Source: Peptococcaceae bacterium BRH_c4b
GTDB lineage: Bacteria; Bacillota; Desulfotomaculia; Desulfotomaculales; Desulfocucumaceae
Reading direction: 5' to 3'
DNA: 64,000 nucleotides
Assembly: GCA_000961595.1 (NCBI GenBank)
Contig: LADO01000050.1
Location: 1-64,000 of the forward strand
Shown: positions 1 through 64,000 of the stretch, piece after piece
How positions within the stretch are numbered: the stretch's first letter is position 1
Layout of the letters: each line of letters opens with the position of its first letter
Notes under the pieces: model-generated
Databases searched by the model: none
The model's input: only the letters and a program-made list of their open reading frames with translations
Told to the model about the DNA's origin: nothing
Made by a program: the position numbers and the translations under genes

Positions 1-4874
<4,874 letters not shown>

Positions 4875-4878
4875 TGAC

Positions 4879-5076
4879 ATGGTGCTGGAACTGAATGAAT
4901 TAAGTGTGAAAATCGGCAACCTGCAGGGGCCAGTGTCTGAACATGATTGTGCACCTCTACCGGAATTCTTAATTAGGCTTGCGCTGTGGAAGGACTACCT
5001 GGAATTTACGGGTGTTATTTTTTATGGTAATAAAGATGTGGTAGAGCGATACACCCCATTGAATTATAAGGGCTAG
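4879..5076 (+). CDS. Small ORF of unknown function at the array end (65 aa), possibly a gene fragment
   Basis: This reading frame starts five bases after the truncated last CRISPR repeat and encodes 65 residues beginning MVLELNELSVKIGN. There is no convincing Shine-Dalgarno sequence, because the upstream DNA is the repeat itself. It reads like normal protein sequence (mixed hydrophobic and acidic residues, ending YTPLNYKG) rather than repeat translation, so it may be the 3' remnant of a gene that the array end replaced. I recognise no family. It converges on the minus-strand DUF3231-like gene. Confidence 0.3.
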   Translation: MVLELNELSVKIGNLQGPVSEHDCAPLPEFLIRLALWKDYLEFTGVIFYGNKDVVERYTPLNYKG

Positions 5077-5110
5077 GCTCATTGGAATGAAAAGGAGACA
5101 TCTTATCTTT

Positions 5111-5629
5111 CTATACCCGATATGCGGGCGGTTCAGTTGTCCATCCTTTAAATTGACCGTAAACCAGAAATTTATCATACATTTTTATTTCTTCCAATAG
5201 GAAGGTCATGAACTCCTCCCTGAGCTTTGGCGATGTTGCATGAATCATAGCCATAGCATGGGAAGGGATATAGTTTTGAATTCCCCCCAACACACGTCTA
5301 AAGATATATTCATCTGTAAGAACTTCAACGTTAAGTGGACTATCAGAAGTTGCGGGTGGTCTATTAGGTAGCGGTATTCCGTAAGTGCTCATTAGCTCTT
5401 CCAATTGTTGAACCTGTTGATTAAGAGCTTTAATACCTTGAGCCAAAACGACTTTCAAATCAGGATCTCTTGCAAAATTTTTTAGAACCTGCGTAGTTTC
5501 TATTATATCATAACGTGATACCACATAGTCCCAGAGATGCCACGCTTCAATTGTGGTTATTTCTTTTTGTAATTCTATTCTTGACTGTCCAAAATCTGCT
5601 ATTTTTTCTATTTGCTCTAGAATCCTCAT
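5111..5629 (-). CDS. DUF3231 / CotF-like protein
   Basis: 172-residue protein, probably all alpha-helical. The stretch from HLWDYVVSRYD through FARDPDLK to YGIPLPNRPP resembles the DUF3231 family, which in Firmicutes is related to the spore coat protein CotF and has a ferritin-like four-helix fold. Known members are usually about 330 residues with two such halves, so this one looks like a single-half version. The start is supported by GAGGAAGTGA placed 7 nt upstream of ATG. It stands alone between the CRISPR array end and a region with a decayed CRISPR repeat. A role in the spore coat is inferred only from the family. Confidence 0.65.
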   Translation of the reverse strand: MRILEQIEKIADFGQSRIELQKEITTIEAWHLWDYVVSRYDIIETTQVLKNFARDPDLKVVLAQGIKALNQQVQQLEELMSTYGIPLPNRPPATSDSPLNVEVLTDEYIFRRVLGGIQNYIPSHAMAMIHATSPKLREEFMTFLLEEIKMYDKFLVYGQFKGWTTEPPAYRV

Positions 5630-5965
5630 TAGAATATCACTTCCTCGTATTTTGTATTTTTGTTTGTTTTTCTATTGTATTTTCACCATTCTAATTGCAA
5701 TATATTCTGGCATAAATATCCTGAGGTTGATTGTGCCCGATCATGTTTTCTATCTTAATTTAATTAACATTAGCGTTAGTTTAGACAGGAAAGGTTCTCT
5801 TTAGCCCCCCGCATGGGGGCGTTTTATATCAGCAATGATTCAGTTCAGCGATATATCCAGCCTTAGAATGCTCGGGGATAGGGGCAACCGGGCCTGCTTT
5901 AAATTTCCTTTGCAGGTTAAAGCTTTCCTTTCAGAGAATACTATAGTAAAGGGAGTGATAAAATT
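5630..5965. other. Intergenic stretch between divergent genes
   Basis: About 340 bases without a credible gene. It is AT-rich in its first half and should hold the promoter of the minus-strand DUF3231-like gene and that of the plus-strand 75-aa gene. The only recognisable element is the decayed CRISPR-like repeat at 5803-5822. I could not fix a -35/-10 pair with confidence. Confidence 0.5.
5803..5822 (+). repeat. Decayed CRISPR repeat remnant
   Basis: AGCCCCCCGCATGGGGGCGT keeps the central hairpin of the CRISPR repeat with two mismatches over about 20 bases (C to A before the C-run, C to T in the loop). The flanks, including the ATTGAAAC end, are lost. It lies about 930 bases beyond the truncated last repeat. 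It could be the original far end of the array, later separated by insertion of the genes at 4879-5629, or a solitary remnant. Confidence 0.55.
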
Positions 5966-6193
5966 ATGCAAGGTGAAGAGAATTTTTATTGTGATAAGGT
6001 TAATAAGACTGTGAAGATTCAGTTTAATTTTAATAATATGGAGGGTGGAATCTACAGGACAGAAAGAGTCTTAAGTAACCAGGAGTTTAATTGTGAGAGG
6101 CTAGTATACCCGGAACACTGCATGTTGTGTAGCCCAATGACAAAATATGATATCTGGGAAAAATTAATAAAGCATTTTGTAGGTAAAAATTAA
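5966..6193 (+). CDS. Small hypothetical protein with a CxxC pair (75 aa)
   Basis: 75 residues starting MQGEENFYCDKVNKTVK. GGGAGTG stands 8 nt upstream of ATG, which supports a real gene. The protein has four cysteines: one near the N-terminus and three in the C-terminal half, the last two forming CMLC. This could be a small metal-binding or redox motif, but I recognise no family. A strong hairpin terminator follows about 80 bases later. Confidence 0.55.
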   Translation: MQGEENFYCDKVNKTVKIQFNFNNMEGGIYRTERVLSNQEFNCERLVYPEHCMLCSPMTKYDIWEKLIKHFVGKN

Positions 6194-6275
6194 TTAGGGA
6201 TACTATACAAAACAGCAGTTGCATTGGTCCTTGCGTGAGCAGGTTTTTTTTATGATAATTATACCCAGTGGATAC

Positions 6276-6309
6276 AAAAGGCCCGGCGCCTTCCGGCCCG
6301 GGCCTTTCT
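6276..6309. terminator. Bidirectional hairpin terminator
   Basis: AAAAGGCCCGG pairs with CCGGGCCTTT around a short CG-rich inner stem. It lies between the convergent 75-aa gene and the carrier gene and carries A/T tails on both sides, so it can serve both. Confidence 0.8.
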
Positions 6310-6325
6310 CACTCTTTTTATCTTT

Positions 6326-8320
6326 TTAAAGAATCACCGTATCAGTCCCATACTCTCCCAGTAAGGAATGGATATAGCGATGGCTATTAGTGATATGACA
6401 AAATGCAGAAATGCCAGGGGCAGGGTTTGCCTGTGCCGAAAAGCTCTTTCTTCCATTCCGTAATAGGCATTTAGGTAAACAGTGTCCTGGTGCGGTAAAA
6501 AACCACGGGTTTCCGGAAATCAGTATAACCAGTCCGATTATAAATGGGTTGATCCCCGTTGCGGAGGCTACCGGCACGATGGACAGCATGCTGATTAGCT
6601 GGGCAGGAGGCGATGGCAAGGCGAGGCGGAGCAGGTAGAAGGATATGGAGATTACCAGCAGGAAGACTAGCTTATTGCCTGAAAAAAATCCCAGGTAAGG
6701 GCTTACCTTGCCGGCTATAACGCCGGTCAGTCCGCTGGATGACATCACATTGCCGAAACCGATCAGGGCGCCGAAGGATATAAGAAAATTCCAGTCTATA
6801 TCCCGGCGCACTGCTCTTTCATCGAGCACCGAGCTGCCGAACAGGACCAGAAAGCTGAAAAGGGCAATCCAGGCGCCTTTTATATGGTGCCAGGGTTCGG
6901 TTACAAAGGCCAGAATGGAAAAGATTACGGTGATTAAAGATATTTTTTCCTGCAAAGTAATGGGGCCTAAGGTTTTTATCTGGGCTTCGATAATGTCATG
7001 GTTAAGGCTTGTTTTTATTCCCGGCCGGTATAGCATGATGATAGCGCAATAGGAGAGGGCAAAGAATATGATACCCATCGGCAAAGCGGTTTTTAGCCAA
7101 TAGACCCAGGTAATACCCGAGCTTATCTCTGCCGGCAGGAGACCGAAGACTAGAAGGTTAGCCGGCGTGCCGTTCATGAACATGAAGGACATGTGCCCGA
7201 AGCCCAGAAGGCAGGACATGGCGATGCCCACCGCTCCCGGGCTGAAATTCTTGAAATGAAGAGCCTCGGAAATATTCAGAGCCAGCGGGCTGGACAGTGC
7301 GACCCGGCCGTTGGCAGAGGGGATGATCGGTGTAAGAGCCAGTCCTGTCAGGGCCAGGGCCAGGGTCTGGCCGGTATAGCTCTGCGGAAAACGCCTTATT
7401 ATCAACAGTGCCATGCGAAAAAGAAGTCCCGTTCTGGAAATGGCTGCGGCGATGGCAAATACTCCTATGATGAGAAACCATGTGGGGCTTGAGAAGCCCG
7501 AGAATGCCTTGGCATCGGGTGCTGCTCCCAGGAGTACGGCCAGTAAAGGCAGGGCCACAGAAACCACGTGAAAGGATAGCAAATTCAGACTCCAGCAGAT
7601 GGTGGCGGCCAGTAATAATTCAATAATTATAACGTGGTTTTTTCCCAGTCCCGATGATTTTAGCAGCAGGGCTAAACCAAAACACAATAATGCTCCAGCA
7701 GCAATAATGGTAAAATTTCTATATAAGGCCTTTCTACTAATCGTTCCGGTTTTCAGGGTGGTGTCATATGGCACCGGAGGAAGTTCTTTAACAACATTTT
7801 CCCCTATATTCGAATACTGCGCCTTGCCGGAATCGTAATTTGTAGCCGCCAGTCTTCTCGCCAACAATTCATTAAAATGAATGGCCAGGGAATGGTGCTT
7901 TTTAATTATATCTTTGAAGCGCTCCTTGGATAGCTTAAAAACCGTTAAATCAGTAACTGCCTGAATACCTGCTGACCGTGGCTCGCCGGTTAGCAGGGCC
8001 ATTTCTCCGAAATATTCCCCGGGGCCCAGAAAGTTCAAATCTTTAACTTTTCCATTTTGTTCATAAAAGACCTTTGCTGTTCCATTTACTATTATAAAGA
8101 GGGAATCCCCGTCATCACCCTGATTGAATAATATTTCGCCGGAACTGAAGCTGTTCTTTTCTAATTCAGGTATTAGTTTTGCCATGTCGACTCTGCCCAG
8201 TCCGGAGAAAAGAGGAATATTGATGAGCAACAATTCGTCCAATAAAATCACCTTTTTCTGTTTCTGCAAATAGATACGCGTTTTTTCACCGTTTATACAA
8301 TCTTTGGGCAGTGCTTCCAT
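6326..8320 (-). CDS. Cyclic-nucleotide-binding domain fused to SLC13/DASS-type anion carrier, frameshifted near the C-terminus
   Basis: Residues about 28-165 form a cyclic-nucleotide-binding (CAP_ED) domain with GDDGDSLFIIVNG and PGEYFGEMALLTGEPRSA, the phosphate-binding cassette pattern. About ten membrane segments of the DASS/SLC13 (di-/tricarboxylate or sulfate:Na+ symporter) family follow, including PTWFLIIGVFAIAAAISRTG and TPIIPSANGRVALSSPLA. The carrier would sit in the cytoplasmic membrane with its sensor inside. After NPWF the frame goes wrong at a run of six T on the minus strand (6497-6502). With one T fewer, the protein continues NPWFLPHQDTVYLNAYYGME, gains a last membrane helix (LAFLHFVISLIAIAIS) and stops at 6334. 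This is either a real frameshift or a sequencing error. The start is uncertain: no good Shine-Dalgarno precedes ATG at 8320, whereas AAAGGTG stands before TTG at 8242, which begins MDELLLINIPLFSGL. The substrate cannot be told; nearness to sdhCAB makes C4-dicarboxylates worth testing. Confidence 0.85.
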   Translation of the reverse strand: MEALPKDCINGEKTRIYLQKQKKVILLDELLLINIPLFSGLGRVDMAKLIPELEKNSFSSGEILFNQGDDGDSLFIIVNGTAKVFYEQNGKVKDLNFLGPGEYFGEMALLTGEPRSAGIQAVTDLTVFKLSKERFKDIIKKHHSLAIHFNELLARRLAATNYDSGKAQYSNIGENVVKELPPVPYDTTLKTGTISRKALYRNFTIIAAGALLCFGLALLLKSSGLGKNHVIIIELLLAATICWSLNLLSFHVVSVALPLLAVLLGAAPDAKAFSGFSSPTWFLIIGVFAIAAAISRTGLLFRMALLIIRRFPQSYTGQTLALALTGLALTPIIPSANGRVALSSPLALNISEALHFKNFSPGAVGIAMSCLLGFGHMSFMFMNGTPANLLVFGLLPAEISSGITWVYWLKTALPMGIIFFALSYCAIIMLYRPGIKTSLNHDIIEAQIKTLGPITLQEKISLITVIFSILAFVTEPWHHIKGAWIALFSFLVLFGSSVLDERAVRRDIDWNFLISFGALIGFGNVMSSSGLTGVIAGKVSPYLGFFSGNKLVFLLVISISFYLLRLALPSPPAQLISMLSIVPVASATGINPFIIGLVILISGNPWFFTAPGHCLPKCLLRNGRKSFSAQANPAPGISAFCHITNSHRYIHSLLGEYGTDTVIL

Positions 8321-8469
8321 GGGACAATTTACCTAAAACCATTAAGGCTTTCGTCATATAAGTAAATTTTCCTGCAAATAAATGCATGCTCCGCCAAAAG
8401 ACACTGGTTACTAACGGATATTAATATATTGCGGGGGGAACATAAGAAAAAATGTAAAGGAAGTGCCAT

Positions 8470-8706
8470 ATGATTAAATCCAATGAATTAAGGGATGTAA
8501 CTGCTGGAGAGCTAAGGACTGTGGATTCGGAAGATCTCAGGGAAGTCACAGCGGGGGATCTGGAAAAAATGTACCAGGGGGAAGATGATGAGAACGCTGG
8601 TAAAAATACAGTCATACCAAAAAGTGACACCCGCCCCGGTCCCGGTTTGAAACACCTGGGAGGGAAAGTTGAAGACCCCGATGCCCGGGAAATGCTGGGA
8701 GAGTGA
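8470..8706 (+). CDS. Small acidic hypothetical protein with an internal repeat (78 aa)
   Basis: 78 residues, strongly acidic and hydrophilic. AAAGGAAGTG stands about 5 nt before ATG. The N-terminus holds two near copies of a 14-residue unit: ELRDVTAGELRTVD and DLREVTAGDLEKMY, separated by two residues. The rest is rich in D, E, G and P with no hydrophobic core, so it is probably disordered. I recognise no family. It is flanked by other orphan genes. Confidence 0.5.
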   Translation: MIKSNELRDVTAGELRTVDSEDLREVTAGDLEKMYQGEDDENAGKNTVIPKSDTRPGPGLKHLGGKVEDPDAREMLGE

Positions 8707-8972
8707 GGGGCACTACAGGTCCAAACTATAGCCCAGTTTGGCAGCCTGTATACGGTTGATGTCATGGGTGTATACCGGAAAAAATCCCGAGATGCAGGTT
8801 AAAAGTTGCTAAACAGTAATTCTGCCCCTGGAACGGTAAAGGATTTTACATCATATTTGTTATAATAAGTATAATACTCATGAGTAATTCTTACGCACAG
8901 CCTGGCAACTAAACACATTGTCTTGCAGTATGTTTTCAGCCAATGTTAATTAATTCCCGGGAGGTGTTTATT

Positions 8973-9170
8973 GTGCCGGAACTCAAGATTACCATGAAGG
9001 ATGAGCAAGGATTCATGCATGTTGTCATGTATGAAAATGTCAGCGTGGAGTTTAACCGGGTAAGGGATGAATGGTTGATAAGTGACGGGGTATATGCCGG
9101 TAAAGCACCATACAGGAATGCTGCGATTTTGGATTATTTACTAAAAAGGACAAAGCATAAGGAGATGTAA
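8973..9170 (+). CDS. Small hypothetical protein (65 aa)
   Basis: The GTG at 8973 is preceded by GGGAGGTG at the right spacing, so I choose it over the in-frame ATG at 8943. The product is MPELKITMKDEQGFMHVVMY and so on, ending in a basic helix (LLKRTKHKEM). The alternating pattern suggests a small beta sheet followed by a helix. I recognise no family. A hairpin terminator follows. Confidence 0.55.
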   Translation: MPELKITMKDEQGFMHVVMYENVSVEFNRVRDEWLISDGVYAGKAPYRNAAILDYLLKRTKHKEM

Positions 9171-9191
9171 CTTATAATTTCCGTGCCGGGG

Positions 9192-9225
9192 AAAAGCGAC
9201 TCCAATGGGGGGTTGCTTTTTGTTT
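9192..9225 (+). terminator. Rho-independent terminator
   Basis: AAAAGCGACTCC and GGGGTTGCTTTTT form a stem around AATG, followed by T-rich sequence, directly after the 65-aa gene. Confidence 0.75.
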
Positions 9226-9303
9226 CACCTGGTAGCAGGACAACCGCAAGGAGCCGACGTATTTTAATGCATTGGGCTATAACAAATTTGGAGGGATTTT
9301 ATC

Positions 9304-9378
9304 ATGTTGGACGGGGCATGGTTCGAAGAGTTGGCGGCGGCGGTTACTGTATGCGAAACTGAGGGGATAATATTATGA
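9304..9378 (+). pseudogene. N-terminal remnant of a small PAS-domain protein
   Basis: GGAGGGATTTTATC precedes an ATG whose 24 codons read MLDGAWFEELAAAVTVCETE and then GIIL before TGA. This matches from memory the start of a family of about 120-residue PAS proteins (WFKELPAAVTVCDTEGIILYMN). After the TGA the same frame goes on with MNERRGKF, so the conserved tyrosine codon before MNE appears to have been replaced by a stop, and the rest of the domain is absent. The O-methyltransferase gene begins 48 bases later. I read it as the stub of a decayed gene; a translated leader peptide is the alternative. Confidence 0.5.
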
Positions 9379-9425
9379 ATGAATGAAAGGCGTGGTAAAT
9401 TTATTAATAAACGGGGGGGATTACT

Positions 9426-10361
9426 ATGCCCGATGAAAGCGTGTTGACAGTGCCGCAGGAACTGCTTATACTGGGTGCCGCAGTGCAGTCCGGGATTATT
9501 AACGCCTTGCATGATGGAGCAAAGTCCTGTACGGATTTGGTAAGTAAACTTGGCGCCGATTACCGTGCCACGGAAGTGGTGCTGGAAGCACTGGTTGCCC
9601 TGGGCTACCTTGATAAGCAGTCGAACCGGTATACACTCACAGATGACGCCAGCAATATGTTGTATAATTCCAGTGCCCCCAATTACAGCGGTTTTGCCTT
9701 CATGCACCGCTATAACCTTGTTCGCTCGTGGGTTCATCTACCGGAAATCATTTTGTCGGGTAAACCTCATGTGGCAGATAGGGGGCCGGAGAGAACGGCC
9801 TATTTTATGGCGGCTATGCGTCATGTTGCCCAGCGCAGCGCGCCTGCCATGGCTGAATTTCTGATGTCCGGAGCCAGCCCGGGGGCCAGAGTATTAGATA
9901 TTGGGGGCGGGCCGCTTATTAACGCCAGGGCTTTTACACAACGGGGGGCAAGGGTAACCGTGCTGGATTTGCCTGACGTGGTAGAATTAATGAATGCTGA
10001 GTCGAAAATTTTCGGTATTGAGATGATTCCCGGCGATTTTAATGAAGGACTGCCTCCCGGGCCATTCGAACTGGCTTATCTTGGTAATATATGCCATATC
10101 TTTGGTGAGGACGAAAACAGGAAGCTGTTTAAAAAGGTACACGATGTACTTGTACCCGGTGGGAGGATAGCCATAGTGGATTTCATCAGGGGGACCGGCC
10201 CGGCGGCAGCGGTTTTTGGGGTAAATATGCTGGTCAATACCGGAAACGGCGGCACCTGGACACTGGCACAGTATACCGGATGGCTGGAAGCGGCTGGATT
10301 TAGCGATACCGAACTGAACAAAGTGGCTGAGAGGCAAGTTGTGACGGCTATAAAATCATGA
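9426..10361 (+). CDS. SAM-dependent O-methyltransferase-like protein
   Basis: 311 residues. The first about 100 residues form a winged-helix dimerisation domain (LGAAVQSGIINALHDGAKSC, then LVALGYLDKQSNRYTLTDDA) as in acetylserotonin/hydroxyindole O-methyltransferases and their bacterial relatives. The Rossmann domain begins at ARVLDIGGGPLINA (motif I) and continues with the acidic ribose-binding loop VTVLDLPDVV, LAYLGNICHIFGEDENR and PGGRIAIVDFI. This is the AdoMet-MTase_2 family. The substrate cannot be deduced; bacterial members act on polyketides, carotenoid or tetrapyrrole intermediates or arsenic-like small molecules. The ATG at 9426 has GGGGGGA 6 nt upstream. Its stop abuts the stop of the minus-strand 56-aa gene. 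Confidence 0.85.
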   Translation: MPDESVLTVPQELLILGAAVQSGIINALHDGAKSCTDLVSKLGADYRATEVVLEALVALGYLDKQSNRYTLTDDASNMLYNSSAPNYSGFAFMHRYNLVRSWVHLPEIILSGKPHVADRGPERTAYFMAAMRHVAQRSAPAMAEFLMSGASPGARVLDIGGGPLINARAFTQRGARVTVLDLPDVVELMNAESKIFGIEMIPGDFNEGLPPGPFELAYLGNICHIFGEDENRKLFKKVHDVLVPGGRIAIVDFIRGTGPAAAVFGVNMLVNTGNGGTWTLAQYTGWLEAAGFSDTELNKVAERQVVTAIKS

Positions 10362-10526
10362 GGCAAGCGCCTTCTGCAAAGCTTCAATCCACTCTTCAAC
10401 GGTTATTTCGTCGGCAAACCTGTAGCCTTCAGGTATGCACTGTTCCCTCAGGACATAGGGATCGGCTTCAATTATGTGCCCGGTTTCAAGGTTAATTAAT
10501 ATTACAGAATTCATTTTACCCGGCAT
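10356..10526 (-). CDS. Small hypothetical protein (56 aa)
   Basis: MPGKMNSVILINLETGHIIE begins a 56-residue frame that ends EEWIEALQKALAS. A good GAGGATGATAAC precedes the ATG. The last codons touch the end of the methyltransferase gene in a tail-to-tail arrangement (TCATGA). The composition is that of a real protein, with predicted strand-strand-helix-helix. I recognise no family. Confidence 0.55.
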   Translation of the reverse strand: MPGKMNSVILINLETGHIIEADPYVLREQCIPEGYRFADEITVEEWIEALQKALAS

Positions 10527-10637
10527 GTTATCATCCTCGACTACAAAATATCTAAAACATATTTTAACATGACCGGGGATGTATCAACCATATTCCCTTC
10601 CCCAAAATAAAATAAATCGCATAAATATGCTCTGGGG

Positions 10638-10904
10638 GAGGGAATTACCACTGCGGCAAATGGTTTTATGCAGGGCATACATCACAGAATGCCGGTGATA
10701 TTAAGCATTGAAGACGAATATGTTTCCTGGCTGGACGCAGGGGCCACCAAAAACAGCCTGATGAAGCCTTTCGGCGGCAGCCTGGAGGCATACTTCGTTT
10801 CTACGCTGGTTAATACTCCGAAATTTGATGGTCCGGAGATAGTAAAAGAATTGCGCCCATATGTTCCCGGGGCTATTAAGACAGAGCAATATAAATTGTT
10901 TTAG
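10638..10904 (+). pseudogene. C-terminal fragment of an SRAP (YedK/HMCES-like) protein
   Basis: Homology to the SOS response-associated peptidase family starts abruptly near ITTAANGFMQGIHHRMPVIL. Family members have a TTxAN...IHxRMPVIL segment, followed by a helix (YVSWLDAG) and a YxVSxxVNxPxxDGPE segment, seen here as YFVSTLVNTPKFDGPE. The N-terminal half with the catalytic Cys2 that crosslinks abasic sites in single-stranded DNA is missing, and no start codon with a Shine-Dalgarno stands upstream. It is therefore a 5'-truncated remnant. SRAP proteins are normally about 220 residues. Confidence 0.7.
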
Positions 10905-10910
10905 CAGTAA

Positions 10911-10938
10911 CTAAACCGCACTTATAACTGCGGTTTAG
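10911..10938. terminator. Perfect 10-bp hairpin after the SRAP remnant
   Basis: CTAAACCGCA pairs perfectly with TGCGGTTTAG across an 8-base loop. There is no long T-run, so termination is likely but weak. The following bases up to 11172 hold no gene that I can see. Confidence 0.55.
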
Positions 10939-11172
10939 TTAGGTTCCGTTTCTCCGGGATAGCTAGTTTAGGTATGCTTCTATCAAGCTTTGCAGGTTTG
11001 CACGATTGTATCTTTCTTTGTGTAAACATTGATTGCCACCCGCGTTTGACCAGCAATATCAATTTCATTCCAAACACCCCTGATAATAGTATAAGCGCAT
11101 ACTCAAGTTGTTATCAAGGGACTAAAATTGTAACTATTTAGATGAATAAATAGAATTGTTATTGTAGTAGGG

Positions 11173-12054
11173 TTACAGGGATGAGGCAAGGCTGGTAAGT
11201 CTTTCTGCCATTTCCGCCACCTTCATTACGGAAGCCGCCACCTCTTTGGTAACCGAGGCCTGGGCAAGACTTTTGGTAACACTGTCTTCCGATGCTTTTA
11301 TTACTGTCCCCATTTTTTTGTCTATTTCACTGGTAAGCTTTTTTATCTCCTCGGCATTTTGCCTTGACTGCTCCGACAGTTTTCTTATTCTATCCGCCAC
11401 AATACGAAAACCTCTGCCATGTTCGCCGGACCTGACGGCCTCAATAGACGCATTAATTCCCAGCATGTTGGTTTGGTCTGCCACTTCCCTGATAAATTCG
11501 AGGGATTTTGATATTTCTCCGGAGATGGACTGTACCTGTTTGATGTTGTTGGCCAATAGTTTTTCGTTTACATCTATTTCTTCGGCGGATTTAGCTATGC
11601 CACTGATGGCCCCGGCGATCTCCCTGGCGCTGGCACTTAGTTTGCCGGCCATATCATTCAAATCGCTGCTCAGTCTTAAAGCCAGCTCGCGGTTCTGATT
11701 TCTTATTCTGGCAGAGAGGCCTTTCATTACCCTCCAGGCCAGTTCACTGTTAACACTCAATACCTGGTGGAAATCAGCCTGGTTCAGAGCCACCAGAGTA
11801 GTTGGTTTAATGGCTGTTGCCGTGCCGCTACGGGGCATTTCTTCCAGTAAGGACATGTCCCCAAAGAAATCACCGGTTTCAAATTTCGCCAGGATAATCC
11901 GTTTAATGCCCTGCTCAATACTTATCTCCACACAGCCCTCAATTACAATATACATTTCTTTGCCGGGTTCGCCCTCACGGAAAAGAATTTCGCCATTTTT
12001 CAGTTTCTTAGTTGTGCCGTGCATAGTTAATTCTTTAATGTCTATTACTGACAT
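11173..12054 (-). CDS. Soluble cNMP-binding domain / MCP signalling domain fusion
   Basis: 293 residues without membrane segments. Residues about 12-125 are a cyclic-nucleotide-binding domain: LKNGEILFREGEPGKEMYIV, then GDFFGDMSLLEEMPRSGTAT. A helical methyl-accepting chemotaxis signalling domain follows, with the conserved hairpin tip ADQTNMLGINASIEAVRSGE and GRGFRIVADRIRKLSEQS. Chemoreceptor tips usually read NLLALNAAIEAARAGE, so this is a diverged short version. It could be a cytoplasmic input to a CheA/CheW array, sensing a nucleotide; a cheW-like gene lies at 37893 in this window. The start ATG has GGAGAGG upstream. A long structured leader precedes it. It is the second cNMP-domain gene within 4 kb. 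Confidence 0.85.
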   Translation of the reverse strand: MSVIDIKELTMHGTTKKLKNGEILFREGEPGKEMYIVIEGCVEISIEQGIKRIILAKFETGDFFGDMSLLEEMPRSGTATAIKPTTLVALNQADFHQVLSVNSELAWRVMKGLSARIRNQNRELALRLSSDLNDMAGKLSASAREIAGAISGIAKSAEEIDVNEKLLANNIKQVQSISGEISKSLEFIREVADQTNMLGINASIEAVRSGEHGRGFRIVADRIRKLSEQSRQNAEEIKKLTSEIDKKMGTVIKASEDSVTKSLAQASVTKEVAASVMKVAEMAERLTSLASSL

Positions 12055-12095
12055 TTATATAAACCTCTCCACTCTGAATAATATAAGTGAGCCTT

Positions 12096-12200
12096 GGGTT
12101 CGGAAGGGGTTATTCCCCTACCGAACCCTTAGAGCGAACTTAGTTCGAGCTTTACAGCCTGTTGATCCCCGACCTTCGAGGACGGGGTCTTACAGGCTGT
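12096..12200 (-). promoter_or_regulatory. Structured leader of the cNMP-MCP gene (three hairpins, unassigned)
   Basis: Three inverted repeats follow one another in the 5' leader of the minus-strand cNMP-MCP gene, 42 to 146 bases upstream of its start. The first is GGGTTCGG with CCGAACCC plus an inner AGGGG/CCCCT. The second is a short GAAC/GTTC hairpin near 12135-12148. The third is ACAGCCTGT (12154-12162) with ACAGGCTGT (12192-12200), enclosing CCCCG/CGGGG. It does not match a riboswitch class I know. It may be a structured RNA or a repeat-type insertion. From 12201 to 12467 I see only AT-rich sequence, a TA run and a run of G at about 12360. Confidence 0.5.
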
Positions 12201-12467
12201 TAGCGAGATAAATGCTTTTATTTTTCCGGTAATCTTGGCTTAGGGTAAATATCGTCGATGTTGATGGTTTCTGTATAGGGTTAGCAGGTATATATATATA
12301 GTAAACCACTTGTAGGATTTTGTAAGTAAAAAATTTTAAAAAGAATAGATGAGTATTGGTGGGGGGGGGTAAAAATATAAGGGGCTTTGGAGAGGCTTAA
12401 ATGAGAATAAATTATGCTTCCTGGGTTTCGGAGATTTATTCTATAGCCGACCGGCCGGGTTGCTCAG

Positions 12468-12734
12468 TTAAACCTCCTTTTCGTTGAAAGCGACTTTAAT
12501 CCAACCCTGAGTTAATTTCATCTGGGCGGTGCTTCCAGTAACTATAATATCCCCTGTTCTTATTCTTCTGCTGATTTGCATAATAGCATGGTCTGGGCTG
12601 AAGGCTGTAATTGTACCGATATATTTGTAATAAATGGGGTCTGGTTTCCTGGATAAAGAAAATTTCATACCATCTATTCTACTATTAACGCCATAAAGCT
12701 TATATCTCTCCAATAATCGGTCACCCCTGTTCAA
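12468..12734 (-). CDS. Small hypothetical protein downstream of the pseudo-receiver gene (88 aa)
   Basis: The frame begins at TTG 12734, overlapping the upstream stop (TTGA), which suggests translational coupling in the riboswitch-controlled transcript. The product is basic at the N-terminus. Its C-terminal half reads as beta strands: KYIGTITAFSPDHAIMQISR, then GDIIVTGSTAQMKL. A PilZ-like or small beta-barrel fold is conceivable, which would suit c-di-GMP signalling, but no RxxxR...DxSxxG motif is present, so I do not assign it. A later start at TTG within RLLERYK is possible. Confidence 0.55.
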   Translation of the reverse strand: MNRGDRLLERYKLYGVNSRIDGMKFSLSRKPDPIYYKYIGTITAFSPDHAIMQISRRIRTGDIIVTGSTAQMKLTQGWIKVAFNEKEV

Positions 12735-13234
12735 TTAGCCGCTTTCAAATGCCACCTGATTATGCCACCTTCAATATAGCCAGGATCGGCGGCCGGTTGT
12801 TCCGGAGCACCCGGTTTTGCGGAGGCGGGCGGTGCAAATTTGCCTTGCTGGTAGAGTAGGCCCTGTCTTATTTCCACTGGGCTGAGGATAAAATATTTAA
12901 ACAGTCTTTCCTGCTGCTGCCACGGCTTTAATAATATGTCGTCAATGCTGGCAATGAAGCCCGCCACCACGTCTGATTTGGAAATAGCATCGGAATAGGC
13001 AATTATTATACTGCGATTAATTTTTTTTAGTTTCTTTACCAGGTTGTATTTGTTATGACGGTCAAAAGAAAGGGCCATAAGTATGAGCTGGGGTTTTTGG
13101 TTGGCCGTTACAGCCACAGCTTTTAATTCATCGTCCGCTTCAAATACAGTATAGGTGTTTTTGCTGAACAGTAACTTAAGTATTTCCCTCATATATTTTG
13201 ATTTGTCTATGATCAAGGCGCTCTTGGTGGACAT
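12731..13234 (-). CDS. Pseudo-receiver (CheY-like) protein lacking the phospho-acceptor Asp
   Basis: From ATG 13234 (GGGGGG 6 nt upstream) the protein has 167 residues. Residues 5-115 follow the receiver fold: SALIIDKSKYMREILKLLF, an EADDEL helix region, KPQLILMALSF, a strand IIIAYSD and a DDILLKPW end. The position of the phosphorylated aspartate (after LILM) is Ala54, and the paired acidic residues of the first loop are reduced to ID10. The terminal lysine (K103-P) is kept. It therefore cannot be phosphorylated in the usual way and probably works through protein contacts. The tail (residues 116-167) is Pro/Ala-rich and likely unstructured. A longer frame to 13294 runs into the riboswitch and is rejected. 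Expression is under a c-di-GMP-I riboswitch. Confidence 0.8.
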   Translation of the reverse strand: MSTKSALIIDKSKYMREILKLLFSKNTYTVFEADDELKAVAVTANQKPQLILMALSFDRHNKYNLVKKLKKINRSIIIAYSDAISKSDVVAGFIASIDDILLKPWQQQERLFKYFILSPVEIRQGLLYQQGKFAPPASAKPGAPEQPAADPGYIEGGIIRWHLKAAN

Positions 13235-13240
13235 AAATAA

Positions 13241-13366
13241 CCCCCCTATTAAAAGCATAGAGGGCCGGTTGCGGGAACCCGTGATACGGGGCAACTGGCT
13301 GTCATAGGCGGTTTGCCGCCCTTAGACCCTCTAGCTTTGCGTCGCTTCCTTTCGGAAGTTTTGCTG
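13241..13366 (-). promoter_or_regulatory. c-di-GMP-I (GEMM) riboswitch
   Basis: On the minus strand, from about 13366 downward, the leader shows a hairpin ACTTCC-GAAA-GGAAG with the GNRA loop. Next come the invariant GCGACGCAAAGC and GGTCTAA, then a second hairpin GGCGG-CAAA-CCGCC and TATGACAGCCAGTTGCC. This is the layout of the GEMM aptamer that binds cyclic di-GMP between its two stems. Toward the gene, CCCTCTAT pairs with ATAGGGGG (13241-13264), which buries the Shine-Dalgarno. The likely mechanism is therefore control of translation by SD sequestration rather than termination. It governs the pseudo-receiver gene and the small gene coupled to it. Confidence 0.9.
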
Positions 13367-13460
13367 AAATATACTTTTCTATTATAATATTGGTAATTTA
13401 GTATCTATGTAAATAAGATAGCATTCTCTTATTAGTAGGACTACAGACTTATATTATAGA

Positions 13461-13489
13461 AATAAGCCCGGAAAAACCGGGCTTATTTC
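13461..13489. terminator. Terminator of sdhCAB
   Basis: AATAAGCCCGG and CCGGGCTTATT form an 11-bp stem around five A, directly after sdhB on the minus strand. Confidence 0.85.
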
Positions 13490-13497
13490 TATTTTCA

Positions 13498-14247
13498 TTA
13501 AAGAGTCACAACTTTTGTCTTCGCTTTGAGTCCAGCCTGGGCAATCTTCCGCCGCACAAAGGCCAGTTGCATCTGTAGAGGCAATTGCATGGGGCAGTTA
13601 TCGTCGCAGGCCATCAGGGCCATGCAGCCGAAGGTGCCCTCGTCGCTACCGATTACTTCAAAATAATCATCACCGGTGCGCTCGTCCCTGGGATCCACCA
13701 TGAACCTGCCCACCCTGTTGATGCCTGCCGCACCCAGGAAGTCCTCCCTAATATTGGCGGTGGCGCATCCCGCGATGCAGCAGCCGCACTCTACGCACCT
13801 TTCAGCCTCATATATCTCCAACGCAGTTTCATTGTCCATCTTTTCTTCAATGGCTTTGGGATCAAATTTTTTGCTGGTATGGACCCATGATTCTGTTTTC
13901 AGGGACATGTGTCTAAACCATGTTCCCGTGTCTACTGAAAGGTCTCCGATTAGCTTGAAGACCGGCAGGGGCATCAGGGTTATGGTGGACGGCAGGTCCC
14001 TGGTCAGTGTTTTACAGGCCAGTTTCGGCTTACCGTTAATGATCATGGCGCATGAACCGCAGATAGCTGCCCGGCAGACAAAGTCAAACATCAGGGAAGG
14101 GTCCTGATCTTCGCGTATTCTGCCCAGTGCCACAAAAATGGTCATACCCATTTCTTCCTCAAGCTGGTATGTCTGCATGTGTGGTTTGGCATCAGGTTCC
14201 TGCGGTTTGTACCGGAATATGCTAAAGGTTAACTTGCGTTTACTCAT
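13498..14247 (-). CDS. sdhB: Succinate dehydrogenase / fumarate reductase iron-sulfur subunit
   Basis: 249 residues. The N-terminal ferredoxin domain binds the [2Fe-2S] cluster with CRAAICGSC and a later LACKT. The C-terminal domain carries CVECGCCIAGC and CMALMACDDNCP for the [4Fe-4S] and [3Fe-4S] clusters. It passes electrons between the SdhA flavin and the hemes/quinone of SdhC on the cytoplasmic face of the membrane. GGAGGAGGG stands 4 nt before ATG. It is last in the sdhC-sdhA-sdhB operon, with a terminator right after. Length is normal. The reaction direction cannot be decided from the sequence. Confidence 0.95.
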   Translation of the reverse strand: MSKRKLTFSIFRYKPQEPDAKPHMQTYQLEEEMGMTIFVALGRIREDQDPSLMFDFVCRAAICGSCAMIINGKPKLACKTLTRDLPSTITLMPLPVFKLIGDLSVDTGTWFRHMSLKTESWVHTSKKFDPKAIEEKMDNETALEIYEAERCVECGCCIAGCATANIREDFLGAAGINRVGRFMVDPRDERTGDDYFEVIGSDEGTFGCMALMACDDNCPMQLPLQMQLAFVRRKIAQAGLKAKTKVVTL

Positions 14248-14265
14248 TTTGCCCTCCTCCTGGTT

Positions 14266-16092
14266 TTATTTTTTGTCGCCGGCGGATGAAGCGGAGGATT
14301 CTCCATACCCGCGGTCGCCGGGCGGTGATTCCGTGATAGTGACTGGCTCGTACTTAAGTGTGGGCAAATCGCTGCCTTCATTCCAGTAGGCCAGTGTTCT
14401 CTTCAGCCAGTTCGCATCATCCCGCTTGGGATAATCTTCACGGGCATGGCTGCCTCTGCTTTCAGTACGGTTTAGTGCCCCATAGGAAATGCAAAGAGCC
14501 AGCTTCAGCATGCCGGGTAAACGCAGGGCTGTGGCAAGTTCCGGGTTAGCCCATTTGCCATCCGAGTGTAGGCCTATTTTCAGCGAACGCCTGTAAAGTT
14601 CCTGTAGCTTATCTACAGCCTTTTGCAGGTCGGGCCCATTGCGGAAGATGCCTACATAATCCATCAGAGTTTGTTCCATTTCCCTCCTGATGGTGTATAT
14701 GTTTTCTTTGCCTTGCTTGCCGGCAATAAGGTTTTTAATCCGTTCTTCCTGCTGTTTAACAAATCCCATTACCTGGGAGTAATTATAGTCGAGGCTGGCT
14801 CCCAGCGTATATTCGGCAATCTTTTTACCTACCACCATGCCGCTGACAATTGTTTCCGCCAGAGAGTTGCCGCCCAGGCGGTTAAAACCGTGCAGGTCCC
14901 AGCAGGCTGCTTCACCTAAGGCAAAAAGTCCTTTCAGCCCATATACATAGCCGTCCTTATTGGTTCTAACGCCGCCCATGCTGTAGTGCTGGGTGGGTCG
15001 AACGGGGATTAGAGCATTGACAGGGTCAATACCGTTGAAGTTCTTACATATATTGGCGATTTCTCTCAGGTTCGTATTGATGTGCTTGGCGCCCAGATGG
15101 CGTATATCCAGCCATAGGTGCGGGCCATAGGGACTGTCAACTCCAAAGCCCTTCCGGATATGCTGAATCATCCGGCGTGACACCACATCCCTTGAGGCCA
15201 GTTCTTTCTTTTTGGGTTCGTAGTCCGGCATAAAACGATAGTTGTTCTTGTCCAGCAGATAGCCGCCGTCACCCCTGGCGCCTTCAGTGATTAATATCCA
15301 TACCGGAACCATACCGGTGGGGTGGAACTGCACTGCTTCCATATTACCCAGGGGGACAATACCCGTGTTCATAGCGACTGACATGCCGCTGCCTTCATTT
15401 ATGACGGCGTTGGTGGAGGCGCCGTATAGCCTGCCGTAGCCCCCGGTGGCAATTACCGTGGATTTGGCCAGGTATATTCTGAGCTCGCCTGTGCGCAGGC
15501 ATCTGGCCACCACGCCCTTACAGGTTTCTCCGTCATGAATAAGGGCAATGGCTTCGGTGCGGTCATGTACCGTAATGCCCAGCTTGATTACCACGCTGTC
15601 CATAGCGTATTGCAGGGTATGACCGGCGCCGTCCGAGGTGTAGCAGGTCCGCCATTTGGCTGTGCCGCCGAAATCCCTGGCGGTAATCAGTCCTTCTTTA
15701 TCTTTGGTGTCTTCAATGTCCCTGCCGTCTGGCAGTGTTTTCTTGCCTGCTACTATGCGGTTCCAGGGTACACCCCACATGGACATTTGTCTTACTGCCA
15801 GGGGGGCGGTTTCTACAAAAATTCGGGCAACGTCCTGTTCGCAGCCCCAGTCGGAGCCCTTTACCGTATCCGCGAAATGGACATCGGTGTTGTCGCCTTT
15901 ACCCATGGCGCTGTTACCCAGTGAAGCCTGCATGCCGCCCTGGGCGGCAGTACTGTGGGAACGCCGCGGGGGAACTAGGCTGAGAATGATTACGTCCAGG
16001 CCCTGAGATGCCGATTCAATGGCGGCCCTTTCGCCTGCCAGGCCGGCGCCTACCACCAGCACGTCAGTTATATGAGTAGTGTATGCGCTCAT
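14266..16092 (-). CDS. sdhA: Succinate dehydrogenase / fumarate reductase flavoprotein subunit
   Basis: 608 residues. The N-terminal dinucleotide-binding motif is VLVVGAGLAGERAAIES. The FAD-linking histidine lies in SHSTAAQGGMQASLG, the covalent flavin site of the family. QFHPTGMVP and the capping-domain arginine segment RMIQHIRKGFGV fit, and the C-terminus has HGFNRLGGNSLAET and RTESRGSHAREDYP. It interconverts succinate and fumarate in the cytoplasm. Its start overlaps the sdhC stop (ATGA), so the two are translationally coupled. In syntrophic propionate oxidisers this complex works in the energetically uphill succinate-oxidising direction; that is an inference here. Confidence 0.97.
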   Translation of the reverse strand: MSAYTTHITDVLVVGAGLAGERAAIESASQGLDVIILSLVPPRRSHSTAAQGGMQASLGNSAMGKGDNTDVHFADTVKGSDWGCEQDVARIFVETAPLAVRQMSMWGVPWNRIVAGKKTLPDGRDIEDTKDKEGLITARDFGGTAKWRTCYTSDGAGHTLQYAMDSVVIKLGITVHDRTEAIALIHDGETCKGVVARCLRTGELRIYLAKSTVIATGGYGRLYGASTNAVINEGSGMSVAMNTGIVPLGNMEAVQFHPTGMVPVWILITEGARGDGGYLLDKNNYRFMPDYEPKKKELASRDVVSRRMIQHIRKGFGVDSPYGPHLWLDIRHLGAKHINTNLREIANICKNFNGIDPVNALIPVRPTQHYSMGGVRTNKDGYVYGLKGLFALGEAACWDLHGFNRLGGNSLAETIVSGMVVGKKIAEYTLGASLDYNYSQVMGFVKQQEERIKNLIAGKQGKENIYTIRREMEQTLMDYVGIFRNGPDLQKAVDKLQELYRRSLKIGLHSDGKWANPELATALRLPGMLKLALCISYGALNRTESRGSHAREDYPKRDDANWLKRTLAYWNEGSDLPTLKYEPVTITESPPGDRGYGESSASSAGDKK

Positions 16093-16733
16093 ACGATACC
16101 GCCTCCTTTGGCCATGGTATAGAAGACAAAGAGGGCGGCAATGCCCAGGCTGAGTATTATAACGGTGATTAATTTACTGATATAACCGATTGGCTTGCGG
16201 GGGAACCAGCCCCATTTGACAAACTGGCGGTAAATGCCGAATCCTGCATGGTATTCACCCAGAATAAGCAGGATGATGTAAAACCACCAGAAGGCGTGCA
16301 TACGCTCTGCGCTGGTCATGGCCTGAATGGGCCAGCCGCTTACTACTACCCATACGTGAATGGCCCCCAGCATAAATATGGAGACACCGGTGATTACCTG
16401 GAAAACCCATACCCAGGTGTCGGTTCCTTTAAGCATTTTGGCATGCCGCCAGATGATTTTCTGTTCCTGATAACGGGTGGGAACCCTCCTGCCGGCGGTA
16501 AAAATATGCATGAATGCTACAAGAATAATAAATGGTATACCTACATAAGACAGGTAATACTTGTCCAGCCCTGCGGACAGGTTGTTGAACAGTTCAGATC
16601 CCAGCAGGATGGTGGCCACGAAAAGCATGTGTGTCCACAGAAAGCCCACCAGCAAAAATCCGCTGAAAAGCTCAACCAGGTCATAGTACAATTCAGCTTT
16701 GGGGTTCCGGGTAAGTGTTTTTTGTACGAACAT
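16089..16733 (-). CDS. sdhC: Succinate dehydrogenase / fumarate reductase diheme cytochrome b subunit
   Basis: 214 residues with five predicted membrane helices, as in the Wolinella FrdC and Bacillus SdhC single-anchor type. Four histidines fall within helices (H35, H76, H126, H162) and fit ligands for two b hemes. E160-Y-H162 reproduces the Glu-x-His spacing of the E-pathway glutamate and heme ligand in Wolinella fumarate reductase. The protein anchors SdhAB and exchanges electrons with menaquinone. It is first in the operon; GGAAAGGAG precedes the ATG. Gene order C-A-B equals frdCAB. Confidence 0.92.
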   Translation of the reverse strand: MFVQKTLTRNPKAELYYDLVELFSGFLLVGFLWTHMLFVATILLGSELFNNLSAGLDKYYLSYVGIPFIILVAFMHIFTAGRRVPTRYQEQKIIWRHAKMLKGTDTWVWVFQVITGVSIFMLGAIHVWVVVSGWPIQAMTSAERMHAFWWFYIILLILGEYHAGFGIYRQFVKWGWFPRKPIGYISKLITVIILSLGIAALFVFYTMAKGGGIV

Positions 16734-17178
16734 CTTTTTCTCCTTTCCACGTTTGTTCCTTGTAAATACGTCTAAGCGAACCTGCTCTCGGGCAGGAAAA
16801 AATAGAATAATAAAACCTTTTACTAGTATAAGAGATACTAGAATAACAAACGCAAATATTATGCCAACGTAAAAATAGCTGTCTTTGGAGATTCTACTAT
16901 TTAAAAAGACTGAATTTATTGAGAAGAATAGGAGACAGGCAGGCTATCTTACCAATGCGCTTGCAATTTTTGCAAATGTGAGCAAGGGCTATTATGTCTA
17001 ATAATTAGAAAACAATTTTAGTCAATTAGAAACGCGCTTGTCAGAATATAGCCTCCAGTGGGATTAAATCTTGATGTAACCGGGGAATATAATGATTCTA
17101 AATATTATAAATATTTTTATAAAAAGTTTATAACCTCACCGTACAATTATAACATTTATCAATTTTGTTAACAGTACG
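16734..17178. other. AT-rich gap upstream of sdhCAB
   Basis: About 445 bases without a gene. It should contain the promoter of the minus-strand sdh operon. Two short inverted repeats are visible on the sdh side: CCTGC/GCAGG at about 16782-16797 and CTAGTAT/ATACTAG at about 16823-16841, possible leader structure or operator. I could not fix promoter boxes. Confidence 0.4.
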
Positions 17179-17940
17179 TTATGGCTGCCTGTTTTGGTTT
17201 GATCTGCCTCGGAATAGTTTCAAAAGAGATTCTATGGCTTTTATTTTGGACCTGCTTAAAAGGGGCTCCTCCCCGGTATTTTTCATCCTGATTCTATAAG
17301 CCCTGTCGGCCCATCTCTCAGTTCGGGAAATCATATCCATATTAATAATATAGCTGCGGTGAGATTTGAAAAATAAAATGTTGTCCAGGCTTTTTTCCAT
17401 ACTTTCCAGTGTGCACGGCATGCGAACCTTTTCCGCCACGGTATGAATAACGCAGTTCTTGCCTTGTTTTTCTATAAATATAATATCTTTTTGCGGTATA
17501 ATCTTTATACGTCCGTTCTTTCGGAACATCAGTTTTTTGTTTTCCCTGACGGTCTGTTGTAGGGAATTAATGCCAGGCAAATTATTTTTTTGGATATTAT
17601 ACAGGGTGTTTAGAATATTTTCTTCGCTTACCGGTTTTAATAAATAACCGCAAACATTTAATAACATGGCCTCAGCCGCAAATTCCGGGTGAGCCGTTAT
17701 AAATACGGTCTGTATATCGTACGGCAGTTTGTTAACGGTTTTAACCAATTCAATACCGCTTCTCTTAGGCAGTCCTATGTCAACGAACAGGAGATTATAT
17801 TGGTCTTGCCAGGAGCATAAAAAATCTTCGGCTGAATTGAAAACGCTAATCTTAGCCACCAGGGTCGATTTTTTCAGTACGGATAGCAGAAAATCCGCAA
17901 AAACAATGTTGTCATCTATGATTGCGGCATTATAAAGCAA
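17179..17940 (-). CDS. LytTR-family response regulator
   Basis: 253 residues. Receiver domain at 1-120 with AAIIDDN, the phospho-acceptor in LLFVDIGLP, and GYLLKPVSEE. LytTR DNA-binding domain at about 145-245 with KDIIFIEKQGKNCVIHT and FFKSHRSYIINM. Family members (AgrA, LytR, VirR) bind paired direct repeats and control cell-envelope, peptide-signalling or metabolite-uptake genes. The start is TTG at 17940 with AAGGAGG 8 nt upstream. No histidine kinase gene is adjacent, so the partner is unknown. Its divergence from the neighbouring genes gives no target. Confidence 0.93.
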   Translation of the reverse strand: MLYNAAIIDDNIVFADFLLSVLKKSTLVAKISVFNSAEDFLCSWQDQYNLLFVDIGLPKRSGIELVKTVNKLPYDIQTVFITAHPEFAAEAMLLNVCGYLLKPVSEENILNTLYNIQKNNLPGINSLQQTVRENKKLMFRKNGRIKIIPQKDIIFIEKQGKNCVIHTVAEKVRMPCTLESMEKSLDNILFFKSHRSYIINMDMISRTERWADRAYRIRMKNTGEEPLLSRSKIKAIESLLKLFRGRSNQNRQP

Positions 17941-18048
17941 ATTTTATACCTCCTTGTAGATATCTTGGGGGTATCCTACTACATAGGTTAAATTTACCAT
18001 TTGGGTAACTTTTCGACAGTAAAATTGTAAATCCTTTATTTAAAGAAA

Positions 18049-18173
18049 GGGGACACACCTCTCTATAGAGCTTGGCTCTGGGGTCAGAGGAATGTCCCCG
18101 ATTGGATTGGCTCTGGGGGTCAGAGGAATGTCCCCGATTGGATTGGCCATAGGGTCGGAGGAATGTCCCCAAC
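18049..18173. repeat. GGGGACA-type dispersed repeat cluster (copy 1)
   Basis: One GGGGACACACCTCTCTATAG unit with GAGCTTGGCTCT is followed by three units of the form GGTCAGAGGAATGTCCCC spaced by GATTGGATTGGC. The same modules occur at 40016, 43578, 47870, 50619, 53227 and 63886. The ends GGGGACA and TGTCCCC are mutual inverted repeats. Function unknown; repetitive extragenic palindrome-like. Confidence 0.85.
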
Positions 18174-18203
18174 TAATGTAAAATACTATCAGGGCATAAA
18201 AAA

Positions 18204-18235
18204 GGCCGGGAAAGTTTTTTTCCCGGCCCGGAAAA
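18204..18235 (-). terminator. Terminator of the zinc-ribbon/winged-helix gene
   Basis: GGCCGGGAAA and TTTCCCGGCC form a 10-bp stem. Read on the minus strand it is followed by a run of seven T. Confidence 0.85.
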
Positions 18236-18240
18236 GTGCC

Positions 18241-18609
18241 TTACATCAGGGTTATGAATATGTTGTTTTCTTCTTTGAAGCCCCGGACTAATTCACAGTG
18301 TCGCAAAATGGCAAACTGTTTTTCCAGTTCCCATGGCGGCAGGTCAAAATTGCTTTGGATCTCTTCCCTGGTGACCTTTCCCTTCTCCTTGATAAATTCG
18401 TAAATCCTCTTCTGCAGCGGTGTTAGTCCCTGGGTACCTGAATGGCCCAGCATCGCTCTGGTGGACATGGCGCTGGAAACCGCGGTCGGATCGCAGGTTT
18501 TGGGGGGCTGGACGGCCCCTATGTAGCAGTCCTCGCACAATGTTTTGCCGTAGTAATCAAAGGTGTCGTCATCCGGGGCTATTTCTTCCTTGCAGCGGTG
18601 GCAGATCAT
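18241..18609 (-). CDS. Zinc-ribbon / winged-helix protein
   Basis: 122 residues. The N-terminus carries CHRCKEEI and a second pair LCEDCY, a LIM-like zinc finger of the CxxC-x(n)-CxxC form. The C-terminal half is a winged helix: LTPLQKRIYEFIKEKGKVT, a recognition helix region PWELEKQFAILRHCELV and a wing GFKEENNIFITLM. It is probably a small DNA-binding or protein-binding regulator; I cannot name targets. GGGAGGAATAAAAA precedes the ATG. Single-gene unit with its own terminator. Confidence 0.75.
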   Translation of the reverse strand: MICHRCKEEIAPDDDTFDYYGKTLCEDCYIGAVQPPKTCDPTAVSSAMSTRAMLGHSGTQGLTPLQKRIYEFIKEKGKVTREEIQSNFDLPPWELEKQFAILRHCELVRGFKEENNIFITLM

Positions 18610-18875
18610 TTTTTATTCCTCCCTGGCGTGTATTCGAAGTGTATGCTGAATAGCTCTGGTCCACGGCGTCATAGGTGAATGTCATTGCGATTGCGGTGCG
18701 AATGGATAAATATTTATATAAAAACCTTCCTGAGAATATTGTAAACATATTAACAAAAAAATTCAATATAATTTTTCCTGGACAAGTTACTGTATTGTAT
18801 TCCCGGGAGAAGCATTTGACATTATCAAAATGAAATTGTTCAGAGGCCTGAATTTAACAAGGGGAGGATAAAAAC

Positions 18876-19799
18876 TTGGCTGGCGTAATATCCAATATTC
18901 TTGAGGCAATTGGCAGCACTCCGATGGTAAGGTTAAACAGAGTTAAAGACGATTGCCCGGCGGAAATTCTGGCCAAGCTGGAAATGTTCAACCCCGGTGG
19001 CAGCGCCAAGGCCAGGGCGGCATACGGTATGTTGCTGGAGGCGGAAAGGGAAGGACGGATTAAAAAAGGCTCCGTTATCGTGGAACCCACCAGCGGCAAC
19101 CAGGGCATAGCACTGGCCATGGTGGGGGCGGTCAGGGGATACCGGGTAATAGTGGTGATGCCGGAGACCATGAGCAAGGAAAGAAGACAGTTGGTCCTGG
19201 CTTACGGAGCGGAAATGATCATTACGCCGGCTGCAGAGAATGTTGAGGGGGCGGTTAAAAAAGCCCGGGAAATAGTGTCCTCTCTTCCCGGGGCATGGAT
19301 GCCGGACCAGTTTGCCAATCCGGCAAATCCTGCATTTCATGAAAAAACCACGGCGGTTGAAATAGCGGAGCAGGTGGGAAGACCGGTGGATGCGCTGGTG
19401 GCGGGAGTCGGCACCGGAGGCACCCTTAGCGGGGTGGCCAGGATGTTGAAAAAACTATATCCGGATATGCAGGTATATGCCGTGGAACCAGCCAATTCAG
19501 CGGTTATTGCCGGGGGCAAGCCAGGCCAACACGGACTGCAGGGTATTGGAGACGGCTTTGTGCCGGACAACCTGGATATGTCTCTGGTAGACGCTCCAAT
19601 ATCCGTAACTGATGAAGATGCCTACTGGATGACCCGCCGCCTTGCCAGGGAAGAGGGTATACTGGCGGGCATTTCCAGCGGCGCGGCAGCCTTTGCCGCG
19701 GTACAGGTGGGCAGGAAACTGGGTCCTGGAAAAACAGTGGTAACAGTACTGGTGGATACCGGGGAGCGGTACCTGAGCACCCCGGTATTCAGTGAGTAA
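18876..19799 (+). CDS. cysK: Cysteine synthase family PLP enzyme with altered motifs
   Basis: 307 residues, fold type II PLP enzyme, normal CysK length. The PLP lysine stands in NPGGSAKARAA, where most family members have NPGGSVKDR. The substrate loop reads EPTSGNQGIALA instead of TSGNTGIGLA. The phosphate-binding glycine loop GVGTGGTLSGV and the C-terminal GISSGAA are normal. The expected reaction is O-acetylserine (or O-phosphoserine) plus sulfide to cysteine. The Asp-to-Ala and Thr-to-Gln changes could mean another acceptor substrate. The start is TTG at 18876 with GGGGAGGA upstream. Neighbouring genes do not help to specify it. Confidence 0.88.
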   Translation: MAGVISNILEAIGSTPMVRLNRVKDDCPAEILAKLEMFNPGGSAKARAAYGMLLEAEREGRIKKGSVIVEPTSGNQGIALAMVGAVRGYRVIVVMPETMSKERRQLVLAYGAEMIITPAAENVEGAVKKAREIVSSLPGAWMPDQFANPANPAFHEKTTAVEIAEQVGRPVDALVAGVGTGGTLSGVARMLKKLYPDMQVYAVEPANSAVIAGGKPGQHGLQGIGDGFVPDNLDMSLVDAPISVTDEDAYWMTRRLAREEGILAGISSGAAAFAAVQVGRKLGPGKTVVTVLVDTGERYLSTPVFSE

Positions 19800-19859
19800 T
19801 AAAATCTTGTAACTGAACTTTACCCCTGCCAATAACATGGGGTAAAGAGGTGTTTTACA

Positions 19860-20411
19860 ATGTTACCTTTTACTCCACCCTGCCCAATTCCTCCATTACG
19901 CAACAAATGCGGGGGGGAGGACCTGCAGGTAGACGAAGTGGTGATAGAGATTGAGGGCGTGGTCATGAAAATGGTCAGGCGCAGCACCTTAAAAGTGCCC
20001 GCCGAGGTCTCCGCTATTATACCCAGGGTGGAAATACGCCGTAGGACTTTTGAAAACGGGCAACTTAAAGCTGAGTGTGAAATGATTTTGAACAGCATAA
20101 CCATCGTTCATGCCCCACGTCATCCTCAGGCAGGAGAGAACCCGCCGGAGCAAGGAGAAGGACAGGGAGGTGGAGTGAAAGACAAAATAGAAAAACATAT
20201 TACCGGAAACGTTGGTGCTACGTCCGAAGCTGTCCCGGAGGTAAAGCCTGAAACGGCGGAAGAAGTAATCGATATGGAGAGCAAAAAAGCCCGGCAAGGA
20301 CCGTTTGCCGGCGCAAAGGCCGGGGCTTTTACGGAAAAACCGGTGAGCAGTCTTTCGTTGGACAAAGCTTTGCCGGAACCCGTAATTGTTATCAATGGCT
20401 GTGTGGTATAA
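19860..20411 (+). CDS. Hypothetical protein, possibly spore-related (183 aa)
   Basis: 183 residues. The first about 85 are proline-rich and then beta-like: DEVVIEIEGVVMKMVRRSTL and VPAEVSAIIPRVEIRRRTFE. The remainder is a low-complexity hydrophilic tail rich in P, E, G and K. AAAGAGGTGTTTTACA precedes the ATG. I do not recognise the family; the short beta domain with a disordered tail resembles morphogenetic or coat proteins, but this is only an impression. It ends 27 bases before the convergent epimerase gene. Confidence 0.6.
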   Translation: MLPFTPPCPIPPLRNKCGGEDLQVDEVVIEIEGVVMKMVRRSTLKVPAEVSAIIPRVEIRRRTFENGQLKAECEMILNSITIVHAPRHPQAGENPPEQGEGQGGGVKDKIEKHITGNVGATSEAVPEVKPETAEEVIDMESKKARQGPFAGAKAGAFTEKPVSSLSLDKALPEPVIVINGCVV

Positions 20412-20437
20412 GTTGGCGCAGGCAGGCGGTGATTATC

Positions 20438-21433
20438 CTACACCGTAAGTTTGTCCGTATTGTTTCTGGCCAGAATGGACCGCAGGGCTGGTTCCAGTTC
20501 ACTGTAGCGGAATTTGTAGCCAAGTTCCAGTGCTCTGGAGGGAATCGCCCTCTGGCCGCTGAGCAGCAGTGCACCGGCCATTTCACCCAGGGCCAGCCGC
20601 AGCAGCGGAGCTGGTGCCCGGAACAGGGACGGGCGACCCATAACCCGGCCCAGGGTGCGGCTGAAGTCAGTATTGGTTACCGGGTTGGGGGCAACCGCAT
20701 TGAACGGACCGCTAGCCTGCCCGTTATTAATAAGGAAGAGTATAAGATCCACCATGTCTTGCAGGTGAATCCAGGGCATCCACTGCCTGCCTGAGCCAAG
20801 GGGCCCGCCCATGAACAGGCGGAAGGGCATCAGCAGCCGGGGCAGCGCACCGCCCCCTGGCCCCAATACCAGGCCGGTACGTAAAAGCACCACCCTTATA
20901 CCCAGTTCTTCAGCACGCAGTGCTTCCTGCTCCCAATCCCAACATACTCCACTCAAAAAATCTCTCCCCGGGCCTTCGGCCTCTGCAACCATACCGTTTT
21001 CCCGTGGTCCGTAATAACCCACCGCCGAGCCGCTAATTAGTACCCGGGGCTTGCGTTTCGCCAGCGCCAGGGCGTTAATTAAATTCCTGGTACCCTGTAC
21101 ACGGCTTTGCCGGATACGTTCCTTTTGTATTTTGTTCCAGCGCCGGGCGGCAATGGGTTCACCGGCCAGGTTTACCACGACCTCCGCATTGTCCAGTGCT
21201 TCCCGCCATTGGGCGTCCCCGGCTCCCGGAGTGTCGTCTGCCGGGTTACAGTCAGGCGTGGCGCCGGTTACGTTCCATACCCTTCCCACCGGCCAGGTGA
21301 CTGTCCGAACTCCCTCAGGCGTGCGGCATGTCCGGGCACGGGAAAGCAGAACAACATCTTGACCTTCCGCCAGGAGTGCATCAACCAGGGCTCTGCCAAT
21401 AAACCCGGTTCCTCCAGTTAACAACACTTTCAT
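20438..21433 (-). CDS. TIGR01777 family NAD(P)-dependent epimerase-like protein
   Basis: 331 residues from ATG 21433, which has GGAGGATTTACA directly upstream; a longer frame to 21451 is less likely. The Rossmann motif MKVLLTGGTGFIGRAL is at the extreme N-terminus. SGSAVGYYGPRENG contains the SDR YxxxK-region variant of this family, and the C-terminus has the DUF1731 domain (RAIPSRALELGYKFRYSELE). Family members (YfcH, YfhF, animal SDR39U1) have no settled biochemical role; the old label cell division inhibitor SulA is not supported. It is monocistronic and divergent from priA. Confidence 0.9.
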   Translation of the reverse strand: MKVLLTGGTGFIGRALVDALLAEGQDVVLLSRARTCRTPEGVRTVTWPVGRVWNVTGATPDCNPADDTPGAGDAQWREALDNAEVVVNLAGEPIAARRWNKIQKERIRQSRVQGTRNLINALALAKRKPRVLISGSAVGYYGPRENGMVAEAEGPGRDFLSGVCWDWEQEALRAEELGIRVVLLRTGLVLGPGGGALPRLLMPFRLFMGGPLGSGRQWMPWIHLQDMVDLILFLINNGQASGPFNAVAPNPVTNTDFSRTLGRVMGRPSLFRAPAPLLRLALGEMAGALLLSGQRAIPSRALELGYKFRYSELEPALRSILARNNTDKLTV

Positions 21434-21486
21434 TGTAAATCCTCCGTCCAAAGTCCAAGGTCTAAAGTCTGAAGTTCCCAGTTTTC

Positions 21487-21522
21487 TTTGACTTTTGACA
21501 TTCGACTTTTGACATTTGACAA
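21487..21522. repeat. Short tandem repeat upstream of priA
   Basis: TTTTGACATT occurs in three imperfect copies in a row (TTTGACTTTTGACATTCGAC and following). It lies between the divergent epimerase and priA genes. It follows a degenerate AAAGTCCAAGGTCTAAAGTC stretch of the same character. Probably neutral expansion, but TTGACA units are also -35-like. Confidence 0.6.
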
Positions 21523-21635
21523 TTTATTTGTCTTTAGAAGATTATACCGCAGGGCTGTGCCACAGCCAACCCCGTCCTTTATACCCCCGGGTACTTCTGG
21601 TATAATTGTCCTGTAGAAAAAACGGCGGTGATAAT

Positions 21636-23855
21636 TTGGAAGATGCAAAATTCGCCAGGGTACTCGTTGATGTTCCATTGCGTGGAATAGATGAGAGCTT
21701 CCATTACAGCGTGCCTGCGGAAATGAGCAACAGAATTCGCCAGGGCAGTAGAGTTCTGACGCCTTTCGGTAAAAAGCAGGTGGTGGGTTACGTACTAGAT
21801 TTCAGCAGTCCCCCTGGCGATATCAAAGAGCTAAAAGAAATTTCCAGTATATTGAACGAGGGTCCCGTGTTTACTCCGGAACAACTTTCCCTGGCCGGGT
21901 GGATGGCGGAATATTACCTTTGTTCTATGGTAACTGCCTTGCAGTCCGTTATATTACCCGGCATCCAGGGCAGGGGCGCACGTACCGTAAAGTGTTATTA
22001 TCCCGTTCTCCCGCCGGAAGGAAAGCCTGATCTTTCCCGCTTGCCCAAACAGGAAAGGGTTTGGGAGGCGTCCCTGGCTTTGCCGGGCATGTCGAAAAAG
22101 GAACTGGCCCTTGCTGCCGGTACCGGCCCCGGGGTGATTGACACCCTGGTGGCCAAGGGACTGTTGCGCACCGAGGTGCAGGAGACGCGCCGGGATCCTT
22201 ACCCAATAACACAGTCTCTCCCGGAGAATGCTTATGCACTTAACCCGGAACAGTCACGTGCCCTGGAGGAAACTGCCTGTGCCATTTCCGGACAGGCTCC
22301 CAAAGTATTTTTATTACACGGCATCACCGGCAGCGGCAAAACCGAGGTATACCTGCGGGCCATTGAAAAGGTTATGGCCATGGGCCGTCAGACTGTGGTG
22401 ATGGTGCCCGAAATCGCCCTTACCCCCCAGATGGTGTCCATATTTAAAAGCCGCTTCGGTGATCAGGTGGCAGTTCTACATAGCCGCCTTTCCGAGGGGG
22501 AAAGATATGACGAGTGGAACCGTATCCGCTGCGGTCTGGCGCCGGTGGTTCTGGGGGCACGCTCCGCGGTTTTTGCGCCTTTAAATAACCCCGGGCTATT
22601 TGTTCTGGATGAGGAGCACGAGCCCTCATATAAACAGGAGGAAACTCCCCGTTACCACGCCAGGGATGTGGCCCTGAAACTTGCTGGAAGCAACGGTGCC
22701 GTGGTAATGCTGGGCAGCGCTACCCCTTCCCTGGAATCATTCAGCCGGACCCTTTCTGGAGGGCCTTACGCCTTGCTGAACTTGTCCAGCCGGATAGGCA
22801 ACAGGCCTTTGCCGGCAGTGCGGATTGTGGACATGCGCCATGAAGGACAGTCCGGTAACGTCGGCATTTTCAGCAGGGACATGCTTGAAGCCATAAAGGA
22901 CAGGATTGACCGGGGCGAACAGATTATACTGTTTTTAAACCGCAGGGGTTATTCCACCTACGTGGTCTGCCGTGATTGCGGCCAGGTTATGAAGTGCCCG
23001 CACTGCGATATTTCCCTGACCTACCATGCCAACGGGAACCTGCGCTGCCACTACTGCAACCACTCCCTTACGGCTCCGGGGGTCTGCCCGGAGTGCGGCA
23101 GCCGACATGTGGGTTATTATGGTACCGGTACCCAGAAGGTTGAAGAAGAGATTAGAATGTTTTTCCCGGGGGCCGGGGTGCTGCGCATGGACGGAGACAC
23201 CACCTCCCGTAAGGGTTCCCATGGTGAGATATTGCGGGCTTTCAGGGAAAGAGAAGCGGATATTCTGCTGGGAACCCAGATGGTGGCCAAGGGGCTCGAT
23301 TTGCCCGGGGTTACCCTGGTAGGGGTAATTAACGCCGATACTTCCCTGCACATGCCCGATTTCCGTGCTGCAGAAAGGACCTTTCAGCTTATAACCCAGG
23401 TGGCCGGGAGGGCCGGGCGCGGCGAACTCGGCGGTGATGTGCTGGTGCAGACTTTCAGCCCTGAACATTATTCCATACGCTGTGCAGCAGGACATGATTA
23501 TAGTGAATTTTTCAGGCTGGAAATGAGAGTACGCAAGGCTATGCAATATCCTCCCTTTGTGCGTCTGGCCCGTATTTTAATGACGGGGACGGATGAGGGT
23601 GAAATTCAGGCCTTTGCCGATAAAGTGCGCCAGCTGATGGAAAAGGAATCTTCCAGCGAAAGCATCCAATATATGGGGCCAGCTCCGGCGCCCCTGGCCA
23701 GAGTGAAGGATCGTTACCGTTATCATATAATAATAAAGGGCCAGGGCGGTGTCGCCCTGCGCCGGGCTCTGACCAATTTATATAATAGCGCGGGATTCAG
23801 GCAAAATAGAAAAATTTCTGTGGTGCTTGACATCGACCCCCAGAATTTGATGTAA
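21636..23855 (+). CDS. priA: Primosomal protein N' (replication restart helicase)
   Basis: About 740 residues. The N-terminal 3'-OH-binding domain begins FARVLVDVPLRGIDESFHY. Walker A is GITGSGKTEVYLRA, the DExH box is DEEHEPSYKQEE, and a helicase C domain includes QVAGRAGRGELGGDV. The zinc-binding module has CRDCGQVMKCPHC, CHYCNHSL and CPECGS, the eight cysteines needed for primosome assembly. PriA recognises stalled forks and reloads the replisome. The start is TTG at 21636 with GGCGGTG upstream; TATAAT at 21600-21605 could be its -10 box. It opens the run priA, def, fmt, DUF116, rsmB, common in Clostridia. Confidence 0.97.
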   Translation: MEDAKFARVLVDVPLRGIDESFHYSVPAEMSNRIRQGSRVLTPFGKKQVVGYVLDFSSPPGDIKELKEISSILNEGPVFTPEQLSLAGWMAEYYLCSMVTALQSVILPGIQGRGARTVKCYYPVLPPEGKPDLSRLPKQERVWEASLALPGMSKKELALAAGTGPGVIDTLVAKGLLRTEVQETRRDPYPITQSLPENAYALNPEQSRALEETACAISGQAPKVFLLHGITGSGKTEVYLRAIEKVMAMGRQTVVMVPEIALTPQMVSIFKSRFGDQVAVLHSRLSEGERYDEWNRIRCGLAPVVLGARSAVFAPLNNPGLFVLDEEHEPSYKQEETPRYHARDVALKLAGSNGAVVMLGSATPSLESFSRTLSGGPYALLNLSSRIGNRPLPAVRIVDMRHEGQSGNVGIFSRDMLEAIKDRIDRGEQIILFLNRRGYSTYVVCRDCGQVMKCPHCDISLTYHANGNLRCHYCNHSLTAPGVCPECGSRHVGYYGTGTQKVEEEIRMFFPGAGVLRMDGDTTSRKGSHGEILRAFREREADILLGTQMVAKGLDLPGVTLVGVINADTSLHMPDFRAAERTFQLITQVAGRAGRGELGGDVLVQTFSPEHYSIRCAAGHDYSEFFRLEMRVRKAMQYPPFVRLARILMTGTDEGEIQAFADKVRQLMEKESSSESIQYMGPAPAPLARVKDRYRYHIIIKGQGGVALRRALTNLYNSAGFRQNRKISVVLDIDPQNLM

Positions 23856-23924
23856 TTTGTCAGTAGTCATAGTCAGAATGTTAGTATTTTAATTACTGCA
23901 CTGAAAATAAGTTTAGGGAAATGT

Positions 23925-24072
23925 CATCCTGAGCGTTAGCGAAGGATCTTAGGATTCTTCACTTCGTTCAGAATGACATAAAGTGTCCTGGATTTTCATA
24001 CTCTGATGCTGCTGCTCGCGGCATGGATGTCTGAATACTGAATACTGACTACTGAATTCTGAATACCTGAAT
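23925..24072. repeat. Dispersed palindromic element (TCATCCTGAGCG type), copy 1
   Basis: GTCATCCTGAGCGTTAGCGA, GGATCTTAGGATTCTTCACT and TCGTTCAGAATGACAT form a long imperfect palindrome. It is followed by a CTCGCGGCATGGATGTCTGA stretch and a TACTGAATACTGACTACTGA run. The same composite occurs at 31010-31220, and its tail alone at 24605-24722. It separates priA from def. Non-coding. Confidence 0.85.
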
Positions 24073-24096
24073 AAAGCCGGACGGGAAGGGGATAAA

Positions 24097-24552
24097 ATGG
24101 CAGTTTATAATATTGTGGAAACCGGAGACGATGTATTGAGGGAGATAGCCAGGGAGGTGCCGAAAATAACCTCCAACATAGTTAAACTGCTGATCAATAT
24201 GAGAGATACAATGTATGCTAATAAAGGCGTCGGTCTGGCCGCCCCACAGGTAGGGGTATCCAAACGGATAATTGTGGTTGATGCTGGTGATGGTTTGATA
24301 GAACTAATCAATCCGGTTATTTGTGAGGCATCCGGCGAGGAAACAGACACGGAGGGCTGTTTGAGCGTGCCTGAATGGATGGGTGATGTCAGCAGGCCGG
24401 CCAAAGTAGTGGTAAAGGGGCTGGACCGCAACGGCAGGGAACTGGAAATCAATGCCGCAGGCTTTCTGGCCCGGGTTCTTCAACACGAAATAGATCACCT
24501 GGAAGGTATACTGTTTACCGATAAGGCCATAAATGTACGGCGTATAAAATAA
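24097..24552 (+). CDS. def: Peptide deformylase
   Basis: 151 residues with the three family motifs: [10 protein letters not shown] (motif I, GxGLAAxQ), EGCLSVPEW (EGCLS, metal-binding Cys) and [12 protein letters not shown] (HExxH, metal-binding His pair and catalytic Glu). It removes the N-formyl group from nascent proteins. AAGGGGATAAA precedes the ATG. It stands next to fmt, which installs the formyl group on initiator tRNA, the usual arrangement. A repeat separates the two genes, so a separate promoter for fmt is possible. Confidence 0.97.
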
Positions 24553-24604
24553 CCCCCGGTTTTTTTTAATATTTTTTAGCAGTGGAAAATTTGGCAAGAA
24601 TATA

Positions 24605-24722
24605 AGTAACTACTCAGTAGTCAGTAGTCAGGAGTTAGAATGAGAGAACGGTTTATCGTCTCGAAGTATTCTGAATTCTGACTACTGAATTCTGACTACT
24701 GAATTCTGAATACCTGAATAGA
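24605..24722. repeat. Repeat tract of CTGACTACTGAATT units
   Basis: AGTAGTCAGTAGTCAGGAGT, AGAATGAGAGAACGG and several CTGACTACTGAATT units ending TACCTGAATAG. The same AGAATGAGAGAACGG block is at 31026-31040 and the same terminal units are at 24030-24070 and 31195-31220. It fills the gap between def and fmt. Confidence 0.8.
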
Positions 24723-24737
24723 GTTGAGGCGATTGAT

Positions 24738-25745
24738 ATGCGGTTATTGTTTATGGGCACCCCGGATTTTGCGGTGCCCTCTCTGAGGGCGCTGCATGCC
24801 GCCGGGCACAATATAGCAGGTGTGGTGACTCAGCCGGACCGGCCCGGGGGCAGGGGGAAAAAATTACGTCCCTCTCCGGTCAAGCAAGCGGCCCTGGACA
24901 TGGGATTGCCGCTGTGGCAGCCCGAAAAGATAAAAAACAGCGATTTTATCGGGATAATAAAAGAAATCAGCCCGGCCGTAATTATAGTGGTTGCTTTCGG
25001 GCAAATTCTTCCCCGGGAGATACTGGAGATGCCCCCCAGGGGATGCATTAACCTGCATGCTTCGCTGTTGCCACGCTACAGGGGGGCGGCGCCCATTCAC
25101 CGGGCGGTTATCAACGGGGAAACTGAAACAGGTGTAACTACCATGTTTATGAATAAGGGCCTGGACACCGGGGACATGCTGCTAAGTCAAAGAACTCCCA
25201 TAGCACCGGAAGAAAACGTGGGTTCCGTTCATGACAGGCTGTCCCGGCTGGGGGCGGATCTGCTGGTTAAAACCATCGCTTTGCTGGAGCGGAAGGAAAT
25301 TCAGCCCGTCCCTCAGGACGATACCGGGGCCACTTATGCCTCCATGCTTACACGGGAGGATGAAGTGATCAACTGGGCTGATTCAGCCCTGGCTATATTT
25401 AACAGGGTGCGGGGTATGGACCCCTGGCCCGGGGCCAGGACTTTGCTGGGAGATAAGGTTGTGAAAATATGGCGGGCTAAATTACCGGGAAGTCCAGACA
25501 GCATGAAAAGAGAAAATTTATCCGCTGCCTGCAGCCCGGGTACTGTAACTGCTGCCGGACCGGACGTGCTTGAGGTAATGACCGGGACAGGGCCGCTGGA
25601 GATAGCCGAGTTGCAACTTCAGGGCGGCAGGCGCCTGCGGGCACAGGACTTTTTACGGGGCAATGTCATTTCGCCGGGCACCCTCCTGGGCGAACCGGAC
25701 TGTGCCCGGCAGTTCCAACCCCCGAAGGGAAGTGCCCGGACATGA
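24738..25745 (+). CDS. fmt: Methionyl-tRNA formyltransferase
   Basis: 335 residues. MRLLFMGTPDFAVPSLRALH is the formyltransferase N-terminus. The catalytic Asn-His-Asp set is represented by NLHASLLPRYRGAAPIHRAV (SLLPRYRG loop) and GLDTGDML. The C-terminal OB-like domain that binds tRNA covers about residues 210-315. It transfers formyl from 10-formyl-THF to Met-tRNAfMet. GAGGCGATTGAT precedes the ATG. Its stop overlaps the start of the DUF116 gene (ATGA). Confidence 0.97.
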   Translation: MRLLFMGTPDFAVPSLRALHAAGHNIAGVVTQPDRPGGRGKKLRPSPVKQAALDMGLPLWQPEKIKNSDFIGIIKEISPAVIIVVAFGQILPREILEMPPRGCINLHASLLPRYRGAAPIHRAVINGETETGVTTMFMNKGLDTGDMLLSQRTPIAPEENVGSVHDRLSRLGADLLVKTIALLERKEIQPVPQDDTGATYASMLTREDEVINWADSALAIFNRVRGMDPWPGARTLLGDKVVKIWRAKLPGSPDSMKRENLSAACSPGTVTAAGPDVLEVMTGTGPLEIAELQLQGGRRLRAQDFLRGNVISPGTLLGEPDCARQFQPPKGSART

Positions 25746-26590
25746 GAAAGGTGCTGGACAGCATTCACCCCCATGTGCGCAAACGAATTTTTCTCGGGCT
25801 GCTATTGCTCAGCCTGTTGGTGGTGGGGGGTGTTACCTTCGGGGTATGGTACCTGATTTTTTATCCCGGCCGCTCCCTGCTGCACCAGATTATACTGGTT
25901 TTACTGGTGGGCGTCCTGGCCATGGGGGTAATGCTGGCGGGTCTGGGAATCCTGGGTATAGTGTTGTCATTACTTTACGCCAAAAAAATATTTCTATTGA
26001 ACGGGCCTATGCGGGTGGCGGTTAATATGCTGTTCCCCGTGGTTATAGGTCTGGCCAGGCTTTTCAAATTTGATATAGACAGGGTTAAAAACTCCTATAT
26101 TGAAGTCAACAATCAACTGGTCCGGGCGCTGCGCATGAAGCTTAAGCCCGATCAGATATTGCTGCTGGCGCCCCACTGCCTGCAAAACACTGAATGCCCC
26201 CACAAAATTACTGTAGACATAAACAACTGCCGCCGCTGCGGCAGGTGCAGCGTCAGTGACTTGCTGCAGATGAGGGACGCTTACGGTATCAACATGGGGA
26301 TTGCCACAGGCGGGACCCTGGCCAGGAAGTATGTAAAGGAGTACCGGCCCAGGGCCATTGTGGCCATTGCCTGTGAGCGGGATTTAACCAGCGGCATTCA
26401 GGATTCCAACCCCGTGCCGGTGCTGGGCATAACAAATTCACGGCCCAACGGGCCGTGTTATAATACCTGTATATATATGCCCCGGGTGGAAGAGGCCGTT
26501 AATCATTTTTTGCCGGGGACGGAAGGCGGAAGACAATTTGCCAAAGCCGAATGCCAGGGAAATTGCCCTGATGGTATTAAAGGAAGTTGA
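25742..26590 (+). CDS. DUF116 membrane protein
   Basis: 282 residues. Two N-terminal membrane helices lie at about 17-45 (FLGLLLLSLLVVGGVTFG region) and 50-80. The soluble part contains many cysteines: CLQNTECPHKI, CRRCGRCSV, ACERDLTSG, GPCYNTC and a final CQGNCPDG. This spacing suggests iron-sulfur or zinc sites on the cytoplasmic side. DUF116 genes are regularly found between fmt and rsmB in Clostridia, with unknown function. It overlaps fmt by 4 bases and rsmB by 53 bases. Confidence 0.88.
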   Translation: MRKVLDSIHPHVRKRIFLGLLLLSLLVVGGVTFGVWYLIFYPGRSLLHQIILVLLVGVLAMGVMLAGLGILGIVLSLLYAKKIFLLNGPMRVAVNMLFPVVIGLARLFKFDIDRVKNSYIEVNNQLVRALRMKLKPDQILLLAPHCLQNTECPHKITVDINNCRRCGRCSVSDLLQMRDAYGINMGIATGGTLARKYVKEYRPRAIVAIACERDLTSGIQDSNPVPVLGITNSRPNGPCYNTCIYMPRVEEAVNHFLPGTEGGRQFAKAECQGNCPDGIKGS

Positions 26591-27899
26591 CGGGGAGGGT
26601 GCGTACTCCAATATTGCTCTAAACCGGCTTTTGGAGAAACACCGCCCGGGTAAGCTGGACCGCGCATTTGCTACGGAACTTGTTTATGGTACCCTGCGGA
26701 ATCTGAATACACTGGACTGGCTGCTGGGTCATTTCCTGAAGCAGCCCATGAAAAAACAGACTTCCTGGTTAAGGAGCATATTGCGCCTGGGGGCATACCA
26801 GATTGTATTCATGGACAGGGTTCCGGATTCAGCGGCTGTTAATGAGTCCGCTAACCTGGCCGGTCGATATGCCCATGCCGGTGCTGTTAATTTTGTCAAC
26901 GGTGTGCTGCGCAACCTCGCCAGGGGCTATAAAAATATAGCATACCCTGATTATGAAAGCGATCCCGTAGCGCACATTGCCCTTCGCTATGCCCATCCTC
27001 CCTGGCTGGTGCAAAGGTGGCTGAGGGATTACGGACCGGACGATACAATTGCCCTCTGCCGGGCCGACAATGCACCCGCCCCCAATACCATCCGCACCAA
27101 TACCCTTAAAATTACCAGGGAAGATTTAGCGGAACGGCTGGCTGTAGAAGGGGTTGACTCCCGTGTCACCACCTTTGCCCCGGAAGGACTGTATATAGAA
27201 GGATTTATGTCCCTGCACGGATTTAAGCCCTTTGAGGAAGGGCTTTTTCAGGTTCAGGACGAGAGTTCCATGCTGGTAGGCCATGCGTTATCTCCGGTGC
27301 CTGGTTCCTTTGTCCTGGACGCCACCAGTGCCCCCGGGGGCAAGGCCACTCATCTGGCCCAGTTGATGGGGGACAGGGGAACGGTTATGGCGGCGGATAT
27401 ACACCCCCATAAATTAAATCTTATTGAAGACAACTGCCGGCGGCTGGGCATAAACTGCGTGCACTCTTTTCTGGCTGACGCCAGGGATTTTTCCGGGGAT
27501 CTGGCCGGTAAGGCGGATTATGTTCTGGTGGACGCGCCGTGTTCCGGCCTGGGCGTGTTGAGGAGGCGACCGGATTCCCGCTGGCGCAGGACCCCGGAGC
27601 AGATACCGGAAATACTGGAACTGCAGCGGCGCATATTAAATAGCGCCTCCCGCTGCCTGAAGCCGGGAGGGGTGCTGGTTTACAGCACCTGCACCCTGGC
27701 AGAGGAAGAAAATTTGGCCCAGGTGAAACATTTTATAGAGGACAATACTCTATTCGTAATGGAGGATTTAACCCCTTACCTGCCTCAGACACTGGGCCTG
27801 GAGCAGATCATGGCCAGCGGCTATTTGCAGCTACTGCCGCATAAGCATGGAACGGATGGTTTTTTTATCGCCAGAATGCGAAAAAAGGGATTAGTATAA
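26538..27899 (+). CDS. rsmB: 16S rRNA (cytosine-967 C5) methyltransferase
   Basis: 453 residues. The N-terminal NusB-like domain (AREIALMVLKEVDGEGAYSN, then GTLRNLNTLDWLL) identifies RsmB. The SAM domain carries LDATSAPGGKATHLAQLM, DIHPHKL, DAPCSGLGVLRRRPD with the first catalytic Cys, and YSTCTLAEEEN with the second. Normally the motif I loop reads DxCAAPGGK; the Thr-Ser here is a minor change. The start is TTG at 26538 with GGAAGGCGGAAG upstream, lying inside the DUF116 gene; coupling is likely. Confidence 0.95.
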   Translation: MPKPNAREIALMVLKEVDGEGAYSNIALNRLLEKHRPGKLDRAFATELVYGTLRNLNTLDWLLGHFLKQPMKKQTSWLRSILRLGAYQIVFMDRVPDSAAVNESANLAGRYAHAGAVNFVNGVLRNLARGYKNIAYPDYESDPVAHIALRYAHPPWLVQRWLRDYGPDDTIALCRADNAPAPNTIRTNTLKITREDLAERLAVEGVDSRVTTFAPEGLYIEGFMSLHGFKPFEEGLFQVQDESSMLVGHALSPVPGSFVLDATSAPGGKATHLAQLMGDRGTVMAADIHPHKLNLIEDNCRRLGINCVHSFLADARDFSGDLAGKADYVLVDAPCSGLGVLRRRPDSRWRRTPEQIPEILELQRRILNSASRCLKPGGVLVYSTCTLAEEENLAQVKHFIEDNTLFVMEDLTPYLPQTLGLEQIMASGYLQLLPHKHGTDGFFIARMRKKGLV

Positions 27900-27952
27900 A
27901 GGGGTAGAAATAGATTGATCAATGATGCTGTATATATGATGGTAGCCTGAAA

Positions 27953-28993
27953 ATGAAAAAAAACCTTAAAGATTATTCCTTAGCGGAACTCGAAAATATG
28001 ATCAGAGAAATGGGCCACCCCGCCTACAGGGCCAGGCAGGTGGCGGAGTGGCTTTTTCAAAAGGGTGCAGCATCCTTTGACGAGATGACGAACATACCCA
28101 GGGGGCTGCGGGAGTCACTGTCTACAGCATATGCTCCCGGCGCGCTACAGGTATTAAAAAAGCAGGTTTCCGGACGCGGCGGCACTGTGAAGTATTTACT
28201 GGGTCTGGCCGACGGCCAGGCGGTGGAGACGGTGCTCATGCGCTATACATACGGCCTGTCCGCGTGCCTGTCCACTCAGGTGGGCTGCCGGATGGGCTGC
28301 CGGCTGTGTGCATCCGCCGCCGGGGGAAAGGTACGGAACCTGAGCCCCGGAGAAATATACGATCAGGTTCTGTCCGTGCAGAGGGACACAGGTGAGAGGG
28401 TTTCCCGGATAGTATTGATGGGTACGGGGGAACCCCTTGATAATCTGGACAACACGCTAAAATTTATTTATCTGGTCACGGCAGTTTACGCCCTCAACAT
28501 AAGTATGCGGCACATCACCCTATCCACCTGCGGTGTCGTGCCGGGGATAGAGAAACTGGCTAATCTGAAATTGCCCCTGACCCTGGCTGTTTCTCTGCAC
28601 GCACCGGAAGATGGGCTCAGGAGTAATCTTTTGCCTATAAATAACAGGTATCCTCTGGGCAGCCTGATGGAAGCCTGCCGCCGTTATATTGAAACCACAG
28701 GCCGCAGGATGACCTTTGAGTACGCTTTAATAGCAGGCGTTAACGACAGCCGGGAACATGCCACTAAACTTTCTAAACTATTGCGCGGCATGCTCTGCCA
28801 TGTGAATCTTATTCCCTTTAACCGGGTGCCCGGAAAGCCGTATACGGCGACCGGACCGGGTACAGTGCAAGCTTTCAGGCAGGAACTGGAGAGAGCCGGT
28901 ATCAGGGTAACCGTGCGCCGCAGGCTGGGTGAGGATATTGATGCCGCCTGCGGCCAGCTGAGACGGAGGAATATATCCCAGTCCGGGGATTAG
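27953..28993 (+). CDS. rlmN: 23S rRNA/tRNA adenine C2 methyltransferase (radical SAM)
   Basis: 346 residues. The radical-SAM cluster motif is CRMGCRLC (CxxxCxxC) after SACLSTQVG. The N-terminal region MKKNLKDYSLAELENMIREM and VETVLMRY match RlmN. The methyl-carrying Cys is expected near the C-terminus, where DAACGQLR is present. It methylates A2503 of 23S rRNA and A37 of some tRNAs. A gap of 53 bases follows rsmB and 10 bases precede fhaA, so it is in the same transcript. Confidence 0.96.
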   Translation: MKKNLKDYSLAELENMIREMGHPAYRARQVAEWLFQKGAASFDEMTNIPRGLRESLSTAYAPGALQVLKKQVSGRGGTVKYLLGLADGQAVETVLMRYTYGLSACLSTQVGCRMGCRLCASAAGGKVRNLSPGEIYDQVLSVQRDTGERVSRIVLMGTGEPLDNLDNTLKFIYLVTAVYALNISMRHITLSTCGVVPGIEKLANLKLPLTLAVSLHAPEDGLRSNLLPINNRYPLGSLMEACRRYIETTGRRMTFEYALIAGVNDSREHATKLSKLLRGMLCHVNLIPFNRVPGKPYTATGPGTVQAFRQELERAGIRVTVRRRLGEDIDAACGQLRRRNISQSGD

Positions 28994-29003
28994 AGGTGAT
29001 CAG

Positions 29004-29774
29004 GTGGGACTTTTTTCTGGTTTGGAAGGCGGTCTGGAAAAATATATAGAGGGTTTTTTCCGGGATAAATTCAAAGGCCGGGTGCAGCCTGTGGATATAG
29101 CCAAAAGACTGGCCCGGGAGATGAGGGACAAAAAAAGGGTAAGTGTGAACCTTGTTTATGCCCCCAACGAGTATACCGTTTTCCTCAGCCGCGAAGACTG
29201 GCTGGCGGTGGGTAGCATAGCCGGGGCGCTGGCTTCCGAACTACAGGAATATCTCAGCCAGAAGGCTCTTGAAAAGGACTTTACCCTGGTGGCCAAACCG
29301 CTGGTAATTATTCAGGGAGACGAGGATTTAAAGCCGGGGCAGTTACGGGTGGAATCGGCTTTTGGCACAGTCCCGCAGCTCACCGGGGAGGATCCGGATG
29401 AATGCCGGGTTGAGGAATTCGAAGATACACTGTGTTTCAGGCCGCTAAGGGATACTTCACCAGTGCCGGCGGTGAAACAGGATCATTGTTTTTTCCTTGT
29501 GGTTCAGGAAGGAACTCAGAAGGGGCGCATATTTGAGCTGGAAGGTTTTCCGGTGATCATAGGCAGGCGGGAGGGCAGCGAAATACTACTGGCCGATAAC
29601 AGCGTTTCCAGGCGCCATGCCAGTCTGGAGTTTTCCGGCGGGGCGTGGATTGTAACTGATCTGGGGAGTACCAACGGCACCTTTGTGAACGGTTTGCGTG
29701 TTAATAAAAAGGAACTTGCATCTGGTGACGCCGTAAAATTCGGCTCAACCCTGTGTATGTTAAAGGTGGAGTAG
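29004..29774 (+). CDS. fhaA: FhaA-like protein: DUF3662 plus FHA domain
   Basis: 256 residues. Residues 1-115 form the DUF3662 (FhaA N-terminal) domain: GLFSGLEGGLEKYIEGFFRD, then QPVDIAKRLAREM. The C-terminal FHA domain (about 165-255) has IIGRREGSEILLADNSVSRR and LGSTNGTFVNG, the phosphothreonine-binding set G-R, S-R-R-H and N-G. In actinobacteria FhaA docks phosphorylated partners of the cell-wall kinase cascade, such as MviN. The start GTG at 29004 follows GAGGTGATCAG. It begins the six-gene FHA/phosphatase/RodA/PBP/kinase set. Confidence 0.93.
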   Translation: MGLFSGLEGGLEKYIEGFFRDKFKGRVQPVDIAKRLAREMRDKKRVSVNLVYAPNEYTVFLSREDWLAVGSIAGALASELQEYLSQKALEKDFTLVAKPLVIIQGDEDLKPGQLRVESAFGTVPQLTGEDPDECRVEEFEDTLCFRPLRDTSPVPAVKQDHCFFLVVQEGTQKGRIFELEGFPVIIGRREGSEILLADNSVSRRHASLEFSGGAWIVTDLGSTNGTFVNGLRVNKKELASGDAVKFGSTLCMLKVE

Positions 29775-29776
29775 TT

Positions 29777-30316
29777 GTGCTTGGAGCTCTGCTAACGTTT
29801 TTTCGCTATTTGTGTTTAATTCTTCTATATATTTTTATCTTTCAGTTGGCCAGAATGATGTTCAAGGGTTATCGCGAGCAGGCTGCCGTATTTTCTGGCG
29901 TAGAGAAGGACCGCAGGCAGGGCAGACCGGGAGATGAAGAGACATATCACCAGATGATCCCTGGAGAGGAACCGGAACCCATCCCGGGGGTCGAAGCCGG
30001 GATGGTGGTGCTGGCCAGTCCCGACCGCCAGCTTGCTGCGGGAACGGTTTTTCCGTTGGCTGGGAAATCAGTGTTGGGACGGGGTCGCGAAAGCGACGTT
30101 ATGATTCCGGACCCCTTCGCATCGCAGGAGCATGCCCGCATAAGCAAAAGGGAAGGGCAATTCTGGCTAGAAGATTTAAAAAGCAGCAACGGCACTTTTT
30201 TAAATGAGACAAAGGTGCATATGCCTACGGTTTTGGCTGATGAGGACCGGGTCAGGATCGGAGGGGTTACCCTGAAGTTTGTGAGGTGGGCTTATGAAAT
30301 GGAGCCAGGCCACTGA
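29777..30316 (+). CDS. fhaB: Membrane-anchored FHA-domain protein (FhaB-like)
   Basis: 179 residues from GTG 29777, which has GGTGGAG at proper spacing and lies 2 bases after the fhaA stop. A single N-terminal membrane helix (FFRYLCLILLYIFIFQLAR) is followed by a linker and a C-terminal FHA domain with LGRGRESDVMIPDPFASQEH and LKSSNGTFLNE. This is the FhaB/FipA layout; in Mycobacterium that protein links the kinase to septal peptidoglycan proteins. The frame overlaps the PP2C start by 23 bases, so expression is coupled. Confidence 0.9.
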   Translation: MLGALLTFFRYLCLILLYIFIFQLARMMFKGYREQAAVFSGVEKDRRQGRPGDEETYHQMIPGEEPEPIPGVEAGMVVLASPDRQLAAGTVFPLAGKSVLGRGRESDVMIPDPFASQEHARISKREGQFWLEDLKSSNGTFLNETKVHMPTVLADEDRVRIGGVTLKFVRWAYEMEPGH

Positions 30317-31001
30317 GGTTGGCAGGGTGAGACAGCAGAATGAGGACAGCGTGCTGGCGGCGGCCGATATAGGCCTGTTTGCTGTGGCCGACGGTATGGG
30401 CGGACATCGGGCCGGGGAAGTGGCCAGCAATATGGCTATGCATGACCTGGAGCAATATATCAGAAAAAGTGGCGGCGGTGATATGGGCCGCACTCTGATT
30501 GAGGCCGTGAAGAACGCCAACAGCAATGTGTTTTCTTCATCCGGCGGGGAGCCTTCCCTGAAAGGTATGGGAACCACCCTTACCGCTGTGGTTTTAAAGG
30601 ATGGCAAAGCCACAGTTTCCCACGTGGGGGATAGCAGGGCCTATCTAATCAGGGGATCGAAAATATCCCAGCTTACCCGGGATCACTCTCTGGTACAGGA
30701 ATTATTCAACGTAGGAGGTATTACCCGGGCGGAGGTCAGGGAGCACCCGCAAAGGAATGTTTTAACCCGGGCCCTGGGCACAGAGCTGGCAGTGGATGTA
30801 GATTTGGTAACTCAGGAGTTGAAGCCGGGTGATATTTTGCTGTTGTGCACCGACGGTTTGACCGGGCTGCTGGAGGACCACGAAATACTTGCTGTATACA
30901 GGCAATCGGATAACCTGGACGATGCCGTGCATAAGCTGGTTCGGACAGCTATGGACAGGGGCGGCAATGATAATATTTCGGTAGTACTCATCGCACCCTG
31001 A
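30294..31001 (+). CDS. prpC: PP2C-type Ser/Thr protein phosphatase
   Basis: 235 residues, the length of bacterial Stp/PrpC. The metal-binding motifs are RQQNEDSVL, FAVADGMGGHRAGE, THVGDSR-like SHVGDSRAYLI, TDGLTGLLED and GGNDNISVVLI, which supply the conserved aspartates for two or three Mn/Mg ions. It reverses phosphorylation by the PASTA kinase encoded 3.2 kb downstream. GAGGTGGGCTT precedes ATG. The transcript is then interrupted by a 200-base dispersed repeat before ftsW. Confidence 0.96.
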   Translation: MKWSQATEVGRVRQQNEDSVLAAADIGLFAVADGMGGHRAGEVASNMAMHDLEQYIRKSGGGDMGRTLIEAVKNANSNVFSSSGGEPSLKGMGTTLTAVVLKDGKATVSHVGDSRAYLIRGSKISQLTRDHSLVQELFNVGGITRAEVREHPQRNVLTRALGTELAVDVDLVTQELKPGDILLLCTDGLTGLLEDHEILAVYRQSDNLDDAVHKLVRTAMDRGGNDNISVVLIAP

Positions 31002-31009
31002 ATTCTTTG

Positions 31010-31220
31010 TAAGTAGTCAGGAGTCAGAATGAGAGAACGGTTTGTTTGTTTTGAAATATTCTGCCTGAAAATAAGTCTAGGAAAATGTCATCCTGAGCGT
31101 TAGCGAAGGATCTTGGATTCTTCACTTCGTTCAGAATGACATAAAGTGTCTGGATTTTCATACTCTGATGGTGCCGCTCGCGGCATGGATGTCTGAATTC
31201 TGACTACTGACTACCTGAAT
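31010..31220. repeat. Dispersed palindromic element (TCATCCTGAGCG type), copy 2
   Basis: Carries the same parts as 23925-24072 and 24605-24722: AGTAGTCAGGAGTCAGAATG, GAGAGAACGGTTT, then ATGTCATCCTGAGCGTTAGC to TTCGTTCAGAATGACATAAA, the CTCGCGGCATGGATGTCTGA block and the CTGACTACTGACTACCTGAA tail. It lies inside the phosphatase-ftsW interval. Non-coding. Confidence 0.85.
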
Positions 31221-31283
31221 AGTAACAATTCTTTCATGCTAATCACAGGGTGGCGGGACAACGAATATACTAAGGAATATACT

Positions 31284-32561
31284 ATGGAAAAGATTGGTTA
31301 CGAGCAGCGCAGGATGGAAATGAAATTACTAATCCCCGCCGCGGCGTATCTGGCAGCCGGGGCTATGGCTATTTATCTGTGGGTTTTAAAGGAACCCAGG
31401 ATTATATTCGCCGGCGCTGTTGTGCCGGCCCTGGCCTTTATGCTGGTCAGTTTGATTTGGCAGTTCAGGGGATTCAGGGGGGACCCCTTTCTTTTGCCGG
31501 TTACCGCGCTGCTCTCTTATACCAGTTTAATATTTCTTTATAGATTGCAGCCTGCTTATGCCTACCGCCAGTTCGTCTGGCTGATGGTGGGTTTGCTGAT
31601 GCTGCTGCTGACCACCAGGCTGCTTACTAATTACCGGGTGTTGGCGGAATATAAATATTTGATTGCCGCTTCCGGTGTGGTGATTTTGCTTTTGCCCATT
31701 TTTTTTGGTGTCGAGATGGGCGGGGCCAAAAGCTGGCTGGATTTCAAGCTATTCAGTTTGCAGCCGTCGGAATTTGTTAAGATATTGGTAGTTATTTTTC
31801 TGGCTTCTTTTATGGCGGAGAACAGGCTGGCCCTTACCAGGGGTTCCGGTACCGTGCTAGGCATGTCTCTACCGGGTCCCCAGGTATGGGGGCCACTGCT
31901 GGGTATGTGGGGGATAGCCCTTTTGCTGCTTGTTTTTCAAAGGGATCTCGGCACTGCACTGATTTATTTTAGCACCTCTTTGGCCATGATTTACATCGCC
32001 ACCGCCAGGCTGGCTTATGTTGGTTTCGGCACGGCATTCTTTCTGGCGGGGGCCTGGGTGGCCGGAAAAATGTTCCAACATGTAGCCGCTCGCTTCACCA
32101 TCTGGCTGGATCCCTGGAGTTATATCACCGGGAAGGGGTATCAGATTGCCCAATCCCTGTTTGCCATAAGCGCCGGCGGTGTTACCGGGGCCGGACTGGG
32201 GGATGGGTACCCCAAATTCATTCCCGCCGTGCATACGGACTTTATCTTTTCTGCTATTACCGAAGAACTGGGACTTATGGGTGGTGTGGGCATTATTCTT
32301 TTATACCTGTTCTTTATTTACAGGGGTTTTCGCATTGCTATATCGGCCAGGGATGATTTTTCCGCCCTGCTGGCGGGAGGATTAACTGCCCTGATGGGCT
32401 TACAGTCCTTTATCATCATAGCCGGGGTGATCAAAATGCTTCCTCTGACCGGCGTTACATTGCCCTTTGTGAGTTACGGCGGGAGTTCTCTGGTAGCCAA
32501 TTTTATTATCCTGGGCATGCTCATGAATATTTCCAACGAGGCCTTTGCCAATGAAAAATAA
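31284..32561 (+). CDS. FtsW/RodA/SpoVE family peptidoglycan glycosyltransferase
   Basis: 425 residues from ATG 31284 (AAGGAATATACT upstream; the earlier ATG at 31236 lacks a ribosome site). About ten membrane helices. Family signatures are GGAKSWLDFKLFSLQPSEFV, the catalytic-aspartate region QRDLGTALIYFSTSLAMIY, and near the C-terminus LGLMGGVGIILLYLF with VTLPFVSYGGSSL. SEDS proteins polymerise glycan strands from lipid II. The position next to a class B PBP and after FHA genes matches RodA of the actinobacterial pknB cluster, so a role in elongation or general wall growth is as likely as septation. It overlaps the PBP gene. Confidence 0.93.
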   Translation: MEKIGYEQRRMEMKLLIPAAAYLAAGAMAIYLWVLKEPRIIFAGAVVPALAFMLVSLIWQFRGFRGDPFLLPVTALLSYTSLIFLYRLQPAYAYRQFVWLMVGLLMLLLTTRLLTNYRVLAEYKYLIAASGVVILLLPIFFGVEMGGAKSWLDFKLFSLQPSEFVKILVVIFLASFMAENRLALTRGSGTVLGMSLPGPQVWGPLLGMWGIALLLLVFQRDLGTALIYFSTSLAMIYIATARLAYVGFGTAFFLAGAWVAGKMFQHVAARFTIWLDPWSYITGKGYQIAQSLFAISAGGVTGAGLGDGYPKFIPAVHTDFIFSAITEELGLMGGVGIILLYLFFIYRGFRIAISARDDFSALLAGGLTALMGLQSFIIIAGVIKMLPLTGVTLPFVSYGGSSLVANFIILGMLMNISNEAFANEK

Positions 32562-34071
32562 CTTGCGCAGACTGGGATATTTCTTTATATCTATTTTTCT
32601 GGCACAGATGATTTATCTGGGTTATATCAATATCTACATGGGCCCGGCCCTGGCCACTGATCCGCACAATCGCAGGCTGGCGGCCGCGGAGGCGGGCATC
32701 CGCAGGGGGACCATATACGACCGCAACGGCCGGATACTGGCCGGGGATGTAGAAGAAGAAGGGATCAAGAAACGTGTTTATCCCTATAAGGATGCCACCG
32801 CCCAGTTAATCGGCTTTGTTTCCCAGCGGTACGGGCGCACGGGGCTGGAATCGCTGTATGATACCTACCTGCTGGCCATGGATGATGGCGGCAGTGTAGA
32901 CAAGGTGATTAAACACCTGCTGAACCGTCCCGTATATGGCTACGACGTGTATCTCACCCTGGACGCTGATTTACAGAAAAAGGCGGTAAGCTTGCTGGGG
33001 GGGAGACGGGGTGCGGTGGTGGCCATTGATCCGGCCACCGGAGCCATACTTGTACTGGCCAGCACGCCGGGATACGATCCGAATAAAATTGATCAGGTGG
33101 TAGGTAAAAATACAGAAAAATATGAGCTTAACGGTAAGCAGTCGGAAAGACAGGTGGATATTACCTATTTTGACCATATCGCCAAGGATACTGAGAACTC
33201 ACCCTTGTTGGACCGTGCCTCCTTTGGCGCGTATCCTCCCGGCTCAACATTCAAGCTGATTACTGCGGCCGGTATACTGAGCCAGGATGCCGGCGCTGTT
33301 AAGGATATTTACAACTGCACCGGAAGCATTACGGTGGACGGCTTTGTTTTAAAAGATAACAAAGTGCACGGCCAGGTTGATTTTAATGATGCCCTGGCGC
33401 AGTCCTGTAATTCGGCCTTTGCCCATTACGGCCTGATACTGGGGGAGGAAGGCATAAGGCTTTCCTCCCGGTCCTTCGGTTTCGTCACCGGAGCTCAGAA
33501 GGATTTTGAGTCGGAGCCCGAATCGGTTAAATACGACAGGTTTAAAGAAGAGCGCCTAAAATATATACGTTACAGACCCGGTATGCTGCCGGAGGGACAC
33601 CTTACCGAAACGGAGATTGCCTCCACGGCCATAGGTCAGGGGAGAATACTGGTCAGTCCCATGCAGATGGCGCTGGTAGTCGCTGGTATAGCAAATAAAG
33701 GGGCTGTAATGACTCCATATTTGCTTACCGGGGTCAAAACGGCAAAGGGTGCAGTGAAGGAAAGAAATAGCCCCGCGCTATTGCATACAGCCATGACCCC
33801 GGCCATAGCGGCCCAAATAACCACGGCCATGCAGGAGGCAGTTACCCGGGGAACCGCCTCGGCAGCCTCCCTTGCGGGTATACCCGTGGCAGGCAAAACC
33901 GGCTCGGCCCAGAATCCCGGTGGGGAAACCCATGCCTGGTTTGTGGGCTTTGCCCCGGCGCAAAATCCTCGCATCGCCGTGGCGGTGATCGTGGAAAATT
34001 CCGGGGCCGGTGGCAGGGAGGCCGCACCGGTGGCCAGGGCCATTATGGCAGGCTACCTGCAAGGAAGATAA
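32551..34071 (+). CDS. pbpA: Class B penicillin-binding protein (transpeptidase)
   Basis: 506 residues from ATG 32551. A short cytoplasmic start and one membrane helix (YFFISIFLAQMIYLGYINIY) are followed by a small dimerisation domain (RRGTIYDRNGRILAG) and the transpeptidase domain. Active-site motifs are STFK in GAYPPGSTFKLIT, SCNSAF (SxN) and AGKTGSAQNP (KTG). It crosslinks peptides in new peptidoglycan outside the membrane and pairs with the SEDS protein encoded just before, overlapping it by 11 bases. PbpA of Mycobacterium is the nearest layout match. Confidence 0.94.
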   Translation: MKNNLRRLGYFFISIFLAQMIYLGYINIYMGPALATDPHNRRLAAAEAGIRRGTIYDRNGRILAGDVEEEGIKKRVYPYKDATAQLIGFVSQRYGRTGLESLYDTYLLAMDDGGSVDKVIKHLLNRPVYGYDVYLTLDADLQKKAVSLLGGRRGAVVAIDPATGAILVLASTPGYDPNKIDQVVGKNTEKYELNGKQSERQVDITYFDHIAKDTENSPLLDRASFGAYPPGSTFKLITAAGILSQDAGAVKDIYNCTGSITVDGFVLKDNKVHGQVDFNDALAQSCNSAFAHYGLILGEEGIRLSSRSFGFVTGAQKDFESEPESVKYDRFKEERLKYIRYRPGMLPEGHLTETEIASTAIGQGRILVSPMQMALVVAGIANKGAVMTPYLLTGVKTAKGAVKERNSPALLHTAMTPAIAAQITTAMQEAVTRGTASAASLAGIPVAGKTGSAQNPGGETHAWFVGFAPAQNPRIAVAVIVENSGAGGREAAPVARAIMAGYLQGR

Positions 34072-34159
34072 AATTCGGTATGTTATAATGTTTATTATAT
34101 TTTGATAGATGTTGTCGAAAAAAGCTGCAAGTTTTAGACAGAATTGAGGTGAAGAGCCG

Positions 34160-36022
34160 TTGTTGGGCAAGATGTTTGGAAACAGGTATGAAATTTTGGA
34201 ACAGCTTGGCGGCGGGGGTATGGCCATCGTCTACAAAGGACGGGATGCCATTTTAAACCGCCTGGTCACCATTAAAATTTTACGCCCTGAGTATACCTCG
34301 GATGAAGATTTTGTACGCCGTTTCAGGCGGGAGGCCCGGTCGGTGGCCAGCCTTTCCCATCCCAATATTGTCAGTATTTATGACGTGGGCACGGAGGATA
34401 AAATACAATATTTGGTGATGGAGTATATAGACGGTGAAAATTTAAAAACAGTAATCAAAAGGGAAGGAGCGATACCTCCGGAAAGGGCCGTGCAGTTTGC
34501 CAGACAGGTATGTGACGCCCTGGAGCATGCCCATGAAAATAAGATAGTACACCGGGATGTTAAACCCCATAACATATTAATTACCAGAACGGGCAAGGCC
34601 AAGCTTACTGATTTCGGAATCGCCATGGAAACCGGTACTGCTACCATGACCCATACCGATACCATCGTGGGCTCCGTGCATTATCTTTCTCCGGAACAGG
34701 CCAGGGGTGAGCCGGCCGGACCTAAATCCGATCTATATTCCATCGGGGTGGTTCTGTTTGAAATGCTTACCGGCACGGTCCCCTTTGCCGGTGACAGTCC
34801 CATATCAGTGGCGTTAAAGCATATCCAGGAAACGCCTCCGCCCCCTTCCAAAATAAGGCCGGGGATACCTCACGCGCTGGAGCAGGTAGTCTGCAGGGCA
34901 CTGGAGAAAAGTGTCGACAGGCGCTTCAGCAGTGCCGGGGAAATGTCCCGGGTGCTGGAAAACTCCGTCAGGGATAGCAGCGGTGACGTTACCCGTTTTA
35001 TACCTTTGGATGAGGATGCCACCAGGGTAATCAGGGGTGAGGAACTGAAATCCGCCCGGCAGGAGAGACCTGTTCAGAAAAAGAGGCTGACCCGGGGCGG
35101 CTGGGCAGCCCTGCTGGTTTTGCTGGGTATAATAATCGCCGGAGGGGCCTTTGCCTTTAATATGTTTATTAATGTACCCGAGGTGGAGGTGCCGTTGGTT
35201 AAAAACATGCTCATGGATGATGCCAGGTTTACCCTTGAAAACAAGGGCCTGCAGGTACAGGTGAAGGAGGCTTTTCACTCCAGCGTGCAGGCCGGATATG
35301 TGATAGAACAGGATATAGAGCCGGGCAGGTTGGTTAAGAAGAACCGGGTGGTTACCCTTACCATCAGCAAGGGTCAGGATTTAAGAACCGTCCCCAGTGT
35401 ATTGAACCTTACGGCCCAGGACGCTGGAATCATGCTCACCGAGAATGGTTTTAAACTCAATGACCAAATACAGGAGGACTATAGCGATCAGGCACCCGAG
35501 GGAAAGATTTTTAAGCAGGAGCCGAAGGAATTGTCCCAGGCTCCCAGGGGCTCCGCAATAACGGTATATGTGTCCAAGGGTCCGAAGGTAGAGATACAAA
35601 TACCGGATTTCACCGGAATGACACAAGAAGCCGCGGCTGCCAAACTGGAAGAGCTGAAATTGCAGGTAAGCCCTGATATAGGTAGGGAAACTAGTGTTGA
35701 TTACCTGCGGGGCCAGGTGATAGCCCAGGATCCCCTGCCGGGAACCTCTGTACAGGAGGGCGCCCAGGTCAAACTGACAATAAGTGACGGTCCCGGACCG
35801 CCGGTCAGGATAGCCAATGTGAGGGTTCCGGAAACGGAAATACCGGATGATGGCCAGTACCACTTGGTGCGCATAGAGGTTACCGACATTAAGGGCACGC
35901 GGAACGCCTATGTCAGGCAGCACCAGGCGGGCGACAGGGTGGTGGAGCGAGTGGAATACTGGGGCAAGGCAACCATCAAGGTTTTTGTTGATGATACACA
36001 AAGGGGCTTCAAGCAATTTTAA
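34160..36022 (+). CDS. prkC: PASTA-domain Ser/Thr protein kinase
   Basis: 620 residues. The kinase domain (about 1-270) has YEILEQLGGGGMAIVYKGRD, VTIKILR with the ATP lysine, HRDVKPHNILIT (HRD) and LTDFGIA (DFG). A membrane helix (WAALLVLLGIIIAGGAFAFN) lies near 310-332. Three PASTA repeats follow, beginning VPEVEVPLVKNM, RTVPSVLNLTAQDA and IQIPDFTGMTQEAA, and a last beta domain of about 90 residues. PASTA repeats sense muropeptides or lipid II outside the cell; PrkC also triggers spore germination in Bacillus. The start is TTG 34160 with GAGGTGAAG upstream. Partners fhaA, fhaB and prpC are in the same gene run. Confidence 0.96.
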   Translation: MLGKMFGNRYEILEQLGGGGMAIVYKGRDAILNRLVTIKILRPEYTSDEDFVRRFRREARSVASLSHPNIVSIYDVGTEDKIQYLVMEYIDGENLKTVIKREGAIPPERAVQFARQVCDALEHAHENKIVHRDVKPHNILITRTGKAKLTDFGIAMETGTATMTHTDTIVGSVHYLSPEQARGEPAGPKSDLYSIGVVLFEMLTGTVPFAGDSPISVALKHIQETPPPPSKIRPGIPHALEQVVCRALEKSVDRRFSSAGEMSRVLENSVRDSSGDVTRFIPLDEDATRVIRGEELKSARQERPVQKKRLTRGGWAALLVLLGIIIAGGAFAFNMFINVPEVEVPLVKNMLMDDARFTLENKGLQVQVKEAFHSSVQAGYVIEQDIEPGRLVKKNRVVTLTISKGQDLRTVPSVLNLTAQDAGIMLTENGFKLNDQIQEDYSDQAPEGKIFKQEPKELSQAPRGSAITVYVSKGPKVEIQIPDFTGMTQEAAAAKLEELKLQVSPDIGRETSVDYLRGQVIAQDPLPGTSVQEGAQVKLTISDGPGPPVRIANVRVPETEIPDDGQYHLVRIEVTDIKGTRNAYVRQHQAGDRVVERVEYWGKATIKVFVDDTQRGFKQF

Positions 36023-36030
36023 GGTTTGAA

Positions 36031-36954
36031 ATGAGTGGGGGAAAAAAAGATGTGAATGTAACAAAGGATAAAGTTAAGAAACACATGGCCGGAGTGGTGC
36101 TGAAGGCTACTGCAGGTTTTTATTACGTGCAATTGGATGACGGCTTGTGGGAGTGTTCCCTTAGGGGAAAATTCAGGCTGGACAAAACTGAGGTGCTGGT
36201 CGGGGACAGGGTAAGCATAATCCCGAGGCACGGCAGGGTGGGGGTAATAGATAAGGTATATCCCAGGAACAATGCCCTGCTCCGGCCTCCCGTAGCCAAT
36301 GTTGACCTGGCCGTCATAATATTTGCGGTACGGGAGCCCGACCTGACTATGGTGTTGCTGGACAGGCTCCTTGTACAGGCTGATTATGCCCGAGTTGAGC
36401 CGGTCATCTGCCTGAACAAAACGGACCTGTCGGATGGCAGCCACCGGGAGACTTTGGATATATACAGCAGGGCCGGCTATACCGTGCTGGAAACCAGTAC
36501 TTATAACGGTATGGGCGTCGGTGAATTGAGATCTTTATTGAAAGGCAAAATCTCGGTGCTGGCAGGTCCCTCCGGCGTGGGTAAAAGTAGCCTGCTTAAC
36601 GCTGTTCAGCCGGGTTTCTCCCTAAAAACCGGCGAGGTGGGCAAAAAAATAAAAAGGGGCCGGCACACTACCAGGCATGTAGAACTGCTTTCCCTGGAAG
36701 ACGGGGGTCTGGTAGCTGATACGCCGGGTTTTTCCCAGATTTTTCTGCCCGACATAAAAAGGGAAGAGCTATCACTCTTTTTTCCGGAAATAGAGCGTTT
36801 TATGGGGCAGTGCCGCTTTAGCGGCTGCCTTCACGCCAGTGAGCCGGATTGTGCTGTGAAGGAAGCCGTGGGCAAAAATATAATCAGCCCTGCAAGATAC
36901 GGTAACTATTTGCAGTTTCTGGATGAAATTATAAAGCAGGAGAGGAAATATTGA
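36031..36954 (+). CDS. rsgA: Ribosome biogenesis GTPase RsgA
   Basis: 307 residues. An N-terminal OB fold ([20 protein letters not shown]) is followed by a circularly permuted GTPase: CLNKTDL (G4) comes before [14 protein letters not shown] (G1) and DTPGFSQ (G3). The zinc knuckle has [14 protein letters not shown]. The protein checks maturation of the 30S subunit. The order prkC-rsgA-rpe is conserved in Firmicutes. An extra basic N-terminus ([19 protein letters not shown]) precedes the OB fold; a start closer to MAGVVLK is possible. Confidence 0.96.
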
Positions 36955-37619
36955 TGATCAAGCTGGCGCCTTCTATATTATCGGCGGATTTCTCCAGGCT
37001 GGGGGAATCTGTGGAAGTTGTTGAAAAGGCCGGGGCGGAGTATCTGCATATTGATGTTATGGACGGTCACTTTGTGCCCAATATTACCATCGGGCCGCTG
37101 GTGGTATCTTCGCTTAGACCACGTTGTGGTATGGTTTTCGATGTTCATTTAATGATTGAAAAGCCCGAGAATTATATAGATGATTTTATTCTGGCCGGCG
37201 CAGACATCGTAACAGTGCATGCGGAAACGGTTACGCATCTGCACCGCGCTGTGGAAATGATTAAAAAGAAAGGCAAAAAGGCGGGGGTGGCGCTTAATCC
37301 GGCCACTCACCCGGGAGTAATCGAATATGTTGTCCATATGCTAGACCTGGTGCTGGTGATGACTGTCAACCCTGGTTTCGGCGGGCAGAAATTTATCAGG
37401 GAAATGCTGGCTAAAATAGAAATTGTAAAAGAAATGATCAGCAAGTCAGGTTCTCCGGCGGAAATTCAGGTTGACGGGGGCATAAGCTCCGCTACTGCAG
37501 CGTCGGTTTCTGCAGCCGGGGCAACCGTGCTGGTTGCGGGCTCAGCTATTTTCAACACAGGAGACCCTGCGGCGGCGGTAAGGGAGATCAGGGAGGAGGC
37601 CCAAAGAGGTCACGCTTAA
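36951..37619 (+). CDS. rpe: Ribulose-phosphate 3-epimerase
   Basis: 222 residues, TIM barrel of normal length. Motifs: [30 protein letters not shown] with the catalytic Asp and metal His, [18 protein letters not shown], and IQVDGGIS with the second catalytic Asp. It interconverts ribulose 5-phosphate and xylulose 5-phosphate. The start overlaps the rsgA stop by 4 bases (ATGA). Confidence 0.97.
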
Positions 37620-37649
37620 TATGTTTGTTTATGACAGGGGGTGAAATTA

Positions 37650-37772
37650 GTGGCGGTATATATTTGCGCTCAATGCGGCAATACCGTGGAGAGTCGCTGC
37701 AAGCCAGGCAAATGCAAATCCTGCGGGGCGGTGAAAGACAAGCTGATCAAACAGGAACAGCCAAAAAAATAA
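37650..37772 (+). CDS. RCKP-type rubredoxin-like mini-protein (40 aa)
   Basis: GTG at 37650 with AGGGGGTG upstream. The 40 residues begin MAVYICAQCGNTVESRCKPG and go on KCKSCGAVKDK. The CxxC...RCKPxKCxxCG pattern is that of the small RCKP rubredoxin-like family, a four-cysteine metal site. It directly follows rpe in the same transcript. Function in the family is unknown. Confidence 0.7.
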   Translation: MAVYICAQCGNTVESRCKPGKCKSCGAVKDKLIKQEQPKK

Positions 37773-37892
37773 GAAAAACTTTTTATTTTATATACATAAT
37801 ATTCACTTGAAGGAATTTTATAGTTTGGTGTCAAATTTCAAATAAAGCAAACAGGCGGTTTGTTGCAATAAATAACAAGGGGGTCAGGCCCT

Positions 37893-38306
37893 GTGAAAAG
37901 TGAAGAACAACTGGTCATTTTTCAGCTAAATGAACAGCAGTATGCCCTACCCATTCAGGAGACTCAGGAAATTATCCGTATGACCGCTATTACCCAGGTT
38001 CCCAATACCAGGCATTATGTTGAGGGGATAATCAACCTCAGGGGCAGCATTGTCCCGGTAATTAACCTGAACAAAAGGTTGGGACTGATGGTCAACGAGT
38101 ATAATGACGCCACCAGAATAATAGTGGTGGAGCATGAGGGGCAAAAGGTGGGCATGATTGTGGACAATGTACTGGAAGTGGGCCGTTTCACAGAAGACGA
38201 AATAGAGCCTCCTGCGGTGGCAGGGGATAATGTGGACTATCTCAAGGGCGTGGTTAAGAAGGGTGACCGGCTTTGGCTTTTGCTGAACCTGACGAAAGTT
38301 TTGTAG
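37893..38306 (+). CDS. cheW: CheW-like chemotaxis coupling protein
   Basis: 137 residues, a single CheW domain with EEQLVIFQLNEQQYALPIQE, VPNTRHYVEGIINLRGSIVP, RIIVVEHEGQKVGMIVDNV and a DYLKGVVKKGDRLWLLLNL end. CheW couples receptors to the histidine kinase CheA at the membrane array. No cheA or other che gene is adjacent, but a soluble cNMP-MCP protein is encoded at 11173-12054. GTG start at 37893 with AAGGGGGT upstream; ends in a strong terminator. Confidence 0.94.
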   Translation: MKSEEQLVIFQLNEQQYALPIQETQEIIRMTAITQVPNTRHYVEGIINLRGSIVPVINLNKRLGLMVNEYNDATRIIVVEHEGQKVGMIVDNVLEVGRFTEDEIEPPAVAGDNVDYLKGVVKKGDRLWLLLNLTKVL

Positions 38307-38326
38307 TTTCAGATTATTATTTACCC

Positions 38327-38349
38327 GCCGGTTAACCGGCTTTTTTTTT
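38327..38349 (+). terminator. Terminator of cheW
   Basis: GCCGGTTAACCGGC is a perfect palindrome followed by nine T. Confidence 0.92.
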
Positions 38350-38571
38350 AGAAAAAGGGAATTATAAAGGTTATCATCCTACATAATGATATTGTTTTAG
38401 CTTTTTGGCCTGCTGTAACCCCATACTGATTGTCAAATAGCACAAGTGAATTATTCTATGCGAATATGTGTTCTGGAAGTATCCAACTGGAATAAACGTT
38501 CTCGGGTAGTAACCGGCATTCATATTCTGATTAAATGTAATATATAGACGGTCATCGAAGGGGGTATTTCA

Positions 38572-39204
38572 ATGTTTGTAAGAAATTATATGTCAAGCGA
38601 TCCCGTTACTATTTCTCTAGGCACACCTATTCTGGAAGCCCTCAATATCATGAAAAAGCAGAAGATAAGACAACTTCCCGTGGTGGAAAAAGGGAAATTG
38701 ATGGGAGTAGTATCCGAAAGGGAGTTGCTGACTGTTACCCCTTCGCCGGCGACAACTCTTAGTATTTATGAGATGAACTACCTGCTGGCTAAAATGGTGG
38801 TAAAGGAGGTAATGGCTAAAAATCCCATTACCATAGAACCGGTTTGTTCCCTTGAGGAAGCCGCTCTGATTATGAGAGATAATAAAATAGGCAGCCTGCT
38901 GGTGGTGGACGGCGGCAAACTGGTCGGAATTATAACTCAAACCGACATATTCGACGCGTTGATCAAGGTATTCGGCTTCCGCAAGGCAGGCACTAGGATC
39001 GTGGTGGAAACCACTGACCGTACAGGAGCTCTGGCTGAATTGTTGCAGATAGTAAAAGAATTTGATATAAACCTGGTGGGTGTGGCCTGTATAGAAAAGG
39101 TTGACCGCAAGGTGGATATCATGCTGAGACTCGGCACGGCGGAGCCCGGCCCGGTGGTGGATAGAATTAAAGAACGCGGTTATAATGTGGAATCGATAAG
39201 TTAA
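38572..39204 (+). CDS. CBS-CBS-ACT protein (AcuB-like)
   Basis: 210 residues. CBS domain 1: MSSDPVTISLGTPILEALNI to LMGVVSERELL. CBS domain 2: VMAKNPITIEPVCSLEEAAL to VGIITQTDIFDAL. An ACT domain follows from about 137: RIVVETTDRTGALAELLQIV. This is the AcuB layout; in Bacillus AcuB belongs to acetoin/acetyl-CoA metabolism. CBS pairs bind adenine nucleotides and ACT domains bind amino acids, so the protein is probably an energy or metabolite sensor. GAAGGGGGTATTTCA precedes the ATG. It is followed by a terminator and stands alone. Confidence 0.88.
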   Translation: MFVRNYMSSDPVTISLGTPILEALNIMKKQKIRQLPVVEKGKLMGVVSERELLTVTPSPATTLSIYEMNYLLAKMVVKEVMAKNPITIEPVCSLEEAALIMRDNKIGSLLVVDGGKLVGIITQTDIFDALIKVFGFRKAGTRIVVETTDRTGALAELLQIVKEFDINLVGVACIEKVDRKVDIMLRLGTAEPGPVVDRIKERGYNVESIS

Positions 39205-39254
39205 AACATAAAATATCAACATTTGATTTCTATATTTCTTGCCTTTTCTGAAAT

Positions 39255-39293
39255 ATTACCCCCAAGAAATTATATTTTTATAGGGGGTATTTT
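39255..39293 (+). terminator. Terminator of the CBS-ACT gene
   Basis: ATTACCCCC pairs with AGGGGGTAT around an AT-rich loop, followed by TTTT. Confidence 0.7.
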
Positions 39294-39371
39294 CATATCC
39301 GTGAAAGGGTTTATAATTTATTTGTAGTCTTTTATCAACCAAACTTTATTGATGAGGAGTATCAGTAGACA

Positions 39372-40013
39372 ATGGATACGCATGGATCAAATCTTATGGC
39401 CCGCTACGTCAACATCGCGGTGGATATAGCAACCCGGGTGGTCAGGGGAGAGTACAGGGTAGGGCAGAAAATTTTTGGCCGTTCTACCCTGGCGGGGAAG
39501 TATAATGTATCTCCGGAGACCATACGTCGCGCTCTTACGTTGTTACAGGATACCGGCATTGTTCAGGTATCACCCGGGGTTGGGGTAGTTGTGAAATCCC
39601 AAAAGGCAGCCGAGGCATTTCTGGCTGAGTGCGGTCAGAAGCAGGTTTTGCGCGATGTGCAGGAGAAGTTGCAGCACCTGCTGAAGGAAAGGGACAAAAT
39701 AAATTTAGAAATTGAAAAACTTATGAACGAATTGCTTGATTATACCTTCAAGATGGCCGGCAGGCTGCAGCGTATTGAAGAAATAAAGGTGCTGGGTCAC
39801 TCCCCACTGGTGGGCAAATCCCTGGCGGAAGCGGAGTTCAGGGGCAAGACAGGCGCCACCGTGCTGGCTATATACAGAAATGGCGAGGAAATATTTTCCC
39901 CGTCGGCGGAAACGGTGATTCAGACCGGCGATATATTAATTGTGGTGGCCCAGCCGGAAATGAGGGATCAGGTTCACCAGTTGCTGGAGCCTCTGCCCAG
40001 TGAAAACTTATAA
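39372..40013 (+). CDS. GntR-type regulator with RCK_C (TrkA-C) domain, BusR-like
   Basis: 213 residues. The winged helix (about 10-80) is GntR-like: IATRVVRGEYRVGQKIFGRS and YNVSPETIRRALTLLQDTGI. A coiled coil follows (about 95-135, VLRDVQEKLQHLLKERDKIN). The C-terminal RCK_C domain (about 140-210) begins EEIKVLGHSPLVGKSLAEAE and contains TGDILIVVAQPE. The same domain order defines BusR of lactic acid bacteria, a repressor of osmolyte uptake that binds c-di-AMP through RCK_C. A c-di-AMP-sensing role is a fair inference. No transporter gene lies next to it, so the regulon is unknown. Confidence 0.85.
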   Translation: MDTHGSNLMARYVNIAVDIATRVVRGEYRVGQKIFGRSTLAGKYNVSPETIRRALTLLQDTGIVQVSPGVGVVVKSQKAAEAFLAECGQKQVLRDVQEKLQHLLKERDKINLEIEKLMNELLDYTFKMAGRLQRIEEIKVLGHSPLVGKSLAEAEFRGKTGATVLAIYRNGEEIFSPSAETVIQTGDILIVVAQPEMRDQVHQLLEPLPSENL

Positions 40014-40015
40014 AG

Positions 40016-40109
40016 TTGGGGACATTCCTCTGACCCCAAAGCCAATCCAATCGGGGACATTCCTCTGACCCCCGAGAGCCAAGCTCTATAGAGAGGTGTG
40101 TCCCCTTTC
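40016..40109. repeat. GGGGACA-type dispersed repeat cluster (copy 2)
   Basis: Two GGGGACATTCCTCTGACCCC units are followed by the GAGCCAAGCTCTATAGAGAG and GTGTGTCCCC module. It starts two bases after the BusR-like gene. Its module order is the reverse complement of the 18049 copy. Confidence 0.88.
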
Positions 40110-40199
40110 ATCTATGTTTAGCATTTCATATTCCTGGAAATGCTTATAAAAAAGCAATAACCCAACTGTTTACGGGTAATTGCAGCAGGAGGGATATTT

Positions 40200-40331
40200 T
40201 TGGGGTTTAAGGATTTAGAAAACAGAGTTAAGGATTTAATGGAAAAAGGTAACTCTGACCACCAAAAAGCAGTGCAGCAAAGCATTGACCCGACCACGAA
40301 ATTGACTGAAATTAATCCTGACGAAAAATAA
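40200..40331 (+). CDS. Small hydrophilic protein (43 aa)
   Basis: TTG at 40200 with AGGAGGG 8 nt upstream. The 43 residues begin MGFKDLENRVKDLMEKGNSD and end in a polar tail NPDEK. Lys/Glu-rich with one predicted amphipathic helix. A perfect terminator right after the stop supports a real transcription unit. I recognise no family. Confidence 0.6.
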   Translation: MGFKDLENRVKDLMEKGNSDHQKAVQQSIDPTTKLTEINPDEK

Positions 40332-40343
40332 ACATAAACCTAA

Positions 40344-40393
40344 GACCCTTGTAAACCTTAATTAGTAAATGTTTGCAAGGGTCAATTTTTTTT
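40344..40393 (+). terminator. Terminator of the 43-aa gene
   Basis: GACCCTTGTAAAC pairs with GTTTGCAAGGGTC (one mismatch) and is followed by eight T. Confidence 0.9.
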
Positions 40394-40657
40394 GCCTGGG
40401 AAAAGGCTCTCTATTTACTTTAAAAAAGTAAATAGCACGTTGAATAGTTAGCCAGTATAAATTAAGCGGGTTGCCTGATATAAAATATTTTATGTAATAC
40501 GGCTAAACAGAATAATTAAGCAGGAATAAAGTGATTTTAACAGAATTATTTCTTTACATTAGTTTAATAGGATTCATTTATTATTTGCTACTTTGATAAA
40601 ACAATTACATGTAGTATATTATTCTTCGCCGGAATATGTGTAGGCAGGTGAAATTGG

Positions 40658-41485
40658 TTGAAAGGCTTAAGCAAAATATCCCTACAAATCGACGGTAACG
40701 TAAAGAAAAAATTGCTGTATGGTGAATACGAAAGGTCCGGGGGTATAATTATTGATGCCGCTTCGGGCAGCATCGTATACCGTTTAACGGATAAGGCTAA
40801 AGATGATGATGATGAAGGATCTGCCATCACACTGCGGGTGCCGGGTATACTGGGCACAACCCTGGAGTCGCTGACCCTTGAAACTATGCGGGAGAAATTT
40901 AATGAATACATCAAAGTAGAGTTGGGGGCTTCATTTGACCCTGAGCAAAAAACAATGTTGGACAGGATGGGAGTAGTGATTGACCGGCTCGTCCACTCCG
41001 GGGCCAAGGATACTTTGGCAGGACATGACGAGGCTTCGGCGGATTTTGTAAGGGAACTGGAAGAATGCTATACATATTATAAGGAACTGTTTACTTATAA
41101 TCTTGGAATTGCCGATAAGAGAACGGACTTTCGCAGCTTCCCAATGCTGAAAATTTGTGTTTTTATCGCTATCTGTATCGTAATAATTTACTATTACCTT
41201 GAAAAGTACTACATATGCAAGGAGTGGCTGGAAGAGGCCAAGGATCTGTGTTTCAGGGCCATGAAAAAATACCCCACCGTTTTTTGCAAGCATATAAGCG
41301 ACGTGGAACATTATGAAAATATTGCCGCACTGCCACCCGGAGCGTATATCAAGGCTTTAAAAGAAATTATAATGAGCCCTGCGGGCAAACCCAAAATTAA
41401 GTTTCCGCCCACTGAAGTGATATATTTATGGAGTTGCTATGAGTTTCTGGAAGGGTATGTTTACGAAATAGCGATGACTGTGTGA
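40658..41485 (+). CDS. Hypothetical protein with one hydrophobic segment (275 aa)
   Basis: TTG at 40658 with GCAGGTG upstream. The 275 residues begin MKGLSKISLQIDGNVKKKLL. The first 90 look like a beta domain. The middle is helical (YTYYKELFTYNLGIADKRTD). A hydrophobic stretch LKICVFIAICIVIIYYYLEK lies near 168-187, and then a helical cysteine-containing tail. The local DNA is more AT-rich than the neighbouring operons. I recognise no family; it may be an acquired gene. It ends just before the riboflavin promoter. Confidence 0.6.
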   Translation: MKGLSKISLQIDGNVKKKLLYGEYERSGGIIIDAASGSIVYRLTDKAKDDDDEGSAITLRVPGILGTTLESLTLETMREKFNEYIKVELGASFDPEQKTMLDRMGVVIDRLVHSGAKDTLAGHDEASADFVRELEECYTYYKELFTYNLGIADKRTDFRSFPMLKICVFIAICIVIIYYYLEKYYICKEWLEEAKDLCFRAMKKYPTVFCKHISDVEHYENIAALPPGAYIKALKEIIMSPAGKPKIKFPPTEVIYLWSCYEFLEGYVYEIAMTV

Positions 41486-41512
41486 TGAGGATGGATAAAA
41501 TCGTAACAGCTG

Positions 41513-41541
41513 TTGACACCTGTTCACAATGATTCTATAAT
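41513..41541 (+). promoter_or_regulatory. Promoter of the riboflavin operon
   Basis: TTGACA (41513-41518) and TATAAT (41536-41541) with 17 bases between them, a consensus vegetative (SigA) promoter. Transcription should start near 41548, shortly before the FMN aptamer. Confidence 0.92.
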
Positions 41542-41565
41542 GATTTCAGGTGTTTCTAAAAAAAA

Positions 41566-41777
41566 TATACCTTCGGGGATGGGTGCAATTCCCTACCGGC
41601 GGTGGGGCTTTTATTAAGCCGAGCCCGCGAGCCTGCAAAGGTTGATCCGGTCAGATGCCGGAGCCGACAGTCACAGTCTGGATGGGAGAAGGTTTTCAAG
41701 AACGGGCAAATGCTCTTATAGTGAGTGTATGTCCTTAGCTTGTTTTGCCCCGGAGGTTATTTACCCCGGGGTTTTTG
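41566..41777 (+). promoter_or_regulatory. FMN riboswitch (RFN element) with terminator
   Basis: The aptamer runs 41566-41692 with the class signatures CTTCGGGG, GGGTGCAATTCCCTACCGGC, AGCCCGCGAGCC, GATCCGGTCAGATGCCGGAG and GATGGGAGAAGG. The expression platform ends in a terminator hairpin, CCCCGG with CCGGGG at 41748-41772, followed by five T. FMN binding should favour termination, so the rib genes are off when flavin is plentiful. ribD starts 29 bases after the T-run. Confidence 0.97.
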
Positions 41778-41805
41778 GCATTTATTATTGGAAAAGGGTG
41801 GTCGG

Positions 41806-42912
41806 TTGGACAGGGAATATATGAGCAATGCCCTGGAACTGGCGGCCAGGGCAACGGGCCGCACCAGTCCAAACCCCATGGTGGGGGCAGTGTTGGTAAA
41901 AGACGGAAAAATTGTGGGCAGCGGTTATCACCACAGGGCCGGTACTCCACACGCTGAGGTGCATGCCCTGAGAGAGGCTGGCGGGAAGGCAAGGGGGGCT
42001 ACGCTTTATGTTACCCTGGAGCCATGCTGTCACCACGGCAGGACCGGACCTTGCACCGAGGCAGTGATAGAGGCTGGAGTTACCAGGGTTGTAGCGGCTA
42101 TGACCGACCCCAATCCCCTGGTAGCCGGCAGGGGATTGGATAAGCTTCGGGAAGCGGGTATAGAGGCGGAATCCGGGCTGCTGGAAAAAGAGGCCCGCAG
42201 GCTTAACGAGGTTTTTATTAAATATATAACCGTCAGACAGCCCTTTGTGGTGCTAAAGGCGGCCATGAGTCTGGACGGCAAGATCGCCACCCGCACCGGT
42301 GATTCCCAGTGGATTACTGGAATTGAATCCCGGGAGTACGTGCATCATCTGAGGGATCATTACGACGCCATCATGGTGGGAATAAATACAGTGCTGGCGG
42401 ATAACCCTTCTCTGACCACCAGGCTTCCCGGAGGCGGCGGCAGGGATCCGGTAAGGATTGTACTGGACAGTGCTGCCAGGACGCCGCCGGAGGCCAGGGT
42501 TTTGAGAGTTGAATCACCCGCTCCGACCATCATCGTTACCACCACTGCGGCCCCTGCGGAAAGACTGGCAGTGCTGGAAGACGCCGGTGCACGGATAATT
42601 ACCGTGGATGGGGACGGAGGAAGGGTGGATTTAAGGGTTTTGATGAAAAAATTAGCCGCCATGGAAATCTGCAGCGTGCTGGTGGAAGGCGGCGGCCAGG
42701 TGCATGCCTCTGTCCTTGCGGCGGGGGTGGCTGACAAAGTAATCTGGTTTATTGCCCCCAAGCTTATCGGCGGCGCCAGCGCCCCGGGCCCGGTGGGCGG
42801 TCAGGGCGTTGAACGCCTAGCGGAGGCGGTGAGCATCAGGCGGGTGAATGTAACCCGCTTCGGGGAAGATATATGTGTGGAAGGTTATATAGGGAGTGGG
42901 GTGAATAATTAA
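41806..42912 (+). CDS. ribD: Bifunctional diaminohydroxyphosphoribosylaminopyrimidine deaminase / reductase
   Basis: 368 residues from TTG 41806 (AAGGGTGG upstream, placed after the riboswitch terminator; an earlier in-frame start lies inside the terminator region and is rejected). The deaminase domain (1-145) has HAEVHALREAG and TLYVTLEPCCHHGRTGPCTE, the zinc-binding His-Cys-Cys. The reductase domain (about 147-365) has LKAAMSLDGKIATRTGDSQW and LVEGGGQVHAS. It carries out the second and third steps of riboflavin synthesis. One base separates its stop from the ribE start codon. Confidence 0.97.
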   Translation: MDREYMSNALELAARATGRTSPNPMVGAVLVKDGKIVGSGYHHRAGTPHAEVHALREAGGKARGATLYVTLEPCCHHGRTGPCTEAVIEAGVTRVVAAMTDPNPLVAGRGLDKLREAGIEAESGLLEKEARRLNEVFIKYITVRQPFVVLKAAMSLDGKIATRTGDSQWITGIESREYVHHLRDHYDAIMVGINTVLADNPSLTTRLPGGGGRDPVRIVLDSAARTPPEARVLRVESPAPTIIVTTTAAPAERLAVLEDAGARIITVDGDGGRVDLRVLMKKLAAMEICSVLVEGGGQVHASVLAAGVADKVIWFIAPKLIGGASAPGPVGGQGVERLAEAVSIRRVNVTRFGEDICVEGYIGSGVNN

Positions 42913-43575
42913 ATGTTCACCGGTTTGATAGAGGAACTGGGTTTAGTAAAGGCCGTAGCCCGGGGGGCGGACTCTGCGAGGCTCTCCATTGAAGCCCGGG
43001 AGGTTCTAAAGGGTATAAAGCTGGGGGACAGCATCGCAGTAAACGGAGTTTGTCTCACTGTAGTTGAGTTTAGCCGGGGTTTGTTTGCCGCCGATGTGAT
43101 GGCGGAAACCCTGTCCAGATCAAATCTCGGCCGGCTGAAGCCGGGGGACAGGGTGAACCTGGAAAGGGCACTGGCACTGGGCGACCGCCTGGGAGGACAT
43201 CTGGTTAGTGGGCATATTGACGGTGTGGGCACCATTTTGGGCAGGGAAAAGCATGACATAGCCACCATTGTTACCATCACCGCGCCGGCGGCGGTAATAC
43301 GCTACGTTGTTAAGAAGGGTTCGATTTCCGTGGACGGCGCCAGCCTTACTGTGGTGGACTATGACGCCAGCAGCTTCCGGGTGTCTTTAATCCCCCATAC
43401 CGCCCATAAAACTACCCTGGGCTATAAAAATACAGGGGAGACGGTAAATCTCGAGGCGGATTTGGTGGGCAAATATATAGAAAGGCTGATGGGACACACT
43501 GCTCCCTCCGGGCAGGATGGGGACAAAGCCGGGGGGATCACCTTTGAATACTTGGCAGAAAAAGGATTTATGTAG
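42913..43575 (+). CDS. ribE: Riboflavin synthase, alpha subunit
   Basis: 220 residues made of two similar lumazine-binding halves: MFTGLIEELGLVKAVARGAD with VNGVCLTVVEF in the first, and VSGHIDGVGTILGREK with VDGASLTVVDYD in the second. The trimeric enzyme dismutates two 6,7-dimethyl-8-ribityllumazine molecules to riboflavin. It follows ribD immediately and lies under the FMN riboswitch. A repeat module starts three bases after its stop. Confidence 0.97.
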   Translation: MFTGLIEELGLVKAVARGADSARLSIEAREVLKGIKLGDSIAVNGVCLTVVEFSRGLFAADVMAETLSRSNLGRLKPGDRVNLERALALGDRLGGHLVSGHIDGVGTILGREKHDIATIVTITAPAAVIRYVVKKGSISVDGASLTVVDYDASSFRVSLIPHTAHKTTLGYKNTGETVNLEADLVGKYIERLMGHTAPSGQDGDKAGGITFEYLAEKGFM

Positions 43576-43577
43576 AG

Positions 43578-43634
43578 AGTCGGGGACATTCCTCAGACCT
43601 CAGAGTCAGACCCAATAGAGAGGTGTGTCCCCAT
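43578..43634. repeat. GGGGACA-type dispersed repeat (copy 3), between ribE and ribBA
   Basis: A single short copy: GGGGACATTCCTCAGACCTC, AGAGTCAGACCCAATAGAGA and GGTGTGTCCCC. It sits inside the riboflavin operon, where its hairpin could influence mRNA stability. Confidence 0.85.
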
Positions 43635-43658
43635 TCATTAATAAGGGAGGATTAAATA

Positions 43659-44864
43659 ATGAGCTTTAAGGTCAATACCATTGAAGAGGCCCTTGAGGAT
43701 ATCCGTCAGGGGAAAATAGTCGTAATGATTGATGACGAGGACAGGGAGAATGAGGGCGACCTGATCATGGCCGCTGAAAAGGTTAGCCCGGAGGCGGTAA
43801 ATTTCATGGCCACACACGGAAGGGGTCTTATTTGCATGCCCATGGAAGGCAAAAGGCTGGATGAGTTGGAACTGCCGGCCATGGTCACCAAAAACACCGA
43901 TCCCAACGGCACGGCATTTACCGTCTCCGTTGACCATAAGGACACCACCACGGGGATATCCGCTCACGAGCGGGCAGCCACTGTCAGTGCCATGCTAAAT
44001 TCCGCTACCCGACCCGAGGATTTACGCCGTCCCGGCCATGTTTTTCCATTGAGGGCAAAGGAAGGCGGAGTATTGCGCCGGGCGGGTCATACCGAAGCGG
44101 TGGTGGACATGTCCAGGCTGGCCGGACTTTATCCCGCCGGGGTAATTTGCGAAATAATGAAGGATGACGGGACCATGGCCAGATTGCCCGAATTAATCCA
44201 GTTTTGCCGACACCACGGACTGAAGATCGCTACCATTGCGGATCTTATTCAATATCGCCGCAAAACTGAAAGATTAATCAAAAGGGTGGACTCGGCCAAA
44301 CTGCCCACTAAATATGGCGATTTCGTAGCCGTGGCCTATGAGAGCCTGCTGGACAACAAAGGTCACATAGCCCTGGTCAAGGGTGATCTTGATTCCATGG
44401 AAGCTCCCCTGGTTCGTGTACACTCGGAATGCTTAACCGGCGACGTGTTTGGTTCGTCACGCTGCGACTGCGGCGATCAACTGGCCCGGGCCATGGAAAT
44501 GATTTCACGGGAAGGCGTAGGGGTATTCCTTTATATGCGTCAGGAGGGACGCGGTATCGGGCTTTTAAATAAAATAAGGGCTTATAATCTGCAGGATCAG
44601 GGCAAGGATACCGTGGAAGCCAATGAGGCTTTGGGTTTCCCTGCTGATTTGCGGGAATATGGACTTGGCGCCCAGATACTGGTGGAACTGGGATTGAGAA
44701 AGATAAGACTGATAACCAACAATCCCAGAAAAATAGCCGGGCTGGAGGGATACGGCCTGGAGGTGGTAGACCGGGTGCCCATAGAGATATGCCCGGGAGA
44801 TGAGAATAAATTCTATCTTTCTACCAAGAAGCGTAAGCTTGGCCACCTGCTGAACATCGGCTAG
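43659..44864 (+). CDS. ribBA: 3,4-dihydroxy-2-butanone-4-phosphate synthase / GTP cyclohydrolase II
   Basis: 401 residues. The N-terminal DHBP synthase domain (1-200) has [18 protein letters not shown] and [13 protein letters not shown]. The C-terminal GTP cyclohydrolase II domain has [20 protein letters not shown] with the three zinc cysteines, and [15 protein letters not shown]. It supplies both precursors of the lumazine. GGGAGG stands before the ATG. Confidence 0.97.
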
Positions 44865-44866
44865 GC

Positions 44867-44992
44867 GGCCGTTGAAAAACGGCGCCTGGCTTTGTCAGGC
44901 TCGCCGTCCAGTGCTCACGTACTTCCGGTACGCTCCGCGCTGTCCGGCTTCGCCTTTCGCGCCATGCTTGTTTTTGAACGGCCTTAAGGAAT
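44867..44992. repeat. Long palindromic element (GGCCGTTGAAAAAC ends), copy 1
   Basis: The element has inverted ends GGCCGTTGAAAAAC and GTTTTTGAACGGCC at 44868-44984, and inside CTCGCCGTCCAGTGCTCACG and TACTTCCGGTACGCTCCGCG. A second copy with an inserted repeat lies at 53195-53394. The internal CGTACTTCCGGTACG is itself a hairpin. It lies between ribBA and ribH and is non-coding. Confidence 0.85.
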
Positions 44993-45051
44993 ATAAAAGG
45001 GTGTGCCTGCAGGCTACCCGTAAAGATAAGAGTAAAGCGAGGAGAAGAGAT

Positions 45052-45519
45052 ATGGCTAAAGTGTTTGAAGGTCATCTGGTGGGACAGGGTCTCCGTTTCG
45101 GACTGGTGGTGGGACGTTTTAACGAGTTTATAACCAATAAGCTGTTATCCGGGGCGCTGGACGCATTGAAGAGGCATGGTGTTGATGATCAGGATGTGGA
45201 GATTGCCTGGGTGCCCGGAGCCTTTGAAATTCCCATGGTGGCCCGCCGGATGATTTCCCTGCAGCGTTTTGACGCCGTGATTTGCCTGGGGGCGGTAATC
45301 AGGGGCGCCACACCGCATTTTGACTATGTGGCGGCGGAAGTATCCAAGGGCGTAGCCAAAATTGGCCTTGACGCCGGAGTTCCCGCTATCTTTGGTGTAA
45401 TTACTGCCGACACCATCGAACAGGCCATCGAACGGGCCGGCACTAAGGCCGGCAATAAGGGCTGGGACGCCGCAGTGGTTGCCATTGAAATGGCAAACCT
45501 CAACCGCGCTATTGTCTAG
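45052..45519 (+). CDS. ribH: 6,7-dimethyl-8-ribityllumazine synthase
   Basis: 155 residues from ATG 45052, with GAGGAGAAGAG upstream; the longer frame to 44872 only translates the repeat. Motifs: [51 protein letters not shown] and a [12 protein letters not shown] end with the conserved Arg/Lys-Ala-Gly-x-K-G-x-D pattern. It makes the icosahedral or pentameric lumazine synthase. Last rib gene of the operon. Confidence 0.97.
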
Positions 45520-45536
45520 ATGAAGGGGGTAATACT

Positions 45537-46580
45537 TTGTCCTCGGTAAAGACGGTGCAAAATCTCCAAGAGGTTGCCTCATTTAAGGTGTCCCCCGGGG
45601 ACAGGCTTTTTTCAGCGGACCAGGAGGAAATAAAATACGGCTGGACAACTGATATATACTTTATCAAGACCAGGGAAATACTCCGGGCTCTGGGACTGGA
45701 CAAAACCCCGGTAGTGGCAGAGGTGTTCGCCGGGAAACATGGCGTTTTAGCCGGTGTTCCGGAGGTAAAAAACCTGCTGGCCGGGACCGGGGCGCAGGTT
45801 TGGTCCTTACCTGAGGGGGAGCGTTTCGGGGAAAAAGAAGTGATTTTGCGCATTGCCGGCCCTTATGACGATTTCGGCATTTATGAAACAGCCCTGCTTG
45901 GCATACTGGCCAGTTCCAGCGGCTGGGCCACGGCGGCACGGATATGTAAAGAAGCTGCCGGCGACAGAAGGGTTATTTGCTTCGGTGCCCGGCATGTGCA
46001 CCCGGCGGTGGCGCCGGTGATGGAGAGGGCTGCAGTAATCGGAGGGGCGGACAGCAACAGTTGTATTCTCGGGGCCAGGCTGGCCGGTATAGAGCCCTCG
46101 GGAACTGTTCCCCACTCGGTCTTTCTTATTGTAGGGGATACTGTCCGGGTGGCGGAAACTTATCGCAGGGTAATGCCGGAGGGAACCCCAGTGGTGGTGC
46201 TGGTGGACACTTTCAAGGATGAAGCTGAGGAAACCCTCAGGGTAGCAGAAGCTCTGGGCGGTGCACTGGACGCTGTAAGGCTTGACACACCCGGGGAAAG
46301 GGGTGGCGTGACCCCGGGGCTGGTGAGAGAAGTGCGGGCCAGGCTGGATCAAGCCGGTCATAGCCATGTGAAAATACTGGTCAGCGGAGGTGTGATTCCG
46401 GAGCGGATTATCCAACTGTCCGCCGCAGGGGCCGAGGCCTTTGGGGTTGGAAGTTATATATCCGGTGCCCCGGCTATCGATATGACCATGGACATAAAAG
46501 AAAAAGACGGCAAACCTATCGCTAAGCGTGGCCGTATTCCCGGTATCAGCGATAACGGCAGGCTGGTGAAATTATTGTAA
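45537..46580 (+). CDS. pncB: Nicotinate phosphoribosyltransferase
   Basis: 347 residues, the short archaeal-type subgroup. KYGWTTDIYFIKTREILRAL, CFGARHVHPAVAPVMERAAV and ILVSGGVIPERIIQL are the conserved segments; the His in GARHVHPA is the expected phosphorylation site of the family. It makes nicotinate mononucleotide for NAD salvage. The start is TTG at 45537 with GAAGGGGG upstream, 17 bases after ribH, so flavin and pyridine cofactor genes are probably cotranscribed and may share FMN control. Confidence 0.93.
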   Translation: MSSVKTVQNLQEVASFKVSPGDRLFSADQEEIKYGWTTDIYFIKTREILRALGLDKTPVVAEVFAGKHGVLAGVPEVKNLLAGTGAQVWSLPEGERFGEKEVILRIAGPYDDFGIYETALLGILASSSGWATAARICKEAAGDRRVICFGARHVHPAVAPVMERAAVIGGADSNSCILGARLAGIEPSGTVPHSVFLIVGDTVRVAETYRRVMPEGTPVVVLVDTFKDEAEETLRVAEALGGALDAVRLDTPGERGGVTPGLVREVRARLDQAGHSHVKILVSGGVIPERIIQLSAAGAEAFGVGSYISGAPAIDMTMDIKEKDGKPIAKRGRIPGISDNGRLVKLL

Positions 46581-46655
46581 AAATAGGAATGCGAGTGATA
46601 TCCTCGATAACGCCAGGGTATGGGATATATAAAATACTTTAATCATATTTTATTT

Positions 46656-46694
46656 AAACGGCGTGATGAAACTATTCACCTGCCGTTTTTTTTA
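46656..46694 (+). terminator. Terminator of the rib-pncB operon
   Basis: AAACGGC-GTGA pairs with TCAC and GCCGTTT, followed by a T-run. Confidence 0.85.
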
Positions 46695-46931
46695 ACTGGG
46701 TTATGTTATTCATATAGGTTTAATTAACCCAAATCTTCTGCCCGGGAATGGGCCGGGAGCACTATTTTATTTGTAAAGATAAATTATATGCTTTACCTGT
46801 ACATGGTAGTTTTGGTAAAATAAAATGTAGAATTTCCTGCTGGTAATTTTTTCATCAGGTTTTGACTTTCAAGGGCACTGCCAGGGAATGAAGGTTAATG
46901 GAACTGACCTTAACGGAGGCTACAGACGCGC
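46695..46931. other. Gap upstream of the MBL-fold gene
   Basis: No gene is visible. It is AT-rich and should contain the promoter of the MBL-fold gene. An imperfect inverted repeat GTAAAG/CTTTAC occurs at about 46773-46797. Confidence 0.4.
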
Positions 46932-47777
46932 ATGGTAAATGGAGATATCAATGTTACTTTTTGGGGTGTAAGGGGGTCAAGGCCTGTACCCGGTATTCAT
47001 ACGATAAGATTTGGTGGCAACACCTCCTGTGTGCAAATACAGATAGGGGATCGTCTCTTTATATTTGACGCCGGTAGCGGTATAGTGGATTTAGGTCAAT
47101 ATTTGCTTAAAAAGGGTAAAAAAATATCCGGGGAGATTTTTATCAGCCACACACACTGGGACCATATTCAGGGCTTTCCTTTTTTTGGGCCGGCTTTTGT
47201 AAAGGATAATAATTTCATTCTTTACGGGCAGGGTAAAATGAATCAAACCTTTGCCAATCTTATGCGGGGTCAAATGGAATATACACACTTTCCGGTATCT
47301 CTGGAACAGATGGGAGCTGCCATAGATTTCAGAGAGGTAGACAGCGGACATGATATTGACCTGGGAGATGGCATTATTGTTAAGACTATCCATAACAACC
47401 ACCCGGGAGGAAGTATCTCGTACCGTCTGGAATACGGTGGAAAATCCTGCTGCTACGTGACAGACAACGAGCATTACGATGATTTGGATTTAAATATATG
47501 CAATTTTATCAGTGGGACGGACCTGGTAATAATTGACACCAACTATACCGATGAGGAATACCTGGGAACGAACGGCAGTTTTCCCAGGGTGGGATGGGGC
47601 CATTCCACCTGGCAGGAGGCAATAAAGCTGGTAAAGGCCGCCGGGTTAAAAAAGCTGGCATTATACCACCATGATCCTTTTCACACTGACAGCGACATGG
47701 AATCCATTGAGCAGCAGGCCAGGGAGCGTTATCCCGACTGCTTTGCAGCCCGGGAGGGAATGTCCATAACGCTCTGA
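46932..47777 (+). CDS. MBL-fold metallohydrolase
   Basis: 281 residues. The zinc motif is FISHTHWDHIQG (HxHxDH). FDAGSGIVDLG upstream and the later residues CYVTDNEH, LVIIDTNYTDEEY and LALYHHDP complete the site. Similar proteins are annotated as class II cyclic-AMP-phosphodiesterase-like or RNase Z-like hydrolases; the VRGSRPVPG and FGGNTSCV start is typical of a subgroup found beside signalling genes. The substrate is unknown. The ATG lies after GGAGG with long spacing. It is monocistronic with its own terminator. Confidence 0.9.
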   Translation: MVNGDINVTFWGVRGSRPVPGIHTIRFGGNTSCVQIQIGDRLFIFDAGSGIVDLGQYLLKKGKKISGEIFISHTHWDHIQGFPFFGPAFVKDNNFILYGQGKMNQTFANLMRGQMEYTHFPVSLEQMGAAIDFREVDSGHDIDLGDGIIVKTIHNNHPGGSISYRLEYGGKSCCYVTDNEHYDDLDLNICNFISGTDLVIIDTNYTDEEYLGTNGSFPRVGWGHSTWQEAIKLVKAAGLKKLALYHHDPFHTDSDMESIEQQARERYPDCFAAREGMSITL

Positions 47778-47798
47778 TCTCTTAGCGTCTGGAATTAG

Positions 47799-47822
47799 CC
47801 GTTCGTAAGAACGGTTTTTTAA
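47799..47822 (+). terminator. Terminator of the MBL-fold gene
   Basis: CCGTTC-GTAA-GAACGG followed by six T. Confidence 0.9.
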
Positions 47823-47831
47823 GAAAGTGCA

Positions 47832-47990
47832 GACAGGAGAACCGTCCCCCTGTCTGCAAGTGGATAATATTTGGGGACATTCCTCCGACCACAGAGCCAT
47901 TCCAATCGGGGACATTCCTCTGACCCCTAGAGCCAAGCTCTATAGAGAGGTGTGTCCCCATTCCTTTGAAGAGAGGTGTGTTCCCTTTCC
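47832..47990. repeat. Hairpin plus GGGGACA-type repeat cluster (copy 4)
   Basis: First a GCAGACAGG/CCTGTCTGC hairpin enclosing AGAACCGTCC. Then two units of GGGGACATTCCTC type, the GAGCCAAGCTCTATAGAGAG module and two GTGTGTCCCC ends. The order equals that at 63886. Confidence 0.85.
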
Positions 47991-48020
47991 TTAGATCCGG
48001 GGTGAAGGATCGATAGTCAT

Positions 48021-48043
48021 AAGGGGCGGCAGCCCCTTTTTTT
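48021..48043 (+). terminator. Hairpin terminator within a repeated 46-base element
   Basis: AAGGGGCGGCAGCCCC plus seven T. The preceding GGTGAAGGATCGATAGTCAT recurs at 51437-51456 in front of the same hairpin. Confidence 0.85.
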
Positions 48044-48053
48044 AGAGAAAAGC

Positions 48054-48079
48054 AAAAAACGGCTTAAATGCCGTTTTTG
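48054..48079 (-). terminator. Terminator of rpmB
   Basis: AAAAACGGC and GCCGTTTTT flank TTAAAT, located 24 bases beyond the rpmB stop on the minus strand. Confidence 0.85.
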
Positions 48080-48102
48080 TATGCTCAACTGTGTTTTTGT
48101 TA

Positions 48103-48294
48103 TTATATTGCCCTTTGCACCTTACCGCTCCTGAGGCAGCGGGTACATACCAGAATCTTAGAGGGTGAACCGTTAACTATGGCCTTCACCCGTTGTAAGT
48201 TTGGGGCCCAGGTTCTTTTAGTGCGAATATGGGAGTGGCTTACCTTCATGCCTACCTGTACGCCTTTGCCGCAAACAGAACATTTTCTGGACAA
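48103..48294 (-). CDS. rpmB: 50S ribosomal protein L28
   Basis: 63 residues from TTG 48294, which has GGAGG 8 nt upstream; the longer frame to 48357 is an extension. The start reads LSRKCSVCGKGVQVGMKVSH and continues HIRTKRTWAPNLQRVK. Two CxxC pairs (CSVCGKG, CTRCLRSG) make it a zinc-binding (C+) L28. It is transcribed away from recG and has its own terminator. Confidence 0.97.
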   Translation of the reverse strand: MSRKCSVCGKGVQVGMKVSHSHIRTKRTWAPNLQRVKAIVNGSPSKILVCTRCLRSGKVQRAI

Positions 48295-48531
48295 CGTGAA
48301 CACCTCCTTTGCACAAACCACATTTGTAATTTTACCAAAAATAATAAAATGGTGCAAGCATATATTAATTCATCGGGGGCGACATCGCAGCATTGCACCG
48401 GTTCTGATTATTTATGTTAATATATTATAATAGAATAATTATTCACCAAGCAAAGCTTTTGTGGTGCCTTCGCCTGTTTAGCTTCGCACAAAATGTGGGT
48501 TTGAAAAAATGAAATTGTCTTTGCGGGGGTA

Positions 48532-50610
48532 ATGCCATTGCGGGGACTGCCCTGGAGTAATCCAGTTAAATATGTGAAAAATGTAGGCCCCAAACGGGCC
48601 TCTCTGTTGAGCCGCCTGAGTATAAACAGCGTGGGGGATTTATTGTATCATTTTCCCCGGGAATACGAGGACAGAACCCAGTTGAAACCTGCCCATGCTT
48701 ATGACAGCGGGGTTAGGGCCAGCATACGGGGCAGAGTTGTGGGGGCGGAGGAATCCAAACCCAGAAAAGGTCTTACCATTACCAAGCTGGCCTTATATGA
48801 CGGGTACGGATTGTTTTATGCGGTGTGGTATAACCAGCCGTATATAAAAAAGCAATTGCATGAGGGCACATGGCTGCTTCTGACTGGCAAAATAAACAGG
48901 TTTATGGGTCAAATCCAGTTACAGGTGCTGGACTATGAGCTGGAGGACGGCTCCGAAGCTTTATATACAGGCCGGCTGGTGCCGGTGTATCCGCTTACGG
49001 AACAGCTCAGCCAGCGAGTTCTGAGGGCGGCGGTGAAGTCTGCCCTGGACGAGTGGGCTGGCGGCCTGGATGACTTTATCCCCGTTTCGCTAGCCACCAA
49101 ATATAAACTGCCAGATCTGGGAGCAGCCCTGCAAATGGTGCACTTTCCCCAAAGCTCAGAAGACCATCGGGCGGCCCGGAGAAGATTTGTTTTTGAGGAA
49201 TTATTTCTACAGCAAATCATAATGACCATGCGCCGCAACACAATTGTGGCCGTAAAAAAAGACCACAGCTATAAAATAAAAAGCGGCTTGGAAGATCAGT
49301 TTTTGTCTTCCCTGCCGTTTAGTTTTACCCCGGGGCAAAGAACTGCCTGGGAGGAGATTTCCCTGGATATGGATGCACAGACCCCTATGTACAGGCTCCT
49401 GCAGGGCGATGTGGGGGCGGGTAAAACTGTGGTTTGCGTTATGGCCCTGCTTAAAGCTGTAAACAGCGGTCTGCAGGCCGCGCTGATGGCGCCGACGGAG
49501 ATACTGGCCGAACAGCACTATAAAAACATCAGCAAATATTTTTCTTCCCTGGGGTTGGAAACTACTTTACTGACCGGAGGCATGAAGAAGAAAAACAGGC
49601 AACAAGCTCTTGAAAAGATAAGAGAGGGGAAAACAGGGGTGGTGTTGGGTACCCACGCCTTGCTCCAACAAGATGTTGAATTTAAAAACCTGGCCATGGT
49701 GGTAATTGACGAGCAGCACCGCTTTGGGGTGAAGCAGCGGGCCGTGCTCCAGTTCAAGGGACATCAGCCGGATGTGCTGGTCATGACCGCCACCCCGATA
49801 CCCCGCACCCTGGCCCTGACCCTGTACGGAGATCTGGCGGTGAGCACCATACCCGATTTACCCCCGGGCAGGATTCCGGTTAAAACCTATTTTTACCGTC
49901 ATTCCCGGATGGCTGGTGTTTATGAAAAAATACTGGAACAGGTGACCATGGGCAGGCAGGCTTACATTGTCTGCCCCCTGGTGGAGGAATCGGAAAAGGT
50001 TGATCTTCTTTCAGCGGTGGAGCTGGCCTCCAGGCTGTCCTCAGGAGAACTCGGGGGCTGCCGGGTAGACCTGCTGCATGGGAGAATGAAGCCGGAAGAA
50101 AAGGAAACAGTTATTAACCGGTTCAGGGACGGCCTTATAGACGTGCTTGTAAGCACTACTGTGGTTGAGGTGGGGGTTGATGTGCCCAATGCCACGGTAA
50201 TGGTGATATTAGACGCGCACAGGTTTGGCCTGGCCCAGTTGCACCAGCTCAGGGGCAGGGTCGGCAGGGGGAGATATGCCTCTATCTGTTATCTCATATC
50301 CGATGCCCGGGGCGAAGATACGGAGACCAGACTGAGGGCTATGTGCCAGACCGGCAACGGCTTCTTGCTGGCGGAAAAGGATCTGGAACTGAGGGGTCCG
50401 GGGGAACTGTTCGGCACCCGCCAGTCCGGCGCAGTAACCTATAGAATAGCCGATCCGATCAGGGACATTCGGGCACTGGAAGTAGCCCGGAAAGAAGCCC
50501 GGGAATTATTATTGAGGGATCCGGTCCTGGGCAGGGCGGAACACCGAAGCCTGCTGGAAGAATTGAAAAACCGTTTTGATAAGGATTTGATTTTTATTAA
50601 TGTAGGATAG
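48532..50610 (+). CDS. recG: ATP-dependent DNA helicase RecG
   Basis: 692 residues. The N-terminal wedge/OB domain covers about 20-190 (VKYVKNVGPKRASLLSRLSI with a helix-hairpin-helix). Helicase motifs: LLQGDVGAGKTVVC (Walker A), VVIDEQHRFGVKQR (DExH), VMTATPIPRTLALTLYGDL (motif III) and HQLRGRVGRGRYASICYL (motif VI). RecG reverses stalled forks and processes Holliday junctions and R-loops. ATG 48532 has GCGGGGG upstream. It is followed by a dense repeat cluster. Confidence 0.97.
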   Translation: MPLRGLPWSNPVKYVKNVGPKRASLLSRLSINSVGDLLYHFPREYEDRTQLKPAHAYDSGVRASIRGRVVGAEESKPRKGLTITKLALYDGYGLFYAVWYNQPYIKKQLHEGTWLLLTGKINRFMGQIQLQVLDYELEDGSEALYTGRLVPVYPLTEQLSQRVLRAAVKSALDEWAGGLDDFIPVSLATKYKLPDLGAALQMVHFPQSSEDHRAARRRFVFEELFLQQIIMTMRRNTIVAVKKDHSYKIKSGLEDQFLSSLPFSFTPGQRTAWEEISLDMDAQTPMYRLLQGDVGAGKTVVCVMALLKAVNSGLQAALMAPTEILAEQHYKNISKYFSSLGLETTLLTGGMKKKNRQQALEKIREGKTGVVLGTHALLQQDVEFKNLAMVVIDEQHRFGVKQRAVLQFKGHQPDVLVMTATPIPRTLALTLYGDLAVSTIPDLPPGRIPVKTYFYRHSRMAGVYEKILEQVTMGRQAYIVCPLVEESEKVDLLSAVELASRLSSGELGGCRVDLLHGRMKPEEKETVINRFRDGLIDVLVSTTVVEVGVDVPNATVMVILDAHRFGLAQLHQLRGRVGRGRYASICYLISDARGEDTETRLRAMCQTGNGFLLAEKDLELRGPGELFGTRQSGAVTYRIADPIRDIRALEVARKEARELLLRDPVLGRAEHRSLLEELKNRFDKDLIFINVG

Positions 50611-50618
50611 ATTAGATG

Positions 50619-50803
50619 AAAGGGGACACACCTCTATTCAAAGGAATGGGGACACACCTCAAAAAAGGTCAGGGGACACACCTCTATTTGGAGCCTGACT
50701 TTGGGGTCAGAGGAATGTCCCCAACTAATCCTGACTTTGGGGTCAGAGGAATGTCCCCAACTAATCTTGGCTCTGAGGCAGGAGGAATGTCCCCGATTAG
50801 ATA
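50619..50803. repeat. GGGGACA-type dispersed repeat cluster (copy 5), expanded
   Basis: Three GGGGACACACCTC units (at 50622, 50649 and 50673) are followed by three GTCAGAGGAATGTCCCC-like units (ending near 50718, 50759 and 50795). This is the largest copy in the window and looks like local tandem expansion of both module types. Confidence 0.88.
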
Positions 50804-51094
50804 CCAGATTTAGTACCTGTTTTAATTTATGTCAAAAGTTGTGCTATAGTATAAGCAGCATAGTACTTTTGTTATTTTTGGATAAAGGTGGCCGTAAGGT
50901 CAAGAATGCCGAAGGCGGTGCTGTAACAGTTGGCTTTATGCATATGTTAAAATTTTGCTTCATTAATTATCCTTTGTTTTTGGTCTAGATATGTTAATTT
51001 ATTTTATATTACAGAAGTGCCATTAAATACTACGTATTTGTAGTTAATTACGGGAGATAATACTAACATCAAAACAAAAGGAGGGATTTACTTA
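50804..51094. other. Gap upstream of the SASP gene
   Basis: About 290 bases with no supported gene. It should contain the forespore promoter of the SASP gene; I could not identify SigG boxes with confidence. AAGGAGGGA at about 51079 is the Shine-Dalgarno of the SASP gene. Confidence 0.4.
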
Positions 51095-51355
51095 ATGGCC
51101 CGTAACACTAATCAAAAAGTGGTTCCCGGAGCCGGCAGCGCTTTGAACGCTATGAAGTTTGAGGTGGCCAACGAACTGGGTCTGACAAATTATAACCAGG
51201 TTGACAAAGGCCAGCTGACTTCCAGACAAAACGGTTATGTAGGTGGCAACATAACCAAGAGATTGGTTGCTCTCGGTGAAGCGTCCCTGATGCAGTCAGG
51301 TGCGGGCGCCATCAACGCCACTACCGGAGTAAGCCTGGATACCCCTCAGGGATAA
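51095..51355 (+). CDS. Alpha/beta-type small acid-soluble spore protein
   Basis: 86 residues. The two family signatures are present: KFEVANELGL, the GPR cleavage region, and LTSRQNGYVGGNITKRLVAL, the DNA-binding helix-turn. Such proteins coat spore DNA in an A-like form and protect it from UV and heat, and are digested at germination. The strong GGAGGGA before ATG suits high expression. Its specific protease gene gpr lies next to it in the opposite direction. Confidence 0.97.
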   Translation: MARNTNQKVVPGAGSALNAMKFEVANELGLTNYNQVDKGQLTSRQNGYVGGNITKRLVALGEASLMQSGAGAINATTGVSLDTPQG

Positions 51356-51400
51356 CATTTAAACATATACGGTTGGCGCCTTTAAAGTGCCGTAACCGAA

Positions 51401-51427
51401 AAACCCTGCCGAAAGGCGGGGTTTTTA
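51401..51427 (+). terminator. Terminator of the SASP gene
   Basis: AAACCCTGCC-GAAA-GGCGGGGTTT followed by T-rich sequence. Confidence 0.9.
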
Positions 51428-51456
51428 TTAGATCGCGGTGAAGGACCGATAGTCTT

Positions 51457-51479
51457 AAGGGGCGGCAGCCCCTTTTTTT
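51457..51479 (+). terminator. Second terminator hairpin, repeated element
   Basis: AAGGGGCGGCAGCCCC plus seven T, preceded by GGTGAAGGACCGATAGTCTT. It is nearly identical to 48001-48043. Confidence 0.85.
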
Positions 51480-51481
51480 AT

Positions 51482-52465
51482 CTAATGAAGATAATACTCG
51501 TATTCGTCCGGGTGTAGATTGGGGTGCAGGGCTTTGGTTATCCCTCCGGCTATGATTTTAGATGCTCTTTGAATCAAATCGTCTATTTCTTTGGGTGTAA
51601 CCATTAGCTGGCCGCCGAATGGTTCCAGTATCTTTTCAATTACCTGACTGCTGACGTTGGGGTTTAAAGTACTGACAACATTATAAACGGTTTGGTTGTT
51701 TCTAAGCTGCTCCATGAACAGATCCACTGTATCCTTGGCAATAACCGCCGCGTTGACCACGGTGGGCACACCGATGGCGACTACCGGAACGCCCAGAGTT
51801 TCCATGTTCAGAGCTTTTCTCTGGTTGCCCACCCCGGAGCCCGGGTTCACACCAGTATTGGCAATCTGTATGGTGGTACCTATTCTGGACACGTTCCTGG
51901 CGCCCAGTGAGTCTATGGCTATAACCAGGTTCGGGCCTGTTTTTTCCACCACGCCGCGAATAACCTCAGCGGTCTCAATGCCGGTCAGACCAAGTACCCC
52001 CGGGGCCAGGGCGCTTACCTTGCGCATACCGGGCCGCAGCTCCTTGGGGGCATAATTGAATATATGCCTGGTTACCATGGTCATGCTTACCACTTTGGGA
52101 CCCAGGGCATCGGGGGTGGCGTTCCAGTTGCCCAGACCTACCACCAGTATGGAGGCGCCTTCAGGGAGATTAAAAAGCTTCATCAACTGTGCCGCCAGTA
52201 TTTCACCTATTTGGTGGTGGGCTTCGGGGTCATTATCTTTGATTACCGGCGATTCTATGGTTATATATGTTCCCACCGGTTTACCCATAACGGACTCGGC
52301 TGATTTTTCCTCCACATTTACGATGGTTACTGTAGCAAAATCATATTTTTCCCGGTCCACTCTTACCCCGGGTATTTCCTGGCCGCTTTTCCCCTGTATA
52401 ATTTCCCGGGCTTCCAGGGCCAGGTCGACGTTAATATTAAACGACTGAAAAAAATCAAGGTTCAC
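51482..52465 (-). CDS. gpr: Germination protease GPR
   Basis: 327 residues. VRVDREKYDFATVTIVN contains the propeptide/processing region, and ILVVGLGNWNATPDALGPKV is the conserved core (VGLGNxxxTPDxLGP). VIAIDSLGARNVSRIGTTIQ and ANTGVNPGSGVGNQRKAL are also diagnostic. It is made as a zymogen in the forespore and cleaves SASPs during germination. The start is GTG 52465 after GGGGGG. It is convergent with a SASP gene and divergent from rsmD. Confidence 0.97.
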   Translation of the reverse strand: MNLDFFQSFNINVDLALEAREIIQGKSGQEIPGVRVDREKYDFATVTIVNVEEKSAESVMGKPVGTYITIESPVIKDNDPEAHHQIGEILAAQLMKLFNLPEGASILVVGLGNWNATPDALGPKVVSMTMVTRHIFNYAPKELRPGMRKVSALAPGVLGLTGIETAEVIRGVVEKTGPNLVIAIDSLGARNVSRIGTTIQIANTGVNPGSGVGNQRKALNMETLGVPVVAIGVPTVVNAAVIAKDTVDLFMEQLRNNQTVYNVVSTLNPNVSSQVIEKILEPFGGQLMVTPKEIDDLIQRASKIIAGGITKALHPNLHPDEYEYYLH

Positions 52466-52641
52466 TCCAATTACCCCCCTGCAATGTTTTCAAAAATAGT
52501 TTCCCCTTTTTTTGACGAATATATCGTGATTTTCACAGATAATAGAGGCATATTTCAAAAAAATCGATTTTTTACAGTGATTATGCTATAATATTTTTGT
52601 TAATGAGATGGCTATTTAAAGAAGGGCAGGGGAAATAATCT

Positions 52642-53193
52642 TTGCGGATTATTGCCGGCTCTGCTAAAAAAAGGATACTTACCGTGCCCCGGGGGTGGAC
52701 AGGCAGGCCAACAGCTGACAGGGTAAAGGAAGCACTGTTTAGCATACTGGGCGATCAGGTTGTGGACTGCAATTTCGTGGATATTTTTGCCGGTACAGGT
52801 AATGTAGGCATAGAAGCATTGAGCCGCGGAGCGGCCAGATGTGTGTTTGTCGAACAGGAATCCAAAGCTGTGCAGGCAATCAAGAAAAATATAGCCTTAA
52901 CGGGTTTCCATGATCGCTGTCAAATAGTAAAAAATAGCGCCTTCGACGGCATCAATACACTTTTGGCTGGGAAAGGACAATTTAATATTATTTTTTTAGA
53001 TCCTCCATACGGTTGCGGTCAAGAGGTCATAATTATTGACAAACTGACTGGACAAGGTTTGCTGTCGCCAGGCGGGGTGATCGTTGCCGAAAGCAGCAAG
53101 AGGGAGGAGATCCCTTCGATAATTGGGGAGTTCGGGATGTTCAGGCAGGAAAGATACGGGGACACTATGCTCTCATTTTTTAAACAGCTCTAG
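52642..53193 (+). CDS. rsmD: 16S rRNA (guanine-966 N2) methyltransferase
   Basis: 183 residues. MRIIAGSAKKRILTVPRG start, RPTADRVKEALFSIL, SAM motif VDIFAGTGNVGIEALSRGA and the catalytic FLDPPYG. The start is TTG 52642 with GGGCAGGGGAA upstream. It is separated from coaD by a nested repeat of 200 bases; rsmD-coaD is a usual pair. Confidence 0.96.
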   Translation: MRIIAGSAKKRILTVPRGWTGRPTADRVKEALFSILGDQVVDCNFVDIFAGTGNVGIEALSRGAARCVFVEQESKAVQAIKKNIALTGFHDRCQIVKNSAFDGINTLLAGKGQFNIIFLDPPYGCGQEVIIIDKLTGQGLLSPGGVIVAESSKREEIPSIIGEFGMFRQERYGDTMLSFFKQL

Positions 53194-53194
53194 C

Positions 53195-53394
53195 TGGCCG
53201 TTGAAAAACTGCGTCTGGCGTTTTAGGTAAGGGGACACACCTTCTGAGTTGCCTTAATTCTAAACTTTTAACAAATTCCTCGAAGGAATGTCCCCAACGA
53301 ATGCTCGCCGTCCAGTGCTCACGTACTATCAGTACGCTCCGCGCTGTTTGGCTTCTCCTTCCGCGCCATACTTGTTTTTGAACAGCCAGATGGA
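53195..53394. repeat. Nested repeat: GGGGACA module inserted in the palindromic element (copy 2)
   Basis: The outer element starts GGCCGTTGAAAAAC, continues CTCGCCGTCCAGTGCTCACG and ends GTTTTTGAACAGCC, like 44867-44992. Between its TGGCGTTTTA part and its GCTCGCCGTCC part, about 70 extra bases begin GGGGACACACC (53228) and end GGAATGTCCCC (53285-53295), the termini of the other family. Confidence 0.88.
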
Positions 53395-53419
53395 AGCCGT
53401 TAAGGAGGTTGGTTTATCA

Positions 53420-53920
53420 TTGCGGGTAGCCATTTATCCGGGCAGCTTTGACCCGGTTACCAACGGTCATCTGGATATAATCGAAAGGGCGGCCATGTTA
53501 TTCGACCAAGTAATCGTATCCGTTTCCAATAACGCTAGCAAGGTACCGCTGTTTACCATTGCGGAAAAAGAAGAGATGTTAAGGGAGATTTTACGCCCCT
53601 ATAATAATGTTAGAGTTGAAACCTTTAGCGGACTTACAGTGAATTTTGCCAAGGAGATAGGAGCACAGGCCATTATTAGGGGGCTTAGAGCTATATCTGA
53701 CTTTGAAAATGAGTTCATGATGGCCCTTACCAATAAAAAACTGGCCCCCTCTGTGGAAACTGTTTTTCTTATGACCAGAGCTGAGTATTCTTTTATCAGT
53801 TCCAGTTCGGTTAAAGAGGTGGTACTGTTCGGGGGTTGCGTAACGGATTTGGTGCCGCCTTTTGTGGAGCAAAGGCTTAAAGAAAAAAATATTGCTATAA
53901 ACGGTGGCAAGGAGGGATAG
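53420..53920 (+). CDS. coaD: Phosphopantetheine adenylyltransferase
   Basis: 166 residues from TTG 53420 with AAGGAGG upstream; the longer frame to 53288 translates the repeat. YPGSFDPVTNGHLDIIERAA holds the TxGH nucleotidyltransferase motif, IIRGLRAISDFENEF and the SFISSSSVKEV motif follow. It makes dephospho-CoA, the fourth step of CoA synthesis. Five bases separate it from the next gene. Confidence 0.97.
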   Translation: MRVAIYPGSFDPVTNGHLDIIERAAMLFDQVIVSVSNNASKVPLFTIAEKEEMLREILRPYNNVRVETFSGLTVNFAKEIGAQAIIRGLRAISDFENEFMMALTNKKLAPSVETVFLMTRAEYSFISSSSVKEVVLFGGCVTDLVPPFVEQRLKEKNIAINGGKEG

Positions 53921-53924
53921 ACCG

Positions 53925-54371
53925 GTGGAGATTTTTAACGTTCTGAACGAGTTGGAAGAACTTGTGGAAAACAGCATGAAGGTGCCCTTGACGAAGCGGG
54001 TTATGCTGGATGAAGACCGCTTGCTGGATTATCTGGACCGTATCCGTACCACTTTGCCGGAGGAAATCAGACAGGCCAAATGGGTTATCCAGGAGCGGGA
54101 AAAAGTGATCTCGGAAACTAAAAAGGAAGCCGGCAAAATAATGGAGGATGCCCAGAAACAGCTGGAAAGGCGTGCTGAAGAGAGTGAAATAGTAAGACAG
54201 GCCAGACTTATCGCGGAAGATATAGTGGAAAAGGCGGAGGCCGTGGCCAGGGAGATTAAGCAGGGCGCCCGGGAATATGCCGATGAAATACTGATGGAAC
54301 TGGAAAAGAATCTGGGCAAAATAATATCCGAAATTCAGGAAGGCAGATCGGAATTACAGGGATTAAAGTAA
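53925..54371 (+). CDS. Coiled-coil protein (ATP synthase F0 subunit B-like)
   Basis: 148 residues from GTG 53925 (GGAGGG upstream). After MEIFNVLNELEELVENSMKV comes a long charged coiled coil (about 50-140) containing AKWVIQEREKVISETKKEAG and RQARLIAEDIVEKAEAVARE. Proteins of this type follow coaD in many Clostridia and are annotated as ATPase or DivIVA-like; the function is unknown. A terminator follows. Confidence 0.75.
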   Translation: MEIFNVLNELEELVENSMKVPLTKRVMLDEDRLLDYLDRIRTTLPEEIRQAKWVIQEREKVISETKKEAGKIMEDAQKQLERRAEESEIVRQARLIAEDIVEKAEAVAREIKQGAREYADEILMELEKNLGKIISEIQEGRSELQGLK

Positions 54372-54376
54372 AAGTA

Positions 54377-54406
54377 AGGAGTAAGTGTAGACGCTTACTC
54401 CTTTAT
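54377..54406 (+). terminator. Terminator after the coaD unit
   Basis: AAGGAGTAAG-TGTAGA-CGCTTACTCCTT followed by TATTTAT. Confidence 0.85.
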
Positions 54407-54412
54407 TTATGG

Positions 54413-54646
54413 TCAGGACAAAATTTTTTCTATATAATCACTAACCGGCTTAGTTACGGCGTAGAGAGCTTTCGTAGGGTTGGGTAGCGGCAGTTCCAGC
54501 GCCTGCCCGTAGCTGTAGAACATGCCGATAATGAGCAGCACACTGAAAGCCGCCAACTCACGCCACATTTTTTTCTTAATTAACATTGGAACCTCATAGG
54601 CAATAATCCCTATAAAAATCAGGCTGAGCAGAATAAGCATGAACAT
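54413..54646 (-). CDS. Small two-helix membrane protein, copy 1 (77 aa)
   Basis: 77 residues: an N-terminal helix LLSLIFIGIIAYEVPMLIKK, a basic loop, a second helix LAAFSVLLIIGMFYSYG and an amphipathic tail ending SDYIEKILS. It is nearly identical to the protein at 60416-60649; differences cluster at the first residues and in the tail (NPTKALYAVTKPVSD versus NPTKVVEAVFKPISA). AGGAGGA precedes the start. Both copies lie next to gerAB genes, so it may be an accessory of the germinant receptor (small GerD- or GerAD-like), but no family is recognised. Confidence 0.75.
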   Translation of the reverse strand: MFMLILLSLIFIGIIAYEVPMLIKKKMWRELAAFSVLLIIGMFYSYGQALELPLPNPTKALYAVTKPVSDYIEKILS

Positions 54647-54705
54647 GTCCTCCTAATCGTATATACCTGGCCTTTAGCTTATAATATCCGACACAGATTG
54701 TATTT

Positions 54706-55762
54706 TTATTCTTTCAAGCCTGGCCCCATAACTTTAGCTAACAGAAAAAGTAACGGTATTCCAAATACCACAGGTATTGCAATTAGCGGATAGAGTGTAA
54801 TAAGAAAAGTTGTATAATCAGTAGGTCCTGAAAAAGCTGTCATTGTAAGAAAGGCAATAATTACAGCCATGGGCAGTACCAGCGAATCATGTCTTTTAAA
54901 CTCCAGAATTTCACTTAACCCCTTTACTGCTGCGTAATAAAATATTATTACTTTTATTAAAAATGTAATAACCCATAACACTATAAACGCGGAATCAATC
55001 CGGCCTATGTTTAAATAAAGTCCAAATAATTTATAAACGATATGTGTGGTATAGGTTACTAAAATTACCGTATAGCGTATATGTCAGCACTGCAATTAAT
55101 AATCCGGCGAAAATGATTGGCATTATTATGAATTTAGCAGTATTCTCAGAACTTTTTGTTAAAGGATGCAACATAGTTAAAACAAGCAACTCACCATAGG
55201 TGGTAAATGAAAATATTACTCCTTTTATAGTATCTTTCCAATTCTCAATAGGTATAAGAATTGGATGATAATCAAAATTAAATGAGTTACCAATAAATCC
55301 TACAACAACCAAGAGAAGAACCGGCAAGATTAATATTGCAGCAAGCCTTGCTATAACCTCTAAGCCCTGCTTTATGGCATAAGCGCCCAGGAAACTTAAT
55401 ATCAAACTTAAAATAACTGTAGGTGTTTTTGGAAAATACAAGTTCATAAAATCTACAAAATCTCGCAAGTAAACAAAACCTATCAGTATAAAGTATATTA
55501 CCAGGATAAATCCTAAAATACTTCCTAATACAGGGGAATACTTTTTGGTAAGTATAATGATTGACAGGTTTGCACCATTTGATACAATCCTCAGGATAAC
55601 CATACTATAAACTATAGCGAGAAACATGGAAATTAATCCTGCCGCCCAGGTGTCACGGCCACTTACAGTGACCAGGGGAAAGCTTCATATGATGGGAAGC
55701 AGTAATATAAACATAGTAAGTGAACTCAGTTGAAATTGGCTTATTTTAATGTTACCGCTCAT
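54706..55762 (-). pseudogene. gerAB-like spore germination permease, broken by a stop and a 7-bp duplication
   Basis: The full frame starts ATG 55762 (MSGNIKISQFQLSSLTMFIL). Codon 26 is TGA (55685-55687) in the middle of the first membrane helices, where the frame otherwise continues SFPLVTVSGRDTWAAGLISM, as GerAB proteins do. Near 55069-55082 a tandem duplication of 7 bases (CGTATAG/CGTATAT) throws the frame. Without it the protein runs VLTYTVILVTYTTHIVYKLF, then GLYLNIGRIDSAFIVLWVIT and to the end at 54706. The intact family member is about 360 residues with ten membrane helices (endospore permease, APC superfamily). It lies after gerAA and gerAC in the order expected of a gerA operon. Confidence 0.9.
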
Positions 55763-55853
55763 TCTTATAATCTCCAATTATAAATTGCTAAGATCATATG
55801 CCAACGAAAAGAACTGTTGATGAAATCTTGGAAACTAATACTTCTGCACATGA

Positions 55854-57131
55854 TCACCACTGCATTGGTTCCACCGGTTTGGTTACCAATCCGGTGCGAC
55901 GGATTTTGGTCTCCACTTGCACCTGTACCTGTACCCCGGGGAACAGCTCCGGCCACATCTTTTTCATTTCCTTCCACTCCCCGGGGTATTTACGGTGCAC
56001 TGCCTCACCAAAGCCGAACACATCCACCCCGTACTCCTGCTGGGCTTTGGCCAGGGCTGACTCTATTTCTTTGCGGATAGCTTCAGCCTGCAGTTCCTCC
56101 AGCTTTTTAATCGTTTCCGGCTTGGTGAGATCCAGCGGTACCAAGGTTTCTTCAAGATTGCTCTCTTCCCTGACAGACACGGTGATATAAATCTGGCCGT
56201 TCCTGATTTCGGGCTGCAGTTTTGTTTTTGAGCGCAGTATTTCCAAAGCAATAGAAATTGTTTCTTTGTCAGGGCTGGGAATTTCCAAAATGCCTCCCTT
56301 GACCTCTCCCCTTACCCATAGCAGTCCTCTACTTTCATATTGACTCAGCCAGCCTACCATTTTATCCCGCCGGAAAACAGCGGTGCCGTTAAGTCTAATA
56401 ATTTCAGGAGGCTCCGGTATCTGACCAATGGACATGCCGTGCCGGGGATCTTTTGGTACAGCAAGGTTAGGTATAGTTTCCACAACTGCTGTAAAGGGTT
56501 GGGTGCTTTCACTCTCCAGCAGTTCCAGAAAATCCCCAATTCTCTGCACTGCGTATTCGGAGGTGCGGTCCCGCTGGTCGATAATACTGTCAATACGCTG
56601 GGCCGGGGTAGTTTCCAACTGGCCTGGCTCATCCAGCAGGCTGGCTAGATCACCCCTTCCCACTATAATCCAGGTGGTGCGCCGCATATGGGGGTCGCGC
56701 TGAAAAAAGTCCACCACTTCCTGCAGCCCTCGCTTCCGGACCAGTTCTTCGGAGAGAATAATCACCTGGTTGTGGGCAAAAAAAAGCTGGCGGGGCGCTT
56801 CCCGGGAAGCATCCCGGATAGCCTCAGATATGGTGTCGCCCTCAATACTCCGATTGCGGTAGGGTTTGTTTGCAGCCCCCATAGGTCCACCGCCGCCCCC
56901 GCCTCCGGCCCCCTTCCCCAGAGCCGTAGGGTTCACATTCTGCATTATGATACGCACCCTTCCCCCGGCGGCGGATTCCACCCCGGTGGCCATGACTATT
57001 CCCAACTGCTCTACTTCCCGATGATCCCAGCAGGCCGCCTGGGTAATCATTACTCCCAGGAGTAACAGCCCCAATACGATAATTTTTATAATCATATTGA
57101 TTTTCATCATATGACAATTGTTCCGGCTCAA
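55854..57131 (-). CDS. gerAC: Spore germination lipoprotein GerAC-type
   Basis: 425 residues from TTG 57131, which overlaps the gerAA stop (TTGA) and has GGAGGG 7 nt upstream; longer frames run into gerAA. The signal peptide IIKIIVLGLLLLGVMITQAAC ends in a lipobox whose Cys would be lipidated; WDHREVEQLGIVMATGVE is the classical GerAC continuation. The C-terminal domain (VEPMQW end) carries the late beta strands. A poly-Gly stretch follows NPTALGKGA. The protein sits on the outside of the spore inner membrane and is needed for germinant-receptor assembly. Confidence 0.93.
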   Translation of the reverse strand: MSRNNCHMMKINMIIKIIVLGLLLLGVMITQAACWDHREVEQLGIVMATGVESAAGGRVRIIMQNVNPTALGKGAGGGGGGGPMGAANKPYRNRSIEGDTISEAIRDASREAPRQLFFAHNQVIILSEELVRKRGLQEVVDFFQRDPHMRRTTWIIVGRGDLASLLDEPGQLETTPAQRIDSIIDQRDRTSEYAVQRIGDFLELLESESTQPFTAVVETIPNLAVPKDPRHGMSIGQIPEPPEIIRLNGTAVFRRDKMVGWLSQYESRGLLWVRGEVKGGILEIPSPDKETISIALEILRSKTKLQPEIRNGQIYITVSVREESNLEETLVPLDLTKPETIKKLEELQAEAIRKEIESALAKAQQEYGVDVFGFGEAVHRKYPGEWKEMKKMWPELFPGVQVQVQVETKIRRTGLVTKPVEPMQW

Positions 57132-58783
57132 TTCCCGCCCTCCTGACGACCACCTGGTTTTGATGCCGAGGGCTTCATCCTCCGGGACTGGCCGCGCCGG
57201 TTCAATTTGGCAGTCTCGGCGGGCCGGCTGTCCATGGCCCACCAGGGGGCGCGCACCGCTACATCTTTCAGATCGCCGGTGTGCAGGGGCGCCAGGGAAG
57301 CCAGGTAGGGCACCCCGAAGGAGCGCAGCCCGGCCAGATGAATGAGCATGGCCAGTATACCCACCATCACCCCGAACAGGCCCAGGGTGGCCGCCAGCAG
57401 CATCAAGGGGAAGCGCAGCAAGCGCATGGTGAGGGCGATATTAAAGCTCGGGTTCATGAACGAGGCTATGCCAGTGATGGCTACCACGATAACCATCAGT
57501 GAAGATACGATGCCCGCCTGCACGGCTGCCTGGCCAATGACCAGGGCGCCCACTATGCTCACCGCCTGGCCCACCGCCCGGGGCAGGCGGATACCGGCCT
57601 CCCTTAAAGCTTCAAAGGTAAACTCCATCATCAGGGCTTCCACCAGGGCCGGGAAGGGCACCCCCTCCCGGGCGGCGGCCAGAGTGATTAATAGCCGGGT
57701 GGGAATCATTTCCTGGTGGAAGGTGGTAATGGCAATGTACAGGGACGGCAGCAGCAGTGACATGCCAAAGGCTATATACCTTAAACAGCGTATGGCGGTA
57801 CTCAGTATATATCGTTCGTAATAATCCTCGGGTGTCTGCATAAATGTAATAAACTCTGCCGGCACTATCAGTGCAAAGGGAGTACCGTCGGTGAGAATAG
57901 CCACCCGCCCCTCCAGCAGGGTGGCCACCACCCGGTCCGGCCGCTCGGTGTGAACCACCTGGGGAAAGGGGGAATAGGGGTCATCCTCGATAAATTCCTC
58001 CAGGTAGCCGCTTTCCAGCACCCCGCCGATATCGATGCGCTGCAGCCGGCGCTTGACCTCGGCCACCATATCCGGGGAAACAATACCCCTGATATAGGCA
58101 ATGGTGACCCCGGTATAAGTAACCCTGCCGATATGAAAATCCTCGAATATAAGGTTGGGGCTCCTCAGCCGGCGGCGGATCAGGGTGGTGTTGGTGCGCA
58201 GGGTTTCGGTGAATCCCTCCCGGGGGCCCCGCACCACAACCTCGGATTTCGGCTCGGTAACATCCCGGGATTTCCAGGCATTGATGCTGATGCGCAGGGC
58301 ATTATCCTGGCCGTTGATGAGCAGCAGTACTTCACCGTACAGAATACCCGTCACCGCATCTTCCATGACGCGGGCATTTTTGACGTTGGCTCCGGTAATG
58401 ACAGAGTTATTAACAAACTCCAGGAGATTGCCTCTGACGGGGTTAAACCCGGCTTGGCCGGACTCCAGTATCAGGGGTTTCATGATAGCGTTGTTGAGCA
58501 AGTTCATGTCCGTCAGGCCGTCCACATAAATTACGGCGGCCTCGGTTTGTTCCTCCATGCCCAGCTTAAATCGCCGGAAGATCACATCGGTATTCTGTCC
58601 CAGGATGGCTTTCAATAAATCCAAGTTATTATTAAGGCTGGAGGAAACCTTCATCTGCTTTAGTTCTTCGGCGTGGTATACCCGCCGGTCCGGCTCCGGC
58701 TGCTTCCGGGCGTTTATTAAAGGACCGGAAGGTTTCTTCTCAGGAGCCTTTTTAAATATTTTTTTCAACAACCGGGATACCAC
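57128..58783 (-). CDS. gerAA: Spore germination protein GerAA-type
   Basis: About 551 residues from GTG 58783 (GAGGAGG upstream); the in-frame TTG at 58822 lacks a ribosome site. The N-terminal soluble domain (about 25-280) contains QNTDVIFRRF, AAVIYVDGLTD and PREGFTETLRTNTTLIRRRL. The membrane part follows with PTRLLITLAAAREGVPFPAL, ALMMEFTFEALREAGIRLPR and AVSIVGALVIGQAAVQAGIV. GerAA oligomerises into the nutrient-gated ion channel of the spore inner membrane. It is first in the operon gerAA-gerAC-(gerAB). Confidence 0.95.
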   Translation of the reverse strand: MVSRLLKKIFKKAPEKKPSGPLINARKQPEPDRRVYHAEELKQMKVSSSLNNNLDLLKAILGQNTDVIFRRFKLGMEEQTEAAVIYVDGLTDMNLLNNAIMKPLILESGQAGFNPVRGNLLEFVNNSVITGANVKNARVMEDAVTGILYGEVLLLINGQDNALRISINAWKSRDVTEPKSEVVVRGPREGFTETLRTNTTLIRRRLRSPNLIFEDFHIGRVTYTGVTIAYIRGIVSPDMVAEVKRRLQRIDIGGVLESGYLEEFIEDDPYSPFPQVVHTERPDRVVATLLEGRVAILTDGTPFALIVPAEFITFMQTPEDYYERYILSTAIRCLRYIAFGMSLLLPSLYIAITTFHQEMIPTRLLITLAAAREGVPFPALVEALMMEFTFEALREAGIRLPRAVGQAVSIVGALVIGQAAVQAGIVSSLMVIVVAITGIASFMNPSFNIALTMRLLRFPLMLLAATLGLFGVMVGILAMLIHLAGLRSFGVPYLASLAPLHTGDLKDVAVRAPWWAMDSRPAETAKLNRRGQSRRMKPSASKPGGRQEGGN

Positions 58784-59015
58784 AGGCGGCCAAACCTCCT
58801 CGTATAAGAAGCGGGTAATCAAACGTCAGGCGTCAGTAATTTTGAACTATAGCTATGGGATCAAGCCGGTCGTTGTTTTACTAATCACTTTTTGCAGTGC
58901 TGATATCACAACAAGCACACGACGATATGTCACAAAATTCCCTCGCTTATAATATCCGACACAGATAGTATTATTATTCTCTCCTGCTAATAATATCCTA
59001 AGGCAAGTAGGGGGG

Positions 59016-59075
59016 GCAAGCAGGGACGGTTCTTGACTTGCCTATTCAGGCAAGTCAAGAACCGTCCCTGCTTGC
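59016..59075. repeat. 60-bp near-perfect palindrome, left of gerAB
   Basis: A 28-bp stem with a 4-base loop (ATTC): GCAAGCAGGGACGGTTCTTG to CAAGAACCGTCCCTGCTTGC. The copy at 60317-60376 differs only by G/A at one stem position and its partner. Between 58784 and 59232 I see no gene; the gerAA promoter region lies near 58850-58990. Confidence 0.92.
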
Positions 59076-59232
59076 CTTCGAATCATGTTGCCGAATCCGG
59101 AATAGAAAATTTAGTAAAGGAAATTATTAACGTTACAATAACTAAAATAATGACCTTTGCCCGAAGCCGGGATTGAAACAGTAAAGCCCCTTTTGGCCGT
59201 CGAATATTTTAAAAGGCAGGGAAACCGCAATT

Positions 59233-60324
59233 ATGCTGGAACAGGGCAAAATATCGTGTGCTCAGGCGTTCTATTTACTGGTAAACATGGTGAGTAGCAC
59301 AGCGGCGTTATTCCTGCCGGCTATAGTAACCCGGGAAGCCGGGCGGGACGCCTGGCTGGCCCCGGTGCTGGCCACAATACCGGGCATCTACCTGGCCCTG
59401 GTAATAGGCGCATTGGGGAAAAGGTTTCCCGGCCAGACCCTGATCCAGTATCTTCAATCCGCCCTGGGCACCTGGCCGGGTAGATTAGCCGGCGTTTTAT
59501 ACATTTTTTATTTTCTGCATACCAATGCCATTATAATTCGGGAATTTGGCGAACTGATGGTCGGCCTGGTATTGCCCGGCACACCCCTGCCGGTTATGCA
59601 CGGGGTAATGCTCCTGCTCTGCGCCTGGGCCATCCGGGGGGGGCTGGAGGTGCTGGCCAGAACCCTGGAACTTACCGTTCCGCTGATCATTTTCCTTTAT
59701 TCCACAATTATTATACTGACGGCCAATCAAATGAACTTCTATAACCTGGCACCGGTACTGGAAAATGGCATTTTGCCCGTCATCAGGGGATCCCTTGCTC
59801 CCGCCGGCTGGTGGGGAGAAATAATACTGCTGGCCATGTTCCTCCCCTACCTGACCAAACCCGGTGAAGGAAGGCGCTGCGCCATTCTGGCTGTGGTTGC
59901 CATCGGGCTCATACTCACCTACGGCGCTGTAGCCAACATATTAGTGTTCGGATCTGCTACGGTAAGCAGGATGACCTTCCCTACCTTTTCCCTGATCAGA
60001 GAGATCAGCCTGGCTGGTTTTCTGGAGCGCATTGAATCGTTGGCGGTGGCCATCTGGGTGATAGGTTTGTTTGGCAAAATAGCACTGTTCTATTACGCTG
60101 CCGTACTGGGGGCCGCACAGTTGGCAAATTTAAGGACCTACCGTCCCCTGGTACTGCCCGTAGGGGTACTCCTGGTAGCACTGTCTATCCTGGTGGTACC
60201 AAGCTCAGTAGAACTTGTAGCTCATATAGCCAAAGTATGGCCACCCTTTGCCTATGTTTTTGAGTATTTAATCCCCACAGTGCTGCTGGGGTTGGCGGCG
60301 GTAAAAAAAACAGGTAGCAAGTAG
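59233..60324 (+). CDS. gerAB: Spore germination permease GerAB-type (intact)
   Basis: 363 residues with ten predicted membrane helices, the normal GerAB length. Start ISCAQAFYLLVNMVSSTAAL, then VTREAGRDAWLAPVLATIPG, a hallmark of endospore permeases, and RMTFPTFSLIREISLAGFLE in the second half. It belongs to the APC superfamily and binds nutrient germinants such as amino acids in the spore inner membrane. It is encoded divergently from gerAA. Because the operon copy is broken, this gene probably supplies the B subunit for GerAA/GerAC. Two near-identical palindromes flank it. Confidence 0.93.
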   Translation: MLEQGKISCAQAFYLLVNMVSSTAALFLPAIVTREAGRDAWLAPVLATIPGIYLALVIGALGKRFPGQTLIQYLQSALGTWPGRLAGVLYIFYFLHTNAIIIREFGELMVGLVLPGTPLPVMHGVMLLLCAWAIRGGLEVLARTLELTVPLIIFLYSTIIILTANQMNFYNLAPVLENGILPVIRGSLAPAGWWGEIILLAMFLPYLTKPGEGRRCAILAVVAIGLILTYGAVANILVFGSATVSRMTFPTFSLIREISLAGFLERIESLAVAIWVIGLFGKIALFYYAAVLGAAQLANLRTYRPLVLPVGVLLVALSILVVPSSVELVAHIAKVWPPFAYVFEYLIPTVLLGLAAVKKTGSK

Positions 60325-60376
60325 GGACGGTTCTTGACTTGCCTATTCAGGCAAGTCAAGAACCGTCCCTACTTGC
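60317..60376. repeat. 60-bp perfect palindrome, right of gerAB
   Basis: GCAAGTAGGGACGGTTCTTG is mirrored by CAAGAACCGTCCCTACTTGC across ACTTGCCTATTCAGGCAAGT; a 28-bp stem. It overlaps the last codons of gerAB and may act as its terminator. Confidence 0.92.
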
Positions 60377-60415
60377 TCCTACTTGCTCTACGCTGGGTTA
60401 ACAAAAAATTTCTGG

Positions 60416-60649
60416 TCAGGACAAAATTTTTTCTATATATGCGCTAATCGGCTTAAAAACGGCTTCGACAACTTTCGTAGGGTTGGGTAGTGGCAGTTCC
60501 AGCACATGCCCGTAGCTGTAGAACATGCCGATAATGAGCAGCACACTGAAAGCCGCCAGCTCCCGCCACATTTTTTTCTTAATTAACATTGGGACCTCAT
60601 AGGCAATAATCCCTATGAAAATTAGGCTGAGCAGAAAAAGCACGGGCAT
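60416..60649 (-). CDS. Small two-helix membrane protein, copy 2 (77 aa)
   Basis: Same protein as 54413-54646 over residues 5-56 except for single exchanges (YSYGHVLELPLPNPTK). The tail differs (VVEAVFKPISAYIEKILS). The DNA identity extends upstream through CCTCCTAATCGTATA and CTGGCCTTTAGCT, then ends abruptly. It lies between the intact gerAB and the DRTGG gene, transcribed against gerAB. Confidence 0.75.
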   Translation of the reverse strand: MPVLFLLSLIFIGIIAYEVPMLIKKKMWRELAAFSVLLIIGMFYSYGHVLELPLPNPTKVVEAVFKPISAYIEKILS

Positions 60650-60702
60650 ATCCTCCTAATCGTATACCCCTGGCCTTTAGCTGTGCGCCGCTTCCTGTCT
60701 TT

Positions 60703-61755
60703 TTACCCCAGCAACTGCAGTATGGTTTGCCAGTCGCAGTGGTTTTCTATGTTTTCCCTGGCCATCTCTATGGTACGGCGGTCTGTGGACCGGATGCGAC
60801 GGGTAACTTCGGAGCATTTTTCCAGGGTGGTATAGGTGTCGTAATGGACCAGTATCACCGGGACGCCCTTTTCCTCGGCCCTGGAGGTAACCTTGACGTT
60901 GGGGTACAGGCCCCCGGTAAGTATTAGCACCGAGGTGCTGGTTTCCAGTGCTGAAAGGGCCAGGTCGGAGCGGTCACCCCCGGTTATTACCGCTTTGTTG
61001 GGTGCTCTGCGCAGATAGCCCAGGGCACTTTCAATGGTCATGGCGCCCACAATCAAATCCTCCACCGGCCTGTTCATATTATTTTCTCCGGTAAGCAACT
61101 CGCCGCCCAGAGCTTCATAATATTCCGCTACGGTGGGGGAGGTAATTTCAACCCGGCGGGGAATAATCCCCAGGGTGCGATAGCCTTTTTCCCTGAGTAT
61201 GGAACTGTAAATGCCCTCGGTTTTGGCCAGCAGTGGGCGGGATACGTTGTTGAATATGTTGCCCAGCAGAGGTATGTTCTGGGTTGTAAGATAATTGTTG
61301 ATAAATATGGCGTTGTCCAGGCTGTAATCATTTTCTATTCTAATCAGAAACAGCACTGAAGCTTTGAGCTCCCTGGCCAGGGAAACGGCGTCAAGCCCCA
61401 GGCAGCCCATAATGTGGGGAAAACCAGCCCCTCCGATGATTACTATATCGGCTCCTTCCGCTACCTTCCGGTAGGCGCTTTGCACCTTGTCCGGTGATAT
61501 GCAGTGGCGGTATCCGGATAGGTACGATGGCCCGGCCGTAAAAGGCACAATTGCTTCCAGGGGCAGCTTTATATCCAGTACGCTTTGCATCAGTTCCGCG
61601 TCCTCGTCTCTGTGATTGACAGTCCCTCCGGTGCTGCCCACCGGCTTGAAATATGCCACCCGGTGGCCGAGTTCCTTGAATTTAAGGGCCAGACCCAGCG
61701 CCACCGCTGTTTTACCGCTCCCGGCCGTTCCCATTACATAAAGGTTTTTCACCAT
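60703..61755 (-). CDS. P-loop (BioD-like) plus DRTGG-domain protein, phosphotransacetylase N-terminal type
   Basis: 350 residues from ATG 61755 (GTGAGGTG just upstream). NLYVMGTAGSGKTAVALGLA is a P-loop, followed by a dethiobiotin-synthetase-like fold (AYFKPVGSTGG, VIIGGAGFPHIMGC). The DRTGG domain covers about 215-320 (LIVGAMTIESALGYLRRAPN, AVITGGDRSDLALSALETST). Long phosphotransacetylases carry these two domains as a regulatory N-terminus; here they stand alone without catalytic Pta. It follows the ADP-forming acyl-CoA synthetase by eight bases and may regulate or assist it. Confidence 0.88.
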   Translation of the reverse strand: MVKNLYVMGTAGSGKTAVALGLALKFKELGHRVAYFKPVGSTGGTVNHRDEDAELMQSVLDIKLPLEAIVPFTAGPSYLSGYRHCISPDKVQSAYRKVAEGADIVIIGGAGFPHIMGCLGLDAVSLARELKASVLFLIRIENDYSLDNAIFINNYLTTQNIPLLGNIFNNVSRPLLAKTEGIYSSILREKGYRTLGIIPRRVEITSPTVAEYYEALGGELLTGENNMNRPVEDLIVGAMTIESALGYLRRAPNKAVITGGDRSDLALSALETSTSVLILTGGLYPNVKVTSRAEEKGVPVILVHYDTYTTLEKCSEVTRRIRSTDRRTIEMARENIENHCDWQTILQLLG

Positions 61756-61762
61756 GATCACC

Positions 61763-63865
61763 TCACGACACAGTAATTTTTACATCCAGGGCCGATGCTC
61801 CCTGCTTGTAGGCAAAAACCGGATTAATATCCATCTCCGTGATTTCCGGGAAATCGGTAACCAGCCTGGCCGACCTGACCATAATGTTTGTAACGGCTTT
61901 AATATCAGCGGGTTCCTCGCCCCGGTAACCCCTTAGCAGTGTGCTGGCTTTGGTCTCGGCAATCATGGCTTCTATTTCCGGGCCGGTGAGGCCGGCTGCG
62001 AGCCGGAAGGCTACATCTTTGAGCAGGTTGACATATATGCCTCCCAGTCCGAAAGCCATTAGCGGGCCGAATTGCACATCCCTGGTCATGCCGATAATTA
62101 ATTCAATTCCCCGTGGCATCATTTTTTGCAGCTCAATACCGTGTATGACCACCCTGGGTAAATATTTATGTACATTTTCCGATATTTCCAGGAAGCTGTT
62201 GCTTACCTCTTCGACGTTATTAATGCCAATTTTAACCCCACCCACATCGGTTTTATGCAGTATTTTGGGTGAGGCGACCTTCATTACCAGCGGGAAGCCC
62301 ATTATCTCTGCCTGCTCCATTGCTTCCTCCGGGCTGGTGGCAAGTACGGTGGGGGCGGAGGGTATGCCGTAGGCCTCCATGACCCTGGCCGCCTCGCTGC
62401 CCAGCAGCACCAGCCTGCCGTCAGCTTTTACCCGCTGAAATATTTCTTTGACCACATGACGGTCAACTCCCTGTATTTCTCCCATAACTACAGGTTTACC
62501 GGCGCTTTTTCTATTAGCGTAGGCAGACATGCCGGCTATAGCAGCTATGGCAGTTTCCGGAAAGGTGAAACAAGGTATCCGGGCCACGTTAAGCATGTGA
62601 GCCCCTCCGGCCAGCATTTCTCCCCCCATGTAGGCGGCAAACATAGGCTTTTCAGGATAAGACCTGTGGGCCTCGATGATTACCCGGGCGATACCTTCAG
62701 CGTTGGTAACTGCCGTAGGGCACACCAGCACCACGGCGCTGTCCACGCTTTCGTCGGTCATAACCTTTTCCAGGGCTAGGCGGTAGCGGTCGGCTCCGGC
62801 GTCCCCCAGTACATCCACGGGGTTGTATACATTTGCTTCAGCGGGCAGGGAGGTTCTTAAACCCTCAACGGTGTTTTTATTAAATCTGGCCATAGTTAGT
62901 TTATGGTGCTCAATACGGTCCGTGGTAACAATGCCGGGACCGCCGGCATTTGTAATCACCGCCACCCGGCTGCCGGAGGGTATTGGCTGGCGGGAGAAAG
63001 CCACTGCCAGATCGAATAGCTCGGCCATGGTGGTGGAGCGGATAACACCGGCCTGGGCAAAGGCTGTACTGTAGGCCAAATCGCTGCCCGCCAGGGCACC
63101 GGTATGCGATGAGGCTGCCTGGGCGCCGGCCTGGCTTACGCCACTTTTCAGAATAATGACGGGTTTTCGGGAAGTAGCCTCCCTTGCCGCGCGTAAAAAA
63201 TGTTCGCCGTCGGCCACGTCTTCTATGTAGCACAATATTACCCTGGTTACGGGGTCGTGGGCGGCTTCGAGTATAAAGTCTGACTCTGTCAGATTCGCTT
63301 TGTTGCCCAGGCTTATTACTTTGGAAAAGCCCAGGCCGTTAACCATGCTCCAGTCCAAAATGGCCACCAGCATGGCGCCGCTCTGGGAGATGAAGGCGAT
63401 GTCCCCCTTTGGCGGGAAATTTGCCGCGAATGATGCGTTTAAAGGTACGTGTGTATCCATCATGCCAACGCAGTTGGGACCCAGCATACTGATATTGTTT
63501 TCCTTGCAGATGCGTGCCAGTTCCTTTTCCAGATTCAGTCCCTGATGCCCGGTCTCCTTAAAGCCTGCGCTTATAACCACCAGGTTTTTTACGCCGGATC
63601 GCCCGCATTCTTCGGCCACTTTCAGGGTGCCGGCCGCCGGGACTGATATTACGGCAAGATCCACATTTTCCTTAATATCCAATACAGACGGATAGCACTC
63701 CAGGCTTTCTATGGTTTTGTCTTTAGGGTTAATTGGGAATATTTTTCCTTTATAGCCGCTGCTAATAATATTCTTAACAATGGCATTGCCTATTTTTCCT
63801 TCCTTGCTGGAAGCCCCTACAATGGCAACTGAGGTGGGCTTAAAAAAGCTGGTCAGATCAGCCAA
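61763..63865 (-). CDS. ADP-forming acyl-CoA (acetyl-CoA) synthetase, fused alpha-beta chain
   Basis: 701 residues from TTG 63865 with AAGAAGGTG upstream; the longer frame to 63949 only translates the repeat. Domain order: CoA-binding Rossmann (SVAIVGASSKEGKIGNAIVK), succinyl-CoA-ligase-like domains with the phosphorylated His in QAASSHTGALAGSD, and a C-terminal ATP-grasp (GIPSAPTVLATSPEEAMEQA, GFPLVMKVASPKILHKTDVG). It converts acyl-CoA, ADP and phosphate to acid, CoA and ATP, so it conserves energy during acid production, or runs in reverse for activation. First gene of a two-gene unit with the DRTGG protein. Confidence 0.93.
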   Translation of the reverse strand: MADLTSFFKPTSVAIVGASSKEGKIGNAIVKNIISSGYKGKIFPINPKDKTIESLECYPSVLDIKENVDLAVISVPAAGTLKVAEECGRSGVKNLVVISAGFKETGHQGLNLEKELARICKENNISMLGPNCVGMMDTHVPLNASFAANFPPKGDIAFISQSGAMLVAILDWSMVNGLGFSKVISLGNKANLTESDFILEAAHDPVTRVILCYIEDVADGEHFLRAAREATSRKPVIILKSGVSQAGAQAASSHTGALAGSDLAYSTAFAQAGVIRSTTMAELFDLAVAFSRQPIPSGSRVAVITNAGGPGIVTTDRIEHHKLTMARFNKNTVEGLRTSLPAEANVYNPVDVLGDAGADRYRLALEKVMTDESVDSAVVLVCPTAVTNAEGIARVIIEAHRSYPEKPMFAAYMGGEMLAGGAHMLNVARIPCFTFPETAIAAIAGMSAYANRKSAGKPVVMGEIQGVDRHVVKEIFQRVKADGRLVLLGSEAARVMEAYGIPSAPTVLATSPEEAMEQAEIMGFPLVMKVASPKILHKTDVGGVKIGINNVEEVSNSFLEISENVHKYLPRVVIHGIELQKMMPRGIELIIGMTRDVQFGPLMAFGLGGIYVNLLKDVAFRLAAGLTGPEIEAMIAETKASTLLRGYRGEEPADIKAVTNIMVRSARLVTDFPEITEMDINPVFAYKQGASALDVKITVS

Positions 63866-63885
63866 TCTTTTCACCTTCTTAAGTT

Positions 63886-64000
63886 GGGGACATTCCTCCG
63901 ACTCCAGAACCATTCCAATCGGGGACATTCCTCTGACCCCCAGAGCCAAGCTCTTTAGAGAGGTGTGTCCCCATTCCTTTGAAGAGAGGTGTGTCCCCTA
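63886..64000. repeat. GGGGACA-type dispersed repeat cluster (copy 7), at the window edge
   Basis: GGGGACATTCCTCCGACTCC, a second GGGGACATTCCTCTGACCCC, GAGCCAAGCTCTTTAGAGAG and two GTGTGTCCCC ends. The order equals copy 4 at 47870. It extends to the last base and may continue. Confidence 0.88.

Follow-up and report, generated by a model that had tools for sequence, protein, structure and literature searches.

A GEMM-I riboswitch recurrently paired with a stand-alone receiver that lacks the phospho-acceptor aspartate, predicted to act as an OFF switch

Pseudo-receivers are common. The mechanisms that switch these bacterial proteins on and off have been described as a mystery (PMC12632262), and a locus of Peptococcaceae bacterium BRH_c4b raises the question of whether a second messenger may do so by setting the amount of the protein. 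The locus lies in positions 1 to 64,000 of contig LADO01000050.1 (‘the window’, meaning the whole stretch of DNA analysed), where a sequence-only reading had proposed a c-di-GMP riboswitch to control a receiver gene. We put at roughly two in three the probability that this GEMM-I riboswitch represses translation of a stand-alone, aspartate-less receiver when a cyclic dinucleotide binds, that is, acts as an OFF switch. From upstream to downstream, the locus comprises the following features.

13436..13448 (-): possible operator GTCTGTAGTCCTA, an imperfect match to the palindrome GGAC-N4-GTCCTAT
13384..13413 (-): sigma-70-like promoter TTTACA-18-TATTAT (consensus match only)
13287..13375 (-): GEMM-I (c-di-GMP-I, RF01051) aptamer (Rfam, model 1-87, 67.3 bits, E 5.2e-11)
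13365 (-): A at the ligand-selectivity position (Vc2 G20; model position 11), from the Rfam alignment and comparison with sister aptamers
13327..13338 (-): predicted anti-sequestor 5' strand AAAGCUAGAGGG, within the aptamer (J2/3 and P3)
13252..13264 (-): switch strand CCCUCUAUGCUUU, pairing with aptamer strand AAAGCUAGAGGG or with the ribosome site
13242..13264 (-): sequestor hairpin CCCTCTAT/ATAGGGGG (sequence and folding)
13241..13247 (-): ribosome-binding site AGGGGGG (sequence and folding)
12731..13234 (-): ORF1, a 167-aa stand-alone receiver without phospho-acceptor aspartate (ATG 13234, stop 12731)
12468..12713 (-): ORF2, a small protein, probably of 81 aa from TTG 12713 (88 aa if from TTG 12734)

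ORF1 matches the Pfam receiver domain (Response_reg, PF00072; E 4.6e-13; 49.8 bits against a cut-off of 30.2) and has no output domain. Aligned with CheY and three canonical receivers encoded in genomes of the same family, and with residues assigned by eye, it carries Ala in place of D57, Lys in place of the second acidic residue and Ile in place of the K-3 coupling aromatic, while retaining the first acidic residue (D10) and the conserved Lys, with Ser at the T/S position. The profile match and the Ala at D57 agree with the earlier description of the riboswitch target as a receiver without phospho-acceptor; judged by its residues, ORF1 qualifies both as an aspartate-less receiver (as the term is used in PMC4395418) and as a pseudo-receiver (PMC12632262). 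A structure prediction from five orthologs was discarded (pLDDT 39.7).

A profile search (E ≤ 1e-20) returned 15 members of this aspartate-less receiver family, in 9 of the 113 genomes of the order, and none outside the order, in a sample of roughly 380 genomes of the phylum. Asp was kept at the phospho-acceptor position in no family member examined: within a twelve-member alignment this residue is Ala (the window and L014) or Ser (all others), and the more distant members in genomes G108, G056 and G036 likewise have Ser. Past the ribosome site of the G108 receiver gene (L149, ~1485-1500) there seems to be no ATG, GTG or TTG; ATT occupies the start position, either as an unusual start codon or through an error in the assembly. 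The window's own genome encodes a second family member (L028 5446-5910; G000:C40), which has no GEMM and is convergent with a GGDEF gene (5985-7301), and two further GEMM-less members (L015, L019) adjoin what appears by eye to be a LytTR-type response regulator gene.

The aptamer upstream of ORF1 is one of six GEMM-I copies in the whole genome. The sequence-only reading had called it nearly complete and suggested scoring it with the Rfam covariance model; the element is real and full length, and its score, against a gathering score of 35, is not poor. The window also contains a complete FMN riboswitch (RF00050; 41565-41697 (+); 109.9 bits). The promoter-like TTTACA-18-TATTAT ends at 13384, and the aptamer starts 9 nt further on. 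An alternative promoter inside the leader, which had been named as a finding that would speak against riboswitch control, was not detected between the aptamer and the ORF1 start, in a scan whose sites are no more numerous in the real than in shuffled sequence.

Further upstream, at least six of the nine loci at which a GEMM-I precedes a receiver gene (L024, L025 and L026 among those named) carry the palindrome GGAC-N4-GTCCTAT, at a distance of 23-65 nt from the aptamer. The palindrome also precedes a few other GEMM-I copies of the family (L052, L122, L130, L131), and a related pattern, GTCYNNNGTCCYA, was confined to receiver loci among the 186 loci examined. The palindrome is possibly an operator for some regulator; this evidence is suggestive only, because these very sequences supplied the consensus.

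Directly upstream of 9 of the 15 family members, in four GTDB families, we found a GEMM-I aptamer. Receivers with this arrangement occur in the same genus (the window, G003, two in G001, G006 and G004) and in three other families (G108, G056, G036). Two orthologs from one genus (G006, G007) are preceded by GEMM-like sequence that looks decayed by eye and has no Rfam match, and no GEMM was found at the remaining four members. The arrangement, whose presence in related genomes had been proposed as a check, recurs at nine loci in the order, and to call the pairing ‘unusual’, as the sequence-only reading did, was an understatement.

The nine receiver-linked aptamers share a mean identity of 77% among themselves versus 55% to the other GEMM-I copies of their own genomes, which argues that riboswitch and receiver were inherited as a unit. 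The five nearest relatives of each of these aptamers all belong to the same nine. This clustering, together with the recurrence at receiver genes, identifies the pairing as a module and not as an accident of the window. The exact core pattern CTAGAGGGTCTAA...CAGCCAG occurs nine times in the 113 genomes, eight times at receivers and once in G112. At the G112 occurrence (L185, G112:C36), the aptamer subgroup stands ahead of a terminator and a flgB-like gene, which hints at a link of this riboswitch lineage to motility. Of the roughly 39 GEMM-I matches in the GTDB family to which the window belongs, about 6 precede receivers of this kind. In G004, a receiver-like ORF that follows another GEMM was rejected, as it turned out to be a broken fragment of a receiver beside a CheR-like ORF. 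No conserved neighbour gene was evident by eye among the unannotated ORFs around six GEMM-receiver loci. Downstream of the receiver locus, at 11173-12054 (-), the window encodes a cyclic-nucleotide-binding domain and a methyl-accepting chemotaxis signalling domain in one protein.

What, then, could the riboswitch do to the receiver gene? The downstream hairpin that had been said to bury the ribosome site is present: CCCTCTATGCTTTTAATAGGGGG, at 13264-13242 (-), forms 8 pairs over AGGGGGG (-11.5 kcal/mol folded alone). The 5' arm of this hairpin is also complementary to the aptamer. In the window, the resulting anti-sequestor duplex reaches -21.5 kcal/mol versus -12.3 (sd 2.35) for shuffles, and was equalled by 5 of 2000 shuffles (1 of 1000 in a repeat); taken singly, the other eight leaders show no clear gain over shuffles, of which 87-458 per 1000 equal the real duplex. 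One strand with two mutually exclusive partners, aptamer or ribosome site, is thus clear in the window and formable in all nine leaders, though individually non-significant in eight. Most sister leaders have GACCCUCC or GGCCCUCC in the place of the switch strand, and two have GGCCUUUC; these strands are complementary to GAGGGUC in the aptamer as well as to GGAGG. A 7-bp core of the anti-sequestor can form in 98.4% of cells across the nine leaders versus 30-65% when slid by 1-3 columns, a conservation to be read with the aptamer strand's being constrained for the aptamer's own reasons; compensatory double changes in the anti-sequestor were not seen across the nine.

With the aptamer pairs forced in folding, the core of the window's ribosome site is 1-2% unpaired, and the mean unpaired probability of the site is 0.00-0.14 in nine of nine leaders. 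Without ligand, the window's site is also partly paired (mean 25% unpaired). From these parts (aptamer, hairpin and complementarity), together with the loss of the Asp and the conservation of the pair, we infer how ligand, switching, direction and function of the module may fit together. In the ligand-free state, CCCUCUAUGCUUU would pair with AAAGCUAGAGGG in the aptamer, occupying the adenosine run of the ligand pocket, and the ribosome site would stay available. Ligand binding would lock the aptamer, the freed CCCUCUAUGCUUU strand would pair with AGGGGGG, and translation of ORF1 would drop, such that high messenger levels would entail little pseudo-receiver and low levels much of it. As the usual phospho-acceptor Asp is missing, its amount would be the receiver's only regulated variable, and the protein may act through binding a partner.

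The direction of switching was absent from the sequence-only reading. Since the forced aptamer shuts the ribosome site, the ligand should turn translation OFF, and the folding evidence points that way. The converse, namely that the ligand turns expression ON as it does for the C. difficile c-di-GMP riboswitch ahead of cmrRST, has on its side the direction of the sole precedent in which an aspartate-less receiver stands under a c-di-GMP riboswitch (PMC12548384). It also fits the unconstrained fold, which already favours the closed hairpin in most sister leaders; in all, five or six of the nine behave so, and the free state of these may not be open. Yet aptamer formation frees the switch strand to shut the ribosome site in every leader, and we found no alternative pairing that opens this site while the aptamer is intact, so that we regard an ON switch as very unlikely.

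The same leader might instead be an OFF switch by premature transcription termination, with the ribosome-site hairpin and a U-rich stretch forming a terminator that the ligand promotes. The window's hairpin is listed as terminator-like in our scan; CUUUUUUU, AUUUUUU and CUUUUU follow the hairpin in G006, G001 (second copy) and G004, respectively; and past the closely similar G112 aptamer lie a clear terminator and flgB. In the window, however, the tail GUUAUUUAUG has short U runs only and the start codon lies 6 nt past the ribosome site, G036 and G056 are also devoid of a U tract, and in nine of nine leaders the ribosome site itself makes up the hairpin's 3' arm. We therefore judge termination unlikely as the mechanism, although it may contribute, given the U tract past the hairpin in several sisters.

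The riboswitch could also be a decayed remnant and the receiver expressed constitutively. The G006 and G007 orthologs with their decayed GEMM-like remnants indicate that the element can be lost, and the window copy has an unusual A20. Against this stand the completeness of the window's aptamer, its score of almost twice the cut-off, and an intact switch strand that pairs with the aptamer better than in any sister; decay thus appears very improbable, and translational repression remains our preferred reading.

Which ligand would the preferred OFF switch respond to? At model position 11 of the aptamer (alignment column 16) the window has A, where each of the eight receiver-linked sister aptamers has G. 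The equivalent in Vc2 is G20, the base preceding helix P2, and in the cGAMP riboswitch it is A14 (PMC6274999). In Geobacter, A versus G at the equivalent position accounts for cGAMP versus c-di-GMP selectivity, and an A-to-G change converts a switch for cGAMP into one for c-di-GMP (PMC6456294); the position is a selectivity factor rather than an absolute filter (PMC9262584). Thus, the window's aptamer lacks the G20 expected for c-di-GMP selectivity and has the A expected of a GEMM-Ib cGAMP riboswitch. Because this A is a hallmark of 3',3'-cGAMP (GEMM-Ib) switches, the ligand is uncertain. Of the earlier proposal that c-di-GMP controls, through a riboswitch, how much of a non-phosphorylatable signalling protein is made, the GEMM-I class, the sequestration of the ribosome site and the aspartate-less target hold, whereas c-di-GMP as the ligand is not secured in view of the A at 13365 (PMC6456294, PMC9262584).

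It follows that the window's riboswitch might sense 3',3'-cGAMP or be promiscuous rather than a c-di-GMP sensor, which would fit either control mechanism. Besides the base itself, the rarity of the A variant speaks for this: reading the matches, we judged roughly a dozen in the order to be convincing, versus several hundred GEMM-I copies. On the other hand, the Hypr signature (GHxxGS, with Ser for the Asp of GHxxGD) was found in none of the readable GGDEF proteins of the window's genome (13 of 13 have Asp; two fragments were unreadable; of the possible cGAMP sources, Hypr enzymes or CD-NTases, the search covered the former), all eight sisters have G, the position is no absolute filter (PMC9262584), and the A could be a sequencing error. 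We hence consider cGAMP sensing or promiscuity improbable. We still regard c-di-GMP as the likeliest ligand, but ‘cyclic dinucleotide’ is the safer wording. Quite doubtful, too, is the more specific proposal that the window copy changed its ligand: that one G-to-A substitution made a lineage-specific GEMM-I switch of a non-phosphorylatable receiver sense 3',3'-cGAMP, alone or with dual specificity, in a bacterium where no Hypr cyclase can be recognised. Were it true, c-di-GMP sensing would have to be relaxed, or cGAMP would have to come from a source that has escaped recognition. With its A20, the window copy is a natural variant against which ligand selectivity can be compared.

The 88-aa protein downstream had been named as a second riboswitch target. 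Read from TTG 12734, its frame has a 4-nt overlap with the ORF1 stop, whereas TTG 12713 lies about 8 nt past AGGGGTG and coincides with the point at which homology to a protein of G003 sets in (35% identity across 88 aligned positions; E 9e-16 when the two sequences are compared alone); ORF2 therefore probably starts at the latter codon. This G003 homolog, the only one found, sits between sdhB and the riboswitch, i.e. upstream of the latter. ORF2 is thus no conserved riboswitch target; the earlier claim lacks support, and we dropped the protein as an established target. Further searching returned no related locus, no NCBIfam family and nothing convincing in the PDB.

With the known GEMM-I riboswitches (RF01051; Vc2, Cd1), the window's element shares a complete aptamer with P2, P3 and the conserved core, and control of a signalling gene; it differs by the A at the G20 position and by belonging to a sequence subgroup bound to one gene family. 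Cd1 is likewise an OFF switch (PMC9262584), as predicted for the window, but uses a terminator where the window would sequester the ribosome site. The Geobacter GEMM-Ib 3',3'-cGAMP riboswitches have the same A at the G20-equivalent position and are induced by cGAMP (PMC6456294), unlike the predicted OFF switch of the window, whose sequence otherwise groups with the G20 sister aptamers and whose genome yielded no Hypr cyclase signature.

In C. difficile cmrRST, a c-di-GMP riboswitch also sets the level of a receiver without phospho-acceptor, CmrT (PMC12548384). CmrT, however, binds DNA as a regulator of the OmpR type and has Glu at the site, and its operon, which a positively acting switch controls, also encodes a kinase, whereas here a receiver alone, with Ala or Ser, follows a GEMM-I predicted to be OFF. 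Like other aspartate-less receivers and pseudo-receivers, ORF1 is a receiver by profile that has lost the Asp and the second acidic residue (PMC4395418, PMC12632262); unlike them, its family is stand-alone, riboswitch-linked and, in the genomes searched, confined to one order. GEMM-I OFF switches such as Cd1 and aspartate-less receivers were both already known, and cmrRST is a precedent for joining a riboswitch to such a receiver. A limited search of the open-access literature found no description of a conserved unit of GEMM-I and a stand-alone, output-less receiver, and it is this module, not its components, that is new to us.

The module would tie c-di-GMP signalling to a receiver fold outside histidine-kinase control, and it is a conserved example, open to testing, of what looks like second-messenger control of a pseudo-receiver through its amount.
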